A stretch of 64,000 bases of DNA, from NCBI RefSeq assembly GCF_004362195.1, contig NZ_SNWG01000001.1:1798001-1862000 (forward strand). Direction: 5' to 3'. A program made the position numbers and the translations under genes. The notes beneath the pieces are model-generated. The model was not told where the DNA came from. It did no database searches and saw only the letters and a program-made list of their open reading frames with translations. Positions within the stretch are counted from its first letter, which is position 1; every line of letters begins with the position of its first letter. Shown here piece after piece: positions 1-64,000 of the stretch. Source of the DNA: Microbacterium sp. BK668 (lineage in GTDB: Bacteria > Actinomycetota > Actinomycetes > Actinomycetales > Microbacteriaceae).

Positions 1-1058
1 CGATGGCCCTGCTGGCCATGGCGATCCACTCGATGGGCTTCGAGGCGCGCTCGTTCACGGGCAGCCAGGCCGGCATGATCACGACGGCCGACCACGGCTC
101 GGCGCGCATCGTCGATGTCACCCCCGTGCGCCTGCGCGAGGCGCTCGACGAGGGCGCGATCGTCATCGTCGCGGGTTTCCAGGGCTTCAACCGCGACACC
201 CGCGACATCACCACCCTCGGCCGCGGCGGCTCCGACACGACGGCCGTCGCCCTCGCGGCGGCGCTCGACGCCGACGTCTGCGAGATCTACAGCGACGTCG
301 ACGGCATCTTCACCGCCGACCCGCGCGTCGTGCCGAAGGCGCGCAAGCTGCACGTGGTCTCGGCGGAGGAGATGCTCGAGCTCGCCGCGAACGGCGCGAA
401 GGTGCTGTACATCCGCGCTGTCGAGTACGCCCGCCGCCACGGCGTGCTGATCCATGCCCGCTCCACGTTCAGCTCGGGCGTGGGGACCTACGTGCTCGGC
501 CAGGGGATGAGCCTGCCCGACGGCCAAGAGGGAGAAGAGATGGAAGAGCCCATCGTCGCCGGCGTCGCCACCGACCTGAGCCAGGCGAAGATCACCGTCA
601 TCGGCGTGCCCGACGTGCCCGGCAAGGCCGCCGAGATCTTCAAGGTCGTCGCCAAGTCCGGCGCGAACGTCGACATGATCGTGCAGAACGTCTCGGTCGC
701 GGCGACCGGGCGCACCGACATCTCGTTCACGCTCCCGAAGACCGACGCCGCCACGGCCCTGAAGGCTCTGGCCGCGGATCAGTCCGAAGTGGGCTTCGAG
801 AGCCTCGTCCACGACGACCAGATCGGTAAGCTCTCGGTCGTCGGTGCCGGCATGCGCACCCACTCGGGAGTGTCGGCGACCCTCTTCGAGGCGCTCTCGG
901 TCGCGGGGATCAACATCGAGATGATCTCGACCTCCGAGATCCGCATCTCGGTCGTCGTGCGCGGCAGCGACCTCGCCGAGGCCGCGCGGGTCGTCCACAC
1001 CGCCTACGGCCTGGACGGCGACACGGAGGCCACTGTCTACGCCGGATCGGGCCGCTGA
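1..1058 (+). CDS. lysC: Aspartate kinase, alpha subunit (5' end cut by window edge)
   Basis: Phosphorylates aspartate in the first step of lysine, threonine, methionine and diaminopimelate synthesis. The reading frame is open to the window edge, so roughly the first 70-80 residues of the family's usual ~420 are missing. Visible are the rest of the amino-acid kinase domain ([27 protein letters not shown] and the ANGAKVLY segment) and two C-terminal ACT domains. The second ACT domain carries the [11 protein letters not shown] stretch that forms the effector site in feedback-inhibited actinobacterial enzymes. An internal start for a beta subunit is annotated separately. asd, usually the next gene, lies 2.5 kb downstream. 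Confidence 0.95.
540..1058 (+). CDS. Aspartate kinase beta subunit (internal in-frame start in lysC)
   Basis: An in-frame ATG at 540 follows GGAG at 531-534 with 5 nt spacing. It would give a 172-residue protein ([13 protein letters not shown]...) made only of the two ACT regulatory domains. Corynebacterium glutamicum makes its aspartokinase as an alpha2-beta2 complex from such an overlapping start, and its beta subunit has about the same length. The Shine-Dalgarno sequence and ATG are visible. That this subunit is actually made is inferred from the family. Confidence 0.6.
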
Positions 1059-1190
1059 GCCGAGTCGCCTGCGTCGATCTGCCCGGCCCGCCGCCGGTCG
1101 CGGCAACTCCGCCTCCGACGCGCGCGACGGCGCTCGCGGCATCCCTTCTCTGCCCGGCGCCTGCGACCCCGACGGTCGCGCCGCGGCGTG

Positions 1191-1252
1191 GCGCAACGGA
1201 GGAGATCGGCCGATGCGAGGGCCGGAACCCCGGGTCCGCTCCTCCGTTGCGC
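1191..1252. repeat. Pair of perfect 14-bp inverted repeats after lysC
   Basis: GCGCAACGGAGGAG at 1191-1204 is mirrored exactly by CTCCTCCGTTGCGC at 1239-1252, with 34 nt between. It lies in the 295-bp gap between convergent lysC and coaBC, where I see no other feature. There is no T-tract. It may be a bidirectional terminator or a REP-like dispersed element. Confidence 0.6.
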
Positions 1253-1353
1253 AGATCGCCTCAGCAGCGCCGGGCCTGAGGGCGGAGAGGAAGGATGCCG
1301 CAGCCACGCGCGCGCCCGACCCCGCGGCCCCTTTCTCCCCGCGCCCCGCTTGA

Positions 1354-2571
1354 TCAGTCCGGCGCGCCCCGCACGGCGAGGACGGCATCCCAGACCGCGT
1401 CCGCGACCTCGCGCTTGGTGCCGGATGCCTCGGCCACGACCTGGTCGTCATCCCCGACCACGATGATGCGGTTGTCGGTCGACTCGAAGCCCGCACTCCA
1501 GCCCACCTCGTTCACGACGAGCAGGTCGACGCCCTTGCGACGGCGCTTGCGGCGCCCGCGCTCCAGCAGATCCGCGTCGTCGGCCGGCGTCTCCGCCGCG
1601 AACCCGACCACGGTCTGCCCCGGCGAGCGGCCGGCGACGAGGCCGGCCAGGATGTCGTCGTTCTGCACGAGTGCGAGCGTCTGCAGCGGCCCGTCCTCCT
1701 TGCTGAGCTTGCGGTCGGCGACCTCGGCGACGCGATAGTCGGCGACCGCGGCCACCATGACGACCGCGTCGGCGTCCGCGGCGGCCTCTCGCATCGCGGC
1801 CGCCAGCTCGCTCGCGGTGCCGACGCGGGTGATCTCGATCCGGGGATGGACGGATGCCGCGCCCAACGCCCCCTCGTCGACATGCGCGGCGATCAGGCGC
1901 ACGGATGCTCCGCGGTCCGCCGCGGCCAGGGCCATCTCGGCGCCCTGCCTCCCGCTCGACCGGTTGCCGATGTAGCGGACCGGGTCGATGGGCTCGCGGG
2001 TGCCGCCCGTCGATACCGCGACCCGCACGCCTGCCAGATCTCCGCCGGCCGAGACCACGGCGAGGGCGGCGGCCGCGATCTGCTCGGGCTCCGTCATCCG
2101 TCCCGGCCCGCTGTCACCGCCCGTGAGCGGCCCGTCCGCCGGGCCGACGATGTGCACGCCACGGCGCCGCAGCGTCTCCACGTTCGCGGTCGTCGCCGGG
2201 TGCTGCCACATCTCCGTGTGCATCGCGGGGGCGACGACCACCGGCGCCGAGGTCGCCAGCAGCGTCGTGCCGAGAAGGTCGCCGGCGAGCCCGGCCGCCA
2301 TCGAGGCCAGGGTGTGCGCCGTCGCCGGCGCGACGATCACCAGATCGGCCCGCCGGCCGAGAGCGACGTGCCGGACTTCGGCCACGTCCTCGTGCACCGA
2401 CGTCGTGACGGGGTTCCGGCTGATCGCCTCCCAGGTCGTGATGCCGACGAACCGCACGGCATCGGCGGTGGGGATGACGTGCACATCGTGTCCGTCCGTC
2501 ACGAGGAACCGCACCAGCTGCACCGTCTTGTAGGCGGCGATGCCACCCGTCACCCCGACTACGATGAACAT
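1354..2571 (-). CDS. coaBC: Bifunctional phosphopantothenoylcysteine decarboxylase / phosphopantothenate-cysteine ligase
   Basis: Two consecutive steps of coenzyme A synthesis: joining phosphopantothenate to cysteine, then decarboxylation. The 405 residues hold an N-terminal FMN-dependent CoaC domain (GVTGGIAAYK; the active-site His in VRHVALGRRADLVIVAPAT) and a C-terminal CoaB domain (IGNRSSGRQGAEMA, then VVMVAAVADYR and the KLSK segment). The CoaC signature PxMNxxMW reads PAMHTEMW here, with His for Asn, a variant I recall from other actinobacterial CoaBC proteins. The ATG at 2571 has GGGAGGA 8-9 nt upstream. It is convergent with lysC. Confidence 0.95.
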   Translation of the reverse strand: MFIVVGVTGGIAAYKTVQLVRFLVTDGHDVHVIPTADAVRFVGITTWEAISRNPVTTSVHEDVAEVRHVALGRRADLVIVAPATAHTLASMAAGLAGDLLGTTLLATSAPVVVAPAMHTEMWQHPATTANVETLRRRGVHIVGPADGPLTGGDSGPGRMTEPEQIAAAALAVVSAGGDLAGVRVAVSTGGTREPIDPVRYIGNRSSGRQGAEMALAAADRGASVRLIAAHVDEGALGAASVHPRIEITRVGTASELAAAMREAAADADAVVMVAAVADYRVAEVADRKLSKEDGPLQTLALVQNDDILAGLVAGRSPGQTVVGFAAETPADDADLLERGRRKRRRKGVDLLVVNEVGWSAGFESTDNRIIVVGDDDQVVAEASGTKREVADAVWDAVLAVRGAPD

Positions 2572-2663
2572 TCCCCGATCCTCCCATGCTGCGCCGACGC
2601 GCGTCCCGGCCCGGGTCGCCGGTGCGGCGCGAGCGAGGACCGCGGAGAAAGCGACGGCAGCCG

Positions 2664-3437
2664 ATGTGCACCGTGATCGTCCACGTGCCCGCGAGCGTCG
2701 GCGAGCCCCTGCGACTGCTGGCGGTGCGCGACGAGGACCCCGCCCGCCCGTGGGACGCGATCGGCCCCTGGTGGCCCGAGACGTACCCGGGCGTCGTGGG
2801 CGTGCGCGACGTCCGGGCAGGCGGCGCGTGGCTCGCCGCCGACCCCGACGAGGGCCGGCTCGCGGTGCTCCTGAACCGCGCCGACGTCGAGACGATCCCC
2901 GACGATGCCGTGCGATCGCGCGGGGGACTCGTCCTCGAGTCGGTCGCCGGCCGTTCCCCCGGCGAGCATCCCCCGACGCACGGGTTCAACCTCGTCGAGG
3001 TCGCCGGCACGCGGGTGTCGGTCACGACGTGGGACGGCACGGACCGGCGGGCGGTCCAGCTCGGACCGGGCACCCACATGATCGCGCACGACGATGTCGA
3101 CGACGCGGCGACGCCTCGCATCGCCCGATGGCTCGCGCCCTTCACCGAGGCTCACACCGCTCCGGCCACGGATGCCTCGGCTCCGGCCGTCGCCGACCTC
3201 GACGAGCCGGCTGGAACGCCGCCGGGGGACTGGTTCGCTCCGTGGCTCGCGCTGCTCGAGGCATCCGCGGATCTGCCGCCCACCGACGACGAGGCGATCA
3301 TCCGCGACAACCGACCGCACGGCTATCCCACCCTGTCGCTCCTGGTCTGCACGGCGACGATCGGACCGGACGGGGTGGAGTTGGCCTACGGCGCCTTCGA
3401 CGAGCCCGGAAGATGGAACCGCCCGGATCTGGCGTGA
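2664..3437 (+). CDS. NRDE/TANGO2-family protein (putative Ntn hydrolase)
   Basis: 257 residues starting MCTVIVHVPA, the conserved MC start of the NRDE (Ser/Thr-rich protein T10, TANGO2-like) family, whose second-residue Cys is the proposed N-terminal nucleophile. The family motif NRDE appears as VRDEDPARPW. LLNRADV and an NPHGYPTLSLLV-like C-terminal stretch also fit. Its biochemical role is not established. The ATG at 2664 was chosen because it places Cys at position 2; upstream in-frame starts do not. It is divergent from coaBC. Confidence 0.75.
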   Translation: MCTVIVHVPASVGEPLRLLAVRDEDPARPWDAIGPWWPETYPGVVGVRDVRAGGAWLAADPDEGRLAVLLNRADVETIPDDAVRSRGGLVLESVAGRSPGEHPPTHGFNLVEVAGTRVSVTTWDGTDRRAVQLGPGTHMIAHDDVDDAATPRIARWLAPFTEAHTAPATDASAPAVADLDEPAGTPPGDWFAPWLALLEASADLPPTDDEAIIRDNRPHGYPTLSLLVCTATIGPDGVELAYGAFDEPGRWNRPDLA

Positions 3438-4619
<1,182 letters not shown>

Positions 4620-4702
4620 CAGCGACTTTCCGCTCCGGCAAGAACCGCGGAGTTTGCCGTGCCGAGGCATCCATCCCGGCATGAGCGTCCCGCCGCGGCG
4701 CC

Positions 4703-4708
4703 TAGAAT
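4703..4708 (+). promoter_or_regulatory. -10 element of a leaderless mqo transcript
   Basis: TAGAAT ends 6 nt before the GTG at 4715. Transcription would then begin at or next to the start codon. Confidence 0.6.
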
Positions 4709-4714
4709 TGACGG

Positions 4715-6187
4715 GTGACCGAGACCGTAGACGTCGTGCTCATCGGTGGCGGCATCATGAGCGCCACCCTGGGTACCCTCCTCTCCGAATTGCAGCCCGA
4801 CTGGAAGATCGTCGTCTACGAACGGCTGAGTGACGTCGCGCTCGAGAGCTCCAACGCATGGAACAATGCCGGCACAGGCCACGCCGCCCTGTGCGAGCTC
4901 AACTACATGCCGGAGGGGCCCGACGGGAAGCTCGACCCGGCCAAGGCGATCTCGATCAACGAGCAGTTCCAGCAGAGCCGTCAGTTCTGGGCGTCGCTGG
5001 TCGAGAAGGGCGTCCTCGACGAGCCGAAGACCTTCATCAACTCCGCTCCGCACATGACCTTCGTGCGCGGCGAGAAGGATGTCGCGTACCTCCGCAAGCG
5101 CTACGAGGTGCTCAAGCAGGAGCCGCTGTTCGAGGGGATCGAGTACAGCGAGGACTCCCGCGTCATCAATCAGTGGGCTCCGCTGCTCATGCAGAAGCGG
5201 CCGAAGGGCGAGCCGTTCGCTGCGACCCGCGTTCCTGCCGGCACCGACGTGGACTTCGGCGCACTCACCCACCAGCTCTTCGACGGGCTGAAGGAACGCG
5301 GCGCTCAGGTCATCACGAACCGCGAAGTGCGCAAGATCAAGAAGCTGCGCGACGGCACGTGGACGCTGAAGTGGCGGGACACGATCGGCCGCACACCCGG
5401 CTACACCAACGCGCGCTTCGTCTTCGTGGGCGCGGGAGGGTGGGCGCTCAAGCTCCTGCAGCGCTCGGGCATCCCGGAGATCTCCGGATACGGCGTCTTC
5501 CCGATCGGCGGCCAGTGGCTGAAGACGACGAACCCCGCCCTCGTGTCGCAGCACAAGGCGAAGGTCTACTCGCAGGCCTCGGTCGGTGCTCCGCCGATGT
5601 CGGTTCCCCACCTCGACACGCGCGTCGTCGACGGTGAGGCATCCCTGCTGTTCGGTCCGTTCGCGACCTTCAGCCCCAAGTTCCTCAAGAACGGCTCGTG
5701 GTTCGACATCGTCGGCCAGGTGCGGCCGGGCAACATCGGGCCGATGCTCAAGGTGGCCTGGGACAACCCGGGCCTCATCAAGTATCTCGTCGGCGAGCTC
5801 CTGAAGAACCACGCCAAGAAGGTCGACAGCCTCCGCGTTTTCATGCCGAGCGCGAAGGACGAGGACTGGGAGTTGCTGCAGGCCGGCCAGCGCGCGCAGG
5901 TGATGAAGAAGGACCCGAAGAAGGGCGGCGTGCTGCAGTTCGGCACGGAGGTGGTGACGTCGCAGGACGGAACGATCGCGGGTCTGCTCGGCGCGTCGCC
6001 GGGTGCCTCGACGGCCGTCTCGATCATGCTCGGGCTCTTGAAGACCTGCTTCCCCGACCGGATCGGGGAGTGGGAGCCGGCCCTCCGGGAACTCATCCCG
6101 AGCTACGGCCAGACCCTCAATCCGCGCCCCGAGGCGGCCGAGGAGACGCTCACCGAGACCGCGGAGGCGCTCGCGCTCACGGCCTGA
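4715..6187 (+). CDS. mqo: Malate:quinone oxidoreductase
   Basis: Membrane-associated FAD enzyme that oxidises malate to oxaloacetate and passes electrons to menaquinone, replacing or supplementing NAD-malate dehydrogenase in the TCA cycle. The 490 residues begin with the FAD-binding VVLIGGGIMSATLGTLL (about residues 7-23). The family blocks SNAWNNAGTGHAALCELNY and the C-terminal LLGASPGASTAVSIML are present. The start is GTG at 4715, placed by the TAGAAT box 6 nt upstream; no Shine-Dalgarno fits. The pyrimidine-dimer glycosylase begins 10 bp after its stop. Confidence 0.96.
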   Translation: MTETVDVVLIGGGIMSATLGTLLSELQPDWKIVVYERLSDVALESSNAWNNAGTGHAALCELNYMPEGPDGKLDPAKAISINEQFQQSRQFWASLVEKGVLDEPKTFINSAPHMTFVRGEKDVAYLRKRYEVLKQEPLFEGIEYSEDSRVINQWAPLLMQKRPKGEPFAATRVPAGTDVDFGALTHQLFDGLKERGAQVITNREVRKIKKLRDGTWTLKWRDTIGRTPGYTNARFVFVGAGGWALKLLQRSGIPEISGYGVFPIGGQWLKTTNPALVSQHKAKVYSQASVGAPPMSVPHLDTRVVDGEASLLFGPFATFSPKFLKNGSWFDIVGQVRPGNIGPMLKVAWDNPGLIKYLVGELLKNHAKKVDSLRVFMPSAKDEDWELLQAGQRAQVMKKDPKKGGVLQFGTEVVTSQDGTIAGLLGASPGASTAVSIMLGLLKTCFPDRIGEWEPALRELIPSYGQTLNPRPEAAEETLTETAEALALTA

Positions 6188-6197
6188 CGCTCGCGCG

Positions 6198-6623
6198 ATG
6201 AGGCTGTGGTCGCTGCACCCGTCGATCCTCGACCGCGTGGGTCTGGTCGCATGCTGGCGCGAGGGGCTTCTCGCGCAGAGGGTTCTCGCGGGCGGGACGA
6301 AGGGGTACACGCGGCATCCTCAGCTCGAGCGGTTCCGCACCGCATCGGACCCGCTCGATGCGATCGGGCACTACCTCGGCGAGCTGGCGCTGGAGGCGAC
6401 GGTACGCGGATACCGGTTCGACCTCACCCGCGTGCTGCGCACGCACGCCGTGCCTCCCGGCATCCCCGTGACGCACGGCCAGCTCGCGTACGAGCTCGCA
6501 CATCTGCGCGCGAAGGTTTCGGAACGGGATGCCGCGTGGCTCGCGCGCCTTCCGGAGGTCGCGCTCGCGGCACCGTCCTTCACCGTCGTGGACGGTGGCA
6601 TCGAGTCGTGGGAGCGGCCCTGA
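6198..6623 (+). CDS. Pyrimidine dimer DNA glycosylase (DenV-like)
   Basis: 141 residues matching the Pyr_excise family of T4 endonuclease V-like UV-repair glycosylases: MRLWSLHPSILDRVGLVACW, REGLLAQRVL, GGTKGYTRHPQLERF and a THGQLAYELAHL block. Such enzymes cut the glycosidic bond at cyclobutane pyrimidine dimers. The gene sits 10 bp after mqo on the same strand, so it is probably co-transcribed, though the functional link is unclear. Homologues are widespread in Actinobacteria, so the phage-like family alone does not imply recent transfer. Confidence 0.8.
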   Translation: MRLWSLHPSILDRVGLVACWREGLLAQRVLAGGTKGYTRHPQLERFRTASDPLDAIGHYLGELALEATVRGYRFDLTRVLRTHAVPPGIPVTHGQLAYELAHLRAKVSERDAAWLARLPEVALAAPSFTVVDGGIESWERP

Positions 6624-6658
6624 CCGGCCGCTTTCCGGCCCGCCTCTAGACTCGCTGG

Positions 6659-7306
6659 GTGGCCAAGCTCTACTTCCGCTACGGAGCGATGAACTCCGGC
6701 AAGTCGACGGCTCTGCTGCAGGCCGCGTACAACTACGAGGAGCGGGGCCAGCACGTCCTCCTGGCGAAGCCCGCCATCGACACGAAGGGCGCCGACGAGA
6801 TCTCGAGCCGCCTCGGGGTGACCCGCGCGGTGGACTTCCTCGTCGCCCCCGACGACGACCTGCGCGCGGTCTTCGCCGAGCACCGGAAGCGTCTCATCCG
6901 CGAGGCGGCCGCCACCCTGGTGCCGGAGACGAACGACCATCCGGTCGACGTCGCGTGCCTCCTCGTCGACGAGGCGCAGTTCCTCACGCGCGAACAGGTC
7001 GACGATCTTCTGCGCATCGTCGTCCTCGACGGCATTCCCGCGCTGGCATACGGCATCCGCACCGATTTCCAGACCCGTGCCTTCCCCGGCTCGCGCCGAC
7101 TTATGGAACTCGCTCACAGCCTCGAGGAGCTGAAGACGATCTGCCGGTGCGGGCGCAAGGCGCTCTTCAACGCGCGGCTGGTCGGGGGCCGTTTCGTGTT
7201 CGAGGGCGACCAGGTCGCGATCGACGAGCTGTCGACCGAGCGCGTCACGTACGAGGCGCTGTGCGCGGAGGATTACCTCCGCGAGTCCGGAGGCCGTCTC
7301 GGCTGA
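6659..7306 (+). CDS. tdk: Thymidine kinase (type II)
   Basis: Salvage phosphorylation of thymidine to dTMP. 215 residues: a P-loop GAMNSGKST (about 8-16), a Walker B/lid CLLVDEAQFL, and a zinc-knuckle region starting ICRCGRKA. The last zinc-ligand position, usually LCxxH/C near the C-terminus, reads LCAEDY, so one of the four usual ligands seems absent. The start is GTG at 6659 with TAGACT at 6647-6652, a leaderless arrangement. Its stop is 6 bp from the stop of the convergent DUF1295 gene. Confidence 0.9.
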   Translation: MAKLYFRYGAMNSGKSTALLQAAYNYEERGQHVLLAKPAIDTKGADEISSRLGVTRAVDFLVAPDDDLRAVFAEHRKRLIREAAATLVPETNDHPVDVACLLVDEAQFLTREQVDDLLRIVVLDGIPALAYGIRTDFQTRAFPGSRRLMELAHSLEELKTICRCGRKALFNARLVGGRFVFEGDQVAIDELSTERVTYEALCAEDYLRESGGRLG

Positions 7307-7312
7307 GACGCG

Positions 7313-8158
7313 CTATGCCCTCGCCTCGGCGGCGCGTCGTCGTCGGGGCGGCAGCGGGATGAGCATCGAGGTCGTGCGGCGATACTCGGCATAGGCGGGG
7401 TACTTCGACGCCGAGATCGACTCGGTGAAGATCGTCGAGCCGACGAAGAGCACGGAGAGGAGCGCCGCTCCGAGGATCGTCCAGTTGAGTGCGCCGCCCC
7501 AGAAGCCGAGTCCGGATGCCACGGCAGCCGTCGCGCCGAGCGCGTAGAACACCCACCACTGCGCCTGTTCGAAGAAGAAGTTGGGGTGGCGGCTCCAGCG
7601 GAAGAGTCCGGTCGTGACGAAGCCGGGCTCGAGGTGCCCGCCCGCGGCCCGCTTCGCGCGGTGGAAGTCCCACTGCTGCTGATCCGCCACCGTCTCGCCG
7701 ATGAGGAAGGCGACGAAGAGCGCCGAGAACGCGGCATCCCCTCCCGTGAAGGACGACGGAGCCTGCCAGGCCACGTATGCGGGAAGGGTGATGAGCACGA
7801 GGAGCGCGTTCTGGTAGAGCACGATGAAGAACAGGTTGAAGAGCTGGAACTGCCAGCTCTTCATGCGGGCGCGCAGGATCGCCCAGCGGTAGTCCTCCAT
7901 GCCCGTGTACCCGCCCTTCCGAGCGAAGTTGAACGTGAGCCGCACGCCCCACGCCGTCACGAGCACCGCCATCACGAGAAGCCGGACGGGGTCGTCGCCG
8001 TCGAGGACCGCCGAAGCGGCGAAGATCCACACGTAGACGACCGGGACGATCGACCACATCCGGTCGACCCACGACGTGTCGTGCGTGACCAGCGATGCGA
8101 TCCAGGAGAAGGCGCACGCGACGGCGGCGACGGCCAGGACAAGGGCGAGCGGGTCCAT
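7313..8158 (-). CDS. DUF1295 / steroid 5-alpha-reductase-like membrane protein
   Basis: 281 residues with about six hydrophobic segments. The DUF1295 signature includes DTSWVDRMWSIVP, AWGVRLTFNFARKGGY, EDYRW and a C-terminal FRWSRHPNFFFEQAQWW, the nucleotide-binding-like motif shared with isoprenylcysteine methyltransferases and steroid 5-alpha reductases. Substrate unknown. The ATG at 8158 is preceded on its strand by TAGTCT and a 7-nt gap (leaderless pattern); longer upstream frames lack family similarity. Confidence 0.8.
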   Translation of the reverse strand: MDPLALVLAVAAVACAFSWIASLVTHDTSWVDRMWSIVPVVYVWIFAASAVLDGDDPVRLLVMAVLVTAWGVRLTFNFARKGGYTGMEDYRWAILRARMKSWQFQLFNLFFIVLYQNALLVLITLPAYVAWQAPSSFTGGDAAFSALFVAFLIGETVADQQQWDFHRAKRAAGGHLEPGFVTTGLFRWSRHPNFFFEQAQWWVFYALGATAAVASGLGFWGGALNWTILGAALLSVLFVGSTIFTESISASKYPAYAEYRRTTSMLIPLPPRRRRAAEARA

Positions 8159-8237
8159 GGCGATCAGACTACGACCCGGCCCGATCCCGCGGTGGGTGGA
8201 CTCCCGCGTCTCCTTCACGAGGACTGACCGCGGGTGT

Positions 8238-8254
8238 AGTGTGGTCGGACCACA
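8238..8254 (+). promoter_or_regulatory. lldR promoter -10 overlapped by a GntR/FadR-type palindromic operator
   Basis: TAGTGT (8238-8243) is a good -10 box. GTGGTCGGACCAC (8242-8254) is a perfect 13-bp palindrome overlapping it and matches the TGGTCnGACCA-like operators of FadR-family regulators. The position implies steric repression of the downstream lldR-lldD operon, relieved by the regulator's ligand. Confidence 0.7.
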
Positions 8255-8271
8255 TCGACGAGGAGCATCCG

Positions 8272-8990
8272 TGGAGGCACACACCGACATCCCGCCCGCG
8301 CGGGCGTGGCGTGTCGTGCTCGAGAAGATCGAGAGCGATCTGCTGGACGGACGCCTCGCGCCGGGCGACCGGCTGCCGCCGGAGCGCGAGCTCGCCGCGA
8401 CGCTCGGCGTCGGCCGATCGAGTGTCCGCGAGGCTCTGCGCGTGCTCGAGGTCATGGGCCTCATCCGCACGGGGACGGGTTCGGGTCCGACATCGGGCGC
8501 GATCATCATCGCGACGCCTCGAGGCGGTCTCGCCGCGCTCCTGCGGCTGCAGGTCGCTGCCCAGGCGTTCCCGCTCTCCGATGTCGTCGCGACGCGTCTC
8601 CTCCTCGAGCAGTGGGTCGTCGCCACTCTCGCCACCGACGGGTCGCATGACCTCTTCGATGTGCGCACGACCCTCGCGGCGATGGATGACTCCACGCTGA
8701 CAGCCCAGGAGTTCCTGGCGCTTGACGCGCAGTTCCACCTGGGCCTCGCGGAGGCCTCGGGCAACGCGGTCGTCGCGGCGTCGATGGCCGGGCTGCGCAC
8801 CGCGATCGAGACGTACGTCCAGGCCGGTGCGAAGCGCATCGAGGACTGGGATGCCGCGGCCGACGGACTCCGGCGGGAGCATCGCGCGATCCTTCAGGCG
8901 GTCGATGCGGGCGAGTCCGATCTCGCCCGCTCGCTCGTCCACGACCACATCACCGGCTACTACGCGGCCGCGGGTCTGACCCGCAGCTGA
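8272..8990 (+). CDS. lldR: FadR/GntR-family regulator with FCD domain, probable lactate-responsive LldR
   Basis: 239 residues: an N-terminal winged helix ([23 protein letters not shown], about residues 31-55) and a C-terminal all-helical FCD ligand domain with the usual scattered His/Asp metal-site residues. GTG at 8272 follows GAGGAG with suitable spacing. lldD begins 13 bp after the stop, so they form one operon. Corynebacterium glutamicum LldR is an FCD regulator of lldPD lifted by L-lactate; the same role is inferred from the neighbour and the palindrome on this gene's promoter. No lactate permease gene is adjacent. Confidence 0.8.
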
Positions 8991-9003
8991 CGGAAGGACT
9001 CCC

Positions 9004-10284
9004 ATGGTTCAGCGACAGCTGCCCGTTCCGTCCGAGCTCTTCGAGCTTCTGAAGTTCAAGGCGCCCGACCTCAACGGCAAGCGGCGCCGATTGGCCGGCG
9101 CCCTGACGATCGCCGATCTGCGCCTCATCGCCAAGCGCCGCACCCCCAAGGCGGCCTTCGACTACACCGACGGGGCCGCCGAGGGCGAGCTCTCGCTTGC
9201 GCGGGCCCGCCAGGCCTTCGAGGATGTCGAGTTCCACCCGAGCATCCTCCAGCCCGCCGAGAGCGTCGACACGTCGACCACGATCCTCGGCGGCCCCTCG
9301 GCCCTTCCCTTCGGCATCGCGCCCACCGGGTTCACGCGCCTCATGCAGACCGAGGGCGAGATCGCCGGCGCCTCTGCCGCCGGCGCCGCCGGCATCCCCT
9401 TCACGCTCTCGACGCTCGGCACGACCTCGATCGAGGACGTCCGGGCGGCCAACCCCACGGGACGCAACTGGTTCCAGCTCTACGTCATGCGGGACCGCGA
9501 CATCTCGTACGGACTCGCCCGCCGGGCCGCCGCGGCCGGCTTCGACACGATCATGTTCACCGTCGACACGCCCGTCGCCGGGGCTCGCCTGCGTGACAAG
9601 CGCAACGGCTTCTCGATCCCGCCGCAGCTGACGCTCGGCACGATCGTCAACGCGATCCCGCGGCCATGGTGGTGGTTCGACTTCCTCACGACACCGAAGC
9701 TCGAGTTCGCGTCGCTCTCGTCCACCGGCGGTACCGTCGGGGAGCTGCTGGATGCCGCGATGGACCCCACGATCAGCTACGACGACCTCGCCGTGATCCG
9801 CGAGATCTGGCCGGGGAAGATCGTCGTCAAGGGCGTGCAGAACGTCGAGGACTCCCAGCGGCTGGTCGATCTGGGCGTCGACGGCATCGTCCTCTCCAAT
9901 CACGGCGGACGGCAGCTCGACCGCGCCCCGATCCCGTTCCACCTCCTGCCGAACGTCGTGCGCGAGGTCGGGAAGGACGCCACGATCATGGTGGACACCG
10001 GCATCATGAACGGCGCCGACATCGTGGCATCCATCGCGCTCGGCGCGAAGTTCACGCTGATCGGCCGCGCGTACCTCTACGGCCTCATGGCGGGCGGTCG
10101 CGCCGGCGTGGATCGCACGATCGAGATCCTCCGGGGTGAGATCGAGCGCACGATGAAGCTCTTGGGCGTCGCGTCTCTCGAAGAGCTCGCGCCGAAGCAC
10201 GTCACGCAACTCACGCGCCTTCTGCCGCTGGCCGGCGCCCCGGCCGAGGCGACCGCGGGCGGCGCGCCGCGCGTGCGGGCCTGA
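9004..10284 (+). CDS. lldD: Quinone-dependent L-lactate dehydrogenase (FMN alpha-hydroxy-acid dehydrogenase family)
   Basis: Oxidises L-lactate to pyruvate at the membrane with FMN. 426 residues. Active-site [12 protein letters not shown] holds the catalytic His, and [14 protein letters not shown] and [14 protein letters not shown] are family blocks. The phosphate-binding loop usually reading GGxRxGxD reads [11 protein letters not shown] here, as I recall for actinobacterial LldD. ATG at 9004 has GGAAGGA upstream and lies 13 bp after lldR. Confidence 0.93.
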
Positions 10285-10361
10285 GCGCCCTGCGCGTGCC
10301 GCGCTGTGCGCCGAGGACCCTCGCCGGCCCGAGCGCCCTCGCACGCCCGCTGCTGCGCGTT

Positions 10362-10431
10362 CTGCGCCGAGCACGCGCACTCATGCTCGAGACCGCGGAT
10401 TCGACCAGGCTCGATGTGCGAGTCGGCGCAG
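10362..10431. repeat. Imperfect inverted repeat between lldD and the HAD gene
   Basis: CTGCGCCGA (10362-10370) and CGCAC (10376-10380) pair with GTGCG (10416-10420) and TCGGCGCAG (10423-10431). It lies in the 219-bp gap between convergent genes, and may be a bidirectional terminator without a T-tract. Confidence 0.35.
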
Positions 10432-10503
10432 CGATGTGCGGTTTCGCGGTCCGGAGGCGGCCCGGGCGACCGGCCGAGCGTCCCGCCGACGGGGGAGCGG
10501 CGG

Positions 10504-11283
10504 TCAGGCGGCTTCGTGTGCCCGATGCGGGAGGGTCGGGATGAGCGCGTCGAGGAAGTCGGCCGTGTCTTCCCAGCCGTCGACGGCCTGGCACTCGACG
10601 CCCATCGCCAGGACGGGGTAGTCGTTGCCGTCCGGGTCGAGGCGGTCGCCGACGAAGAGCATGTCGTCGAGGGGGATGCCGGTCTGCTCGGCGAGCTGGC
10701 GCATGCCGTAGGCCTTGTCGATGCCGCGGTGCGTGATGTCGACGCTCGTCGACCCGCCGGAGCGCACCTCGAGATCGGGGATGCGCTCCGCGATCGCCGC
10801 CCGCAGGGTGTTCTTCTTCTCGCCCGTCGGATCCCATGCCTTCTTGGCGTCGAGCGGAGCGCGCTGCCCCAGCGCCGAGAAGGTGATCTGCGATCCGCGG
10901 TCCTCGAGGATGTCGCCCCAGGTGTCGGACTCCCAGAAGCCGAGCCGTCGCGCCTCCTCCTCGACAGCGGCGAGGGCGCGGGACTTCTCGTCGTCGGTGA
11001 GGGAGTGCGCGTACACCGTGACGACGCCCTGGGGCGTCAGACGGTAGTACTGCGTGCCGCAGGTGGGCAGCAGGTGGAGGTGGGCGAGCGTTTCGGGCGA
11101 GGCATCCGGCAGCCTGTCGACGACCTGTGCGGTGAACTGGGCGAGCTGCCCGCCGGAGATGATCGCGACCTCGACACGCTCGGCGAGGGCGAGGAGCAGT
11201 TCGCCGATGCGGGGATCGATGACGCTCTTGGACGGCGCGAGGGTGTCGTCGAGGTCGAACGCGACGAGGCGGGGGTGCGGCAT
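10504..11283 (-). CDS. HAD-IIB hydrolase, phosphomannomutase-like fold
   Basis: 259 residues. The nucleophile motif is LVAFDLDDTLAPS near residue 5, motif II is AIISGG, and the C-terminal motif is GIDKAYGMRQLAEQ then FVGDRLDPDGNDYP, which resembles eukaryotic-type phosphomannomutase and other HAD-IIB sugar phosphatases. The substrate cannot be read from sequence. ATG at 11283 follows GGAG; a longer frame would run through the tRNA-Pro gene and is excluded. The gene lies just downstream of tRNA-Pro on the same strand, separated by a strong hairpin. Confidence 0.8.
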   Translation of the reverse strand: MPHPRLVAFDLDDTLAPSKSVIDPRIGELLLALAERVEVAIISGGQLAQFTAQVVDRLPDASPETLAHLHLLPTCGTQYYRLTPQGVVTVYAHSLTDDEKSRALAAVEEEARRLGFWESDTWGDILEDRGSQITFSALGQRAPLDAKKAWDPTGEKKNTLRAAIAERIPDLEVRSGGSTSVDITHRGIDKAYGMRQLAEQTGIPLDDMLFVGDRLDPDGNDYPVLAMGVECQAVDGWEDTADFLDALIPTLPHRAHEAA

Positions 11284-11316
11284 TCGTTCTCCAGTCTCTT
11301 CTTCGGCTTTTACAGC

Positions 11317-11348
11317 GAGAGGCTCCACCACAAGTGGTGGAGCCTCTC
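11317..11348 (-). terminator. Hairpin after tRNA-Pro
   Basis: GAGAGGCTCCACCAC (11317-11331) pairs with GTGGTGGAGCCTCTC (11334-11348), giving a 13-14-bp stem with a short loop. It starts 6 nt past the tRNA 3' end in the transcription direction. There is no U-run, as is common in actinobacterial terminators. Confidence 0.7.
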
Positions 11349-11353
11349 TGCGG

Positions 11354-11427
<74 letters not shown>

Positions 11428-11505
11428 TGGCAACCCTCCTAGCCTACCTGATGCGCGGCGGTCCTCCGAACCGGGCGCCGCCGCAGGCGGGCCGAGAGCG
11501 GGCGG

Positions 11506-12447
11506 TCACGTCTCGGGGAGAAGGGTGAGGAGGGATGCCTCGGGAAAGCACGCGAAGCGCACGGGAGCGTAGATCGAGTGCCCGAGGCCGGCGCTGACGT
11601 TCAGCGGGATCGTCCGGCCGCCGCGCGACCACTCGCTGAGGCCGCGCGCCTGGCGGAGCGGGATGTCGCAGTTCGCCACGAGCGGGCCGACGCCCGGGAT
11701 GCGCAGCTGACCGCCGTGGGTGTGGCCGCCGAAGATCATGTCGGCGCCGAGCGCCGTGAACGAATCGAGCACGCGGCGGTAGGGCGCGTGCGTGACGCCG
11801 ATCGTGAAGTCCGGCTCGTGCGACCGCGCGTCGCGCACCTCCTCGATCTGGTCGGGCAGGGCGTCGAGGCGATCCCAGTGACGGTGCGCGTCGCTCACAC
11901 CGAACGCGTCGATCCGGACCCCCGCGACATCCAGCGACGTCGCCGCGTTGTTCAGCTCGGTCCAGCCGAGGTCGTCGGTCAGGTACGAATCGAGCGCCTG
12001 CGTGTCGAGCGGCTCGGCGGTCGGCCTGTGCTTCGACGGCCCGGTGAAGTACTTGACGGGATTGCGCGGCGACGGCGCGGTGTGGTCGTTGGATCCGTGT
12101 ACGTAGACGCCCGGGATGCCGCGGAACGGCGCGAACGCGCGGCGCAGGCCGCGCAGGCCGTCTTCGTGGCCGAGGTTGTCGCCCGTGTTGACGATGAGGT
12201 CGGGCGCGAGTTCGGCGAGGCCGGCGATCCATCGCTGCTTGCGGCGCTGCCACGGCGCCATATGGGCGTCGGACAGGTGCAGGAGACGGAGCGGGGAGGA
12301 GCCGGCGGGCAGGACGTGGAGCTCATGGCGCCGGAGGGTGAACAGGTAGCGCTCGATGCCGATGCCCCAGACCGCCGAGCCGACGGCGAGCGCCCCCACC
12401 GCGCCGAGCGCGGTGAGGGCGGCGCGTGGACCACCGCCGGTGGTCAC
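11506..12447 (-). CDS. Metallophosphoesterase, membrane-anchored
   Basis: 313 residues. An N-terminal hydrophobic stretch is followed by a calcineurin-like domain: [38 protein letters not shown] and [11 protein letters not shown] supply the expected Asp/His/Asn metal ligands. Substrate unknown. GTG at 12447 overlaps the stop of the penicillin-binding protein gene (GTGA). The same pair, metallophosphoesterase after ponA2, occurs in Mycobacterium (Rv3683 next to Rv3682), which suggests an envelope role. Confidence 0.85.
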
Positions 12448-15044
12448 CGGCTGCAGTTCTCGCTCTTGTAGTCGACGACGATCGGCGAGTTCCGGTTCAC
12501 GGCGGAGCTGGCCGGCGGGTTCGTCCCGGTCGCGATTCCGTTGCCCTTGACGCCCTTCTCCTCCGCACAGGCACCCGGTTGCACGTTGCCGAAGCCGAGC
12601 GACCTCAGGTAGCTGATCGCCTCGCTGACCGATCTGCCGGCGACGTCGGACGGGACGGTGACGCCGGCGCCGTTGCTCGGATAGATCGTGACGGTGGAGC
12701 CGCCCGCGACCCGTCCCGCGGCCGGATTCTGCGCGGCGACGGTTCCCTCGGGCTGCGAGGAGTCGATCGGATCCCCGACGGTCACATCGAAGCCGCCGGC
12801 CTGGATCTTCGCCGTCGCCTCGTCGATGGACAGACCCACGACGTTCGGCAGGTCGTAGAGCACCTGTCGGATGAGGTCCTGCTTCGGGCGCGGGAACTCG
12901 TCGCCGCCGTAGATCTCGTTCACCGTCCGCATGATCTGCTTGTTGATCCCGTAGCGGAGGTTGTTGAGGGACTTGCCGTTGTACCAGCGCTTCGCCAGCG
13001 GTGCCTCGCCCTGCGAGTTGCCGACCCAGACGGCCGTGGTGACCTTCGAGCTCGACTCGACGAGCCACGTCTGCCAGGCCTCGTGGGTACCGGTCTTGCC
13101 GAGCATGGGCGTGCCGTCGAACGGGTTTCCGTCGGCGCCGGTGCCGCCGCGGGCCATGACGCCCTGCAGCGCGTAGGCGGCCGTGGCGGCGATGGTCGGG
13201 TCGAGCACCTGAGTGCAGGACTTCTGCGGGGCGAACTCGCGGCCATCCGGGTCGACGACCTTGTCGATCGCCTTCGGCTCGCAGCGGATGCCGTTGTTCG
13301 CCACCGTCGCGTACGCCGAGGCCATCGCGAGCGGGGAGACGTTGTCGGAGCCGATGACCTCGGAGGCGACGGTCATCTTGATGGGGACCATCTTCTTCTC
13401 GTCGAAGCTGTAGGTCTGAACGCCGAGCCTCTCCGTGACCTTCGCGATGTCGCAGAGGTCGAGCTTCTCGGCCATCGCGAGGAAGCCCGAGTTGAGCGAG
13501 TCCTTGGTGAACCGCATGGGAGTGCCGACGTAGCCGCCGACGTTGTTGTAGTTCCCGATCTTGGCCTTCTCGAAGTTCACCCAGTTGCCGTAGCAGGAGT
13601 TGGTCATCTTCGGGAAGACGCGGTTGACGCCGTTGAGCGTCTCATTGAGGGACTTGCCTTTCTCGATCCAGTCGAGGAGCGTGAAGAGCTTGAAGGTCGA
13701 ACCGGCCGGGAAGCCGATGGATCCGCCATATGTGCTGTCACCGGCATACACCAGCGATGAGAAGTTCGGGTCGCTGGCGAGACTCGCGTCCTCGCTGAAG
13801 TTGGTGTTCTGCGCGATGCCGAGGATGCGTCCCGTGGATGCCTCGAGGCTCACCGAGGTGGAGCCGAACATCATGCCCTCCATCGACGTCGGGCTGTTGT
13901 CGCTGATGGCGGCCTCGTTGACCTGCTGCACGCGCGGGTCCATCGTCGTGTAGATCTTCAGTCCCCCCTGGCGGAGAGCCCGGGTGCGGTCCTCCTGCGT
14001 CGCGCCGAAGGCGGGGTCGTTCTTGACGATCGAGACGACGTACTGGCAGAAGTACGCGGCCTTCCCCGTCGAGGCGCATCCCTTCGACGGCGGCACGATG
14101 TTCGGGGTGATGGGCTCGGCGACCGCCGCGTCGTGCTGCTCCTGCGTGATCTTGCCGTCGGCGAGCATGCGGTCCAGCACATACACCTGACGGTCCTTCG
14201 TCCGGGCGTACCCGTCGGCCGCGCTGTTGACGAGGTTGCCGGCCTGGTCGGTGATCGAGCCGTTCGGCATGTCGATGCGGTACGCGTTCGGGTTCTGGAC
14301 CATGCCTGCCAGCGTCGCCGCCTGGCTGAGCGAGAGGTCCTTCGCAGCGACGCCGAAGTAGTAGCGGGATGCCGCGTCGACGCCGTAGTTCGTGCCGCCG
14401 AAGCCGGCGATGTTGAGGTAGCCGAGCAGGATGTCGTTCTTCGAGTACTTCTGCTCGAGCGCGATCGCGTAGCGCATCTCCTGGAGCTTTCGCTGCAGGC
14501 CCTTGTCACCGGTGGCCGTCGTGGCGTCGGTGTAGCACTTCTGCAGCTCCTCGTCCGACTTGGCGTTGCTCTCGCAGCGCTGGACGAGGATGTTCTTGAC
14601 GTACTGCTGGCTGATCGAGGAGCCACCGCGCGTGTCGCGTCCGCGGACGTTGTCGACGACGGCGCTCACGGTGCCGACGAGGTCGATGCCGCCGTGCTTG
14701 TAGAAGTTCTTGTCCTCACTGGACAGGACCGCGTCGTACATCACCGGCGCGATCTGGTCGAACTGGACGGGCGACCGGTTCTGGTCGTAGAACTGCGTCC
14801 ACTCGACCTCCTGACCCGAGTTCGGGTCGATGTAGATCAGGCTCGAGGGAAGCATGAGCTTCTCGATCTCGAGCACGCTCGGCAGGTTGTCGAACATGGT
14901 GATCGCGCTGGAAGCCGCAGCCCCGGACAGGGCGATGGCGGGAGTCACGGTCGCGGTCACGAGGACACCGGCGACAGCGCTCAGGCCGACGAGGCCGGCG
15001 AGACCGCCGAGCACACCGCTAGCCGTCCGTTTCGTATCAGGCAT
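12444..15044 (-). CDS. Class A penicillin-binding protein with PASTA domains (PonA2-like)
   Basis: Bifunctional peptidoglycan synthase, 866 residues. In order: an N-terminal membrane anchor (about 12-42); a GT51 transglycosylase with SSEDKNFYKHGGID (catalytic Glu110) and RGGSSISQQYVKN; a transpeptidase with nucleophile Ser449 in STFK and KTGT near residue 650; and two C-terminal PASTA repeats from about residue 735. ATG at 15044 was chosen because TACGAT lies 7 nt upstream on its strand (15052-15057). This leaderless start removes a 20-residue unconserved extension. Downstream it overlaps the metallophosphoesterase gene. Confidence 0.92.
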   Translation of the reverse strand: MPDTKRTASGVLGGLAGLVGLSAVAGVLVTATVTPAIALSGAAASSAITMFDNLPSVLEIEKLMLPSSLIYIDPNSGQEVEWTQFYDQNRSPVQFDQIAPVMYDAVLSSEDKNFYKHGGIDLVGTVSAVVDNVRGRDTRGGSSISQQYVKNILVQRCESNAKSDEELQKCYTDATTATGDKGLQRKLQEMRYAIALEQKYSKNDILLGYLNIAGFGGTNYGVDAASRYYFGVAAKDLSLSQAATLAGMVQNPNAYRIDMPNGSITDQAGNLVNSAADGYARTKDRQVYVLDRMLADGKITQEQHDAAVAEPITPNIVPPSKGCASTGKAAYFCQYVVSIVKNDPAFGATQEDRTRALRQGGLKIYTTMDPRVQQVNEAAISDNSPTSMEGMMFGSTSVSLEASTGRILGIAQNTNFSEDASLASDPNFSSLVYAGDSTYGGSIGFPAGSTFKLFTLLDWIEKGKSLNETLNGVNRVFPKMTNSCYGNWVNFEKAKIGNYNNVGGYVGTPMRFTKDSLNSGFLAMAEKLDLCDIAKVTERLGVQTYSFDEKKMVPIKMTVASEVIGSDNVSPLAMASAYATVANNGIRCEPKAIDKVVDPDGREFAPQKSCTQVLDPTIAATAAYALQGVMARGGTGADGNPFDGTPMLGKTGTHEAWQTWLVESSSKVTTAVWVGNSQGEAPLAKRWYNGKSLNNLRYGINKQIMRTVNEIYGGDEFPRPKQDLIRQVLYDLPNVVGLSIDEATAKIQAGGFDVTVGDPIDSSQPEGTVAAQNPAAGRVAGGSTVTIYPSNGAGVTVPSDVAGRSVSEAISYLRSLGFGNVQPGACAEEKGVKGNGIATGTNPPASSAVNRNSPIVVDYKSENCSR

Positions 15045-15166
15045 AGGGTTGATCGTAAGGGAACTACCTGGCAGATCCCTTGACGGAACGCCCTGCCGCG
15101 GCATCCGATCAGCGCGTCATCAGGGCTTTCCTCGTTCATGCACCTCGACCCCGGCAGGAGCCGCAG

Positions 15167-15379
15167 ATGACCACGTGGGAGTACCTCACCACCCCTCTCC
15201 TGATCCACAACACCGCCGCGATCCTCAACAACTGGGGCAAGCAGGGGTGGGAGCTCGTGCAGGTGGTGCAGGGCCCGGAGGGCGGCCTGGTCGCGTACTT
15301 CAAGCGCCCCGTCGGCGGCGGAAACGCCAACGCGGGTCTGGATGCCGCCGCCGTCGCTGCGAAGCAGTTCGAGGCATGA
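15167..15379 (+). CDS. Small conserved actinobacterial protein (DUF4177-like)
   Basis: 70 residues, MTTWEYLTTPLLIHNTAAIL onward, with an amphipathic ILNNWGKQGWELVQVV core resembling DUF4177 proteins. Function unknown. ATG at 15167 follows AGGAG. Its stop overlaps the ridA start (ATGA), so the two are translationally coupled. In Mycobacterium an equivalent small gene precedes a RidA gene near ponA2, but with whiB4 and an ArsA-type ATPase pair in between; none of those is here. Confidence 0.75.
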   Translation: MTTWEYLTTPLLIHNTAAILNNWGKQGWELVQVVQGPEGGLVAYFKRPVGGGNANAGLDAAAVAAKQFEA

Positions 15380-15852
15380 GCGGCGGAACCGTCTCGGCCC
15401 GGCTGGCCGAGCTCGGCATCGACCTGCCGGAGGTCGTGCCCCCGGTCGCCGCCTACGTGCCGGCCAAGGCGCACGGCGATCTCGTCTACACGGCGGGCCA
15501 GCTTCCCATGGTCTCGGGCGCGCTTCCCGCGACGGGCAAGGTCGGCGAGGGCCACGGCCTCGTTCCCGGGGCCGACGCGAAGGACTACGCCCGCCAGTCG
15601 GCGCTCAACGCGATCGCCGCCGCCGCGGCCGCCGTCGGGGGAGTGGACCGGCTCACCGGGGTCGTGAAGGTCGTCGGGTTCGTGGCATCCGTCCCGGAGT
15701 TCACCGGGCAGCCTGGCGTCATCAACGGCGCGAGCGAGGTGCTCGGCGAGATCTTCGGCGACGCGGGCCGCCACGCCCGTTCGGCGGTCGGGGTCCCGGT
15801 GCTGCCGCTGGACAGCCCGGTCGAGGTCGAGGTGGTCTTCAGCTTCGCCTGA
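15376..15852 (+). CDS. RidA-family protein (YjgF/L-PSP type)
   Basis: 158 residues. RidA proteins hydrolyse reactive enamine/imine intermediates released by PLP enzymes. Family features seen are DLVYTAGQLPMVSGALPATG, SALNAIAAAAAAVGGVDRLT, VVKVVGFVAS and the C-terminal VGVPVLPLDSPVEVEVVF. This is the longer actinobacterial subgroup, and the canonical catalytic Arg of short RidA proteins is not obvious, so deaminase activity is uncertain. ATG overlaps the preceding stop. Confidence 0.82.
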   Translation: MSGGTVSARLAELGIDLPEVVPPVAAYVPAKAHGDLVYTAGQLPMVSGALPATGKVGEGHGLVPGADAKDYARQSALNAIAAAAAAVGGVDRLTGVVKVVGFVASVPEFTGQPGVINGASEVLGEIFGDAGRHARSAVGVPVLPLDSPVEVEVVFSFA

Positions 15853-15918
15853 CCCCCGGCCGCGGCCCGCGAGACGCGGGATTGCGCGGACGACGGGATG
15901 CCGGGGGCCGGCGTCCGC

Positions 15919-17889
15919 CTACTTCACCTGCGCGCTGATCACCGACATCACGGCGGTGTCGGCCAAGGTCGTGGTGTCGCCGACTTCACGGCCCTCCGCG
16001 ACATCGCGCAGCAGGCGCCGCATGATCTTCCCGGAGCGGGTCTTGGGGAGCTCGCCGACGATGTAGACGTCTCGCGGGCGGGCGATCGGGCCGATCTGCT
16101 CGCCGACCCAGGAGCGCAGACCCTGCGCGAGGCCCTCGGCCGAGTGCTCCTTGAGGTAGCTCTCCTTGATGATGACGAAGGCCACCACCGCCTGCCCCGT
16201 GGTCTCGTCGGAGGCGCCGACGACGGCCGCCTCGGCCACCGCCTCGTTCCCCACGAGCGACGACTCGATCTCGGTCGTCGAAAGCCGGTGACCCGACACG
16301 TTCATGACGTCGTCGACGCGGCCGAGCAGCCACACGTCGCCGTCGTCGTCGAGACGGGCGCCGTCGCCGGCGAAGTAGTAGCCCTGCGAGGCGAACTTGT
16401 CCCAGTACGTCTCCTTGAAACGCTCGGGGTCGCCCCAGATTCCGCGGAGCATGCTCGGCCACGGCTCGGTGACCACGAGCAGTCCGCCGTTGCCGTTGCC
16501 CACGTGCTGCCCGTCCTCGTCGACGACATCGACCGAGATGCCGGGAAGCGGCACCTGCGCGCTGCCGGGCTTCGTCTCCGTGACCCCCGGAAGCGCCGAG
16601 ATCATGATCGCGCCGGTCTCCGTCTGCCACCACGTGTCGACGATCGGGGCCGTCTTGCCGCCGATGATCTTGCGGTACCACATCCACGCCTCGGGGTTGA
16701 TGGGCTCGCCCACCGAGCCGAGCAGGCGCAGCGACGACAGGTCGAACTGCTTCGGAACGGAGCGTCCGATCTTCATGAAGGAGCGGATCGCCGTCGGGGC
16801 CGTGTAGAGGACCGTGACGCCGTACTTCTGCACGATCTCCCACCATCGGCCCGGATGCGGCGTGTCCGGCGTGCCCTCGTAGATCACCTGCGTCGCACCG
16901 TTCGCGAGAGGTCCATACGTCACGTAGGTGTGACCCGTGATCCAGCCGATGTCGGCCGTGCACCAGTAGACGTCGCTCGCCGGGTGGATGTCGTGGACGA
17001 CCTGGTTCGTGAACGCCGCCTGGGTGAGGTAGCCGCCGGAGGTGTGGAGGATGCCCTTCGGCTTTCCCGTCGTGCCGGACGTGTACAGGATGAAGAGCGG
17101 GTTCTCGGCGCCGAAGGCCTGCGCCTCGTGCACGCTCGACGCCTGCGGCACCACATCGTGCCACCAGATGTCGCGGCCGTGGGTCCACTCGACGTCGTTG
17201 CCGCCGCGCTTGACGACGAGGACTTTCTCGACCGTCTCCTGAGCGCCCGAGCCGTTCCGATCGGCGAGGGCGAGGTCCACCGCCGGCTTGAGCGGCGAGA
17301 CCTTGCCCTTCCGGTACCCCCCGTCGGCGGTGATGACGACCTTCGCGCCGGCGTCGTCGATGCGGAAGCGCAGGCTGTCGGCCGAGAAGCCGCCGAAGAC
17401 GACGGAGTGGATCGCGCCGATGCGCACGACGGCGAGCATCGCCGCGATCGCCTCGGGGATCATCGGCATGTAGATCGCCACGCGGTCGCCTTCGCCGACG
17501 CCGAGGTCTGTGAGCACGTTCGCCAGCCGCTTGACCTCGTCGGTGAGCTCGGCGTACGTCACGCGGCGGTCATCGCCCTGCTCGCCCTCCCACAGCAGCG
17601 CGATCCGGTCGCCGTGGCCCCCCTCGACATGACGGTCGAGACAGTTGTAGGCGATGTTCAGCTCTCCGTCGGCGAACCACTTGGCGAAGGGCGGAGTCGT
17701 CCAGTCCAGCACTTCGGTGAACGGCGTGTGCCAGTGCAGGAGCCGCCGCGCCTGATCGGCCCAGAACGCCTCGCGATCCGCCTGAGCCTCCTCGTACAGC
17801 TCGGCGGTCGCCACCGCGTCGGCCGCGAACTCCGCCGGGGGTGCGAAACGGCGGGTCTCGTCGAGGAGGTGGTCGATCTGGCTGCTCAT
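15919..17889 (-). CDS. acs: Acetyl-CoA synthetase (AMP-forming)
   Basis: Activates acetate to acetyl-CoA through acetyl-AMP. 656 residues, full length for the family. Features are the AMP-binding core [43 protein letters not shown], and the C-terminal [15 protein letters not shown] whose Lys is the usual acetylation control point. ATG at 17889 has AAAGGAG upstream, and TAGATT (17938-17943 on the opposite strand) is a candidate -10. A CRP-like half-palindrome lies further upstream. It is convergent with ridA. Confidence 0.95.
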
Positions 17890-17991
17890 GCGGCGCGCTC
17901 CTTTGCGGGATGGGACGGAGGGTCGGATGCCGCAAGCAATCTACTGGCGGCCGGGAGGTCCCACTACCTCCGACAGAAGGTGACCCGAAGA

Positions 17992-18007
17992 TGTGAGAAC
18001 TCTCATC
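17992..18007. promoter_or_regulatory. Candidate CRP/GlxR-like site upstream of acs
   Basis: TGTGA-N6-TCATC matches 8 of 10 positions of TGTGA-N6-TCACA. It lies about 50 bp upstream of the acs -10 and on the far side of the 6C RNA promoter. GlxR-type control of acetate genes is known in Corynebacterium; here it is only a sequence match. Confidence 0.3.
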
Positions 18008-18073
18008 GATATATCACGCGGACCGCGATCGGGTTTGTTTGGAAGGTTGCGTCGAGTTGCGTATGCTCATCCA

Positions 18074-18178
18074 CGGCCGAACTTCGATTCTGGCATTGCG
18101 GCACCCGACGCACCCCCCGAACTGCGGTGTCGCGCGCGGCGGCATCCCATTCCCCCCATGGGATGCCGCCCCTGTTTT
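18074..18178 (+). ncRNA. 6C small RNA
   Basis: Two hairpins with six-cytosine loops, the hallmark of actinobacterial 6C RNA. Hairpin 1: GCGGCACC (18098-18105) pairs with GGTGTCGC (18126-18133), with CCCCCC at 18113-18118 in the loop. Hairpin 2: GGCGGCATCCCAT (18138-18150) pairs perfectly with ATGGGATGCCGCC (18158-18170) around loop TCCCCCC, followed by CCTGTTTT as a terminator. TATGCT at 18062-18067 is a fitting -10. In Mycobacterium the 6C RNA gene also borders the Tad locus. The exact 5' end is estimated. The rest of the 409-bp gap holds the acs promoter and the cpaF -10 (18286-18291). Confidence 0.85.
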
Positions 18179-18298
18179 CGGCGGGTTCACGCTCATCGGC
18201 GACGGGCCGTCCTCCACAACCACAGGCTCCGAACCGGTTCTGCACCGTTGCAGCGGAGGCGCCGCTCCTCCGCCGGCGACACGCATAGCTTCGTGCGC

Positions 18299-19540
18299 AT
18301 GCCCCCGCCGTTCGTCGTCTCGCCTCGCACGCCGGCGTCCTCGGACGCCGCCCGGGAGCCGAGCTCGACGGCGACGCCGGCTGCCGCGGGGGAGCGGTTC
18401 GCCGTGCGCCGGTCGCCGGATCGCGGCGGCGATGGGGGTGAGCGAGCGGGTGGGAGTGCTCCACTGCCGATCGGCGACCCCCTGCCGGCACTTCCGCTGG
18501 CCGACCCGCCGAACGGTCCGGCTGACCTCGCTCCGGCTGCGGATCGCGTTCAGCCGTCAGCCCTCGGCCGGATCGCCGATGCGGCCCTCATCCCCGCCTT
18601 CCAGCGCGTACTCGACCCGGCCCTCGACCCGGTGGCCGCGATCCTCCAGGACCCGCGGGTCACGGACCTCTTCATCAACGGCGATGCCGGCCTCTTCGTC
18701 GATCGCGGCGAGGGCGCCGAGCGCGAGGCGGCCTGGCGGGCAACCGAGCCGGAGGTGCGCGAGCTGGCCGTCCGACTCATCGGGGCGGGCGGCCGTCACC
18801 TCGATGACGCCGCCCCCTGCGTCGACGTGCGGATCGACGGCGGGATCCGCATCCACGCGGTGCTGCCGCCGGTCTCGCCCTCGGGCACGCTCATCTCCAT
18901 CCGGGTGCCGCGGCTGGAGGCTCCGAGCCTCGACGAGCTCCAGTCGCGCGGCATGTTCGATGCCGCCGCCCGCCGTCGTCTCGACGCCGCGGTCCGGCGC
19001 CGCGAGAACCTCCTCGTCACCGGTGCCGCGGGGGCGGGCAAGACGACGCTGCTCGCCGCGCTGCTCGCCCACGCTGCGGCGTCCGACCGGATCGTCACCA
19101 TCGAGGATGTCGCGGAGCTGCGGATCCCGCACCCGCATCATGTGCGCCTCGAGGCGCGGCAGCCGAATCTCGAGGGGGTCGGCGGCATCGGACTCGCACG
19201 TCTGGTCCGCGAGGCGCTGCGCATGCGGCCGGATCGGCTCGTGGTCGGCGAGTGCCGCGGAGAGGAGGTGCGAGAGCTCCTCGCCGCTCTCAACACGGGG
19301 CACGACGGGGGAGCGGGCACCCTCCACGCCAACGGGCTGCACGAGGTCGCCGCGCGGCTGGAGTCCCTCGGTGCGCTGGCGGGACTGGACGACCGTGCCC
19401 TCGCGCGCCAGGTCGTGAGCGCGATCGGCGTCGTGCTCCACGTCTCGCGCGTGAGCGGCGGCGCCCGCCGGCTGTCGGCCGTGGGGCGACCCGTCCTCGA
19501 CAGGGCGGGACGCCTCACGATCGAGGAGGTGCAGGAGTGA
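18299..19540 (+). CDS. cpaF: TadA/CpaF-type secretion ATPase
   Basis: Hexameric ATPase powering Flp/Tad pilus assembly. 413 residues. The first ~85 are Pro/Ala-rich and disordered-looking, followed by the N-terminal domain (LQDPRVTDLFINGDAGLFVDRG), Walker A GAAGAGKTT (about 242-250) and Walker B RLVVGECRGEE (about 313-323). ATG at 18299 is supported by TAGCTT at 18286-18291, 7 nt upstream (leaderless). It opens a tightly overlapping operon. The TadZ-like gene (Rv3660c type) found upstream in Mycobacterium is absent. Confidence 0.88.
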   Translation: MPPPFVVSPRTPASSDAAREPSSTATPAAAGERFAVRRSPDRGGDGGERAGGSAPLPIGDPLPALPLADPPNGPADLAPAADRVQPSALGRIADAALIPAFQRVLDPALDPVAAILQDPRVTDLFINGDAGLFVDRGEGAEREAAWRATEPEVRELAVRLIGAGGRHLDDAAPCVDVRIDGGIRIHAVLPPVSPSGTLISIRVPRLEAPSLDELQSRGMFDAAARRRLDAAVRRRENLLVTGAAGAGKTTLLAALLAHAAASDRIVTIEDVAELRIPHPHHVRLEARQPNLEGVGGIGLARLVREALRMRPDRLVVGECRGEEVRELLAALNTGHDGGAGTLHANGLHEVAARLESLGALAGLDDRALARQVVSAIGVVLHVSRVSGGARRLSAVGRPVLDRAGRLTIEEVQE

Positions 19541-20424
19541 GACGACGAACCGCGCGGGCCGCGCCCTCCGCCGACGAAGCCGCCTCGACCGTGCTGCGCC
19601 TCGCGGTTCTCCTGCAGGCCGGGCTGGCCCCCGCTCGGGCCTGGGCGGTCGCCGCCGACTCCGGCGACCGAGTGGCCGGACGCATCCATGCCGCCTTCCA
19701 GGACGGCGACGCCCTCTCGGCCGCCATCGCCCGGCAGGGAGGCGCCTGGACGAGCGTCGGCGCGGCGTGGACGATCGCCACGACGGTGGGGGCTCCGCTC
19801 GCGGACTCGCTCCGCTCCATCGCCGCTGCCCTGCGGGATGCTCAGGAGACGTCCGACGACATCCGCGTCACGCTCGCCGAGCCGGCAGGCACGGCTCGGC
19901 TGCTGACCTGGCTTCCTCTGGCCGCGATAGCGCTCGGGGCCGCGCTCGGCTTCGACACCTTCGCCACCCTCGTGACCGAGCCGCTCGGACTGGCCTGCCT
20001 CGCCGCCGGCGGACTCCTCCTCGTGGTGGCCCACCGCTGGACGTCCGCTCTCGTCCGCAAGGCGCAACCCGAGCCCGGGATTCCGGGCCTGGCCGCCGAG
20101 CTTTTCGCGATCGCCCTCTCCGGCGGCGCGTCCATCGAACGCGCCCGCAGCCTCGTCGCCGCTGCCGGAGCTCCGGATGCCGACTCCTCCATCGACGAGG
20201 TGCTGCTGCTCTCGCAGAGCGCCGGGGTGCCGGCCGTTGAGCTCCTCAAGGCGACAGCCGCGCTTGCCCGCCATCGTGCGCGCGTCGACGGCCGCGTCCG
20301 GGCGGCGCGGCTGTCGTCACGGCTGCTCCTGCCTCTCGGAGCCTGCACGCTCCCCGCGTTCCTGCTCCTCGGCGTCGCGCCGATGCTTCTCGGCGTCATG
20401 TCGACCATGTCGTTCTCGCTCTGA
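19537..20424 (+). CDS. Type II secretion F-domain protein (TadB/TadC-like)
   Basis: Inner-membrane platform of the Tad machinery. 295 residues with two T2SSF-like helical regions: about 20-120, then a transmembrane pair near 125-175 (WLPLAAIALGAALGF, PLGLACLAAGGLLLVV), and about 185-270 before a final hydrophobic end. Mycobacterium encodes this as two genes (Rv3658c, Rv3657c), so this may be their fused equivalent. GTG at 19537 overlaps the cpaF stop (GTGA) and has GAGGAGG upstream. Confidence 0.8.
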   Translation: MRRRTARAAPSADEAASTVLRLAVLLQAGLAPARAWAVAADSGDRVAGRIHAAFQDGDALSAAIARQGGAWTSVGAAWTIATTVGAPLADSLRSIAAALRDAQETSDDIRVTLAEPAGTARLLTWLPLAAIALGAALGFDTFATLVTEPLGLACLAAGGLLLVVAHRWTSALVRKAQPEPGIPGLAAELFAIALSGGASIERARSLVAAAGAPDADSSIDEVLLLSQSAGVPAVELLKATAALARHRARVDGRVRAARLSSRLLLPLGACTLPAFLLLGVAPMLLGVMSTMSFSL

Positions 20425-20481
20425 CCCGCGCTCCGCGCCCCCCGCGTGCCCGTACCCATCCACCGCCCTGAAGGAGATCAC

Positions 20482-20676
20482 ATGTCGATCCCACGACTCA
20501 GCCGCCGCCGTTCCGCTCAGCTCTTCACCGACGACACGGGCGCGGCGACCGCCGAATACGCCATCGCGACGATGGCCGCCGTCGCGTTCGCCGGCCTCCT
20601 CGTCGTCATCATGCGATCCGACGAGGTGCGCGGCATCCTCACCGACCTCGTGCGCCGCGCCCTCACGGTGGCATGA
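20482..20676 (+). CDS. DUF4244 protein, probable Flp-type pilin
   Basis: 64 residues: a basic start, then TGAATAEYAIATMAAVAFAGLLVVI, a Flp pilin-like region in which GAATAEYA resembles the prepilin processing/hydrophobic helix. It is the likely major pilin of this Tad locus, matching Rv3656c in order. ATG at 20482 follows AAGGAG. The next gene overlaps by 4 bp. Confidence 0.8.
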   Translation: MSIPRLSRRRSAQLFTDDTGAATAEYAIATMAAVAFAGLLVVIMRSDEVRGILTDLVRRALTVA

Positions 20677-21011
20677 CGTCGTGCCGGCTCGGCGGCGAGC
20701 GCGGGTCGGTCGTCGCCGAGTTCGCCGTGGCGCTGCCGGCGGTTGCGCTCGTGCTCCTCTTCGGCCTCGGCGCGCTCTCCGCGGGGGCACGTCAGGTCCG
20801 GCTGCAGGATGCCGCGGCCGACGCGGCCCGCCTCGTGGCGCGAGGCGAGCCCGACGCGGCGGCGGGCGCGGTCGTCTCGCGGGCGGTGCCCGGTGCGACC
20901 GCTGCCGTCCACCCCGCCGGGGATCTGGTCTGCGTCACGGCCACCGCGAGTGCGGGCGTCGCGGCGCTCGAGCTGTCCGCGACGTCCTGCGCACTCGGAG
21001 GCGGGCTCTGA
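20673..21011 (+). CDS. TadE-like minor pilin protein
   Basis: 112 residues with an N-terminal GSVVAEFAVALPAVALVLLFGLG helix typical of TadE pseudopilins and a short periplasmic domain containing two Cys. ATG overlaps the pilin stop (ATGA). It corresponds in order to Rv3655c of Mycobacterium. Predicted minor component or chaperone of the pilus; the precise role is unknown. Confidence 0.72.
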   Translation: MTSCRLGGERGSVVAEFAVALPAVALVLLFGLGALSAGARQVRLQDAAADAARLVARGEPDAAAGAVVSRAVPGATAAVHPAGDLVCVTATASAGVAALELSATSCALGGGL

Positions 21012-21328
21012 TGCCCGGCGCGGTCCTCGCCGTCGGGATCGTCGCTTCGGCGGCGATCGTCTCCGTCGGGCTCTCCACCGTCGGAGCGGCCGCGGTCGCA
21101 GGTCAGCGGCTGGCGGGCGCTGCGGACGCGGCGGCACTGGCAGCGGCCGACGCGGCATCCGGTGCCGTGCCCGGCGTCCCGTGCGATCGGGCAGCGGAGC
21201 TGGCCGCAGCGGCGGGTTTCGGGGTCGCCGCGTGCGACCTTGACGGGCTGGTCGCGACCGTCACGGTGTCAGTGGGGTTCGCCGGCGTGACCGTCGCCGC
21301 GACGGCGCGAGCGGGGCCTCCCCCCTGA
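21011..21328 (+). CDS. Rv3654c-like secreted/TadE-neighbour protein
   Basis: 105 residues with an N-terminal hydrophobic helix (VLAVGIVASAAIVSVGLS), an Ala-rich QRLAGAADAAALAAADAA segment and two Cys. This matches the 'helicase/secretion neighbourhood TadE-like' family. It overlaps the preceding stop by one base (TGATG). Last gene of the Tad operon; topA follows with its own promoter. Confidence 0.65.
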   Translation: MPGAVLAVGIVASAAIVSVGLSTVGAAAVAGQRLAGAADAAALAAADAASGAVPGVPCDRAAELAAAAGFGVAACDLDGLVATVTVSVGFAGVTVAATARAGPPP

Positions 21329-21428
21329 CAGCGCGTCCTCGGATCGACGCGGACGGAGGGAATACCGCCACCCGGGCGCGTCGTTCCGCCTGGGAATCCT
21401 CACAGCGTCCATGCCTGGGCACGGTGTG

Positions 21429-21434
21429 TATGGT
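21429..21434 (+). promoter_or_regulatory. Candidate topA -10
   Basis: TATGGT ends 26 nt before the TTG start; GAAAGG between them serves as Shine-Dalgarno. No convincing -35. Confidence 0.45.
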
Positions 21435-21460
21435 GTGCTTCGAAGAAAGGACGACCCACG

Positions 21461-24169
21461 TTGGCACAAGGCAAGAAGCTCGTGATCGTCGAGTCCCCGA
21501 CGAAGATGAAGTCGATCCAGGGGTATCTCGGCGACGGCTACGAGGTGCTGAGCTCGGTCGGGCACATCCGCGATCTCGCAAGCAAGAAGGAGATTCCGGA
21601 CGACAAGAAGACGGCTTACGGCAAGTACTCGATCGACATCGAGAACGATTTCGACCCGTACTACGTCGTCAACGACCGCAAGACGAAGACCGTCGCCGAG
21701 CTCAAGCGCGCCCTGAAGAGCGCCGACGAAGTCCTGCTCGCCACCGATGAGGATCGCGAAGGCGAAGCGATCGCCTGGCACCTCCTCGAGGTCCTCCAGC
21801 CCAAGGTCCCCGTCAAGCGGATGGTCTTCCACGAGATCACGAAGGACGCGATCAGGGCCGCCGCCGAGAACACCCGCGAGCTCGACCTCGCGCTCGTGGA
21901 CGCGCAGGAGACCCGTCGCGTGCTCGACCGCCTCTACGGCTGGGATGTCTCGCCCGTGCTGTGGCGCAAGGTCGGAAGCGGTCGGGAGGGCTCGACGCTG
22001 AGCGCCGGTCGCGTCCAGTCGGCCGCCACGCGTCTCGTGGTGGACCGCGAGCGCGACCGCATGGCCTTCCGATCCGCTTCGTACTGGGACGTCGAGGCGC
22101 TCGCCGTCAAGGATTCCTCTTCCTTCACGGCGCGCCTGGCTCGCGTCGACGGCGCGCCCCTCGCCCGCGGAACGGACTTCGACGACCTCGGAGCGCTCAA
22201 GAAGGCGGTCCTCGTCCTCGACGAGGCGGCGGCTCGCGAGCTCGCTGACGCGATCGAATCGGCGGCCGAGGCATCCGTCTCGGGCATCGAGTCCAAGCCG
22301 GGCACCCGCAGCCCCCGTGCCCCCTTCACGACGTCGACCCTCCAGCAGGAGGCCGGCCGCAAGCTCTCGATGAGCGCCAAGCACGCGATGAGCGTCGCGC
22401 AGCGGCTCTACGAGAAGGGGTACATCACCTATATGCGCACCGACTCCACGGCGCTGTCCAAGCAGGCGGTGGAGGCGGCCCGCGCGCAGGCGGTGAGGCT
22501 GTACGGCGGGAGAGCGGTCCCGCTCAACCCGCGCACCTACCGCAACAACAGCAAGAACGCCCAGGAGGCGCACGAGGCGATCCGTCCCTCGGGCGAGGAC
22601 TTCCGCACTCCGGCGTCGGTTTCATCGGAGCTCGACCGCGACGAGCAGCGCATGTACGACCTGATCTGGAAGCGCACGGTCGCCAGCCAGATGTCGGACG
22701 CGAAGTACGAGACGACCACCGTGACACTCGAGGTGCAGGCGTCGGGCAGGCGCGCCGAGATCACCGCGTCCGGGACGGTGTACACCTTCAAGGGCTTCCT
22801 CGAGGCCTACGAGGAGGGCCACGACGAGAAGCGCGGCGACGCCGACAAGGACGAGGACCAGTCGCTGCCGGCGATGACGGTCGGCGACGTCCTCCGGCTT
22901 CGAGACGTCGAGCCCAAGGGTCACGCGACAAGCCCGAAGCCGCGCTACACCGAGGCGAGCCTCGTCAAGGCGCTCGAGGAGAAGGGAATCGGGCGCCCGT
23001 CGACGTTCGCGAGCATCATCGACGTGATCCTCGATCGCGGCTACGTCAGCAAGCGGGGGCAGGCGCTCGTGCCCAGCTGGCTCGCCTTCAGCGTCGTGCG
23101 GCTCCTCGAGCAGCACTTCGCCGACCTCGTCGACTACGACTTCACCGCCGGCCTCGAAGACGACCTCGACGCCATCGCCCGCGGTGAGCAGAAGCGCGGC
23201 GCATGGCTGCACGACTTCTACTTCGGATCCGACGGCCAGGTGGGCCTGCGCAACATCGTCGAGAATCTCGGCGAGATCGACGCGCGCGAGCTCAACTCGA
23301 CGAGGATCACGGATGCCGCGACCCTCCGCTTCGGGAAGTACGGCCCGTACCTCGAGGTCATCGACCCGGCGAGCCCCGACGCGGAGCCCCGGCGCGTGAA
23401 CATCCCGCCCGACCTCGCTCCCGACGAGCTCACCGCCGAGAAGGCGCAGGAGCTCATCGATGCGCCGGTCGCAGGCGACCGTGTTCTCGGTGAGAACCCC
23501 GAGAACGGCAAGCTCATCGTCGTAAAGGACGGGCGCTTCGGCCCGTACGTTCAGGAGACCGAGCCGGTCGACCCCGACTCCGTCGACGAGGCCACGGGAG
23601 AGGTGGTCGAGGGGGCGCCGAAGAAGCGCGGTGCCAAGAAGGAGCCGGCGCCGAAGCCTCGGACCGCGTCGCTCTTCAAGTCGATGTCGGTCGACACGAT
23701 CGACCTCGACACCGCGCTCCGGCTCCTCTCGCTTCCGCGTGTCGTCGGCACCGACCCCGAGTCGGGCGACGTCATCACCGCGCAGAACGGCCGCTACGGT
23801 CCCTACCTCAAGAAGGGCACCGACTCGCGCACGCTGCAGAGCGAGCAGCAGATCTTCGACATCACCCTCGACGAGGCGCTCGCCGTCTACGCGCAGCCGA
23901 AGTACGGTGCGCGCGGCGCGTCGAGCGCACTGAAGGAGTTCGAGGCGGACCCGACCAGCGGGAAGCCGATCAAGGTCAAGGACGGCCGCTTCGGCCCGTA
24001 CGTGACCGACGGCGAGACCAACGCGACGATCCCGCGCGGCGAGAGCGTCGACGACGTCGACTTCGCGCGGGCCGTGCAGCTGCTCGCCGACAAGCGGGCG
24101 AAGGGACCCGCGCCCAAGCGCGCGACGACGCGGCGCACGACGACGCGCAAGACCGCGGCCAAGAAGTGA
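21461..24169 (+). CDS. topA: DNA topoisomerase I
   Basis: Relaxes negative supercoils. 902 residues. TOPRIM has the metal-binding TDEDREGEA (about 95-103) and the active Tyr324 is in YITYMRTDST. After the core there are no zinc fingers but several C-terminal repeats (DGRFGPYVQ, NGRYGPYLK, DGRFGPYVTDGETNATI) and a Lys/Arg/Thr-rich tail, the usual actinobacterial form. The start is TTG at 21461, fixed by the conserved AQGKKLVIVESPTK and by GAAAGG upstream. tmk overlaps its stop. Confidence 0.97.
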   Translation: MAQGKKLVIVESPTKMKSIQGYLGDGYEVLSSVGHIRDLASKKEIPDDKKTAYGKYSIDIENDFDPYYVVNDRKTKTVAELKRALKSADEVLLATDEDREGEAIAWHLLEVLQPKVPVKRMVFHEITKDAIRAAAENTRELDLALVDAQETRRVLDRLYGWDVSPVLWRKVGSGREGSTLSAGRVQSAATRLVVDRERDRMAFRSASYWDVEALAVKDSSSFTARLARVDGAPLARGTDFDDLGALKKAVLVLDEAAARELADAIESAAEASVSGIESKPGTRSPRAPFTTSTLQQEAGRKLSMSAKHAMSVAQRLYEKGYITYMRTDSTALSKQAVEAARAQAVRLYGGRAVPLNPRTYRNNSKNAQEAHEAIRPSGEDFRTPASVSSELDRDEQRMYDLIWKRTVASQMSDAKYETTTVTLEVQASGRRAEITASGTVYTFKGFLEAYEEGHDEKRGDADKDEDQSLPAMTVGDVLRLRDVEPKGHATSPKPRYTEASLVKALEEKGIGRPSTFASIIDVILDRGYVSKRGQALVPSWLAFSVVRLLEQHFADLVDYDFTAGLEDDLDAIARGEQKRGAWLHDFYFGSDGQVGLRNIVENLGEIDARELNSTRITDAATLRFGKYGPYLEVIDPASPDAEPRRVNIPPDLAPDELTAEKAQELIDAPVAGDRVLGENPENGKLIVVKDGRFGPYVQETEPVDPDSVDEATGEVVEGAPKKRGAKKEPAPKPRTASLFKSMSVDTIDLDTALRLLSLPRVVGTDPESGDVITAQNGRYGPYLKKGTDSRTLQSEQQIFDITLDEALAVYAQPKYGARGASSALKEFEADPTSGKPIKVKDGRFGPYVTDGETNATIPRGESVDDVDFARAVQLLADKRAKGPAPKRATTRRTTTRKTAAKK

Positions 24170-24870
24170 CCTCGGCGGGGGTCCCGGCGGCGATCGCCGA
24201 CGAGCGGCCGTCCGGGGGACTGTTCATCACGTTCGAGGGCGGCGACGGGGTCGGCAAGACGACGCAGGCGGCCCTCCTCGACACGTGGCTGAGCGAGCGC
24301 GGGCGCACGGTGCTGCGGACCCGCGAGCCCGGCGGCACGGAGGTCGGCGTCCTGATCCGCGACATCGTGCTGCACCATCGGGGAGACATCGCGCCCCGCG
24401 CCGAGGCCCTGCTGTACGCCGCGGACCGTGCGCACCACATCGAGACCGTCGTGCGTCCCGCGCTCGGGCGAGGCGAGGTCGTCATCCAGGACCGCTACCT
24501 CGACTCGTCGGTGGCCTACCAGGGGGAGGGCCGTCAGCTCGAGCCGGCGCAGATCCGCGAGCTGTCGCTGTGGGCCGCGGGAGGACTGCTGCCCGATCTC
24601 ACCGTGCTCCTCGATCTCGATCACGGCGCGGCCCGTCGGCGCCTCGACGCCGACGACAAGCCCTTCGACCGCCTCGAGGCCGAGCGCGAGGACTTCCACG
24701 ACCGGGTCCGGGACCGCTTCCTCGCGATCGCCCGGGAGGAGCCCGGCCGGTTCCTCGTGCTCGACGCCTCGCGGCCGCCCGCGAACCTCGCGGCCGCCGT
24801 CCGTGATCGAGTCGAGGTCCTCCTCGCCGGGATTCCGGGCGCTCAGGGAAGCGTCGGGGCGCGCGGTTAG
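24166..24870 (+). CDS. tmk: Thymidylate kinase
   Basis: Converts dTMP to dTDP. 234 residues with P-loop FEGGDGVGKTTQAALL, the TREPGGTEVG motif and DRYLDSSVAYQGEGR. The GTG at 24166 overlaps the topA stop (GTGA). It includes an extra ~15-residue N-terminus before GGLFITFEGG. Its TAG stop is also the first three bases of the holB -10 box. Confidence 0.95.
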   Translation: MTSAGVPAAIADERPSGGLFITFEGGDGVGKTTQAALLDTWLSERGRTVLRTREPGGTEVGVLIRDIVLHHRGDIAPRAEALLYAADRAHHIETVVRPALGRGEVVIQDRYLDSSVAYQGEGRQLEPAQIRELSLWAAGGLLPDLTVLLDLDHGAARRRLDADDKPFDRLEAEREDFHDRVRDRFLAIAREEPGRFLVLDASRPPANLAAAVRDRVEVLLAGIPGAQGSVGARG

Positions 24871-24880
24871 GGTGGTCGCC

Positions 24881-26038
24881 ATGGATGCCACGGCCGCCGT
24901 CGACGCCCCGCCCTGGGGCGCCGTGTGGGGACAGGACGACGCCGTCGCGGCGCTGAGGGCCGCGGCATCCGATCCCGCATCGATGACCCATGCGTGGCTC
25001 CTGACCGGGCCCCCCGGATCGGGCCGGTCGACGCTCGCGTACGCGTTCGCGGCCGCGCTGATCGCGGAGCCCGGCGACGACGCGGCCATGCGTCAGGTGC
25101 TCGCCGGCACGCACCCCGACCTGACCGCCCTGCGCACGGAGGGCGTCATCATCTCGATCAAGGATGCCCGGGCCCTCGTGGAGCGGTCCTATTACGCGCC
25201 CTCGCTCGGCCGCTACCGCGTCATCGTCATGGAGGACGCCGACCGCATGGCCGAGCGCACCTCGAACGTCCTGCTCAAGGCCCTCGAAGAGCCTCCTGAG
25301 CGCACGGTCTGGGTGCTCTGCGCCCCGAGCGACGCCGACCTCCTGCCCACGATCCGCTCCCGCGTGCGCACCCTCCGCCTGCGCGATCCGGAGGTCGCGG
25401 ACGTGGCGCGGCTCATCGTGCAGCGCACGGGCGTCGACGTCGCCGTCGCGGAGCAGTCGGCGCGGCACGCGCAGCGCCACATCGGGATGGCCCAGCGACT
25501 GGCGACGGATGCCGCGGCTCGCGCCCGCCGAGACGAGACCCTGCGCGCGGTCCTGCGCGTCCGAGGCGTCGGCGATGCTGTCGAGGTCGCCGGGACGATC
25601 GTGCAGGTGGCGACCGATGACGCGAAGGCCCTCACCGCCGAGCGCGACGAGTCGGAGCGGTCGACGCTTCTGCGAACCCTCGGCATCGCCGAAGGATCGC
25701 CGGTTCCGCCGGCGGTGCGCGCCCAGCTCTCCGCGCTGGAGGACGATCAGAAGCGGCGGGCGACCCGGAGCCTCCGAGACGGCATCGACCGCGTGCTCAC
25801 TGATCTGCAGTCGATGTTCCGGGATGTCATCGTGCTTCAGTTCGGGCGCGACACCGATCTCATCAACACCGAGCTCGAGGGCGAGCTTCGAGCGCTCGCC
25901 CAGGCGTGGACGCCTGCCCGCACCCTCACCGTGCTCGATCGCATCACCGAGACCCGACGCAACCTCGAGCAGAACGCGGCACCCGCCCTCGCGCTCGAGA
26001 GCATGCTGATCACCGTCGCGAGCGGAAGGACGCCGTGA
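24881..26038 (+). CDS. holB: DNA polymerase III delta' subunit
   Basis: Clamp-loader subunit. 385 residues; AAA+ fold with GPPGSGRSTLAYAFA, where Arg replaces the P-loop Lys, consistent with a non-hydrolysing delta' subunit. VIVMEDADRMAERTSNVLLK and LEEPPERTVWVLCAPS follow. ATG at 24881 has TAGGGT at 24868-24873, 7 nt upstream, and no Shine-Dalgarno (leaderless). The next gene starts inside its stop codon (GTGA). tmk-holB adjacency is common in bacteria. Confidence 0.92.
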   Translation: MDATAAVDAPPWGAVWGQDDAVAALRAAASDPASMTHAWLLTGPPGSGRSTLAYAFAAALIAEPGDDAAMRQVLAGTHPDLTALRTEGVIISIKDARALVERSYYAPSLGRYRVIVMEDADRMAERTSNVLLKALEEPPERTVWVLCAPSDADLLPTIRSRVRTLRLRDPEVADVARLIVQRTGVDVAVAEQSARHAQRHIGMAQRLATDAAARARRDETLRAVLRVRGVGDAVEVAGTIVQVATDDAKALTAERDESERSTLLRTLGIAEGSPVPPAVRAQLSALEDDQKRRATRSLRDGIDRVLTDLQSMFRDVIVLQFGRDTDLINTELEGELRALAQAWTPARTLTVLDRITETRRNLEQNAAPALALESMLITVASGRTP

Positions 26039-27591
26039 ACCAGACTCCCTCGCGCCGGAGGCGCCGCGCCTCGGCACTCGTCGCCGCGCTCGCCGCGGCA
26101 TCCCTCCTCCTCTCCGGATGCCTGTACCAGCTGATCCCCGACGAGGCGCCCCGGTCGACCCAGAGCGCCGCTCCCGACACCGAGGGCGTCTCGGCGGACC
26201 TCCTGCCGTACTACGGTCAGGAGCTGACGTGGGAGGACTGCGGCGACGGCTTCGACTGCACGACCGTGACCGCTCCCCTCGACTGGGCGAATCCCGGGGC
26301 GGGCGAGATCGATCTCGCCGTGATCCGTCATCGTGCGACCGGCGGCGAACCCGTCGGATCTCTCCTGACCAACCCGGGCGGTCCGGGGTCGAGCGGCGTG
26401 AGCCTCATCCGCGACTCGCTGTCGTTCGCCATCGGCGAGCCGCTGCAGCAGTCGTATGACGTCATCGGCTTCGATCCGCGCGGCGTGGGGGAGTCCACGG
26501 CGGTGCGCTGCTTCGATGCCGCCGACATGGACGCCTACCTCTTCGACATCGTCCCCGACGCCCGCGGCTCGGCGGCGTGGACGGAGGATCTCCTCGACGC
26601 CCACCGCGGCTTCGCCGAGGCCTGCGACGCCAACAGCGACGGCATCCTCCCGTACATCACGACCGAGAACGCGGCCCGCGACATGGACCTGCTTCGTGCC
26701 GTGCTGGGCGACGCGAGCCTGAACTACCTGGGCTACTCCTACGGCACCTTCCTCGGTGCGACCTACGCCAAGCTCTATCCCGACAAGGTCGGTCGGCTCG
26801 TCCTCGACGGAGCGATCGACCCGTCCGTGTCGGGTCTCGAGGTCAACATCACCCAGGGCATCGGGTTCGAGAACGCGCTCCGTGCCTACATGGACTCGTG
26901 CGTCGGGGGCGACGACTGCCCCTTCAACGGCACGGTCGACGATGCGATGGCCGATCTGGGCACACTCCTCGCGAGCGTCGACCGCTCTCCGCTGCGCGGT
27001 TCCGACGGGCGCGAGCTCGGCGCAGACGCCCTCATGACGGCGATCGTCGCGGCGCTCTACTCCGAGGACAGCTGGCCGTACCTCTCGATGGCCCTCTCGG
27101 ATGCGCTGCAGGGCAACCCCGACACGGCCTTCCAGCTCGCGGACTTCTACTACGGCCGCGAGGACGGCGCCTACACGGACAACTCGACCGAGGCGTTCCG
27201 GGCGTACAACTGCATGGACTACCCGGTCGACTCCACGCCGGAAGACCTCGCGGCGGCGCAGGCCATCCTCGCCGAGAAGGCACCCACCGTCGCGCCGTAC
27301 TGGTTCGGCCCCGACCCGTGCGAGGTCTGGCCGTACCCGCCGACCGGCGTGCGGGAGTCCATCTCGGCCGAGGGCGCGGCGCCGATCGTCGTCGTCGGCA
27401 CGACGAACGATCCCGCGACCCCCTACGAGTGGGCGGTCGCGCTCGCCGAGCAGCTCGCATCGGGCGTGCTCGTCACGCGCGTCGGCGAGGGCCACACGGG
27501 CTACAACAAGGGCAACGACTGCGTCGACGAGGCGGTCGAGGCCTACCTGCTGAACGGCACTGTCCCCGAGGACGGGCTCCGCTGCGAGTGA
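26035..27591 (+). CDS. Secreted alpha/beta hydrolase lipoprotein, TAP-like (tripeptidyl aminopeptidase family)
   Basis: 518 residues. Signal peptide with lipobox LLLSGC (Cys about residue 29), then an alpha/beta-hydrolase domain: oxyanion region NPGGPGSSG, DVIGFDPRGVGES, nucleophile Ser in GYSYGTFLGA, Asp in GTTNDPATPYEWA and His in GEGHTGYN. A TAP-like C-terminal domain follows. Several Cys pairs suggest disulphides outside the membrane. Such proteins are Streptomyces SlpD/E- or Mycobacterium CaeA/Hip1-like proteases. GTG overlaps the holB stop. Confidence 0.88.
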   Translation: MNQTPSRRRRRASALVAALAAASLLLSGCLYQLIPDEAPRSTQSAAPDTEGVSADLLPYYGQELTWEDCGDGFDCTTVTAPLDWANPGAGEIDLAVIRHRATGGEPVGSLLTNPGGPGSSGVSLIRDSLSFAIGEPLQQSYDVIGFDPRGVGESTAVRCFDAADMDAYLFDIVPDARGSAAWTEDLLDAHRGFAEACDANSDGILPYITTENAARDMDLLRAVLGDASLNYLGYSYGTFLGATYAKLYPDKVGRLVLDGAIDPSVSGLEVNITQGIGFENALRAYMDSCVGGDDCPFNGTVDDAMADLGTLLASVDRSPLRGSDGRELGADALMTAIVAALYSEDSWPYLSMALSDALQGNPDTAFQLADFYYGREDGAYTDNSTEAFRAYNCMDYPVDSTPEDLAAAQAILAEKAPTVAPYWFGPDPCEVWPYPPTGVRESISAEGAAPIVVVGTTNDPATPYEWAVALAEQLASGVLVTRVGEGHTGYNKGNDCVDEAVEAYLLNGTVPEDGLRCE

Positions 27592-27604
27592 GGGACGACG
27601 GATG

Positions 27605-27875
27605 CCGCGGCATCCGTTCGTCGACTTGGCGGACTTCGTCGTTCGCGGCGCCGGGACGCGGCGATTCGTGCCAGGTGAGCGTCCGCGTGGCGAGGTGCCG
27701 CGGCATCCGTCGTCCACGTGGCGCACTCCGTCGTTCCCGGCGCCGGGATGCGGCGCTTCGCGCCGGGTGAGCGTCCGCACGACGGGGATGCCGCCGGCAT
27801 CCGTCGTTCACGTGGCGCATCCCGTCGTTCCCGGCGCCGGGATGCGACGCTTCGCGCCAGGTGAGCGTCCGCCGT
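27605..27875. repeat. Three tandem 92-94-bp imperfect repeats
   Basis: Units begin near 27605, 27698 and 27791. Each runs GGCATCCGTCG..., then CGTCGTTCCCGGCGCCGGGA, then ...GGTGAGCGTCCGC. Units 2 and 3 are most alike. They fill the gap between the convergent hydrolase and metI genes. Each has the self-complementary core GGCGCCGGG-like block. No coding sense is evident. Confidence 0.8.
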
Positions 27876-28535
27876 TCAGCGGCGCAGCACCCGGCGCGCG
27901 ATCGCGTTCCCGAGGAACTGCACGCCCTGCACGATGACGATGATCACGAGCACGGCCGCCCACGTCACGACGGGGTTGAACTGCTTGAAGCCGTAGACGA
28001 TCGCGAACTCCCCGAGCCCGCCGGCCGCGACCGCACCGGCGATCGCCGTCATATCCACGAGGGCGACGACGATGAAGGTGTAGCCCAGCACCAGCGGGCC
28101 GAGGGCCTCGCGGGGGATGAGGCGGAACAGGATCCGAGAGCGACTCGCCCCCGCGGCGCGCGCCGCTTCGAGGACGCCCGGCTTCACGGTCAGCAGGTTC
28201 TGCTCCACGATGCGGCTGATCGCGAACATGGACGCGATCGAGATGGCGAAGATGCCGAACTCCGGGCCGATGCCCGGGATGCCGAGGCTCCGCGCGACCG
28301 GCTGGACGGCTGCGAGGAGGATGACGAAGGGGATCGGCCGGAAGAAGTTCACGGCGATGTTGAGGAAGCCGTACACCGGCCGATTCGGGAAGAGGCTGCC
28401 CGGTCGCGTCGCGTACAGCGCCAGTCCGAGGAGGAGTCCCGCGAGCCCGCCGAAGAGGAGTGCGAGCGTGACGATGTAGAGGGTCTCCGCGGTCGCTGCC
28501 CAGAGCTCCGGCAGCAGGTCGGCGAGCCTATCCAT
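27876..28535 (-). CDS. metI: Methionine ABC transporter permease
   Basis: 219 residues with about five transmembrane helices and the permease coupling loop EAARAAGASRSRILFRLIPREA. Closely fits MetI: FNFFRPIPFVILLAAV-like block, AGAVAAGGLGEFAI and YGFKQF. It overlaps metN by 8 bp. Imports methionine with MetN and MetQ. Confidence 0.93.
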   Translation of the reverse strand: MDRLADLLPELWAATAETLYIVTLALLFGGLAGLLLGLALYATRPGSLFPNRPVYGFLNIAVNFFRPIPFVILLAAVQPVARSLGIPGIGPEFGIFAISIASMFAISRIVEQNLLTVKPGVLEAARAAGASRSRILFRLIPREALGPLVLGYTFIVVALVDMTAIAGAVAAGGLGEFAIVYGFKQFNPVVTWAAVLVIIVIVQGVQFLGNAIARRVLRR

Positions 28536-29565
28536 TCTCGACCTCCTCGAGGAGAGGGGCGTGGACGGATGCCGCGTCCATGGCCCGCTGTACCGCAGAC
28601 GCCTCGCCGCGCAGCGCCAGGGTGAGATGGCCGAAGACCCGCCCGCGGATGTCGTTGATGCCGCCGTGGATCAGCTCGAACCGCACATCGTGTGCCGCGA
28701 GCGCCGAGAAGACCTCCGACTGCGCGACATCGCCGTCGCGGATCGTGAAGGTCACGATGCGACCCGGGTGTCGTGCGCGGAGCGTCGCGAGCTGCTCGCC
28801 CGTCGGGACGTCTTCGATGATGCTCGCGACGAAGCGCTGCGTCGCGGGATGCTGCGGCGCCGACAGCACGTCGAAGACATCCCCCGACTCGATGATGCGT
28901 CCCTTTTCCATGACGACGACCCGGTCGGCGAGCGTGCGGATCACGTCCATCTCGTGCGTGATGACGAGGATCGTGATGCCGAGCTCCCTGTTGACGCGGC
29001 GGAGGAGGGCGAGGACCTCATGCGTGGTGTCGGGGTCGAGGGCGCTCGTCGCCTCGTCGGCGAGAAGGATCCTCGGGCTCGTCGCGAGGGCCCGCGCGAT
29101 GCCGACGCGCTGCTTCTGACCACCGGAGAGCTGCTCGGGGAAGCTGCGGGCCTTGTCGGCGAGGCCGACGAAACGAAGGAGCTCCTCGACGCGGGCGGAG
29201 ATCTCCGACCGCGAGCGGCCGGCGACCTCGAGCGGGTAGGCGACGTTGCCCGCGACGTTTCGCGAGTCGAAGAGGTTGAACTGCTGGAAGATCATCCCGA
29301 TGTCCCCTCTCAGCGCGCGCAGGTCGCGCTCGCGGAGGCGGGTGATGTCCCGGCCGTCGATCTCGACGGTGCCGGAGGTGGGCGTCTCGAGAGCGTTGAC
29401 GAGCCGCAGCACCGTGCTCTTGCCGGCCCCGGAGTAGCCGACGATGCCGCAGATCTCGCCCGCCGCTATCTCGAGCGACACGTCGTCGACCGCGACGGTC
29501 GGCTCGGCGTCCTTCGAGGGCGGCGGGAAGGCCTTGGTCACCCCGTTCAAGCGGATGAGGGTCAT
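28528..29565 (-). CDS. metN: Methionine ABC transporter ATP-binding protein
   Basis: 345 residues: Walker A GYSGAGKST, signature LSGGQKQRVGIARAL, Walker B ILLADEATSALD, then a C-terminal NIL domain (from about 265) that binds methionine for trans-inhibition. ATG at 29565 begins MTLIRLNGVTKAF; an upstream 19-residue extension is unconserved. A hairpin separates it from metQ. Confidence 0.94.
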   Translation of the reverse strand: MTLIRLNGVTKAFPPPSKDAEPTVAVDDVSLEIAAGEICGIVGYSGAGKSTVLRLVNALETPTSGTVEIDGRDITRLRERDLRALRGDIGMIFQQFNLFDSRNVAGNVAYPLEVAGRSRSEISARVEELLRFVGLADKARSFPEQLSGGQKQRVGIARALATSPRILLADEATSALDPDTTHEVLALLRRVNRELGITILVITHEMDVIRTLADRVVVMEKGRIIESGDVFDVLSAPQHPATQRFVASIIEDVPTGEQLATLRARHPGRIVTFTIRDGDVAQSEVFSALAAHDVRFELIHGGINDIRGRVFGHLTLALRGEASAVQRAMDAASVHAPLLEEVENG

Positions 29566-29589
29566 GGTCGCCTCCTGGCGTGCGACATG

Positions 29590-29625
29590 CGAGTGCGGCC
29601 CGTCGACGGGGACGGGCCGCACTCG
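29590..29625 (-). promoter_or_regulatory. Intercistronic hairpin between metQ and metN
   Basis: CGAGTGCGGCCCGT (29590-29603) pairs perfectly with ACGGGCCGCACTCG (29612-29625) around an 8-nt loop. It starts 10 nt after the metQ stop. Likely a partial terminator or 3'-end stabiliser that raises binding protein over transporter. Confidence 0.65.
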
Positions 29626-29635
29626 TTCGAGCGGA

Positions 29636-30535
29636 TCACTGGTTGGCGCGGATGTCTTCCTCGACGTCCTGAAGCGACGTCTTGAGGTCTGCGGCCGAGG
29701 TCTTCACGAAGACCGCCGTGCCCCCGGACGCCTCCTGCACGCCATCGAGAACACTCTGCGTGCTCTGGTACAGCTCGACAAGCTTCTGGTACGTCGGGTT
29801 GTCGGCATCCTCCGCCTTGGCCGCGAAGATGTTGACGTAGGGCACGGCGTTCGGGTCGCTCGGGTCGTCCTGCGCGATGGCGTCCGAGGGCTCGAGTCCC
29901 GCGTCGGCGATGAAGTCGTTGTTGATGATCGCCGCGGCGACATCGGGCAGCGACGTCGCGGTGAACGCGGCGTCGAGCGCCTCGACCTGGACCCTCGACT
30001 CCGGCAGCACGTCGGCCACCGTCGAGAGCGTCGAGCCGCCGTCCTTCAGCTCGATCAGGCCGGCCGACTGGAGCACGAGCAGTCCGCGGGCCTGGTTCGA
30101 CTCGTCGTTGGGGACGGCGACGGTCGCGCCCTCGGGGATGTCGGCGACGTCGTCGTACTGGGTCGAGTACAGACCGAGCGGGTAGATCGCCGTGGCGCCG
30201 ATCGGCTCGAGGTCGTCGTCGCTGTTCACGTTGTAGGTGGCCAGGTAGATGATGTGCTGGAACTGGTTGAGGTCCAGTTCGCCGGCCGAGAGCGCGGGAT
30301 TGGGCTGCGTGTACTCGCTGAAGTCGACGAGCTCGACCTCGATTCCCTCCGTCGCTGCCGCCTCCTTGTAGGTCTCCCAGTACGGGTCGCCCGCGCCCAC
30401 GACGCCGATGCGGACGACGTCCGGCTCGCCGCCTCCGGCGGTGCCCGCGGAGTCGGTCGACCCGCCGGCGCAGCCGGCGAGGAGGAGGGCGAGCGGGAGG
30501 GCGAGGGCTGCTGCCGTGACGAATTTCTTGGACAT
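29636..30535 (-). CDS. metQ: Methionine-binding lipoprotein
   Basis: 299 residues, NlpA/MetQ family. Lipobox LLLAGC (Cys about 22), then IRIGVVGAGDPYWE, VDFSEYTQPNPAL, LDLNQFQHIIYL and IPNDESNQARGLLVLQ-like blocks. First gene of a metQ-N-I operon read leftward. The 249-bp region between it and tRNA-Thr holds a candidate -10, TAGCCT (opposite strand near 30640), but no riboswitch that I recognise. Confidence 0.93.
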   Translation of the reverse strand: MSKKFVTAAALALPLALLLAGCAGGSTDSAGTAGGGEPDVVRIGVVGAGDPYWETYKEAAATEGIEVELVDFSEYTQPNPALSAGELDLNQFQHIIYLATYNVNSDDDLEPIGATAIYPLGLYSTQYDDVADIPEGATVAVPNDESNQARGLLVLQSAGLIELKDGGSTLSTVADVLPESRVQVEALDAAFTATSLPDVAAAIINNDFIADAGLEPSDAIAQDDPSDPNAVPYVNIFAAKAEDADNPTYQKLVELYQSTQSVLDGVQEASGGTAVFVKTSAADLKTSLQDVEEDIRANQ

Positions 30536-30784
30536 GGTGATGCTCCTGGTGTCGTGATCGGCACCGCGGTGCGTGCGGATCGCAGAACGCGATCATCGGA
30601 CCGCGTTCGCCTCTTCGCGGTGCCTCTTCGAGGCTAGGCGCGCGGGACGAGGCATCCCGAATCGAGCCGTAACACCTCGACACGCGAGCACCGCGCGACT
30701 GACGCCGGAGCGCGTCGCGCCCGGTTCGCGAGCACTCGCGGGACCCTGTAAGATCGTTCATCGTGCCCCGCGCGAGCGGGGTGC

Positions 30785-30860
30785 GCCACCTTAGCTCAGT
30801 CGGCAGAGCGATTCACTCGTAATGAATAGGTCAAGGGTTCGATTCCCTTAGGTGGCTCCA
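30785..30860 (+). tRNA. tRNA-Thr (anticodon CGT)
   Basis: Acceptor GCCACCT/AGGTGGC, discriminator T, and encoded CCA (30858-30860). Anticodon stem ATTCA/TGAAT with loop CTCGTAA gives CGT, reading ACG. T arm AAGGGTTCGATTCCCTT. A short spacer separates it from a convergent hypothetical gene. Confidence 0.95.
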
Positions 30861-30884
30861 CATCCCGATCGGGTCGCAGCGGAC

Positions 30885-31217
30885 TCATCCGCGATCCAGC
30901 GCATCGAGCTCGCGGAGCGCATCCTCCGCTCGTCTCCGGCGCTCCTCCTCAGGCTCGTCCCACCAGTAGGGACCGCGTTCTCCGAGTCCTCGCTTGGCGA
31001 GGCCGACCCGCACCCGCGCTGCCGCGACCGCGGCCGCGTCGCCGCCCCGCTGGGCGGTGCGCACCGCAGACCTGCCGCGTCCCAGATGCGACTTCAGCGC
31101 CTTCACCAGATCGTCGGGCAGCGACGGGTCGGTGCGGCGCCATCGTCGCCCGCCGATCACCAGCCAGCGCTCGTCGGCAGGCGTCTCGATCGACGAATCC
31201 TCTTCCCGCTCCGCCAT
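30885..31217 (-). CDS. Conserved actinobacterial hypothetical protein
   Basis: 110 residues, charged and soluble: ERWLVIGGRRWRRTDPSLP, DDLVKALKSHLGRGRSAVRTA, then a helix RVRVGLAKRGLGERGPYWWDEPEEER. I recall homologues of this type sometimes labelled 'biopolymer transporter Tol', without functional evidence. ATG at 31217 is preceded on its strand by TACCGT with a 6-nt gap (leaderless). Confidence 0.7.
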   Translation of the reverse strand: MAEREEDSSIETPADERWLVIGGRRWRRTDPSLPDDLVKALKSHLGRGRSAVRTAQRGGDAAAVAAARVRVGLAKRGLGERGPYWWDEPEEERRRRAEDALRELDALDRG

Positions 31218-31293
31218 GGTCCGACGGTACTGGCCGGCGCGCGATCGCGCGCCCACGCGCGTGGTCCGGATGCGTGCCCCGCCCCGCGTGCCG

Positions 31294-31722
31294 TCACGGA
31301 GCCGCTCTGTCGCCCGCCATGGCGTGTGAGATCGCGAGGAACCCCGTCACGACGGCACCGAAGGGCGCGACGATGAGCGCCGCGAGCGGGATACGCGTCG
31401 GGTCGGTGCCGGTCACTATGGGGGGAACGGCGACGGCGACGACCGCGACCGCAGCCCAGATCACGCTCACCCCGGCTACAAGCTGGCGCGCCGGCCCTCG
31501 GCGACCTGCCATCAGGACATACCCCACCGCAGCCGCGGCCCATGGCCAGATCGTCAACGCCACCAGCGGAAGGTGCTCGTGCTGGCTGCCCGTGACGAGG
31601 TCCGGGGCGAAGACCGAGGCGATGGCCGCGCCGATCACGATCGCCCCCACCGCCGTCATCGGCCGGTCCCACACGGCCCGCCACCACCGAGTGCTCCGAG
31701 TCGTCGTCGCAGTGCTGTCCAT
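31294..31722 (-). CDS. Small integral membrane protein, unknown function
   Basis: 142 residues with four hydrophobic segments (TAVGAIVIGAAIASVFAP, LPLVALTIWPWAAAAVGYVL, LVAGVSVIWAAVAVVAVAVP, LAALIVAPFGAVVTGFLAIS). No family recognised. ATG at 31722 has GGAGG 7 nt upstream. A PHO-box-like repeat lies just upstream (31743-31760). Confidence 0.65.
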   Translation of the reverse strand: MDSTATTTRSTRWWRAVWDRPMTAVGAIVIGAAIASVFAPDLVTGSQHEHLPLVALTIWPWAAAAVGYVLMAGRRGPARQLVAGVSVIWAAVAVVAVAVPPIVTGTDPTRIPLAALIVAPFGAVVTGFLAISHAMAGDRAAP

Positions 31723-31742
31723 GTCGATGCCTCCACCCCTCA

Positions 31743-31760
31743 CTTCACCGCAGCTTCACC
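31743..31760 (+). promoter_or_regulatory. PHO-box-like direct repeat
   Basis: CTTCACC (31743-31749), 4-nt spacer, CTTCACC (31754-31760): the 11-bp period of the GTTCACC PHO box, with one mismatch per unit. It lies within the leader of the 31722 gene, so the geometry is not typical. Confidence 0.3.
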
Positions 31761-31958
31761 CCGGCTGCCGGGTCGAAGGTCCCACGCGGTCCGCGATGTC
31801 GGTCGCGTGGGGACTCGGACGCGCGGAACCGCCTCCGCATCCCGAATGCCGCTCTTGCGCTGTGCCCGTGCGCGACCCGGATCCCGGGGCTACGGTGTGG
31901 GCTGGAGGCAGCGCGGAGCACACATCGTGCCGGTGCCTCGACAGGGAGGAGACTCAAG

Positions 31959-32399
31959 ATGCGACTCGAGCCCTTGTATCGCCTCCGCTTCACCTATCCC
32001 CATGGCTGGGCGGTGGGACTGGAGGGCGGCTGGCAGCAGCACTTCTATCTCGCCGACGGCCGCTGCGAGGGCGAGATCAGCGGTCGATTCCGTGGCGCGA
32101 ACTTCCCACTCCGACGGACCGAGGACGGACCCTTCCTTCCGCTCCTGCACGGCGTCATCGAAACAGACGACGAGGGCACGGTTCTCTTCGAATGCCGCGG
32201 ATACGGTCGCGCCTACCCCGCGGGCAGGCGGCAGATCGTCGGCTACGTGTTCCACGTGAGCGACTATCCCCGCTACCAGCGGCTGAACGACACCGTCTGC
32301 GCATGTCTGGGTGAGGTGCGGGCAGCCACCGATCCGGGTGACTCGCCGGAACTCGTGCTGGACGTCGCTGAGTTGATCTGGGAGCCGATCGCGCCGTAG
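31959..32399 (+). CDS. DUF3237-family protein
   Basis: 146 residues: MRLEPLYRLRFTYPHGWAV onward, with GEISGRFRGANFPLRRTEDGPFLP, LLHGVIETDDEGTVLFECRGYGRAYP and YVFHVSDYPRYQRLND. This pattern resembles DUF3237 beta-barrel proteins of unknown function. ATG at 31959 has GGGAGGAG upstream, and TACGGT at 31893-31898 is a possible -10. Confidence 0.7.
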   Translation: MRLEPLYRLRFTYPHGWAVGLEGGWQQHFYLADGRCEGEISGRFRGANFPLRRTEDGPFLPLLHGVIETDDEGTVLFECRGYGRAYPAGRRQIVGYVFHVSDYPRYQRLNDTVCACLGEVRAATDPGDSPELVLDVAELIWEPIAP

Positions 32400-32502
32400 C
32401 CCGACCGGACGGAAGTGGCGGATTCCGGACGAGAGGCGGCGAGGGGTCGGGTAGGATCGACATCGCATCGCGATCATCCGGAACCAGGACGTTCCAGGAT
32501 GT

Positions 32503-32528
32503 CGAGGCCCGCCATCCAGCGGGCCTCG
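32503..32528 (+). promoter_or_regulatory. Hairpin in the leader of the 32573 gene
   Basis: CGAGGCCCGC (32503-32512) pairs with GCGGGCCTCG (32519-32528) around CATCCA. It lies downstream of a TAGGAT -10 (32451-32456) and 45 bp before the ATG. It may be an attenuator or a terminator for upstream transcription. Confidence 0.45.
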
Positions 32529-32572
32529 CGCGTATCCGAGACCTTGCCCGCGTCGCATCCCGTGAGGAGCAG

Positions 32573-32968
32573 ATGGACCACGCGCTGGACGCCGTGATCG
32601 AGATCTTCACCTGGGTCGGCATCGGCGCAGGCATCCTGCTCGGGCTCGCCGCCCTCATCCTCCGCCTCGCCGACGGAACGTGGCTGCCCACCCGCGCCGT
32701 CGTCGAACACGAGGACGAATCGTCGCTCGTCCGCTGGTTCGACCAGGACGGCGGTGTCAACGCCGCGTACCTCACGTACGAGCAGGCGCGCGAGCTCGCC
32801 GGCAAGGACATGGCCGACATCTACTACCGGCGGGGAAGTGCGAACCGGATGCGGCTGACACACGGCTCACCGGCCGTCCGGGCGGTCGCGCTGCTCGCGG
32901 CCGGGCTCCTCGGCCTCGGCGTAGTGGCGATGATCCTCTCCTGGGTGCTCCTCTTCGCCCGGGGCTGA
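32573..32968 (+). CDS. Two-helix membrane protein, unknown function
   Basis: 131 residues. An N-terminal helix (FTWVGIGAGILLGLAALIL) and a C-terminal helix (AVALLAAGLLGLGVVAMILSWVLL) flank a soluble middle part with RAVVEHEDESSLVRWFDQDG and a YEQARELAGKDMADIYYRRG segment. No function known to me. ATG at 32573 follows GTGAGGAG. It is preceded by a promoter-like TAGGAT and a leader hairpin. Confidence 0.7.
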   Translation: MDHALDAVIEIFTWVGIGAGILLGLAALILRLADGTWLPTRAVVEHEDESSLVRWFDQDGGVNAAYLTYEQARELAGKDMADIYYRRGSANRMRLTHGSPAVRAVALLAAGLLGLGVVAMILSWVLLFARG

Positions 32969-33015
32969 GTCGTCGCGGGGGATCGTCGCCACCCGGCCGC
33001 CTCGCGGCCGGCGGC

Positions 33016-33978
33016 TCAGGCCAGGGCCAGCAGCGCACCCGCCGTCAGGGCGAGGGCGAGCCCCGCCCACTGCACCGCGGCGATGCGCTCGCGGAGCACG
33101 ATCGCGGCGAGCAGGATCGTCCCCGCCGGATACATCGCGGTGAGCGCCGACACGATCGTCAGGTCGCCCGCGCGCAGCGCGAAGAGCATCAGGAGGTTGG
33201 CCGCGGCATCCACCACCCCGCACGCCGCGGCGAGGAGGAACGCTCCGCGCAGTCCGGCGGAGGTCCGGGTGCGGGCCGGGACGTCGGCGGCGTGCTCGAG
33301 GTCGGCGTGTCCCGTCGGGGTCGCGCCGAGCTGCGCTCCGGCTGCCGGAAGGACGGATGCCGCGCCCCGGCCGCTGCGGGCCGCCAGCACAGCGAGCACG
33401 ACTACGGCTGTGATCGTGACGACGCTGCTCACGGAGCGGTTGAGGAGGAGCGGCACCAGCCCGCTGTCGTCGCTCGTCTGATCGATGACGATCAGGAAGG
33501 CGCCGATGGCCGATCCCGCCCCGATCGCGAGGAGAAGCCCTCGGAGGCTCGGGCGCACCACTTTCGCGCCGGGGATGAAGCCGACCAGGACCACCGCCAC
33601 GAGCGCGATCCCCAGCCCCGCGAATCCGACCGCCGAGAGCGTCTCGCCGTCGACGACGAGGCCCCAGAGGATCGGCGCGATGGCGGAGACGACCGCCGTC
33701 AGCGGCGAGAGGATGCTCATCGGCCCGATCGCGAGGCACGCGTAGAGGAGCACGACGGCGGCGGCTCCCGTGAACCCCGACAGGACGCCCCAGGCGACGT
33801 CGGCCGGGATCCAGGCGCCGCCGACGAACGGGTACGCTCCCAGCACCAGTAGGAGCCCCGCCACCGCCGCGACCGCCGTCACGACGATCGATCGGAGGCC
33901 GCGCGCCGCGAGGCCGCCGAGGAAATCGGCGGAACCGTAGACGAGCGCGCCGGCGAGGGCGACGAGAGCGGGGATCAT
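33016..33978 (-). CDS. DMT-superfamily (EamA) transporter
   Basis: 320 residues, ten predicted helices as two EamA halves: YGSADFLGGLAARG and LSPLTAVVSAIAPILW in the first, LTIVSALTAMYPAGTILLAAIVLRER in the second. Between the halves is an unusually long polar linker of ~45 residues (AARSGRGAASVL...TRTSAGLRG). Substrate unknown. ATG at 33978 has TAGGCT 7 nt upstream on its strand (leaderless). Confidence 0.82.
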   Translation of the reverse strand: MIPALVALAGALVYGSADFLGGLAARGLRSIVVTAVAAVAGLLLVLGAYPFVGGAWIPADVAWGVLSGFTGAAAVVLLYACLAIGPMSILSPLTAVVSAIAPILWGLVVDGETLSAVGFAGLGIALVAVVLVGFIPGAKVVRPSLRGLLLAIGAGSAIGAFLIVIDQTSDDSGLVPLLLNRSVSSVVTITAVVVLAVLAARSGRGAASVLPAAGAQLGATPTGHADLEHAADVPARTRTSAGLRGAFLLAAACGVVDAAANLLMLFALRAGDLTIVSALTAMYPAGTILLAAIVLRERIAAVQWAGLALALTAGALLALA

Positions 33979-34079
33979 CCGGATCAGCCTAGAAGGCGGA
34001 TGGATGCCGCGGCCCGCGCCGCCGAGGCATCCGTCGTCGCAGCGGACACGACGCGACGCTCGCGGCGTACGCTCGGAGC

Positions 34080-34658
34080 ATGAGCAAAGCCCTGTTCATC
34101 GTCGACGTGCAGAACGACTTCACCGAGGGCGGCGCCCTCGGCGTGACGGGGGGTGACGAGGTCGCCGGGCGGATCACGCGGTACCTCGAGGGCCATGCCG
34201 GCGAGTACGCCCTCATCGTCGCGTCGCGAGACTGGCACGACGCTGACAACGACAACGGCGGGCACTTCCACCCGGAGCCGGACTACATCGACACGTGGCC
34301 CGTGCACTGTGTGAGCGGGACGGAAGGCGCGGAGTACGACGAGGGTCTCGACACGTCGTCGGTCACGCACCACGTCAAGAAGGGGCAGGGGCAGCCGGCG
34401 TACTCGCTGTTCGAGGGGACGACCGACGAGGGCGAGAAGGTGTCGGAGCTGCTGGAGGCTGCGGGAGTCGTCGACGTCGACATCGCCGGGATCGCCACCG
34501 ACTACTGCGTGCGCGCGTCGGCGCTCGACGCGATCGAGCACGGGCGACGCGTCCGTGTGCTGACCGACCTGGTGGCAGGTGTCGCGGCGGCCTCGAGCGA
34601 GGCAGCGCTCGCCGAGCTCGCCCACGCGGGGGCCGAGCTCGCCGAGTCCGGGATCTGA
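34080..34658 (+). CDS. pncA: Nicotinamidase (isochorismatase family)
   Basis: Deamidates nicotinamide to nicotinate for NAD salvage. 192 residues. Catalytic Asp in LFIVDVQNDF, metal-binding DWH in ASRDWHDADN and HFHPEPDYIDTWPVHCV, Lys in HHVKKGQGQPAYS, and nucleophile Cys in GIATDYCVRAS. ATG at 34080 has TACGCT 6 nt upstream (leaderless). Confidence 0.92.
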   Translation: MSKALFIVDVQNDFTEGGALGVTGGDEVAGRITRYLEGHAGEYALIVASRDWHDADNDNGGHFHPEPDYIDTWPVHCVSGTEGAEYDEGLDTSSVTHHVKKGQGQPAYSLFEGTTDEGEKVSELLEAAGVVDVDIAGIATDYCVRASALDAIEHGRRVRVLTDLVAGVAAASSEAALAELAHAGAELAESGI

Positions 34659-34676
34659 CCGCGAGCGTTCCGCGGG

Positions 34677-35192
34677 TCAGCCGTTGCCCCGGCTGCCACC
34701 TTTGCCGTTCCCGCTGCCCTTGCCGTTCCCGTTGTTGTTCCCCGGGCCGCTGTTTCCGTTGCCGCTCGAGCCGCCGTCGCCCGGGCCGGAGTCGTTCCCG
34801 CCCGACTCACCGCCGTCGTCGGAGACGTCGTCCGAACCTCCGCCGTCATCGTCCTGCACCGTCTCGCTCGGCGTCGGGCTCGGGTCAGGCGGCGTGGTCG
34901 ACAGCGCCGCCAGATCGGCCCGCACGGCGTCGATGGCGTCCTGGATGCGCGCGGCACGCGCCGCCGTGACGAGGTCGCCGTCGATCGCGGCATCCAGCTG
35001 GGACTGCAGCTCGTCGAGTCGCGCCGTCGCGCCCGCGGTGTCGCGGTTCGCGGCGAGCTCGGCGACGGCGACGACCGTGTCCTGCATGCTCGCGCCCGCA
35101 GCAGCGTCGAGAGAAGACTGCGGGGCGCACGCGGTGAGACCGACCACGAGCAGGCCGCCGGCCACAGCCGCTGCGAAGCGGGGGGACATCAT
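34677..35192 (-). CDS. Lipoprotein with Asp/Ser/Gly/Asn-rich tail
   Basis: 171 residues. Signal peptide with lipobox VVGLTAC (Cys about 22), a helical domain (TVVAVAELAANRDTAGATAR to IDAVRADLAALS, about 38-100), then a low-complexity C-terminus of ~65 residues rich in D/G/S and finally N/G/K (ending GSGNGKGGSRGNG). The first ATG at 35192 overlaps the kinase stop (ATGA), so the two are co-translated. No family recognised; a kinase-associated envelope sensor or anchor is possible. Confidence 0.7.
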   Translation of the reverse strand: MMSPRFAAAVAGGLLVVGLTACAPQSSLDAAAGASMQDTVVAVAELAANRDTAGATARLDELQSQLDAAIDGDLVTAARAARIQDAIDAVRADLAALSTTPPDPSPTPSETVQDDDGGGSDDVSDDGGESGGNDSGPGDGGSSGNGNSGPGNNNGNGKGSGNGKGGSRGNG

Positions 35193-36427
35193 GGGGTCAC
35201 CTCGTCGAGCAGATCCTGCAGGTGGGTGCCGAGCGGCTGGTCGACCACCGGGAGGGACGGGGCGGGCTCCGGCTGCGAGCCCGCGGACACGGCGATCCCC
35301 ACGCCGATCGCAACCGCCAGAGCCAGCGCGACGACGACCGCCGCGAGGGCCAGGATCCCGGCGCGCCTGTGCGGGGGCTGCCGGTGCCGAGCGGGGGCGG
35401 CCGGCTGACCGGGGTCGAGCAGTTGCGTGCGGGTCGGGTCGGTCGCCGCAGGCGTCGACGCCGGCGACTGCGGCTGCGGGGTGTGTGGTGCGGCGGGGGC
35501 GACCGAGACCGGCTCGGTCCCGATCGAGTGCGGCGCGGTGTCGACGGGGTCCATGAACGCGGCGAGCACTTCGCCGGTCGAGGGTCGCGGCTCGCGCAGC
35601 TCGGTCGCAGCCAGAGCGACCTGGAGGGCCGTGGGGCGTCGCTCCGGATTGGACGCCGTCATGGCAGCCAGGAGCGCGCGCCACGTCGCTGGCAGACTCG
35701 GCGGGATCGTCGGAGAGACCGTAAGGCGGGCGACGATCGCCTCGTGGCCGACCGACTCCGCGAAGGCGCGGCGCCCGGTGAGTGCTTCGAGGAGCACGAG
35801 GCCGAGTCCGTAGATGTCGGCGGCGGGGGACGGCTTCTCGCCGCGCACCTGCTCGGGGGCGAGATACGCCGCGGTGCCGATGACAGTGCCCGGCGAGGTC
35901 ACCCGGGTCGCGTCGAGGAGGTACGCGATGCCGAAGTCCGTCAGCTTCGCCCGGTACGACCGGTCGGGGAGGGGGGACGGCCACAGCAGGATGTTCGACG
36001 GCTTGATGTCGCGATGCACGACGGCCTTCTCGTGGACGACGTGCAGCGCCTCCGCGAGATCGACCGCGAGCGCCGCCACCTCATCCGCCGGCAGGGGGCC
36101 CTCGTCGAGGCGGTCGCGCAGGGTCTTGCCCTCGACGTACTCCATCACGAGGTAGCTGGGCTTGGTCGTCGAGATGTGCGCGTCGTAGAGGGTCACGAGA
36201 GACGGATGCCCCAGGGACGCCAGGAGCGTCGTCTCGGAGCGCACGCGATCCGGAGTGGGGCTGCCCTCCGTGGGTCCGCGCATGACCTTGATCGCGACGG
36301 TGCGCTGAAGCGCCATGTCCTCCGCCCGGTAGACCCGCGCCATGCCGCCTTCGCCGATCGTCTCGTCGAGGCGATATCGACCGTCGAGGATGCTGCCTGT
36401 GCCGACGTCGGTCGAGGTGACGTTCAT
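35189..36427 (-). CDS. Transmembrane Ser/Thr protein kinase
   Basis: 412 residues. Hanks-type kinase with the glycine loop IGEGGMARVY, Lys47 (AIKVM), HRDIKPSN (138-145), DFG (164-166) and APEQVRG. A Pro-rich linker (about 295-350) leads to a helix at 357-380 and a short ~30-residue outside tail without PASTA repeats. TAGGTT on its strand (AACCTA at 36491-36496) is a candidate -10. The overlapping lipoprotein gene is probably its functional partner. Confidence 0.9.
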   Translation of the reverse strand: MNVTSTDVGTGSILDGRYRLDETIGEGGMARVYRAEDMALQRTVAIKVMRGPTEGSPTPDRVRSETTLLASLGHPSLVTLYDAHISTTKPSYLVMEYVEGKTLRDRLDEGPLPADEVAALAVDLAEALHVVHEKAVVHRDIKPSNILLWPSPLPDRSYRAKLTDFGIAYLLDATRVTSPGTVIGTAAYLAPEQVRGEKPSPAADIYGLGLVLLEALTGRRAFAESVGHEAIVARLTVSPTIPPSLPATWRALLAAMTASNPERRPTALQVALAATELREPRPSTGEVLAAFMDPVDTAPHSIGTEPVSVAPAAPHTPQPQSPASTPAATDPTRTQLLDPGQPAAPARHRQPPHRRAGILALAAVVVALALAVAIGVGIAVSAGSQPEPAPSLPVVDQPLGTHLQDLLDEVTP

Positions 36428-36620
36428 CTTCCGTCGATGGGTCCAGAGGGGGGTTCCGGTCGGGCACCGGTGCGGGGGGTCATGACGTGCAACCTACCCC
36501 TCGGTCCGTGTCGACGCAGGCGCTTGACTTGCCTGCCGGTTAGTGGCACGTCGTGGCGGACGCTGGGGTTCATTTCCGTTATGTGCGTTTGGGCCGGGTT
36601 CTCGACGACACGGGGCGCAT

Positions 36621-36660
36621 GAAGGAGGAGAGGCGCCCGCAAGGGCGCCTCTCCTCCTTC
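36621..36660 (-). terminator. Second copy of the tRNA-Lys terminator hairpin
   Basis: Same 18-bp perfect stem and GCAA loop as at 36724-36763, placed 103 bp further downstream in the tRNA reading direction. A back-up terminator before the kinase operon. Confidence 0.7.
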
Positions 36661-36723
36661 GTGGGCCCCGTGGGGCTCGAAGCTGTGCTTATAAGGCTGG
36701 GTTCTCGACGACACGGGGCACAT

Positions 36724-36763
36724 GAAGGAGGAGAGGCGCCCGCAAGGGCGCCTCTCCTCCTTC
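36724..36763 (-). terminator. tRNA-Lys terminator hairpin
   Basis: GAAGGAGGAGAGGCGCCC pairs perfectly with its mirror across GCAA (18-bp stem). It begins 2 nt past the tRNA 3' end and has no U-tract. Confidence 0.8.
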
Positions 36764-36764
36764 G

Positions 36765-36837
36765 TGGGCCCCGTGGGGCTCGAACCCACGACCCGCGGAT
36801 TAAAAGTCCGATGCTCTACCGACTGAGCTAGAGGCCC
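36765..36837 (-). tRNA. tRNA-Lys (anticodon TTT)
   Basis: Acceptor GGGCCTC/GGGGCCC (one G-U pair), discriminator A, no encoded CCA. Anticodon stem CGGA/TCCG region with loop CTTTTAA gives TTT. T arm CGTGGGTTCGAGCCCCACG. Its 3' end is duplicated downstream. Confidence 0.95.
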
Positions 36838-36879
36838 GCGACGTACAAGCCTACTTGGCGCGCGAACCCCCGACCCCGC

Positions 36880-38037
36880 TCAACGCAGCGCCAGCGGGAC
36901 CACCGCCAGCCCGACCGCGAGCGGCGCGGCGACGAGGCCCAGCAGCGCGAAGCGCATCCACGACACGGGGACGCCGGCGGCGGTGAGCCGGCTGTGCCAG
37001 AGCAGCGTCGCGAGCGAGGCCCAGGGAGTGACGAGGGGACCGGCGTTCACGCCGACCAGCAGCGCGCCGAGCCGCGCGGGAGAGTCGGCCACGCCCTCGA
37101 GCGCGAGATACGCGGGGAGGTTGTTCACCGCGTTGGCGCCCAGCATCCCGATTCCCGACAAGCGCCAGAGGGCGACGAGATCGTCGCCCGTGCCGCTGAG
37201 CGTCTGCAGGATCGCGGGCGCGCCGAGCGACTCGAGCACGCCGACGGAGAGGAACAGGCCGGAGGCGAAGAGGAGGAGCTGCCACGGCACGAGGGCCGGG
37301 CGCAGCGCTCGCGGGAAGCGCCACACGAAGACGATGACGAGGACGACGGCAGCGGTCAGGGCGGGGACCCACGGGGGTACGCCCGAGACGAGGAGCGGAA
37401 GCAGGATGACGACGACCGCGCCCGCCAGCCACGACAGCGTCCGGTCGCCGATCGCGGGTGGCGCTGCCGGGGTGAACCGGCCCCGGAGCGCGCGACGGAA
37501 GACGGTCCACAGGATCCCCACCGAGATCGCGATCGCTATGAGCGCCGACGGCCCGAGCAGCGCGAGGAAGGTTCCCGCGCCGATCCCGAGCGACTCGACG
37601 GCGAGGAGGTTCGTGAGGTTCGAGACGGGGAGCAGGAGTGATGCCGTGTTGGCCAGCCAGACCGTCGCAAACGCGAAGGGCAGCGGATCCAGACGGTGCG
37701 CTCGCGCCACGGCGACGACCACCGGCGTCAGGAGCACCGCTGTCGTGTCGAGCGAGAGGAACGCCGTCGACAGGATCGCCAGGCCCACCACGAGCAGCCA
37801 CAGCACCCCCACGCGCCGCCGGGAGGTCCGGGCGAGAAACGCGGATGCGAGATCGAAGACGCCCGCGAGGGCGGCGAGCTCGGCCACGACGGTGATCGCG
37901 AGGACGAAGAGCAGGATCGGCCACACGCGGTCGGCGATGGCCAGCACCTCCGACATCGGCATGATGCCGGCCGCGACGGCGCCGGCGCTGAGGAGCAGGA
38001 GGACCGCTCCGATGACGGCGATCGGCACGTCCTCCAT
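36880..38037 (-). CDS. SLC13/ArsB-type permease
   Basis: 385 residues with about eleven hydrophobic helices. The layout fits the ion-transporter superfamily (ArsB/NhaD/SLC13): FLSLDTTAVLLTPVVVAVA, NTASLLLPVSNLTNLLAV and ANAVNNLPAYLALEG, the last being the repeated 'NxxxNxP' hairpin motif. Substrate unknown; annotations of such proteins as arsenite pumps are not supported by neighbours (no arsR/arsC). ATG at 38037 has only a weak Shine-Dalgarno. Confidence 0.8.
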   Translation of the reverse strand: MEDVPIAVIGAVLLLLSAGAVAAGIMPMSEVLAIADRVWPILLFVLAITVVAELAALAGVFDLASAFLARTSRRRVGVLWLLVVGLAILSTAFLSLDTTAVLLTPVVVAVARAHRLDPLPFAFATVWLANTASLLLPVSNLTNLLAVESLGIGAGTFLALLGPSALIAIAISVGILWTVFRRALRGRFTPAAPPAIGDRTLSWLAGAVVVILLPLLVSGVPPWVPALTAAVVLVIVFVWRFPRALRPALVPWQLLLFASGLFLSVGVLESLGAPAILQTLSGTGDDLVALWRLSGIGMLGANAVNNLPAYLALEGVADSPARLGALLVGVNAGPLVTPWASLATLLWHSRLTAAGVPVSWMRFALLGLVAAPLAVGLAVVPLALR

Positions 38038-38117
38038 CCTGAGCCCACTCGCACCGGTGCGACGCCGCGGCGCACGGAAAGGGGCGGCCTCGGACAGCCG
38101 CCCCCTTGCACCCCCGC

Positions 38118-38789
38118 TTACTGGGCCGGAGGCATCAGCACCGTGTCGATGAGGTAGACGACGGCGTTGGCGGTCTGCACGCCGCCGCAGACGACCATGG
38201 CGTCGTTGACCATCAGCTCATCGCCGCTTCCGGTCACCTCGAGGTCGGCGCCCTGCACGGTGGCGTGCGTGCCGACGATGTCGTCCGGCTGGATCTGGCC
38301 GGGCACGACGTGGTAGGTGAGGATCGACGACAGCGTCGCGGAGTCGGTCTTGAGTGCCTCGATCGTCGCCGGGTCGATCTTGGCGAAGGCGTCGTCGACG
38401 GGAGCGAAGACGGTGAACTCGCCGCCGTTGAGCGTGTCGACGAGGTCGACCTCGGGGTTCAGCTGTCCGCTGACGGCCGAAACGAGCGTCGTGAGGAGCG
38501 GGTTGTTGGATGCCGCGACCGCCACGGGATCCTCCGCCATGCCCGCGACCGAGCCGTCGCCGTCCGGCACGGCTTCGGCGTAGTCCTGGCAGCCGGGGCC
38601 GACCAGGTTGGCCGCCGGGTCCATCATGTCGTCGGTCATCGCCGACTGCGTGGGCTCGGAGCTCGGCGCCGTCGACTCCATCGAGTCGTCCGAGGTGCCG
38701 CCGCTCGAGGAGCTGCAGGCCGAGAGGGCGAGAGCCGCCGCGAAAGCGAGTGAGAGTCCTGCGGCGAGGTGGGTCTTCTTGGTGAGCAT
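38118..38789 (-). CDS. Fasciclin-domain lipoprotein (MPT83/MPT70-like)
   Basis: 223 residues. Signal peptide with lipobox ALSAC (Cys about 25), an S/T/D/M-rich linker, then one FAS1 domain (about 90-220): [42 protein letters not shown] and [15 protein letters not shown], ending [11 protein letters not shown]. Resembles the SigK-controlled MPT83/MPT70 proteins of M. tuberculosis. ATG at 38789 follows GGAGG. Its promoter matches that of sigK on the other side of the intergenic region. Confidence 0.9.
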
Positions 38790-38874
38790 GAGTTCCTCCG
38801 TTGTCGAGGGCCGGTGCGACCCCTGTGGACACCCCGGTGCTGCGGGTGGTGCGCCGGAAGCGGCGTACACGGGC

Positions 38875-38903
38875 TGTTCGAGGCATCCGTCCGAACGGAT
38901 TGG
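38875..38903 (-). promoter_or_regulatory. ECF (SigK-type) promoter of the fasciclin gene
   Basis: On the minus strand: CCAATCC (38903-38897), 16-nt spacer, CGAACA (38880-38875). Predicted start near 38868, giving an ~80-nt leader. Both hexamer blocks and spacing are identical to the sigK promoter. Confidence 0.75.
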
Positions 38904-38940
38904 ATTCCGCCGCGAACACGGGTCCGCCCGCGCGCGCGGA

Positions 38941-38969
38941 CCAATCCGACCGGCGCGCGGGCACGAACA
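38941..38969 (+). promoter_or_regulatory. ECF (SigK-type) promoter of sigK-rskA
   Basis: CCAATCC (38941-38947), 16-nt spacer, CGAACA (38964-38969). Predicted start near 38976, ~48 nt before the sigK ATG. M. tuberculosis SigK promoters use CCATCC and CGAAT-like elements, so autoregulation is likely. Confidence 0.75.
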
Positions 38970-39023
38970 CACCGACAGACGCAAGCCCGACGCGTCGACT
39001 AGGGCGGAAGGATCGGCTAGGGC

Positions 39024-39626
39024 ATGCTGAGCAGTGTGGTGATTGACGACGTGGACGTGCCCGAGGACGGCCCTGGGCGCATCGACCACGTCGGCGACCT
39101 GCTGGGCCGCATCTCCGACGGAGACCAGGCCGCCTTCGCCCGCCTCTACGACATGCTCGCCTCCCGGGTCTTCGGCCTGATCCTGCGTGTGCTCGTCGAC
39201 CGCGCGCAGAGCGAGGAGGTTCTGCAGGAGGTGTTCCTGGAGGTGTGGCAATCCGCTGACCGATTCGCTCCGAAGAAAGGTCAGGGGAGGGCGTGGGTGC
39301 TCACGATCGCGCACAGACGTGCCGTCGACCGCGTGCGGTCGGCGCAGGCCAGTGCCGATCGCGACGTCCGCGTCGGCTTCCGTGATCTCGACGTCGCTCA
39401 CGACGGAGTCGCCGAACAGGCGGAGCTTCGCATCGAGGGACTCCGGGTCGCGAAGGCCGTCGCCGCTCTGCCGGAAGCGCAGCGCGAGGCCATCACGCTG
39501 GCCTACTTCGGTGGGTACAGTCAGAGCGAGATCGCCGCGCTGGTCGGCGCGCCCCTGGGAACGATCAAGACGAGGATGCGCGACGGCCTGTCGCGCCTGC
39601 GCACCGAGATGGGGGTGACACCGTGA
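39024..39626 (+). CDS. sigK: ECF RNA polymerase sigma factor SigK
   Basis: 200 residues. Sigma region 2 includes [34 protein letters not shown] and [17 protein letters not shown]. Region 4 includes [23 protein letters not shown] and [15 protein letters not shown]. Assignment to SigK rests on the partner RskA-type anti-sigma factor and the fasciclin gene opposite. The ATG at 39024 has AAGGA 11 nt upstream; GTG at 39036 is an alternative. It overlaps rskA (GTGA). Confidence 0.9.
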
Positions 39627-40666
39627 ACGTGCAGGAGTTCGCCGAGCTGGCTGCCGGGCATGCCCTGAACGCGCTGTCGCCGGACGACCAGCGCGCCTTC
39701 CGCAACGCTCTCGCCGAGCATCCGGAGTGGGCCGCCATCATCGATGCCGATGTCGCGACCGCGGCCCAGCTGGGTGAGACCGTGGATGCCGTGACGCCCC
39801 CGGCAGCGCTCCGCGGAGAACTCCTCTCGCGGATCGCCGGCGGCCCGATCACCGACGAGCGGCCGCCGCAGCTCGGGCGCTCGGCTTCCCGGAAGCAGAG
39901 AGCCGACGGCTCCGACCCGCTCGCGCCGGGCGCTGCCGCCTCCGACCCGCTCACGACGAAACCTGCCGCCGCCGAGCCGCTCGCGCCGGGCGCTGCCGCC
40001 GCCGAGCCCTCCAAGCCGGGCGCTGCCGCCGCCGAGCCCTCCAAGCCGGGCGCTGCCGGCGCCGAGCCCCCCAAGCCGAGCGTTCGCGCTTCCGACGTCG
40101 TCGAGCCCCTTCCCGGGCTCGTCGCGCCGCTGCGCTCCGCCGACGATCCGCGTCGTCGCGACGAACCGCCGCCGACCACCGAGGCGGTCCAGACCGTCGC
40201 GCGGCGCAACTGGACACGCGGACTGCTCGCGCTCGCAGCATCCTTCGTGCTCCTCATCGCCCTCGGCACGACCGCCGTCGTCATCGGCGACCGCCTGCGC
40301 GAGCCGGCGTCGGTCGCCGCCCTCAACGAGATCGAGGACGCGCCGGACGCGCAGGTGGCGACCGTGGAGGTCGACAGCGGCGGCACCGCTACCGCGCACT
40401 GGTCGGAGTCGATCGGCAAGGCGGTGCTCGTGACCGACGGCGTCGCCGAGCCGGCCTCCGGCAAGACGTACGAGCTGTGGTTCGTCCGGGGCGATACCCC
40501 CGTCTCCGCGGGCCTTTTCGACACGGACGACGCCGGGCGGGCGACGGCGCTCCTCGAGGAGCCCATGCAGACCGGCGACGTCATCGCCGTCACCGTCGAG
40601 GATCGGGGCGGCTCCAAGACGGGGCAGCCCACCTCGGACCCGATCTTCACCATCCCCACGGCCTGA
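39623..40666 (+). CDS. rskA: Anti-sigma-K factor RskA, with repeat insertion
   Basis: 347 residues. N-terminal anti-sigma domain ([20 protein letters not shown], about 1-75), then ~60 residues of a ten-residue Ala/Pro repeat ([14 protein letters not shown], about 97-156), a linker, one transmembrane helix ([21 protein letters not shown], about 207-227) and the C-terminal RskA domain ([20 protein letters not shown]). Usual RskA proteins are ~230 residues; the repeat and linker account for the excess. GTG at 39623 overlaps the sigK stop. Probably released by regulated proteolysis at the membrane. Confidence 0.9.
39911..40090 (+). repeat. Six 30-bp tandem repeats inside rskA
   Basis: Six in-register 30-bp units, e.g. 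GCCGAGCCCTCCAAGCCGGG plus CGCTGCCGCC, at 39911, 39941, 39971, 40001, 40031 and 40061. Units 4 and 5 differ by a single base. They encode the ten-residue repeat in the cytoplasmic linker. Confidence 0.9.
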
Positions 40667-40704
40667 GCCGGGCGAGCGCCGGCGAGCCCGGGTAGCCTCG
40701 GACC

Positions 40705-41118
40705 GTGGCATCCGTCCGCTCGGCGCAGACGCCGCAGACGCTGGTGCATCTGCGGCGCGCGCGGGACCTCATGGACAGGGACTACGCGCAGCCGCTGGAT
40801 GTGCCGACGATGGCGGCGAAGGCGCTCATGTCGCCCGCGCACTTCTCGCGGGAGTTCAAGGCGGCCTACGGCGAGACGCCGTACGCCTACCTCATGACGC
40901 GCCGCATCGAGCGCGCGATGGCGCTGCTGCGGGCCGGCTCATCGGTGACGGATGCCTGCACCGCGGTCGGCGCGACCTCCCTCGGCTCGTTCAGCTCGAC
41001 GTTCACCGAGATCGTCGGCGAGACGCCGAGCGCCTACCGGGCACGTCCGCACGAGGCGGCGGAGGCGATGCCCCTGTGCATCGCGAGACTCCTGACGCGG
41101 CCGGCGCGGTACGCCTGA
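40705..41118 (+). CDS. AraC-family regulator, DNA-binding domain only
   Basis: 137 residues with an AraC double helix-turn-helix: DVPTMAAKALMSPAHFSREFKA and TDACTAVGATSLGSFSSTFTEIVGETPSAY. No effector-binding domain. GTG at 40705 has TAGCCT 6 nt upstream (leaderless). The next gene is a VOC-family protein, and AraC/VOC pairs are common. Its target is probably that neighbour. The 3' end overlaps a 25-bp tandem duplication. Confidence 0.85.
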   Translation: MASVRSAQTPQTLVHLRRARDLMDRDYAQPLDVPTMAAKALMSPAHFSREFKAAYGETPYAYLMTRRIERAMALLRAGSSVTDACTAVGATSLGSFSSTFTEIVGETPSAYRARPHEAAEAMPLCIARLLTRPARYA

Positions 41119-41145
41119 GCGCCGGCCGGCGCGGTACGCCTGAGC
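41099..41145. repeat. 22-bp direct duplication at the 3' end of the AraC gene
   Basis: GGCCGGCGCGGTACGCCTGA(GC) occurs at 41099-41120 and again at 41124-41145. The first copy contains the stop codon. Confidence 0.8.
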
Positions 41146-41252
41146 TCCGCTCGCCTGCACTCCTCCGCCCGGCGGAGGTCTTCAGGTGAAGGGAGGACGG
41201 ATCCGGCCGCATCGACCTCCGCTCGCCTGCACTCCTCCGCTCGGCGGAGGTC
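41145..41252. repeat. Two 36-bp direct repeats, each with a small hairpin
   Basis: 41145-41180 and 41217-41252 differ at one base (C/T). Each ends with CCTCCG...CGGAGG, a short stem. They occupy the gap before the VOC gene. Confidence 0.8.
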
Positions 41253-41324
41253 GACATCATGCGAGAGCCCGATCGAGCAGGATCGGAGAAGCGCGGTCTC
41301 GCACGCTGCCCTACCGTGGCAGCC

Positions 41325-41732
41325 ATGACCGACATCGCACTCGCCTACAGCCCCATCACCGTCGACGACGTCGACGCGGCGATCCCCTTCTACCGCGACG
41401 GGCTCGGGCTCGAGATCGTCAACGACGTGGCCTACGACGGGCACCGCTGGGTCAGCTTCGGATTCCCCGGCCAGCCGGGCCTCGCCCTCGTCGTCTCGGA
41501 CCCGACCGCCGGGCGATCGCCCGAAGACGGCGACGCGCTGGAGCGCCTCGTCGTGAAGGGCTCGGGACCGGGGCCGTATGTCTTCACGACGCGGGACCTC
41601 GACGCCACCTTCGAGCGCCTGCGGGCTTTCGGCGCCGAGGTGCTGCAGGAGCCGATCGACCAGGGGTGGGGAGCTCGGGATGCCGCGTTCCGCGACCCTG
41701 CGGGCAATCACATCCGCATCAACCAGGCCTGA
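41325..41732 (+). CDS. VOC (glyoxalase/bleomycin-resistance) family protein
   Basis: 135 residues, one VOC fold: ITVDDVDAAIPFYRDGLGLEIVND, a central FTTRDLDATFERLRAFGAEVL and a C-terminal ARDAAFRDPAGNHIRINQ with the usual metal-site Glu/His region. Function not predictable. ATG at 41325 has TACCGT 7 nt upstream (leaderless). Confidence 0.82.
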   Translation: MTDIALAYSPITVDDVDAAIPFYRDGLGLEIVNDVAYDGHRWVSFGFPGQPGLALVVSDPTAGRSPEDGDALERLVVKGSGPGPYVFTTRDLDATFERLRAFGAEVLQEPIDQGWGARDAAFRDPAGNHIRINQA

Positions 41733-41831
41733 CGGCGGCCTCACGGTCGCGGACGCGCGATGTGCCTGCCGTGGATGACGGCCGAGCGCAACGGGGGGAC
41801 CGCGCTCGTGGCCGCGAGTAGCCTTGGGCGG

Positions 41832-42470
41832 GTGACTGACGGATCGAGGGACTACCACAAGCCCGTGCGACGCCCCGCCGAGCTGTTCGACCGCCTGTTC
41901 TCGGCGGAGGATCCCGCCGAGGTCTCGCGCGTCGCCCACTCGACCGCTCAGGCTCTGCTGTCCCGCGTGCGCGAGGACCGCAGCGCCGAAGTCATCGACC
42001 GTCTCGTCGCCTTCACGACCGAGCACGGCATCGACGACATCGCCGAGCTGTGGTCGCGGTCGCCGGCCAAGACGCTGCCGGGGGCGCTCTGGCGCCTGTA
42101 TCTGCTCCAGCTGATGATCCACGACGATCCGCAGACGGCGGCCCTCCTCTACGAGCGCGGGAGGACCGAGCTGCACTCGGCGGACGCCGTCGTGGCGGGC
42201 GCTCCCGTGCCGGCCGGTCCCGACGAGCTCGTCACCCTCATCGACACGATCCTGCGCGGGCTCTTCGAGGGGGACTTCGCCGTCGCCCTCGATCGCGCGG
42301 CGGCCTTCTGCCGGGTGCAGGCCTCGGGTGCGACCCATCTCGCCGACGACTACGAGCCGACCGAGCCCCAGCGGGCGTCGGCGTTCACGACGCGCGCCCT
42401 GCGCCTGTCGGACTATGCCGGCGACCTTGCGGCCTGCGCGGCGCTGTGGCGCCGCGACGCCCTCACCTGA
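41832..42470 (+). CDS. Conserved hypothetical protein
   Basis: 212 residues, soluble, mostly helical: PAELFDRLFSAEDPAEVSRV, AFTTEHGIDDIAELWSRSPAKTLPGALWRLYLL, LYERGRTELHSADAVVAG and a C-terminal FTTRALRLSDYAGDLAACAALW. I recognise no domain. GTG at 41832 has TAGCCT (41819-41824) 7 nt upstream, which excludes the longer frame starting 72 bp earlier. Confidence 0.7.
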   Translation: MTDGSRDYHKPVRRPAELFDRLFSAEDPAEVSRVAHSTAQALLSRVREDRSAEVIDRLVAFTTEHGIDDIAELWSRSPAKTLPGALWRLYLLQLMIHDDPQTAALLYERGRTELHSADAVVAGAPVPAGPDELVTLIDTILRGLFEGDFAVALDRAAAFCRVQASGATHLADDYEPTEPQRASAFTTRALRLSDYAGDLAACAALWRRDALT

Positions 42471-42616
42471 GGTCCGGGAACGCACTCCACTGCGGCATCT
42501 CGGCTCGGACGGGCGAGATCGGGTCTCCTGCGCCGCCGGCCGACGCAGCTGAGCCGGGTGGGATGGCACGGGCGGTCCGTCCGGACATCGGGTTGAAGAC
42601 GCCCGGACATGCAAGT

Positions 42617-42694
42617 GCCGGGCCGCAGAACGCCTCTCGGCGCAAGGCCGCTCGCGGCGGCAGAAGATGGAGCCCGGGGTTACTGCGGCCCGGC
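42617..42694. repeat. 12-bp perfect inverted repeat in the 280-bp gap before pabC
   Basis: GCCGGGCCGCAG (42617-42628) and CTGCGGCCCGGC (42683-42694), 54 nt apart. Nothing else was seen in 42471-42737. Confidence 0.4.
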
Positions 42695-42750
42695 CATGAC
42701 AGTGTAACCGAGCGACGGGGGCGGCTATTCCCGCGCGTAGGCTTCGATGC

Positions 42751-43638
42751 ATGGCTTGGCGCTACGCCCTCATGATCGACCCCGCGGCATCCGAGGATCC
42801 GCGCACCGACTTCTCCGGCACCTTCACCGTCGTCGATCCGACCACACCGGCCCTCAGCGTCGGCGAGCTCAGCACGCAGCGCGGCGACGGCATCTTCGAG
42901 TCGATCGGCGTCGTGAACGGTCACGCGCAGGAGGTCGGCCCGCACCTCGACCGGCTGGCGCATTCGGCACGGCTGTGCGACCTGCCCGCGCCCAATCGCG
43001 AGCAGTGGCGTCAGGCCATCCTCCGCGCGGCGGCTGAGAGCCGCGCCGAGGGTGAGGGCGTCATCAAGCTCATCCTCAGCCGGGGCGTCGAGCACGGACC
43101 CGCCCCGACGGCCTGGGTCACTGCCGCGCAGGCGCCGGACAATTCGGCGGCGCGCACCCGCGGCATCCGTGTCGTCACCCTCGACCGTGGTTACGACAGC
43201 GGCGCGCCGGCCCGCGCGCCGTGGCTGCTGCTCGGAGCCAAGACGCTCTCGTACGCCGTCAACATGGCGGCGATCCGGGAGGCGAAGCGGCGCGGAGCGG
43301 ACGACGCGATCTTCGTCTCGAGCGACGGATTCGTGCTCGAGGCGCCGACCGCGTCGGTCGTGCTGCGCTTCGGCGACCGGTTCGTGACGCCTGAGCCCTC
43401 CGGGGCGATCCTGCACGGCACGACTCAGATGAGCCTCTTCGACCACCTCCGCGAGCTCGGCCGCGCGGTCGCCTACGAGCAGATCCGGGTCGAGGATCTC
43501 TCCGGCGCGGATGCCGCGTGGCTGCTCTCGAGCGTCCGGCTGGCCGCTCCCATCACGTCCATCGACGGCGTCGCGCTCCCCGTCGACGCCGAGCTCACTG
43601 CATCCTTCACGGACTATCTGCTGAGTCCCCGCGACTGA
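42751..43638 (+). CDS. pabC: Aminodeoxychorismate lyase (class IV aminotransferase)
   Basis: 295 residues of fold-type IV PLP enzyme: STQRGDGIFESIGVVNG, LKLILSRG-like strand, the PLP Lys in LLLGAKTLSYAVNMAAIREA, then DDAIFVSSDGFVLEAPTASVVL and AILHGTTQMSL. Makes p-aminobenzoate for folate, or acts as a branched-chain/D-amino acid aminotransferase; no pabAB is nearby. ATG at 42751 has TAGGCT 7 nt upstream (leaderless). Confidence 0.8.
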   Translation: MAWRYALMIDPAASEDPRTDFSGTFTVVDPTTPALSVGELSTQRGDGIFESIGVVNGHAQEVGPHLDRLAHSARLCDLPAPNREQWRQAILRAAAESRAEGEGVIKLILSRGVEHGPAPTAWVTAAQAPDNSAARTRGIRVVTLDRGYDSGAPARAPWLLLGAKTLSYAVNMAAIREAKRRGADDAIFVSSDGFVLEAPTASVVLRFGDRFVTPEPSGAILHGTTQMSLFDHLRELGRAVAYEQIRVEDLSGADAAWLLSSVRLAAPITSIDGVALPVDAELTASFTDYLLSPRD

Positions 43639-43660
43639 GCCGCCCGCGGCCCGCACGAGC

Positions 43661-43725
43661 GGAGGAGATTCGGCGGGGGGAGGATGAATCCGGGGGAGTC
43701 CTCCTCCCTCGGCTGGATCTCCTCC
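43661..43725 (+). terminator. Long hairpin after pabC
   Basis: GGAGGAGAT (43661-43669) pairs with ATCTCCTCC (43717-43725), with further purine/pyrimidine complementarity inside. It starts 23 nt past the pabC stop. Confidence 0.5.
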
Positions 43726-43768
43726 CGCCGTCCGATCCGAAACGCCGAACGCCCGTCGTGAGAACGCG

Positions 43769-43800
43769 GGACGCCGGTCCCCGCGAGGAGACCGGCGTCC
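43769..43800. terminator. Bidirectional hairpin between pabC and pstB
   Basis: GGACGCCGGTC (43769-43779) pairs with GACCGGCGTCC (43790-43800) around a 10-nt loop, 16 bp beyond the pstB stop. Confidence 0.65.
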
Positions 43801-43816
43801 GACGCGTCGGTGCGAC

Positions 43817-44596
43817 TCAGCCGAAGCGGCCCGAGACGTAGTCCTCGGTGGCCTGCACGCTCGGGGTCGTGAAGATCGACGTCGTGTCGTTGTACTCGAT
43901 GAGCTTGCCGGGCTTTCCGGTGCCGGCGATGTTGAAGAACGCTGTCTTGTCGGACACCCGCGAGGCCTGCTGCATGTTGTGCGTGACGATGACGACCGTG
44001 TACTCGGTCTTGAGCTCCTCGATCAGCTCCTCGATCGCGTAGGTCGAGATCGGGTCAAGGGCCGAGCACGGCTCGTCCATGAGGATCACCTCGGGGGAGA
44101 CCGCGATCGCCCGCGCGATGCACAGGCGCTGCTGCTGACCCCCGGAGAGGCCGGAGCCCGGCTTGTCGAGGCGGTCCTTCACCTCGTTCCACAGGTTCGC
44201 ACCGCGCAGCGACCTCTCGACGAGGGCGTCGGCGTCGGACTTGGAGATGCGCTTGTTGTTGAGCTTGACTCCCGCGAGGACGTTCTCCTTGATCGACATC
44301 GTCGGGAACGGGTTCGGACGCTGGAACACCATCCCCACCTGACGGCGGACCTGCACGGGATCGACGCCCGGACCGTACAGGTTGTCGCCGTCGAGCAGGA
44401 CCTCGCCCTCCACGCGCGCACCGGGGATGACCTCGTGCATGCGGTTCAGCGTCCGCAGGAAGGTGGACTTGCCGCATCCGGACGGGCCGATGAAGGCCGT
44501 CACGGTGCGCGGCTCGATGTCGAGTGAGACGCCCTCGACGGCGAGGAAGTCGCCGTAATAGACGTTCAGATCGTTGACTTCGATGCTCTTGGACAC
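43817..44596 (-). CDS. pstB: Phosphate ABC transporter ATP-binding protein
   Basis: 259 residues: Walker [14 protein letters not shown]-loop [13 protein letters not shown], signature [15 protein letters not shown], Walker [14 protein letters not shown]. Last gene of pstSCAB, read leftward. PhoU is not in this operon but 14 kb away beside senX3. Confidence 0.97.
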
Positions 44597-44638
44597 GGAT
44601 TCCTCTTGTTTCGGGAAGGGGAGAAGGGATGCCTCGGC

Positions 44639-45745
44639 TCAGCGCCCGAGCTTGGGCGCGAAGAGCTTCGCGACCAGGCGCGCCACGAGGTTCAGGACCA
44701 TGACGAAGACGATGAGCAGCAGCGCGGCGGCCCACGCGCGCTCGATGTACGCCGACGCCGGGATGCCCTGATTCATGTACTGGGTATAGGCGAAGACGGG
44801 GAGGGTCATCATCCGGCCCTCGAAGAGGTTGTAGTTCATGGATGCCGTCACCCCCGCCGTGAGCAGGAGCGGCGCGGTCTCGCCGATGACGCGGGATATC
44901 GAGAGCATGATGCCGGTCGTGATGCCGGCCATCGCCGTCGGCAGCACGACCTTCGCGATCGTGCGCCACTTCGGCACGCCGAGGGCGTAGGCCGCTTCGC
45001 GCAGCTCGTTGGGGACGAGACGCAGCATCTCCTCGCTCGAGCGCACGACGACCGGGATCATGAGCACCGAGAGCGCGATCGACCCCATGAACCCCATGCG
45101 GATGCCGGGACCGAGGAAGAGGGCGAACAGCGCGTAGGCGAAGAGGCCGGCGACGATCGAGGGGATGCCGGTCATCACGTCGACGAGGAACGTGATGCCC
45201 TGGGCGATCGGCTTGCCCGCCCCGTACTCGACGAGGTAGATCGCCGCGAAGATGCCGATGGGGATCGAGATGATCGCCGCGGCGAGCGTGATGAGCACCG
45301 TGCCGACGATCGCATGCAGCGCACCGCCGCCTTCGCCCACCACGTTTCGCATCGAACTGCTGAGGAACTCGGCCGACAGGCCGGCGATGCCGTTCACGAG
45401 CACCGTGTAGGCGACCGACACGAGCGGCACCATCGCGATGAGGAACGCGATCGTGACGACCCCGGTCACGAGTCGGTCCACGGCCTTGCGGCGGCTCTCG
45501 ACGATCGCCGAGGCGACGGTGATCATGAGCAGGTACAGGATGGCCGTCACGACGGCCCAGCCGGCGAGGTTGAAGCCGTCGCCGCCGGCGACCGAGAGCA
45601 GGAGGAAGACGATCCCGCTGAGGAGGGCCGAACCGGCCAGGACCGCCCAGGGCGTCAAGCGGGGCAGCTGACCCGTGGTGAGGCTCGGCGCCTGCGAGGT
45701 GGGCGCGGGGGACGGGGTGCGCGTCGGTGTCGTCGTGATCGCCAT
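44639..45745 (-). CDS. pstA: Phosphate ABC transporter permease PstA
   Basis: 368 residues, longer than the ~280-300 usual for PstA because of an N-terminal part with two extra hydrophobic segments (LTPWAVLAGSALLSGIVFLLLSV, AGWAVVTAILYLLMITVASAI). Core: GTVLITLAAAIISIPIGIFAAIYLVEYG and the coupling loop ELREAAYALGVPKWRTIAKVVLPTA. The one-base gap to pstC indicates coupling. Confidence 0.95.
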   Translation of the reverse strand: MAITTTPTRTPSPAPTSQAPSLTTGQLPRLTPWAVLAGSALLSGIVFLLLSVAGGDGFNLAGWAVVTAILYLLMITVASAIVESRRKAVDRLVTGVVTIAFLIAMVPLVSVAYTVLVNGIAGLSAEFLSSSMRNVVGEGGGALHAIVGTVLITLAAAIISIPIGIFAAIYLVEYGAGKPIAQGITFLVDVMTGIPSIVAGLFAYALFALFLGPGIRMGFMGSIALSVLMIPVVVRSSEEMLRLVPNELREAAYALGVPKWRTIAKVVLPTAMAGITTGIMLSISRVIGETAPLLLTAGVTASMNYNLFEGRMMTLPVFAYTQYMNQGIPASAYIERAWAAALLLIVFVMVLNLVARLVAKLFAPKLGR

Positions 45746-45746
45746 G

Positions 45747-46691
45747 TCAGTTCGCTCCCGAGAATTCCTTGCGCCGGCTGACGATCCAGCGTGCGATGGC
45801 GTTCACCACGAAGGTGACGATGAAGAGGACGAGGCCCGTCGCGATGAGGACGTTGATGTTCGTGCCGTAGGCCTCGGGGAAGGTGAGCGCGATGTTGGCC
45901 GGGATCGTGCTCGGGTTCTCGGACGTGAAGAGCTGGAAGGTCACCACTCCGGTCGCGGAGAGCACCATCGCGACGGCCATCGTCTCGCCGAGGGCACGGC
46001 CGAGCCCGAGCATCGCGGCGGAGACGATTCCGCTGCGGCCGAAGGGGAAGACGGCCATGCGGATCATCTCCCAGCGGGTGGCTCCGAGGGCGAGCGCCGC
46101 CTCCTCGTGGAGAACGGGCGTCTGCAGGAAGATCTCACGGCAGATCGCCGTGATGATGGGCACGACCATGACGGCGAGGACGATAGCGGCGGTGAAGATC
46201 GTGCGACCGGTCGCCGACACGGTGCCGCCGAAAAGGGGGAACCAGCCCATGTTGGCGTTGAGCCACGCGTAGACCGGCTGCACCGCCGGCGCGAGCACCA
46301 TGATCCCCCACAGACCGAACACCACCGAGGGGACGGCCGCGAGCAGGTCGACGATGTAGCCGAGCGACTGGGCGAGTCTCCGGGGGGCGTAGTGCGAGAT
46401 GAACAGGGCCACGCACACGGACAGCGGGACCGCCATCAGCAGCGCGAGGAACGACGACCAGAGCGTTCCGAATGCCAGCGGCCACACATACGCCCAGAAG
46501 TTCGAGGACAGGAGCGACGCCGTGTCGCTCGTCGCGGTCACGCCCGGAATCGACTGGATGATGAGGAAGATCGCGACCGCCGCGAGGGTGACGAGGATCA
46601 TCGACCCGGCGAAGAGTGCCGTGCCCGAGAACCAGCGGTCACCCGCCCTCTGCTTGACCGGAGTCCTGGCCGGCGCCGTTGTGGTGGTCAT
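45747..46691 (-). CDS. pstC: Phosphate ABC transporter permease PstC
   Basis: 314 residues, six helices; FGTLWSSFLALLMAVPLSVCVALFI, LAAVPSVVFGLWGIMVLAP and coupling loop EEAALALGATRWEMIRMAVFPFG. Begins 85 bp after pstS, with a hairpin between. Confidence 0.95.
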   Translation of the reverse strand: MTTTTAPARTPVKQRAGDRWFSGTALFAGSMILVTLAAVAIFLIIQSIPGVTATSDTASLLSSNFWAYVWPLAFGTLWSSFLALLMAVPLSVCVALFISHYAPRRLAQSLGYIVDLLAAVPSVVFGLWGIMVLAPAVQPVYAWLNANMGWFPLFGGTVSATGRTIFTAAIVLAVMVVPIITAICREIFLQTPVLHEEAALALGATRWEMIRMAVFPFGRSGIVSAAMLGLGRALGETMAVAMVLSATGVVTFQLFTSENPSTIPANIALTFPEAYGTNINVLIATGLVLFIVTFVVNAIARWIVSRRKEFSGAN

Positions 46692-46730
46692 GTGGTCCTG
46701 TCTGGGGTGTTCGGGTGGATCTCACGAAAG

Positions 46731-46767
46731 TACCCGGCGCGACCTCACGAGGAAGCCGCGCCGGGTA
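46731..46767 (-). promoter_or_regulatory. Intercistronic hairpin between pstS and pstC
   Basis: TACCCGGCGCG (46731-46741) pairs with CGCGCCGGGTA (46757-46767), 15-nt loop, 9 nt after the pstS stop. Likely favours pstS mRNA over the permease genes. Confidence 0.65.
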
Positions 46768-46776
46768 TCCGTGGCC

Positions 46777-47889
46777 TTACTCCTGACCGATCAGGGCGAT
46801 CGCGTCGTTGATCTGGTCGCGGAGGGAGTCCGAGATCGGCGCGCTGCCGGCAGCCTCCGCCGCCGCCTGCTGGCCCTCGGAGCTCGCGATGTACTCGAAG
46901 AACGCCTGGACGACCGGGGTCACCGACTCGTCGACGTACTGCTGGCAGCCGATCATGTAGCTGATGAGGACGATCGGGTAGACGCCCGCGACCTCGGTGG
47001 TGCGATCGAGCGCGATCGCCAGGTCGCCGTCGGCACGGCCCTCCTCGAAGGGCGACTCGTCGACGACCGCTGCCGCGGCTTCGGGCGTGTAGCTGACGAA
47101 CTCGTCGCCGACCTGGATGGCGGCCGTGCTCAGGCCCTCCTCCGCGGCGCGCGACGCGTCGGCGTAGCCGACGGTGCCGTTGCCCCCCGCGACGGCCGCG
47201 ACCACACCGGAGGTGCCCTGTGCGGCCTCACCGCTCTGCAGCGGCCACACGCCATCGGGCTCCTCGGTCCAGACGTCGCCCGCGGCCTGGTAGAGGTAAT
47301 CGGTGAAGTTCTCGGTCGTGCCCGAGTCGTCGGCGCGGTGCACCGGCGTCACGGCCGTGTCCGGCAGCGTCACGTCGGGGTTGAGGGCGACGATCGCGGG
47401 GTCGTTCCACGTCGTGATGGTGCCGGCGAACAGGCCCGCGAGGGTCGCGGGGTCGAGGTTGAGCGAGTCGACGCCCTCGATGTTGAAGATGACCGCGATG
47501 GGGGAGATGTAGGTCGGAAGCTCGACGATGCCGGTGCCCTCGACGCAGCCGTCGAACGGCCCTGCCTCGATCTCCTCGGGCGTGAAGGCGCGGTCCGAAC
47601 CCGCGAAGGCGAACGCGCCCGCCTGGAAGGACTCGCGGCCCGCGCCGGAGCCGGCGGGGTCGTACGTGATCGTCACGTCGGGGTTCGCCGTCTGGAAGCC
47701 GGCCGTCCAGGTCTGGACCGCGACCTCCTGGGACGAGGCGCCGCCGCCGGCCACCTCACCGGAGAGGTCGGACGCGGGAGCGCCGCTGGCGTTGCCGCCA
47801 CCGCCGCCCTCGTTCGCGGCGCAACCGGCGAGAGTCAGAGCCGCGACCGCGGCGACAGCGCCCAGCTGGGCGATGCGAGAGATCTTCAC
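46777..47889 (-). CDS. pstS: Phosphate-binding lipoprotein
   Basis: 370 residues. Lipobox LTLAGC (Cys about 23), then GAGASSQ-like phosphate loop GGGASSQEVAVQTW, PAGSGAGRESFQAGAFAFAGSDRAFT, LFAGTITTWNDPAIVALNPDVTLPDTAVTPVHRADDSGTT and ANGNGTVGY-like GGNGTVGYAD. First gene of pstSCAB. A PHO-box-like repeat lies 90 bp upstream. Confidence 0.96.
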   Translation of the reverse strand: MKISRIAQLGAVAAVAALTLAGCAANEGGGGGNASGAPASDLSGEVAGGGASSQEVAVQTWTAGFQTANPDVTITYDPAGSGAGRESFQAGAFAFAGSDRAFTPEEIEAGPFDGCVEGTGIVELPTYISPIAVIFNIEGVDSLNLDPATLAGLFAGTITTWNDPAIVALNPDVTLPDTAVTPVHRADDSGTTENFTDYLYQAAGDVWTEEPDGVWPLQSGEAAQGTSGVVAAVAGGNGTVGYADASRAAEEGLSTAAIQVGDEFVSYTPEAAAAVVDESPFEEGRADGDLAIALDRTTEVAGVYPIVLISYMIGCQQYVDESVTPVVQAFFEYIASSEGQQAAAEAAGSAPISDSLRDQINDAIALIGQE

Positions 47890-47941
47890 TGTGTGGATCC
47901 TTCGGGTGTCAGGGTGAGAACCCGGTGCAGGGTTCGACCTG

Positions 47942-47947
47942 ACGGTA
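47942..47947 (-). promoter_or_regulatory. Candidate pstS -10
   Basis: TACCGT on the minus strand, 31 bp downstream of the PHO-box repeat and 52 bp before the ATG. Confidence 0.45.
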
Positions 47948-47978
47948 GACAGCGACCCTTAAGAGAGTGCTCTACGCA

Positions 47979-47996
47979 GGTGAACGCGAGGTGAAC
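47979..47996 (-). promoter_or_regulatory. PHO box upstream of pstS
   Basis: On the minus strand GTTCACC-TCGC-GTTCACC: two perfect heptamers at 11-bp period, the arrangement bound by actinobacterial phosphate regulators (PhoP in Streptomyces; RegX3 uses similar repeats). It covers the expected -35 region. The encoded SenX3-RegX3 pair is the likely regulator. Confidence 0.75.
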
Positions 47997-48080
47997 GAGG
48001 AGGAGAATCCATTCGCTCGAATGAGCAGCGAGGATGCTCCGCGCTCCCGCCCGTTCACTGTCGACGACTAGGGTTTCGCC

Positions 48081-48848
48081 ATGGCGAAGACATCGAAACG
48101 CGAGCGCAAGGCGATCGCCGCGCTGGAGGACGCCGCCGCCGCGGCCAAGTTCGCGAAGCAGGTGTCCAAGACGCTGCCCGGCAAGCACGCCGAGAAGCTC
48201 CGCGCGGCGGCGGACGAGGCGAAGGGCGCAGCCGACGTCTCGAAGAAGGCTCTCCGCAAGCATCCGAAGAAGGTCACCAGGCGCGCGGACCGGGCCGCCG
48301 ACGCCGCGCTCGTGGCGACCGAGTCGGCTTTGGAGCGCGAGCAGAAGAAGGCCGCGCGGAGGGCCGAGAAGGCCGCCGCGCGACAGGACGCGGAGCGCCG
48401 CGCCGCCGGGAAGGCGGCGAGGAAGAAGGAGGGAACGACTCCTTCGCTGAAAGAGGACCTCTCGACGACGGACCCGTCCCCGGCCGCGCCGGCGACGACC
48501 GGATCCGAAGGGCCTGCGCTCGACGAGATGACCGACCTTGCCGCTCCCGGCGAGCTCGTGGAAGCGGTCGTCGAGATCGAGCCCGCAGACGCGCCCGGCC
48601 CTGGGCCCGCTGACGCCCCCGGCCCTGGGCGCGGCGACAGCCCCGACCCGGAGGTTGCCGACAGCCCCGCCCCGGACCGCGCCGGCGACTCCGCCTTCGG
48701 TCCCGCCGCCGACGAGGCGGGCCAGGACGAGCCGTCGCTCGCCCTCGACACCCTCACCGTGGCGGCGCTTCGCGAGCGGGCGAAGAGCCAGGGACGTGCG
48801 GGCTACTCGCGGCTGACGAAGGCTCAGCTCATCGACCTGCTCTCCTGA
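48081..48848 (+). CDS. Ala/Lys-rich helical protein with C-terminal Rho_N/SAP-like motif
   Basis: 255 residues. The first ~120 are basic, Ala/Lys-rich and helical. A Pro/Asp-rich linker contains ADAPGPG repeats. The last ~40 (LTVAALRERAKSQGRAGYSRLTKAQLIDLLS) match a Rho N-terminal/SAP-like nucleic-acid-binding helix pair. Possibly a nucleoid or RNA-binding protein; unproven. ATG at 48081 has TAGGGT 6 nt upstream (leaderless). The first half may form a coiled coil. Confidence 0.7.
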   Translation: MAKTSKRERKAIAALEDAAAAAKFAKQVSKTLPGKHAEKLRAAADEAKGAADVSKKALRKHPKKVTRRADRAADAALVATESALEREQKKAARRAEKAAARQDAERRAAGKAARKKEGTTPSLKEDLSTTDPSPAAPATTGSEGPALDEMTDLAAPGELVEAVVEIEPADAPGPGPADAPGPGRGDSPDPEVADSPAPDRAGDSAFGPAADEAGQDEPSLALDTLTVAALRERAKSQGRAGYSRLTKAQLIDLLS

Positions 48849-48882
48849 CCCGTCGGTCGCCCCCGCCAACCGCGCCACTCGA

Positions 48883-48905
48883 CCGCTCGGGCTCGACGGC
48901 CGAGC
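48883..48905. terminator. Weak hairpin between convergent genes
   Basis: CGCTCGG (48883-48889) pairs with CCGAGCG (48899-48905), 9-nt loop, in the 121-bp gap. Confidence 0.35.
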
Positions 48906-48969
48906 GAGGGGAGTACGGGTCCCGCCGCGACATGGCGCCACGCGATCCGCACTCCGGCGGCGGCCGTCG

Positions 48970-49908
48970 TCACACCTTCGGCTGGTGGGTCTCGATCGCG
49001 ACGATGCCCGATCCGGGATTCGTGGCCGAGAGGTGCACGACCGAGAACGCCCCGGGCTCCAGCGCCGACGCGCTTCCGAGGTAGGAGCCGCGCAGGGTGC
49101 CGGTGGCGAGCGCGATCTCGGTCAGGAGCTCGGGAAGCACCGGGCCGTGGCTGCAGAGTACGGCGGTCTTGCGCGAGCGCACGCGCTCGCCGACGATGCG
49201 GCGCGCGTCGGACTTGCCTTCCTCCCAGGCGTCCTGGCTGATGAGCGCCGACTCCTCGATGCGGCGGCCGAGCGTGGACGCCAGCGGTGCGACGGTCTTC
49301 ACGCACCGCACCGCCGGGGACGACACGATCCGGCGAGGGCCGAAGGCGACCAGCGGTCCCACGACGGCGTTCGCCTGCCGCTTTCCGCGGTGCGCGAGCG
49401 GGCGCGCGGCATCCTTCCCCTTCCACTCCTCGCGGGCGACCGCTTTGGCGTGCCGCAGCACGATGAGGGGGAAGGTCGCCAGCACTCCGTCGTCGACGAA
49501 CCGGAGGAAGTTCTCGAGGATCTCGACGTCGACGGGATAGCTGAGGCGCTTGATCGCCTTCTTGGGCGAGACCCACTCGAGCGCGGCGATCTCGCGGTTG
49601 GGTACGAACGCGGACGTGCGGATCGCGGCGTCGGTCGCCTCGGCCGACCAGTAGTGCACGATCTTCTGGCGCTTGTTCGGCATGCGGTAGCGCGACACGC
49701 CCACCGGCACGCCGAGGCACACCCGGATGCCGGTCTCCTCGAAGATCTCGCGCGCTGCGGTCTCGGCGAGGGTCTCGCCCGGATCCACCTTGCCCTTGGG
49801 CAGCGTGACGTCGCGATAGGCGGTGCGGTGGATGAGCAGAACGGAGAGCTTGCCCTCCACCAGGCGCCACACGACGCCGCCGGCAGCGTAGACGGCGGTG
49901 TCGGTCAT
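48970..49908 (-). CDS. NUDIX hydrolase fused to a histidine phosphatase domain (MutT1-like)
   Basis: 312 residues. N-terminal NUDIX box: [23 protein letters not shown] (about 41-63). C-terminal SixA-like phosphatase starts [15 protein letters not shown] (catalytic His about 153) and ends [18 protein letters not shown] ([16 protein letters not shown]). The same two-domain form is mycobacterial MutT1, which acts on 8-oxo-(d)GTP and diadenosine polyphosphates. ATG at 49908 overlaps the ppk stop (ATGA); ppk1-mutT1 adjacency is also mycobacterial. Confidence 0.88.
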
Positions 49909-52070
49909 CGCACCGCCCGCGCGCGCCGGCGGCGCTGCACGTTCGACATCGTCTTGTCCTGGATGTCGACCAGCGGCCTGCCCTCGTCGTCGAGGCTGTG
50001 GCGGGTCCACTCGCCCTCCGGTCCCAGCCACCACGAGCTCGTCGTGTCGGCCATCGCGAGCGAGAACAGGTCGAGCAGCTCCTTGATGTGCGCCGGCGCG
50101 ATGACGCGCACGAGCGCCTCGACGCGGCGGTCGAGGTTGCGGTGCATCATGTCGGCGCTGCCGATGTAGACCTGCGGGTCGCCGTCGTTGTGGAAGGCGA
50201 AGATCCGCGAGTGCTCGAGATAGCGGCCCAGGATGCTGCGGACCGTGATGTTCTCGCTCATGCCCTCGACCCCCGGCTTGAGCGAGCAGATGCCGCGCAC
50301 CCACACCTCGACGGGGACGCCGGCCTGGCTCGCGCGGTAGAGCGCATCGATGATCTGCTCGTCGACCATCGAGTTGACCTTGATGCGGATGTGCGACGGC
50401 TTGCCCTCGAGCGCGTGCCGCCGCTCGCGATCGATCTGGCGGAGGAGTCCCTTCCGCAGGTGCAGCGGGGCGACGAGGAGGCGCTTGAACTTCTTCTCGA
50501 TCGCATAGCCGGACAGCTCGTTGAACAGCCGCGTGAGGTCGCGGCCCACCTGGTCGTCGATCGTGAAGAGGCCGAAGTCCTCGTAGATGCGGCTCGTCTT
50601 GGGGTTGTAGTTGCCGGTGCCGACGTGGCTGTAGCTGCGCAGCACCCCGTTCTCCTCGCGGATGACGAGGGCGAGCTTGCAGTGGGTCTTCAGCCCGACC
50701 AGGCCGTACACGACATGGACGCCGGCCTTTTCGAGCTTGCGCGCCCAGACGATGTTGTTCGCCTCGTCGAAGCGCGCCTTGATCTCGACGAGGGCGAGCA
50801 CCTGCTTGCCGGCCTCGGCCGCGTCGATGAGCGCCTGGACGATCGGGCTGTCGCCCGACGTGCGATACAGCGTCTGCTTGATGGCGAGGACGTGCGGGTC
50901 TTTCGCGGCCTGCTCGAGGAAGGCCTGCACGCTCGTCGCGAACGACTCGTAGGGGTGATGCACGAGCACGTCGCCCTTGCGGATCGACGCGAAGATGTCG
51001 GGGCGCTCGTTGTTGTCGCCCGGCTGGAAGGCCGTCGCCGTCGTCGGAACGTGCGGCTTGTAGCGCAGGTCGGGGCGGTCGATGCGCGACAGGTCGAACA
51101 GCCCCCGCAGGTCGAGCGGCCCGGGGAGGCGGTAGACCTCCTGGTCGGTGATGTCGAGCTCCTTGATGAGGAGGTCGAGCGTGAGGTCGTCCATGTCCTC
51201 GGTGACCTCGAGGCGGATGGGCGGGCCGAATCGGCGGCGCAGCAGCTCGGCCTCCAGCGCCTGGATGAGGTTCTCGGTCTCGTCCTCCTCGATCACGACG
51301 TCCTCGTTGCGGGTGAGGCGGAAGGCGTGGTGGTCGAGGATCTCCATGCCCGGGAAGAGGTCGCCGAGGTTGTTGGAGATGAGGTACTCGAGCGGGAGGT
51401 AGCGCACCGCCTCGCCCTCGCGCGAGACCTCGACGAAGCGGGGGAGCATCGGCGGGACCTTCAGGCGCGCGAACTCCTGTCGCCCGGTGCGGGCGTTGCG
51501 GATGCGGATCGCGAGGTTGAGCGAGAGCCCGGAGATGTACGGGAACGGGTGGGCGGGGTCGACGGCCAGCGGCATGAGGACGGGGAAGACCTGGGCCTGG
51601 AAGTAGTCGTAGAGGCGGCCGCGCTCGTCGTCGCTGAGGTCGTCCCAGCGCAGGATCTGGATGCCGGCCTCGGCGAGGGCGGGCTTGACCTCGTTCGTCC
51701 AGGCGGCGGCGTGACGCAGCTGCAGCGTGTGGGCCTCCGCCGAGATGTCGGCGAGCACCTCCTGCGGGGCCCGGCCCACGTTCGTCGGGACCGCGAGGCC
51801 CGTGACGATACGGCGCTTGAGGCCGGCGACCCTCACCATGAAGAACTCGTCGAGGTTGCTGGCGAAGATCGCGAGGAAGTTCGCGCGTTCGAGCACCGGC
51901 AGCCGAGGATCCTCCGCCAGCTCCAGCACGCGCTGATTGAACGCGAGCCAGCTGATCTCGCGGTCGAGATAGCGGTGCTCGGGCAGCTGCGAGTCGAAGG
52001 TCTCGGAAAGCTCGAAGTCGTCGTCGTCGGCATCGCCGAGACCGGCGTCGAGCACCTCGTGTTCGATCAT
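49905..52070 (-). CDS. ppk: Polyphosphate kinase 1
   Basis: Makes inorganic polyphosphate from ATP. 721 residues: N-terminal [43 protein letters not shown], and the catalytic region [24 protein letters not shown] with the autophosphorylated His, then [20 protein letters not shown] and [20 protein letters not shown] at 52070 has GAGGGG upstream. Lies 85 bp after the GlnR-like gene, so may be co-transcribed. Confidence 0.97.
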
Positions 52071-52155
52071 CCCCTCATCATTGCAGGGCCGTGTGACGAG
52101 CGCGTGAACCCTTCGACTCGCTTCGCTCGCTCAGAGACCGCGTCGCGGTCCGATA

Positions 52156-52857
52156 CTAGGCGGGGGAGGGCGTGGACGACGGCGCAGGGAGCTGGTCGTC
52201 TTCGTACACGTTGAAGCGGTAGCCGACGTTGCGCACCGTGCCGATCAGCTGCTCGAGGTCGCCGAGCTTCGCGCGCAGGCGCCGCACGTGGACGTCGACC
52301 GTCCGCGTGCCGCCGAAGTAGTCGTAGCCCCACACCTCGCTCAGCAGCTGCTCGCGTGTGAAAACACGGGAGGGGTGCGTGGCGAAGAAGTGCAGGAGCT
52401 GGAACTCCTTGTAGGTGAGGTCGAGCGGCTTGCCGTGCACCTTGGCGGAGTACGAGGACTCGTCGATCGTGATCCCCGAGGTCTGGATGCGCGTCGAGAC
52501 CTGCTCGGCCGACTGACGGCCGATCGCGAGGCGCACCCGCGCGTCGACCTCCGCGGGCCCCGCCGTCACGAGGATGACATCGTCGATGCCCCAGTCGGTC
52601 GAGACGGCGGTGAGGCCGCCCTCTGTCACCACCAGGACGAGCGGCGCGTCCAGGCCGGTGGTGTTGAGGATCTTGCAGAGGGATTTCGCCCCGACGAGGT
52701 CGATGCGCGCGTCGACGAAGATCACGTCGGCACTCGGTGCATTGACGAGCTGCGCCGGCTCGGCGGGGATCTGCCGCACCCGGTGGCTGAGCAGCTCGAG
52801 CGAGGGCAGGACCGGGCCTCCTCCTTGTGCGGAACTCAAGACGAGGAGCTGTGCCAA
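52156..52857 (-). CDS. OmpR-type winged-helix regulator, GlnR-like
   Basis: 233 residues. Receiver-like N-terminus ([46 protein letters not shown]) lacks the full phospho-acceptor pocket, as in GlnR. The DNA-binding domain is [45 protein letters not shown] and [10 protein letters not shown]. GlnR controls nitrogen genes in Actinobacteria. The start is TTG at 52857 with GGGAGG 7 nt upstream; TAAACT (opposite strand, 52894-52899) is a candidate -10. Its position upstream of ppk hints at a nitrogen-phosphate link. Confidence 0.8.
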
Positions 52858-52971
52858 AGGGGAACCTCCCGGCGCAGGGATCGCGGCGTGAAACCTCAGT
52901 TTAGGGTGTGCGGGGAAGGGACGTGGCAGCCCGACGGTGCGTGACGCATTCGGCACGGGCAGAATGGACGC

Positions 52972-53262
52972 ATGGCAGGACCCGCTCTCGCTCCGCGCCG
53001 CGCCACCGGCGGCGTCGTCTCGGTCTGGATCGCGGCCGCCGTCGTCGGCCTCGCGATCGGCCTGTTCGTGCCTGCGGAGTGGCGCGCGGCGTGGCTCGTG
53101 CTGGGACTGGGTGGATGCCTCATCCTCGCCTTCGTCGTCCAGCTCGCCTACGGGCGGTCGCAGGGCTACATCCAGCGGGTCGCCGTGAGCGTGCTCGGCG
53201 CGCTCCTGGTGATGGGGGTCATCAGCCTGGGTTTCGGACTCGCGTCCATCGTTCGCGGGTAG
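52972..53262 (+). CDS. Small membrane protein, unknown function
   Basis: 96 residues with three hydrophobic helices ([62 protein letters not shown]). ATG at 52972 has CAGAAT 6 nt upstream, an imperfect leaderless -10. Divergent from the GlnR-like gene and just ahead of a second tiny membrane gene. Confidence 0.7.
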
Positions 53263-53272
53263 GCTGAGGCGT

Positions 53273-53386
53273 ATGGATCTCGTCGCGCTCGAACTCTTCT
53301 ACGTGGGCCTGCTCGGTCTGGCATCGCTCGCGATCGTCTTCGTCTCCGGCGTCGTGATCAAGAACCTGTACCGCGGCCAGCGCTGA
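53273..53386 (+). CDS. 37-residue single-helix membrane protein
   Basis: [20 protein letters not shown] continues as a hydrophobic helix to VSGVV and ends with a basic tail NLYRGQR. TAGGCT at 53260-53265 lies 7 nt before the ATG, the same leaderless signature as larger genes here, which argues for real expression. The stop is 11 bp before the nitrobindin-like gene. Function unknown. Confidence 0.65.
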
Positions 53387-53397
53387 CAGGCGGCGCC

Positions 53398-53997
53398 GTG
53401 ATCGAGCTGCCGACCGACCTTCCCGCCGACCTCGCGCCGCTCTCGTGGCTGCTGGGCGTGTGGGAGGGCACAGGTGTCATCGACTACGAGGCATCCGATC
53501 GCCACTTCGACGGAGAGTTCGCACATCGCGTCAGCTTCAGCCATGACGGGGGTGCCTTCCTCAACTACTCTGCGAGCGCGTGGCTGCTCGGCGACGATGC
53601 ACGCGCGCCCCTGGTCTCCGAGATCGGGTACTGGCGGCTTTCGCGTCCCGCCACGGAGGCCGATGCCGGGCCCGCGCTCCTGCCGGCGACAGGGCCGGCC
53701 GTCAGCCGCACGGTCGACGACGTCGAAACCCTCCGCAATGCGGAGGGCGGGTTCGACATCGAGGCATCCATCGTCCATTCCGACGGCGTGAGCGAGCTGT
53801 ACCTCGGCCAGGTGCGCGGTCCACGCATCGACATCGCGACCGACGCCGTCATCCGCACCGCCAACGCGAAGGTCTATGCGGCCGCGACCCGCATGTACGG
53901 CCTCGTCGAGGGTCACCTGCTGTGGGCGTGGGACATCGCGGCCCTCGGCGGCGAGCTGGCCTCGCACGCCTCGGCGCGGCTGGCCCGGGCGGACTGA
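53398..53997 (+). CDS. Nitrobindin-like FABP-family protein
   Basis: 199 residues of lipocalin-like beta-barrel: LSWLLGVWEGTGVIDYEA carries the GxWxGxG motif of DUF1794/THAP4-type heme proteins, which bind ferric heme and react with NO or peroxynitrite. The C-terminal LYGLVEGHLLWAWDIAALG-like block fits, and the proximal His may lie in VEGHLLW. GTG at 53398; its stop overlaps the next ATG by one base. Confidence 0.8.
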   Translation: MIELPTDLPADLAPLSWLLGVWEGTGVIDYEASDRHFDGEFAHRVSFSHDGGAFLNYSASAWLLGDDARAPLVSEIGYWRLSRPATEADAGPALLPATGPAVSRTVDDVETLRNAEGGFDIEASIVHSDGVSELYLGQVRGPRIDIATDAVIRTANAKVYAAATRMYGLVEGHLLWAWDIAALGGELASHASARLARAD

Positions 53998-55100
53998 TGA
54001 GCGGCTTCGCGCTCGTTCCCGGCGCCGTGCTCGACGAGAGCGGCCTGCTGCACGTCGGCAATCCGCTCCCCGAGCAGCGCGCCCTCGCAGCCGGCACCGC
54101 CGTCGTCCCGCTCGGCGACCGGCGCGTCCTCGCCGTGCCGGGCGAGGACCGGCTCTCGTGGCTCGACTCCCTCTCGTCGCAGGCGCTCACGCACCTCGCC
54201 CCCGGTGAGAGCACGGAGCTTCTCATCCTCGACCCGCACGGACACATCGAGCACGCGGCGGCCGTCATCGACGACGGCGAGACGACGTGGCTGCTCGCCG
54301 ACGCGGACGACGCCGAGGGGCTCCTCGCGTGGCTGCTGCGCATGCGCTTCCGCCTCCGGGTCGCGCCGCGGGACGCGAGCGAAGAGTTCGCGGTGGTCGG
54401 GGGGACCGCGGCGGCCGTCGAGGCGCTCGCCGTCGCCGCACCGGGGGGCGTTCCGCTCATCTGGCGGGACCCCTGGCCCGGGGTCGGCGCAGGGGGATGG
54501 GCCTACTCCGTCGTGGAGCCGCATCCCGGCGCCGACCGCGACTGGGCCGAGGCGATCGTGACCAGGAGCGAGGAGGAGCGGATCGCCGCCGCGGCTGCCC
54601 GTGGGGAGATCGCCCTCGCGGGCCTCGTCGCCGCCGACGCGCTCCGGGTCGCCGCCTGGCGTCCGCGCTGGTCGACGGAGGTCGACGAGCGCGCCCTCCC
54701 TCACGAGCTCGACTGGCTGCGCACCGCCGTGCATCTCGAGAAGGGCTGCTACCGCGGGCAGGAGACCGTCGCGAAGGTGCACAACCTCGGCCACCCGCCC
54801 CGCCGGCTCGTGGCTCTGGATCTCGACGGCAGTGAGAGCGTGCTCCCCACGCGAGGAGAAACCGTGCGACTCGGCGACGACGTCGTCGGGGTGGTCACAT
54901 CCGTCGCGCAGCACCACGAGGACGGGCCGATCGCCCTCGCCCTCGTCCGGCGGACGACCCCCGTCGACGCGCCGCTGACGATCGACGCCGAGGACGTGCG
55001 GGTCGCCGGCGCGCAGGAGGTCATCGTGCCGCCCGAGGCCGGGGCGACAGCATCCGTCCCGCGCCTGACGCGGCTCTCCCGCCGCGCCCAGGCGAAATGA
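53997..55100 (+). CDS. Folate-binding YgfZ/GcvT-like protein
   Basis: 367 residues. YgfZ signature LEKGCYRGQETVAKVHNLG (about 250-268) with the conserved Cys; an N-terminal GcvT-like barrel begins SWLDSLSSQALTHLAPGEST. Involved in Fe-S protein maintenance in other bacteria. It overlaps genes on both sides (TGATG, ATGA), giving a four-gene coupled string from 53273 to 56209. Confidence 0.88.
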   Translation: MSGFALVPGAVLDESGLLHVGNPLPEQRALAAGTAVVPLGDRRVLAVPGEDRLSWLDSLSSQALTHLAPGESTELLILDPHGHIEHAAAVIDDGETTWLLADADDAEGLLAWLLRMRFRLRVAPRDASEEFAVVGGTAAAVEALAVAAPGGVPLIWRDPWPGVGAGGWAYSVVEPHPGADRDWAEAIVTRSEEERIAAAAARGEIALAGLVAADALRVAAWRPRWSTEVDERALPHELDWLRTAVHLEKGCYRGQETVAKVHNLGHPPRRLVALDLDGSESVLPTRGETVRLGDDVVGVVTSVAQHHEDGPIALALVRRTTPVDAPLTIDAEDVRVAGAQEVIVPPEAGATASVPRLTRLSRRAQAK

Positions 55101-56209
55101 GCGACGACCCCGCGGCGGCGCCCGTCACTCAGGCGGTCCCCACGGGGTGGCGACACCGGCTCGACCCCCGCCCGGCCCTCGTGCGCGTGCGCGACTCGGG
55201 CAACTCGATCCTCCAGATCGTCGTGGCAGCGACCGGCGCGTACGCGTTCGCCCACTATGTGCTGGGTCACACCGCACCCCTCCTCGCCGCGACGGTCACG
55301 GTGGGAAGCCTCGGCCTCGTGCGAGACGCGCGTCCGCGCCAGGTGCTCGAGACGGTGATGGGGATGCTGGTGGGCATCCTGGTGGCGGAGTCCCTCTTCC
55401 TCCTGGCGGGCACCGGATGGTGGCAGATCGGTCTCGCACTCGGTCTCACGCTCGTCGTCGCGCGCTTCCTCTCACCTCAGCCGGGCTTCGCGATCGCGGC
55501 GGCGATCCAATCGCTCATCGTCATGGTGATCCCGTCGCCCGTGCCGTTCCTGCGACTCGTCGACGGCCTCGTGGGCGGTGTCGCCGCCCTGCTCGTCACG
55601 GCCCTCGTCCCGCGCAACGCCGTGCGCGCGGAGCGCGCCGACGCCGCGTCGCTCTTCCAGGCGCTCGACGGGGCGATCACGACGCTCGCGCAGGCGCTCC
55701 GCCGCGGCGACCGCCTTCGTGCCGAGCGGGGTCTCGAGAAGGCGCGCGCCGTGACGCCGCTCGTGGACCGGTGGCGCGCCTCGCTCGAGTCCGGGCGGTC
55801 CGTCGCCCGCATCTCGCCGTTCCTGAGGCGTCAGCGGTACGAGCTCGAGCGCCACGACCGCGTGCGCCGCTCGATGGACCTCGCCGTGCGCAACGCGCGC
55901 GTGATCGCGCGCCGCGTCGTCTACCTGTGCGACGACGGGACGCCGCGGCCGGTCGTCGCGGACGTGCTCGCCGAGACCGCCCGCGCGATCGAGGTGATCG
56001 CCTCGGCGCTCGACGACATCTCGCTCGAGCCGGCCGCGCGCGAGGCGCTCACCGCCGTCGCGGCGCGACTGGACCCGCGCACGATCGTTCCGGGCGCGTC
56101 GCTCGGCGAGCAGAACCTCGTGCTCGGCATCCGTCCCTTCGTGGCAGACCTGCTGGCGGCGGCGGGGATGTCGGAGGCCGACGCCCGGAAGGTCGCACCG
56201 CGCATTTGA
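55097..56209 (+). CDS. FUSC/aromatic-acid-exporter-family membrane protein
   Basis: 370 residues. An N-terminal membrane half with about six helices (SILQIVVAATGAYAFAHYVLG, APLLAATVTVGSLGLV, GMLVGILVAESLFLLAG, IGLALGLTLVVARFL) is followed by a soluble helical half (about 175-370). The order fits FUSC proteins, which include aromatic acid exporters. Substrate unknown. ATG overlaps the ygfZ stop. Confidence 0.75.
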   Translation: MSDDPAAAPVTQAVPTGWRHRLDPRPALVRVRDSGNSILQIVVAATGAYAFAHYVLGHTAPLLAATVTVGSLGLVRDARPRQVLETVMGMLVGILVAESLFLLAGTGWWQIGLALGLTLVVARFLSPQPGFAIAAAIQSLIVMVIPSPVPFLRLVDGLVGGVAALLVTALVPRNAVRAERADAASLFQALDGAITTLAQALRRGDRLRAERGLEKARAVTPLVDRWRASLESGRSVARISPFLRRQRYELERHDRVRRSMDLAVRNARVIARRVVYLCDDGTPRPVVADVLAETARAIEVIASALDDISLEPAAREALTAVAARLDPRTIVPGASLGEQNLVLGIRPFVADLLAAAGMSEADARKVAPRI

Positions 56210-56210
56210 G

Positions 56211-57038
56211 CTATTCGGTCGGGGCCACCGCGGTCCACGGCACGGTGACCTCGCCGAGGCGCCACCGCGAGCGGGCCAGGAGGGGCCAGCCCGCCGCTTC
56301 CATGGCGCGAAGGGCCGTCTGCCAGCGGTGGACGGGACCGAAGGGCGCGACCGACGCCGCGCGGGCCCACTCGTCGTCGAGGGCCGCGAGGAAGGCGTGG
56401 ACGGCCTCGCCGGGGACGTTGCGGTGGATGAGCGCCTTCGGGAGCCGCTCCGCGGCGATCGACGGATGCTGGAGCCCGGCCAGGCGAAGCGACACCGTGA
56501 GCGACCGGGGGAGCGCGTCCGGGCTCACCGCGACCCACGTCACGATGCGGCCCAGCTCGTCGCAGGTGCCCTCGACGAGGACGCCGCCCGGGGCCAGCCG
56601 TCCGCACATGCGGGCCCACGCCTCGGCGACCTCGTCCTCCCGGTACTGGCGGAGGACGTTCATCGCACGGATGACGGCGGGCCGCCGCCCATCCGGAACC
56701 GGCACCTCGAACCCGCCGAGCGCGAAGGAGACGCGTGCGTCGGCGGCGAACGAGGATCCGCCCGCCTGCACCAGCGCGAGCTGATCGTTCGCCCGCGCGA
56801 CGCGGGCGGGCTCGATCTCGAGGCCGCGCACCTCCACGTCCTTGCGGGTGCGGACCAGGCGGGCGTGCAGCTCGAGCGTCGTGACGGCGCTCGCACCGTA
56901 GCCGAGGTCGATGACGAGGGGGTCGGCGGCCCGCCGAAGGGCCGGATGGCGGGCGATCCAGCGGTCCACGCGCCGCAGCCGGTTGGTGCCCGTCGTGCCC
57001 CGAGTCACCTGTCCGATGGGGGAGCGGCCGGTCGCCAT
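56211..57038 (-). CDS. Class I SAM-dependent methyltransferase-like protein
   Basis: 275 residues. SAM-binding-like LVIDLGYGASAVTTLELHARL, GLEIEPARVARAND and VIRAMNVLRQYREDEVAEAWARM, followed by LAPGGVLVEGTCDELGR. Substrate unknown. ATG at 57038 lies 54 bp from the divergent gpmA start. The family is common in actinobacteria as a hypothetical methylase. Confidence 0.72.
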   Translation of the reverse strand: MATGRSPIGQVTRGTTGTNRLRRVDRWIARHPALRRAADPLVIDLGYGASAVTTLELHARLVRTRKDVEVRGLEIEPARVARANDQLALVQAGGSSFAADARVSFALGGFEVPVPDGRRPAVIRAMNVLRQYREDEVAEAWARMCGRLAPGGVLVEGTCDELGRIVTWVAVSPDALPRSLTVSLRLAGLQHPSIAAERLPKALIHRNVPGEAVHAFLAALDDEWARAASVAPFGPVHRWQTALRAMEAAGWPLLARSRWRLGEVTVPWTAVAPTE

Positions 57039-57091
57039 GAGCCCATGATGCCAGCCGGATGCCGCTTCCTCGGCCTCGGTATGCTGGCGGC

Positions 57092-57841
57092 ATGACCGCC
57101 CCCTACACCCTCATCCTGCTGCGCCACGGGCAGAGCGAATGGAACAAGCTCAACCTCTTCACCGGGTGGGTCGACGTCCGGCTCTCCGACCAGGGGAAGG
57201 CCGAGGCCCAGCGCGGCGGCGAGCTCCTCGCCGAGGCGGGGCTGCTTCCCGACATCCTGCACACCTCGGTCCTCACCCGCGCGATCCAGACGGCCAACAT
57301 CGCCCTCGACGCGGCCGACCGCGCCTGGATCCCGGTGAAGCGCTCGTGGCGGCTCAACGAGCGCCACTACGGCGCGCTGCAGGGCAAGGACAAGGCCCAG
57401 ACCCTCGAGGAGTTCGGCCAGGAGCAGTTCATGCTGTGGCGCCGCTCGTTCGACGTGCCGCCGCCCCTGCTCGCCGACGACTCCGAGTGGAGTCAGGTCG
57501 GCGACCCGCGCTACGCCGACATCGACGGCGAGATCCCCCGCACCGAGTCGCTCAAGCTCGTCATCGACCGCTTCCTGCCCTACTGGGAGAGCGACATCAA
57601 GCCCGACCTGGCCGCCGGCAGAACGGTGCTCGTCACGGCGCACGGCAACTCGCTGCGCGGTCTCGTGAAGCACCTCGACGGCATCAGCGACGCCGACATC
57701 GCCGAGCTCAACATCCCCACGGGCATCCCGCTCGTCTACCGCCTGAACGAGGACTTCACGCCGGCGGGGCCGAGCGAGTACCTCGACCCGGAGGCGGCGG
57801 CCGCGGGTGCCGCCGCGGTCGCGAACCAGGGCAAGGGCTGA
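57092..57841 (+). CDS. gpmA: 2,3-bisphosphoglycerate-dependent phosphoglycerate mutase
   Basis: Glycolytic interconversion of 3- and 2-phosphoglycerate. 249 residues: [18 protein letters not shown] with phospho-His, [14 protein letters not shown], and [17 protein letters not shown] with the second His. ATG at 57092 has TATGCT 6 nt upstream (leaderless). gpm1-senX3-regX3 order is shared with Mycobacterium, here with phoU inserted on the other strand. Confidence 0.96.
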
Positions 57842-57857
57842 CCGTCCGACGAACGCA

Positions 57858-57894
57858 GAAGAGCGGATGCCCCGTGCCGGGGCATCCGCTCTTC
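57858..57894. terminator. Strong bidirectional terminator between gpmA and phoU
   Basis: GAAGAGCGGATGCCCC (57858-57873) pairs perfectly with GGGGCATCCGCTCTTC (57879-57894) around GTGCC; 16-bp stem between convergent genes. Confidence 0.8.
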
Positions 57895-57910
57895 GTCTGT
57901 CCGGATGCGG

Positions 57911-58597
57911 CTACACGCCGGTCGAGGCGCCCGCGACGAAGGTGTCGTCGGGTTCGGCCGACCAGTCGCCCGTCGCGAGGTAGGTGACCTTCTTCGAGAT
58001 CGACACGGCGTGGTCGGCGAAGCGCTCGTGGTAGCGACTGGCGAGGGTCGCATCGACCGTCGCAGCGGTCTCGCCCTGCCACGAGTCGGAGAGGACCTTC
58101 TCGAACACCGAGATGTGGAGCTCGTCGATCTTGTCGTCGTCGTTGCGGATCTGCTCGGCGAGCGCGAGGTCCTGCGTGCGCAGCAGCTCGGTCAGCCTGC
58201 GGGAGACCTCGACGTCGAGCTGACCCATGCGCGTGAAGGTGCTCTTGAGGCCCTTGGGGATCGCCCTCTCGGGGAAGCGCATGCGCGTGAGCTGGGCGAT
58301 GTGCTCGGCGATGTCGCCCATGCGCTCCAGCGATGCGCTGATGCGCAGGGCGCTCACGACGATGCGGAGGTCCCGGGCGACGGGCTGCTGGCGCGCGAGG
58401 ATCTCGATCGCCTGCTCGTCGAGGGCGAGCGCCCTCTCGTCGATGATGATGTCGGCCTCGATGACCTCTTCGGCGAGGGCGACATCGCTCGTCCCGAACG
58501 CGAGGGTCGCCTTCTCGATCGCCGTCGTGACGAGTTCGGCGATCTCGACGAGCCGATCCTGCACGTCCTCGAGCGACTGATGGAACACTTCACGCAT
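57911..58597 (-). CDS. phoU: Phosphate-signalling protein PhoU
   Basis: 228 residues, two PhoU helical repeats: MREVFHQSLEDVQDRLVEIAEL, RQQPVARDLRIVVSALRISASLERMGDIAEHIA and the second-half SRYHERFADHAVSISKKVTYLATG. Links Pst transport to the sensor kinase. ATG at 58597 has AAAGG upstream; a GTG 9 bp earlier lacks one. Divergent from senX3, its expected signalling partner. Confidence 0.94.
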   Translation of the reverse strand: MREVFHQSLEDVQDRLVEIAELVTTAIEKATLAFGTSDVALAEEVIEADIIIDERALALDEQAIEILARQQPVARDLRIVVSALRISASLERMGDIAEHIAQLTRMRFPERAIPKGLKSTFTRMGQLDVEVSRRLTELLRTQDLALAEQIRNDDDKIDELHISVFEKVLSDSWQGETAATVDATLASRYHERFADHAVSISKKVTYLATGDWSAEPDDTFVAGASTGV

Positions 58598-58764
58598 TCG
58601 CGACACCTTTCATCTCCGCGGCACACGCTCGTGTCGCGACCCCCGCGATTGTCGTCAGCGAAGGTTAACGAACCGTGCCACGAGAGTGAATAGTAGTCGG
58701 CGCGCTTTCGCGGGGGACGGCGCAGGGCCGTTCGCTCCGTGCGCCGCCACGTAACCTGGGATGC

Positions 58765-59994
58765 ATGCAACCGGTGCAGCTCGCCCTGCTGTCCTTGGTC
58801 CTCGGGGCAGCGATCGGGGGACTCGTCTCGACGCTGATCTTCCTCTCCCTGCGGGCGCGCGACCGGGTGCAGGCCGGGAGCAGTGCGGAGATCCCGGACG
58901 GGGTCGCGGAAGTGCTGAGCGGGATGGATGACGCGGCCGTTGTGGTCGACACCTCGTCGACGATCCTCGCCACCTCGCCCTCGGCGGCGCCGTTCGGTCT
59001 CGTCGTGGGGGGCGTCCTTCCCGGCGACGAGCTGAAGGGCCTCGTGCGCAGCGCCCGGACGGGCGACTCCGCCGCGACCGAGACGATGCGCCTGCGCCGG
59101 GGAGCGGCACCCGCCGAGCCGCGCCTGGTCGTCGTGCGGGCGACGCCCATCTCGCCGCGCCTCACCTTCCTCGTGCTGCGCGACATCACCGAGAAGGAGC
59201 GCGTCGAGCAGATGCGCCGGGACTTCGTCGCCAACACCAGTCACGAGCTGAAGACACCGGTCGGCGCCGTCAGCCTCCTGTCCGAGGCGATCGAGTCCGC
59301 TGCGGACGATCCCGAGCAGGTGCGCATCTTCGCCGCCCGCCTGACGGCGGAGGCGGCGCGCCTGGCGTCGCTCACGTCGCGGATCATGAATCTCTCGCGG
59401 CTCCAGGCCGCCGACGAGCTCCACGACGAGCGCGACGTCGCCGTCGACGAGATCGTCGCCTCAGCCGTCGAGGCCCACGCCATCCAGGCGGACTCCGCCG
59501 GCGTCTCGGTGGTGCGCGGCGGTGCGCGGGGCCTCTGGGTGCGAGGCGATCCGCAGATCCTCAGCGAGGCGGTCGGGAACCTCGTCGCCAATGCCATATC
59601 GTACTCGCCGGCGGGCTCCAGCGTCGGGGTCGGCGTCAGGTCGACCGACGGGATCGTCGAGATCGCCGTCACCGACCGGGGCATCGGCATCCAGGAGGGC
59701 GAGCAGGAACGGGTGTTCGAGCGCTTCTACCGCGCCGACCAGGCCCGCTCGCGCCGCACGGGAGGCACCGGCCTGGGCTTGTCGATCGTCAAGCATGCCG
59801 TGCAGCGGCACGGCGGCGAGGTGACGCTGTGGTCGCGGCCCGGGCGCGGGTCGACCTTCACCATCCGGCTACCGCTCGTCGATGGTCCCGTCGCCGAGCC
59901 GCCGCGCAAGAAGCGTAAGAAGAGTCGGGCAAAGGGCGCCCTGCCGCGCCCGGCCGCCACAGCCCCCAGCCCCGTGAACGGAGAAACCGCATGA
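58765..59994 (+). CDS. senX3: Sensor histidine kinase SenX3
   Basis: 409 residues. N-terminal membrane helix (about 5-28), a PAS-like region (about 45-135), H-box FVANTSHELKTPVGAVSLL (His about 159), N-box EAVGNLVANAISYSP, G-boxes DRGIGIQ and GGTGLGLSIVKHAV, then a basic tail (RKKRKKSRAKG). ATG at 58765 has TAACCT 7 nt upstream (leaderless). Overlaps regX3 by 4 bp. Confidence 0.95.
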   Translation: MQPVQLALLSLVLGAAIGGLVSTLIFLSLRARDRVQAGSSAEIPDGVAEVLSGMDDAAVVVDTSSTILATSPSAAPFGLVVGGVLPGDELKGLVRSARTGDSAATETMRLRRGAAPAEPRLVVVRATPISPRLTFLVLRDITEKERVEQMRRDFVANTSHELKTPVGAVSLLSEAIESAADDPEQVRIFAARLTAEAARLASLTSRIMNLSRLQAADELHDERDVAVDEIVASAVEAHAIQADSAGVSVVRGGARGLWVRGDPQILSEAVGNLVANAISYSPAGSSVGVGVRSTDGIVEIAVTDRGIGIQEGEQERVFERFYRADQARSRRTGGTGLGLSIVKHAVQRHGGEVTLWSRPGRGSTFTIRLPLVDGPVAEPPRKKRKKSRAKGALPRPAATAPSPVNGETA

Positions 59995-60674
59995 GCCGCG
60001 TCCTGATCGTCGAGGATGAACCAGACCTCGCCGACCCCCTCGCCTACCTGCTTCGGCGCGAGGGATACGAAGTCGAGATCGCCGAGGACGGGCCTGCGGC
60101 GCTGTCGGCATTCCGGGAGCGCGGCGCCGACATCGTCCTGCTCGACCTGATGCTGCCCGGGATGCCGGGGACCGAGGTGTGCCGGCAGCTGCGGGCCGCC
60201 TCCGGCGTTCCCATCATCATGCTCACCGCCAAGGACTCCGAGGTGGACATCGTCGTGGGCCTTGAGCTCGGCGCGGACGACTACGTCACGAAGCCCTACT
60301 CGGCCCGTGAGCTGCTCGCGCGCATGAGGGCCGTCCTGCGCCGGCTCTCCACCGGCGATGCCGACCTCGATGAGCGGGTGCTCAACGGCGGCCGTGTGAC
60401 GCTCGACATCGACCGCCACACGGTCGCGGTCGACGGCTCGGAGATCAGCATGCCGCTCAAGGAATTCGAGCTCCTCGAGGTGCTGATGCGCAATTCAGGG
60501 CGCGTGCTCACGCGAGGTCAGCTCATCGACCGCGTGTGGGGGACCGACTACTTCGGCGACACCAAGACGCTCGACGTGCACATCAAGCGGATCCGCTCGC
60601 GCATCGAGGAGAACCCGGGCGAGCCCTCGATGCTCGTCACCGTGCGCGGCCTCGGCTACCGCTTCGAGGGCTGA
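59991..60674 (+). CDS. regX3: Response regulator RegX3
   Basis: 227 residues. Receiver with acidic pair EDE, phospho-Asp in IVLLDLMLPG (about 52) and Lys in VTKPYSARELLARM; winged helix with LKEFELLEVLMRNSGRVLTRGQL and GDTKTLDVHIKRIRSRIE. Controls phosphate-starvation genes in Mycobacterium and is the likely reader of the pstS PHO box. Confidence 0.95.
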   Translation: MSRVLIVEDEPDLADPLAYLLRREGYEVEIAEDGPAALSAFRERGADIVLLDLMLPGMPGTEVCRQLRAASGVPIIMLTAKDSEVDIVVGLELGADDYVTKPYSARELLARMRAVLRRLSTGDADLDERVLNGGRVTLDIDRHTVAVDGSEISMPLKEFELLEVLMRNSGRVLTRGQLIDRVWGTDYFGDTKTLDVHIKRIRSRIEENPGEPSMLVTVRGLGYRFEG

Positions 60675-60691
60675 ACGCCCGCCGAACGCGG

Positions 60692-60728
60692 AACGGCCCC
60701 TCGCGCGCATCAGCGCGGAGGGGCCGTT
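60692..60728 (+). terminator. regX3 terminator
   Basis: AACGGCCCCTC (60692-60702) pairs with GAGGGGCCGTT (60718-60728), extra GCGC pairing inside, followed by TTCC. 18 bp after the stop. Confidence 0.75.
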
Positions 60729-60750
60729 TCCGTCGTGTCAGAAGCCCGGC

Positions 60751-61257
60751 TCAGGGGACGAACGGCGCGAGGTACTCCAGCTCGCCGTCGAGCACGGGAA
60801 CCGCGATCACGGCCCCCTCGAAGTCCCCGGACTGGAAGTACACCGGCACGTCGGCGCCGGGCATGACGTCCAGCCCCTCGACGAGGATCGGATCCTCGGT
60901 CACGCCGAGGCTGATCGTCGTCTTGGCGGGTACCCGGACCGTCTTCCTGATCGGGGACTCCTCGCCGATCTCGATGTTGAGGGTGTGGTTCTCGTCGGTG
61001 TTGTTGATGATCGCCGCGATGAAGTTGGCGTCCTCGCCGCTCTCGTCCGCGACGAAGAGGGCGTTGCGCACGAGCACGGGACCGGAGTCGGGCACGTTCA
61101 CGCCGTCGGCCGGCGAATACGGGATCGTCGTGGCCTGTGTCGACAGCATGGCGCAGCCGGTCGTCGCGGACAGGGCGAGGGCGCCCAGAGCGAGAGACGC
61201 GACAAGGCGCGAGGTCCTCCGAGTGCCGGCCGCGCGGGCGCGGGAAATCGAGATCAC
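60751..61257 (-). CDS. Putative lipoprotein, unknown function
   Basis: 168 residues. Signal peptide with lipobox ATTGC (Cys about 35), then an immunoglobulin-like beta domain (PVLVRNALFVADESGEDANFI, IINNTDENHTLNIEIG, VRVPAKTTISLG). Possibly a copper-chaperone-like or DUF461-type fold; not firmly recognised. GTG at 61257 has AGGAGG upstream; TAGACT (61292-61297, opposite strand) is a candidate -10. Confidence 0.75.
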   Translation of the reverse strand: MISISRARAAGTRRTSRLVASLALGALALSATTGCAMLSTQATTIPYSPADGVNVPDSGPVLVRNALFVADESGEDANFIAAIINNTDENHTLNIEIGEESPIRKTVRVPAKTTISLGVTEDPILVEGLDVMPGADVPVYFQSGDFEGAVIAVPVLDGELEYLAPFVP

Positions 61258-61369
61258 GGATCCTCCTGGTGCGGATGACGGCTGCCCTTGCAGTCTAGAG
61301 GGTCGATCGCCCGCTCCGCCGTCGCGGCGGCGGGGGTGGGCGGCGAACCTTAGCGTATGTCGCCTGTGG

Positions 61370-61375
61370 TATCCT
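61370..61375 (+). promoter_or_regulatory. Candidate carD -10
   Basis: TATCCT, 26 nt before the ATG, followed by GAAAGGA as Shine-Dalgarno. Confidence 0.4.
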
Positions 61376-61401
61376 GGAGGTTGCCGAAAGGACATAACTG
61401 C

Positions 61402-61884
61402 ATGCTTTTTGAGGTTGGCGAAACCGTCGTTTATCCGCACCACGGGGCGGCGACAATCGCAGAAGTGAAGACCCGCGTCATCAAGGGCGAAGAGAAGGTC
61501 TACCTCAAGCTTCGAGTCACACAGGGCGATCTCACGATCGAGGTCCCGGCCGACAACGTCGATCTCGTCGGCGTTCGCGATGTGATCGGCAAGGAGGGTC
61601 TCGAGCGCGTCTTCGAGGTGCTCCGCGCTCCCTTCACGGAAGAGCCGACCAACTGGTCGCGTCGCTACAAGGCCAACCTCGAGAAGCTGGCTTCGGGCGA
61701 CGTGATCAAGGTGAGCGAGGTCGTCCGCGACCTCTGGCGGCGCGACCAGGACCGCGGCCTCTCGGCCGGTGAGAAGCGCATGCTCGCCAAGGCGCGCCAG
61801 ATCCTCATCTCCGAGCTCGCGCTCGCCGAGAAGACCGACGAAGAGCAGGCGAGCGTCGTGCTCGACGAGGTGCTCGCGTCCTGA
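61402..61884 (+). CDS. carD: CarD-family RNA polymerase-binding regulator
   Basis: 160 residues. N-terminal polymerase-interaction domain ([21 protein letters not shown]) and C-terminal DNA-binding helices with the conserved Trp ([36 protein letters not shown]). Stabilises open complexes at rRNA and other housekeeping promoters. ATG at 61402 follows GAAAGGA. carD next to ispD/ispF is conserved with Mycobacterium. Confidence 0.95.
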
Positions 61885-61920
61885 TCCGCCGGCGCTGACC
61901 GGTCCCGGTAGCGTGGGGGC

Positions 61921-63204
61921 GTGACCCTCGACGACGCCGATCCCTCCGACGGAGTCTTTCCGCCGTCCCACGCCGCTTCCGAGCCGTCCTGGCGCGGGGC
62001 CCGTCCGTCATTGATCCCCGTCCCTCGCGTCGCGGTGATCGTGGTCGCGGCCGGGTCCGGCACACGCCTGGGCGGCGGATCGCCGAAGGCCTTCGTCGGC
62101 ATCGACGAGCACACGATCCTCCGGCATGCGCTGCGGGGGGTGTTCGCCGCGCCGGAGGCGCAGGTGGTGATCGTCGCGCCCGCGGGACGTGAGGGCGACG
62201 CGCTCACCGAGGCCCTGGAGGCCGCCGGTGACCGGCGCGACCTCGTGTCGGTCGTGGCCGGCGGCGCGAGCCGGCAGGCGTCCGTCCAGGCCGGCATCCA
62301 CGGCGTCTGGCCGGATGTCGAGATCGTCCTGGTGCACGACGCCGCGCGCGCGCTCACCCCGAGCGACGTCTTCGACCGCGTCCTCGCGGCGATCGACGCG
62401 GGCGCCGACGGAGCGATCCCCGTGCTTCCTGTCGTCGACACGATCAAGCGCGTGGAGGGGGCCGAGGTCGTCGCGGCCGTCGACCGCTCCACGCTGTCGG
62501 CGGCGCAGACGCCGCAGGGTTTCCGCCGGGACGTGCTGGATGCCGCGTACCGCGCGGCGAAGGACGAGTTCACCGATGACGCGGCTCTCGTGGCCGCGGC
62601 GGGGCATCCCGTCGCCGCCGTCGCCGGCGACCCGCTCGCGTTCAAGATCACGACGCCCGCCGACCTCGACCGTGCCCGGGGCCTCGTCGCGCCCATCGCT
62701 CCCGTCCCGATCGATCTGGACCGCCTGCCGCCCGTGCCGCGCGTCGGTGTGGGAACCGATGTCCATGCCTTCGGCGGGGAGGACGATCTGTGGCTCGCGG
62801 GCCTGCTCTGGCCTGGCGAACAGGGGCTCTCCGGGCACTCGGACGGCGACGCCGTCGCCCACGCGATCGTCGACGCGCTGCTGTCGGCGGCGGGGCTCGG
62901 AGACATCGGCACGCACTTCGGCACCGACCGGCCGGAATACGCCGCGGCGCACGCCGACGCGTTCCTGTCGCGCACCCACGCGCTCCTCGGCGAGGCCGGC
63001 TGGCGCATCGGCAACGTCGCGGTGCAGGTGCAGTCCAACCGCCCGCGCTTCGCGCCGCGCCGCGCCCAGGCCGAAGCCGTCCTGTCGGCAGCGCTGGGCG
63101 GGGCATCCGTCTCCGTCTCCGCCACGACCACCGACGGACTCGGCTTCACCGGGGCCGGCGACGGAGTCGCGGCCTTCGCGGTGGCGGTGATCCTGCCCGC
63201 GTGA
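61921..63204 (+). CDS. ispDF: Bifunctional IspD-IspF enzyme of the MEP isoprenoid pathway
   Basis: 427 residues. IspD (about 36-262): nucleotide motif [37 protein letters not shown]. IspF (about 270-427): [35 protein letters not shown] and [10 protein letters not shown]. Catalyses cytidylylation of MEP and later cyclisation. Mycobacterium has two separate genes here. GTG at 61921 has TAGCGT 6 nt upstream (leaderless). Confidence 0.95.
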
Positions 63205-63226
63205 CGACGGGCGCGGCGGCGCCCGA

Positions 63227-63697
63227 TCAGAGCGCCAGCGTCATGAACCGCGAGAAGGGATCGTGCGCATACCCGTCGAACGGCTCGCACGTCACGAATC
63301 CCTCGCTCTCGTAGAGGCGCTGGGCCGGCGCGAAGTCGGGCGTCGTGCCGGTCTCCAGCCAGAGGCTCGTCATCCCCTCGCGGCGCGCCTCCGCGACGAT
63401 GTGCCGCAGCAGGGCGCGACCCACCCCCGCACCCCGGAACCGGTCGTCGACCCGCATGGACTTGAGCTCGCCGCGCTCGTCGTCGAGCGCCTTGAGGGCC
63501 CCGATGCCCGCGAGGTCGCCATCGATCCACGCCGACCAGAACGTGACGCCGGGCGCGCGGAGCTCGTCGACGTCCAGCGCGTGCACGCTCTCGGGCGGTG
63601 AGTACTCGCGCATCCCGTCGAGGTGCCGGGCGATGAGACGCAGGGTCGCCTCGCTGGTGAGGTCGTCGACGAGGATGCTGATGCTCGGGGCAGGCAT
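63227..63697 (-). CDS. GNAT-family N-acetyltransferase
   Basis: 156 residues: acetyl-CoA loop MRVDDRFRGAGVGRALLRHIVAEA, motif LWLETGTTPDFAPAQRLYESEGF and a C-terminal CEPFDGYAHDPFSRFM. Close to the small-molecule PaiA/YjcF-type group; substrate unknown. Starts 6 bp after the next gene upstream, so likely an operon. Confidence 0.85.
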   Translation of the reverse strand: MPAPSISILVDDLTSEATLRLIARHLDGMREYSPPESVHALDVDELRAPGVTFWSAWIDGDLAGIGALKALDDERGELKSMRVDDRFRGAGVGRALLRHIVAEARREGMTSLWLETGTTPDFAPAQRLYESEGFVTCEPFDGYAHDPFSRFMTLAL

Positions 63698-63703
63698 GGG
63701 AGG

Positions 63704-64000
63704 TCATCCTTCCACGGCGAAGGGCCGGGGGTCGCGGGCGGCTCGGGAGCCCCACGCCAGGAGGGCGAGACCTGCCGCGAGCACGACGAGCCCCGCGACC
63801 GCGAGAACGCTCAGCCGTTCGTCGAGCACGGTGAGGCCGAGGATGGCGGCGGTGAGCGGCTCGCCGAGGGTCAGCGTCGCCGCGGTCGCCGCGGTCAGGC
63901 CGCTCAAACCCCAGGTGAACAGGACGTAGGCGATCGAGATCGTCGCGACGCCGAGCCAGAGCGCCATGGCGAGGCCGGCGGCCGTCGACAGCCACGACAG
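63704..64000 (-). CDS. EamA-family transporter, C-terminal part (5' end off window)
   Basis: The frame is open from the window edge; 98 residues are visible, ending in two or three helices: VATISIAYVLFTWGLSGL, LTLGEPLTAAILGLTVLDERL and VAGLVVLAAGLALLAW. The GEPLTAAI block is typical of the second EamA half. Substrate unknown. Precedes and is probably co-transcribed with the GNAT gene. Confidence 0.8.
   Translation of the reverse strand: MSWLSTAAGLAMALWLGVATISIAYVLFTWGLSGLTAATAATLTLGEPLTAAILGLTVLDERLSVLAVAGLVVLAAGLALLAWGSRAARDPRPFAVEG

Follow-up and report, generated by a model that had tools for sequence, protein, structure and literature searches.

The window, a 64,000-nucleotide stretch of the genome of Microbacterium sp. 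BK668, contains a small locus in which a gene for a fasciclin protein and a sigma factor operon point away from each other. Three predicted promoter-type sites were located among the genes, two of them between the diverging genes and one inside the sigma factor gene. The features are as follows:

38118–38789 (−): fasciclin (FAS1) lipoprotein gene of the MPT70/MPT83 type
38875–38903 (−): predicted SigK-type promoter of the fasciclin gene
38941–38969 (+): predicted SigK-type promoter 5' of sigK-rskA
39024–39626 (+): sigK, encoding an ECF sigma factor
39248–39276 (+): SigK-type site inside sigK, candidate internal promoter of rskA
39612–39617 (+): sigK codons 197–198 (GGG GTG)
39623–40666 (+): rskA, encoding a membrane anti-sigma factor

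The fasciclin domain was recognized by PF02469 (E 1.1e-29), a lipobox (LSAC) was found by eye, and the nearest solved structure is that of MPT70 (1nyo, E 3.8e-63, residues 61–222), which bears out a first-pass annotation of the gene product as a fasciclin lipoprotein and places it with MPT70. The same annotation had named the sigma factor operon sigK-rskA, an identity upheld by a score of 247.4 bits against the NCBIfam model PRK09646 for SigK (cut-off 226), by the M. tuberculosis SigK chain of 4nqw as nearest solved structure (E 4.1e-47) and, for the anti-sigma factor, by a match to PF10099 (RskA_C, E 4.3e-24). The start of rskA overlaps the stop of sigK. With an MPT83-type fasciclin gene adjoining sigK-rskA, the locus as a system is the known mpt83-sigK-rskA cassette, which Veyrier and co-workers described in 2008 (as told in PMC7509140). 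Two repeats were observed at the locus: a 30-base tandem repeat of 5.7 copies within rskA (39912–40082, +), encoding a Pro/Ala/Glu-rich linker that joins the anti-sigma part to the membrane part, and a G+C-rich inverted repeat (38076–38110, found by eye) between the fasciclin gene and a downstream gene for an ArsB/CitMHS-type transporter.

When aligned to 4nqw, the SigK of the window was found to lack both Cys133 and Cys183 and to be cysteine-free throughout, although its RskA is of full length. Among the 81 sigK loci described below, 76 encode no cysteine in SigK and five encode one (at position 29 or 1 of the matched segment), and all 81 contain an RskA-like region of 192 amino acids or more. 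M. tuberculosis SigK is reported to require the two cysteines for full activity; the pair is given for 94% of ECF18 and 56% of ECF19, and is usual but not defining for SigK (PMC7509140). As the same source gives a normal RskA for 77% of cysteine-less SigK proteins and an abnormal one for 23%, a cysteine-less SigK with a full RskA follows a known pattern.

Both sites of the intergenic region read CCAATCC-N16-CGAACA, one on each strand, and face the fasciclin gene and sigK-rskA, respectively, in agreement with the first-pass annotation. They are the only exact matches to the two hexamer elements in the window with spacers of N14–N18 permitted; 0.01 matches are expected by chance, and two matches arose in none of 100 shuffles. 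The fasciclin ATG (38789) follows the end of the (−) site after 85 nt, and the sigK ATG (39024) that of the (+) site after 54 nt. The two promoters had been called identical, which is true of their hexamers and spacing but not of their scores, 26.8 bits on the fasciclin side and 19.4 bits on the sigK side, with a matrix trained on the fasciclin-side sites of relatives (69 sites; chance rate 0.0048 per kb with the scan filter used, 0.0044 with a slightly stricter one).

A genome-wide search with the same motif had been proposed as a way to find further regulon members. Run on the 3.73 Mb genome, it returned both copies of the locus and no further exact copy. Three more matches (L003, L004 and L005) were found at one mismatch, and those at up to two mismatches are mostly noise, since 59 were counted in total against 37 for a control read backward. 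The pattern SCMATCCG-N15-CGAANA gave 27 matches at no more than one mismatch versus 3 for the backward control. Four matches are exact: the two intergenic sites, the one inside sigK and a site at C1:150095–150123 (+; L006 1501–1529), which precedes a conserved hexapeptide-repeat gene by 104 nt. Homologs of this gene in L349 and L358 have N17 sites in the equivalent position. A variant, CCAAACC-N16-CGAAGA, was found at C1:1406736–1406764 (−; L029, L406), 47 nt before a gene for a DUF4383 membrane protein (C1:1406299–1406688, −), whose relatives in other Microbacterium genomes have N17 SigK-type sites. A second fasciclin gene in this genome (L032) showed no SigK-type site reaching 5 bits. A stricter pattern, with C before CGAA, was matched in 53 of 59 Microbacterium genomes and gave no backward-control matches; judged by the spacer letters, all 53 include the sequence of the type found inside sigK.

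Conservation within the genus was assessed on the window together with the 80 best of 394 confirmed sigK relatives (81 loci in total), 74 of these relatives being labelled Microbacterium and the others being MAGs or otherwise labelled. As the 80 are those nearest to the query, little about distant SigK proteins can be taken from the genus figures. Fasciclin-side counts refer to 78 loci, leaving aside L059 (contig edge) and L061 and L111 (no fasciclin gene found). A simple regular expression (CAATCC, N15–17, CGAAC/T) tried on 80 loci missed most sites and was dropped for the better core from an unseeded pair search, in which ATCCG-N15-CGAA was found upstream of the fasciclin gene in 71 of 78 loci, with maxima of 5–6 in five shuffled sets. 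The core ATCC-N15-18-CGA(A/T) is present upstream of this gene in all 78. On the sigK side, the core was found in 23/23 loci with an intervening dipZ gene and in 16/55 loci without one, and the matrix gave matches before dipZ in 22 of the former and directly before sigK in 19 of the 81 loci. Counting all kinds, a site heads the sigK operon in 41/81 loci. In Microbacterium, the fasciclin site is constant and the self-promoter optional.

The dipZ gene lies between the fasciclin gene and sigK in 23 of the 78 Microbacterium loci, divergent from the former and collinear with the latter, and its product comprises DsbD_TM, AhpC-TSA and Thioredoxin_10 domains. The same order occurs in other genera of the Microbacteriaceae (e.g. 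L271, L301, L317 and L323). No DipZ ortholog was found in the genome of the window, where the best match scored 26.8 bits. On the sigK gene tree, dipZ presence requires at least 12 changes, a count that does not distinguish gain from loss; loss is the simpler reading because the order with dipZ is widely spread. The compact arrangement is therefore probably derived from fas|dipZ-sigK-rskA by loss of dipZ, as suggested by the presence of dipZ in relatives and its absence from this genome. DipZ also belongs to the SigK-controlled locus in mycobacteria (PMC10540498), and dipZ adjoins sigK and the anti-sigma gene in the cskE-sigK-dipZ island of C. pseudotuberculosis (PMC3078919), as in the 23 loci counted here. 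The latter source describes full-length dipZ of Actinobacteria as restricted to pathogens, whereas Microbacterium species also carry the gene. The proposal that the regulon core is reduced to the divergent pair does not hold, given dipZ in these loci and in further genera and the additional SigK-type sites in this genome. Of the related proposal that the fasciclin protein is the primary ancestral SigK target, what stands is that fasciclin is the most constant target, both in the genus and in the wider samples described below; "ancestral" does not follow from compactness, as the compact form looks derived.

The site inside sigK had no counterpart in the first-pass annotation, from whose consensus it differs by two mismatches. 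It was first met by the fasciclin-trained matrix, at one sense-strand position of sigK in 5/5 same-genus loci of a sample of the order, and reads GCAATCC-N16-CGAAGA across codons 75–85, 346 nt before rskA, a distance that is fixed (345–346 nt) in the nine loci read for it. Its score of 21.0 bits exceeds that of the upstream sigK site (19.4). Among the 81 Microbacterium loci, ATCC and CGAA are in register in 79, the exceptions being L084, which has CAAACC, and L112, which has no internal −10 element; 78 of the real genes reach at least 10 bits, and 28 remain below 15. We interpret the site as a conserved promoter inside sigK from which SigK would drive production of its own anti-sigma factor.

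Beyond the genus, two sets of loci were analysed, with site-less loci scored as misses in the site counts. In the order sample, sigK was matched at E ≤ 1e-25 in 100 of 149 genomes, and loci with wide flanks were obtained for 100 of 111 match rows, omitting that of the window itself, G032 (short contig) and the nine weakest-ranked; the other-genus set comprises 60 of 124 Microbacteriaceae genomes with sigK, mostly one per genus. Fasciclin genes near sigK carry a site in 19/21 cases in other Microbacteriaceae genera (0.05 expected by chance) and in 27/34 in other families of the order (approximately 0.08–0.1 expected), including 0/4 in family f16. A site heads the sigK operon in 58/92 loci outside the family, covering 12 of 13 families (approximately 0.4 expected by chance), with 0/3 in family f19, and 7 of 19 dipZ genes outside the family have one. 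In families f7, f14, f15 and f18, a gene further upstream carries its own site. In L148 this gene, near sigK, encodes a molybdopterin oxidoreductase (PF00174; 2532–4127, +), and a homolog with its own SigK-type site was seen apart from sigK in one Microbacterium (L367 1–1464, −).

The strict internal site was found in 10 of the 60 other-genus loci, or 16 of 60 when CAAACC variants are included, and in 0/92 loci outside the family. On the SigK tree, in which 37 of 79 inner branches are weak, the trait changes at least 11 times. In the other-genus set, an operon-head site accompanies the internal site in 5 of 16 loci versus 39 of 44 loci without it (Fisher 3e-5); this inverse link is treated as no more than a lead, since well-supported branches provide just four independent pairs and a sign test is not significant. 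In two of six loci of family f12 (L168 and L180), SigK-type sites with N17 spacers are located elsewhere inside sigK, approximately 255 nt into the sigK domain, and possibly represent a separate internal promoter.

If only the two divergent promoters were real, protein conservation over the stretch W-Q-S-A-x-R-F-x-P, combined with codon bias, would have produced the internal match as a by-product. The stretch is indeed conserved in the protein, so that part of the motif would arise at no cost, and the strict site is missing in 50/60 of the other-genus loci, as such a by-product might be. The codons, however, speak against it. The site is spelled by TGG CAA TCC GCT nnn nnn TTC GCT CCG AAC, with Q76 encoded by CAA (80/80), S77 by TCC (80/80) and P83 by CCG (81/81), and codon 82 ends in T in 80/81 loci, including those in which it encodes Thr or Val. 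Counted on a tree built without the internal-site stretch, third-base changes at codons 76, 77, 82 and 83 number 0, 0, 1 and 0, whereas the median for 130 comparable columns with conserved residues is 16.5; third bases are thus frozen at exactly the −35 and −10 codons, whereas neighbouring codons are free to change (23 changes at codon 78 and 31 at codon 86). The other columns with no or one change are F50, Y165, G197 and V198. The last two, GGG and GTG in 81/81 loci, serve as an internal control because they are located where the ribosome-binding site of rskA should be, of which they presumably form part. Furthermore, CAA is otherwise the minor Gln codon here (0.233 overall), and synonymous redraws seldom recreate it: at least 15 bits were reached in 28 of 4,050 redraws against 53 of the 81 real genes. 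We therefore regard a by-product as unlikely.

A real SigK promoter at this position might instead yield a shortened SigK or a non-coding RNA rather than RskA. SD-like purines together with GTG or ATG at codons 92–93 in many loci, including the window, would suit a shortened protein. No internal start codon 3' of the site is conserved across the 81 loci, though: codon 92 is GTG in approximately 34, several loci have neither GTG nor ATG at codons 92–93, and a truncated SigK from a conserved internal start was dropped as a candidate on these grounds. The fixed distance to rskA and the invariance of the presumed ribosome-binding codons likewise argue for RskA as the product, and we rate a shortened SigK or non-coding RNA slightly below the by-product in probability. 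Less probable than either is that a different ECF sigma factor, one controlling sigK, reads the sites. A first inspection of the genome gave 24 sigma-like candidates, among which the reader cannot be named from sequence, but the motif travels with sigK, heading its operon in 12 of 13 other families as described above, and the M. tuberculosis mpt70 site is reported to be read by SigK proteins from different species (PMC7509140). The preferred reading remains an internal SigK promoter for rskA, and with no conserved internal start codon RskA is its likely product, which would give negative feedback.

The locus shares with the mycobacterial SigK regulon the fasciclin protein, SigK and RskA, and the SigK sites before the mycobacterial fasciclin gene (PMC7509140, PMC10540498) may correspond to the strongly conserved SigK-type site in that place here. 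SigK of M. tuberculosis is described as controlling its own operon from a SigK promoter located further upstream within it, with dipZ as a target (PMC7509140, PMC10540498), whereas here one divergent region serves both genes and dipZ is absent. Further differences from mycobacterial SigK are the missing Cys133 and Cys183 alongside a full-length RskA and the SigK-type site inside sigK. For the latter, the closest parallel lies in C. glutamicum SigH-RshA, where a SigH-dependent promoter within sigH (PrshA) has been proven to make only rshA mRNA and was proposed to shut the response down (PMC3489674). As in PrshA, the site described here is of the sigma type, lies in the sigma gene in the sense direction and 5' of the anti-sigma gene, and is placed to make only anti-sigma mRNA. 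The sigma family and motif are different, however, and the C. glutamicum transcripts start 62 and 66 nt before rshA, whereas 346 nt separate the end of the SigK-type site from rskA. The C. glutamicum circuit is known from a measured transcript and its measured dependence (PMC3489674), the present site from sequence constraint. What appears to be new is a SigK-type site inside sigK under base-level constraint, the same circuit being already known from SigH/RshA; in searches of open-licence literature, we found no report of a SigK-internal promoter feeding the anti-sigma factor.

Taken together, the locus probably encodes an autoregulated SigK-RskA switch with constant fasciclin output, self-activation of sigK-rskA and an internal promoter that raises RskA. 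From the three sites, their conservation and the base-level constraint on the internal one, all established by sequence comparison, we infer that SigK reads all three sites, that transcription begins at the internal site and that the relevant product is RskA. Once released by RskA, SigK would transcribe the fasciclin gene leftward and sigK-rskA rightward, the latter constituting positive feedback. Free SigK would also start inside sigK, giving an mRNA with the 3' part of sigK and rskA, and this transcript would raise RskA over SigK and end the response. The positive feedback is not general, since 39/81 Microbacterium loci have the internal site and none heading the operon. A wider reading, which we offer tentatively and consider possible but on balance doubtful, is that the Microbacteriaceae repeatedly wrote a SigK promoter into the part of sigK that encodes region 2, bending its codons to preserve it: SigK would feed its own inhibitor, carriers would tend to lose the upstream self-promoter, and the switch would move from positive to mainly negative feedback.

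SigK-RskA controls the major tuberculosis antigens MPT70 and MPT83. A compact form of the system in an environmental genus, with a sharp motif and a constrained candidate internal promoter, would offer a safe model for testing anti-sigma feedback. The internal site would moreover be a regulatory element apparent only at synonymous positions, of a kind that promoter scans confined to upstream regions would miss.
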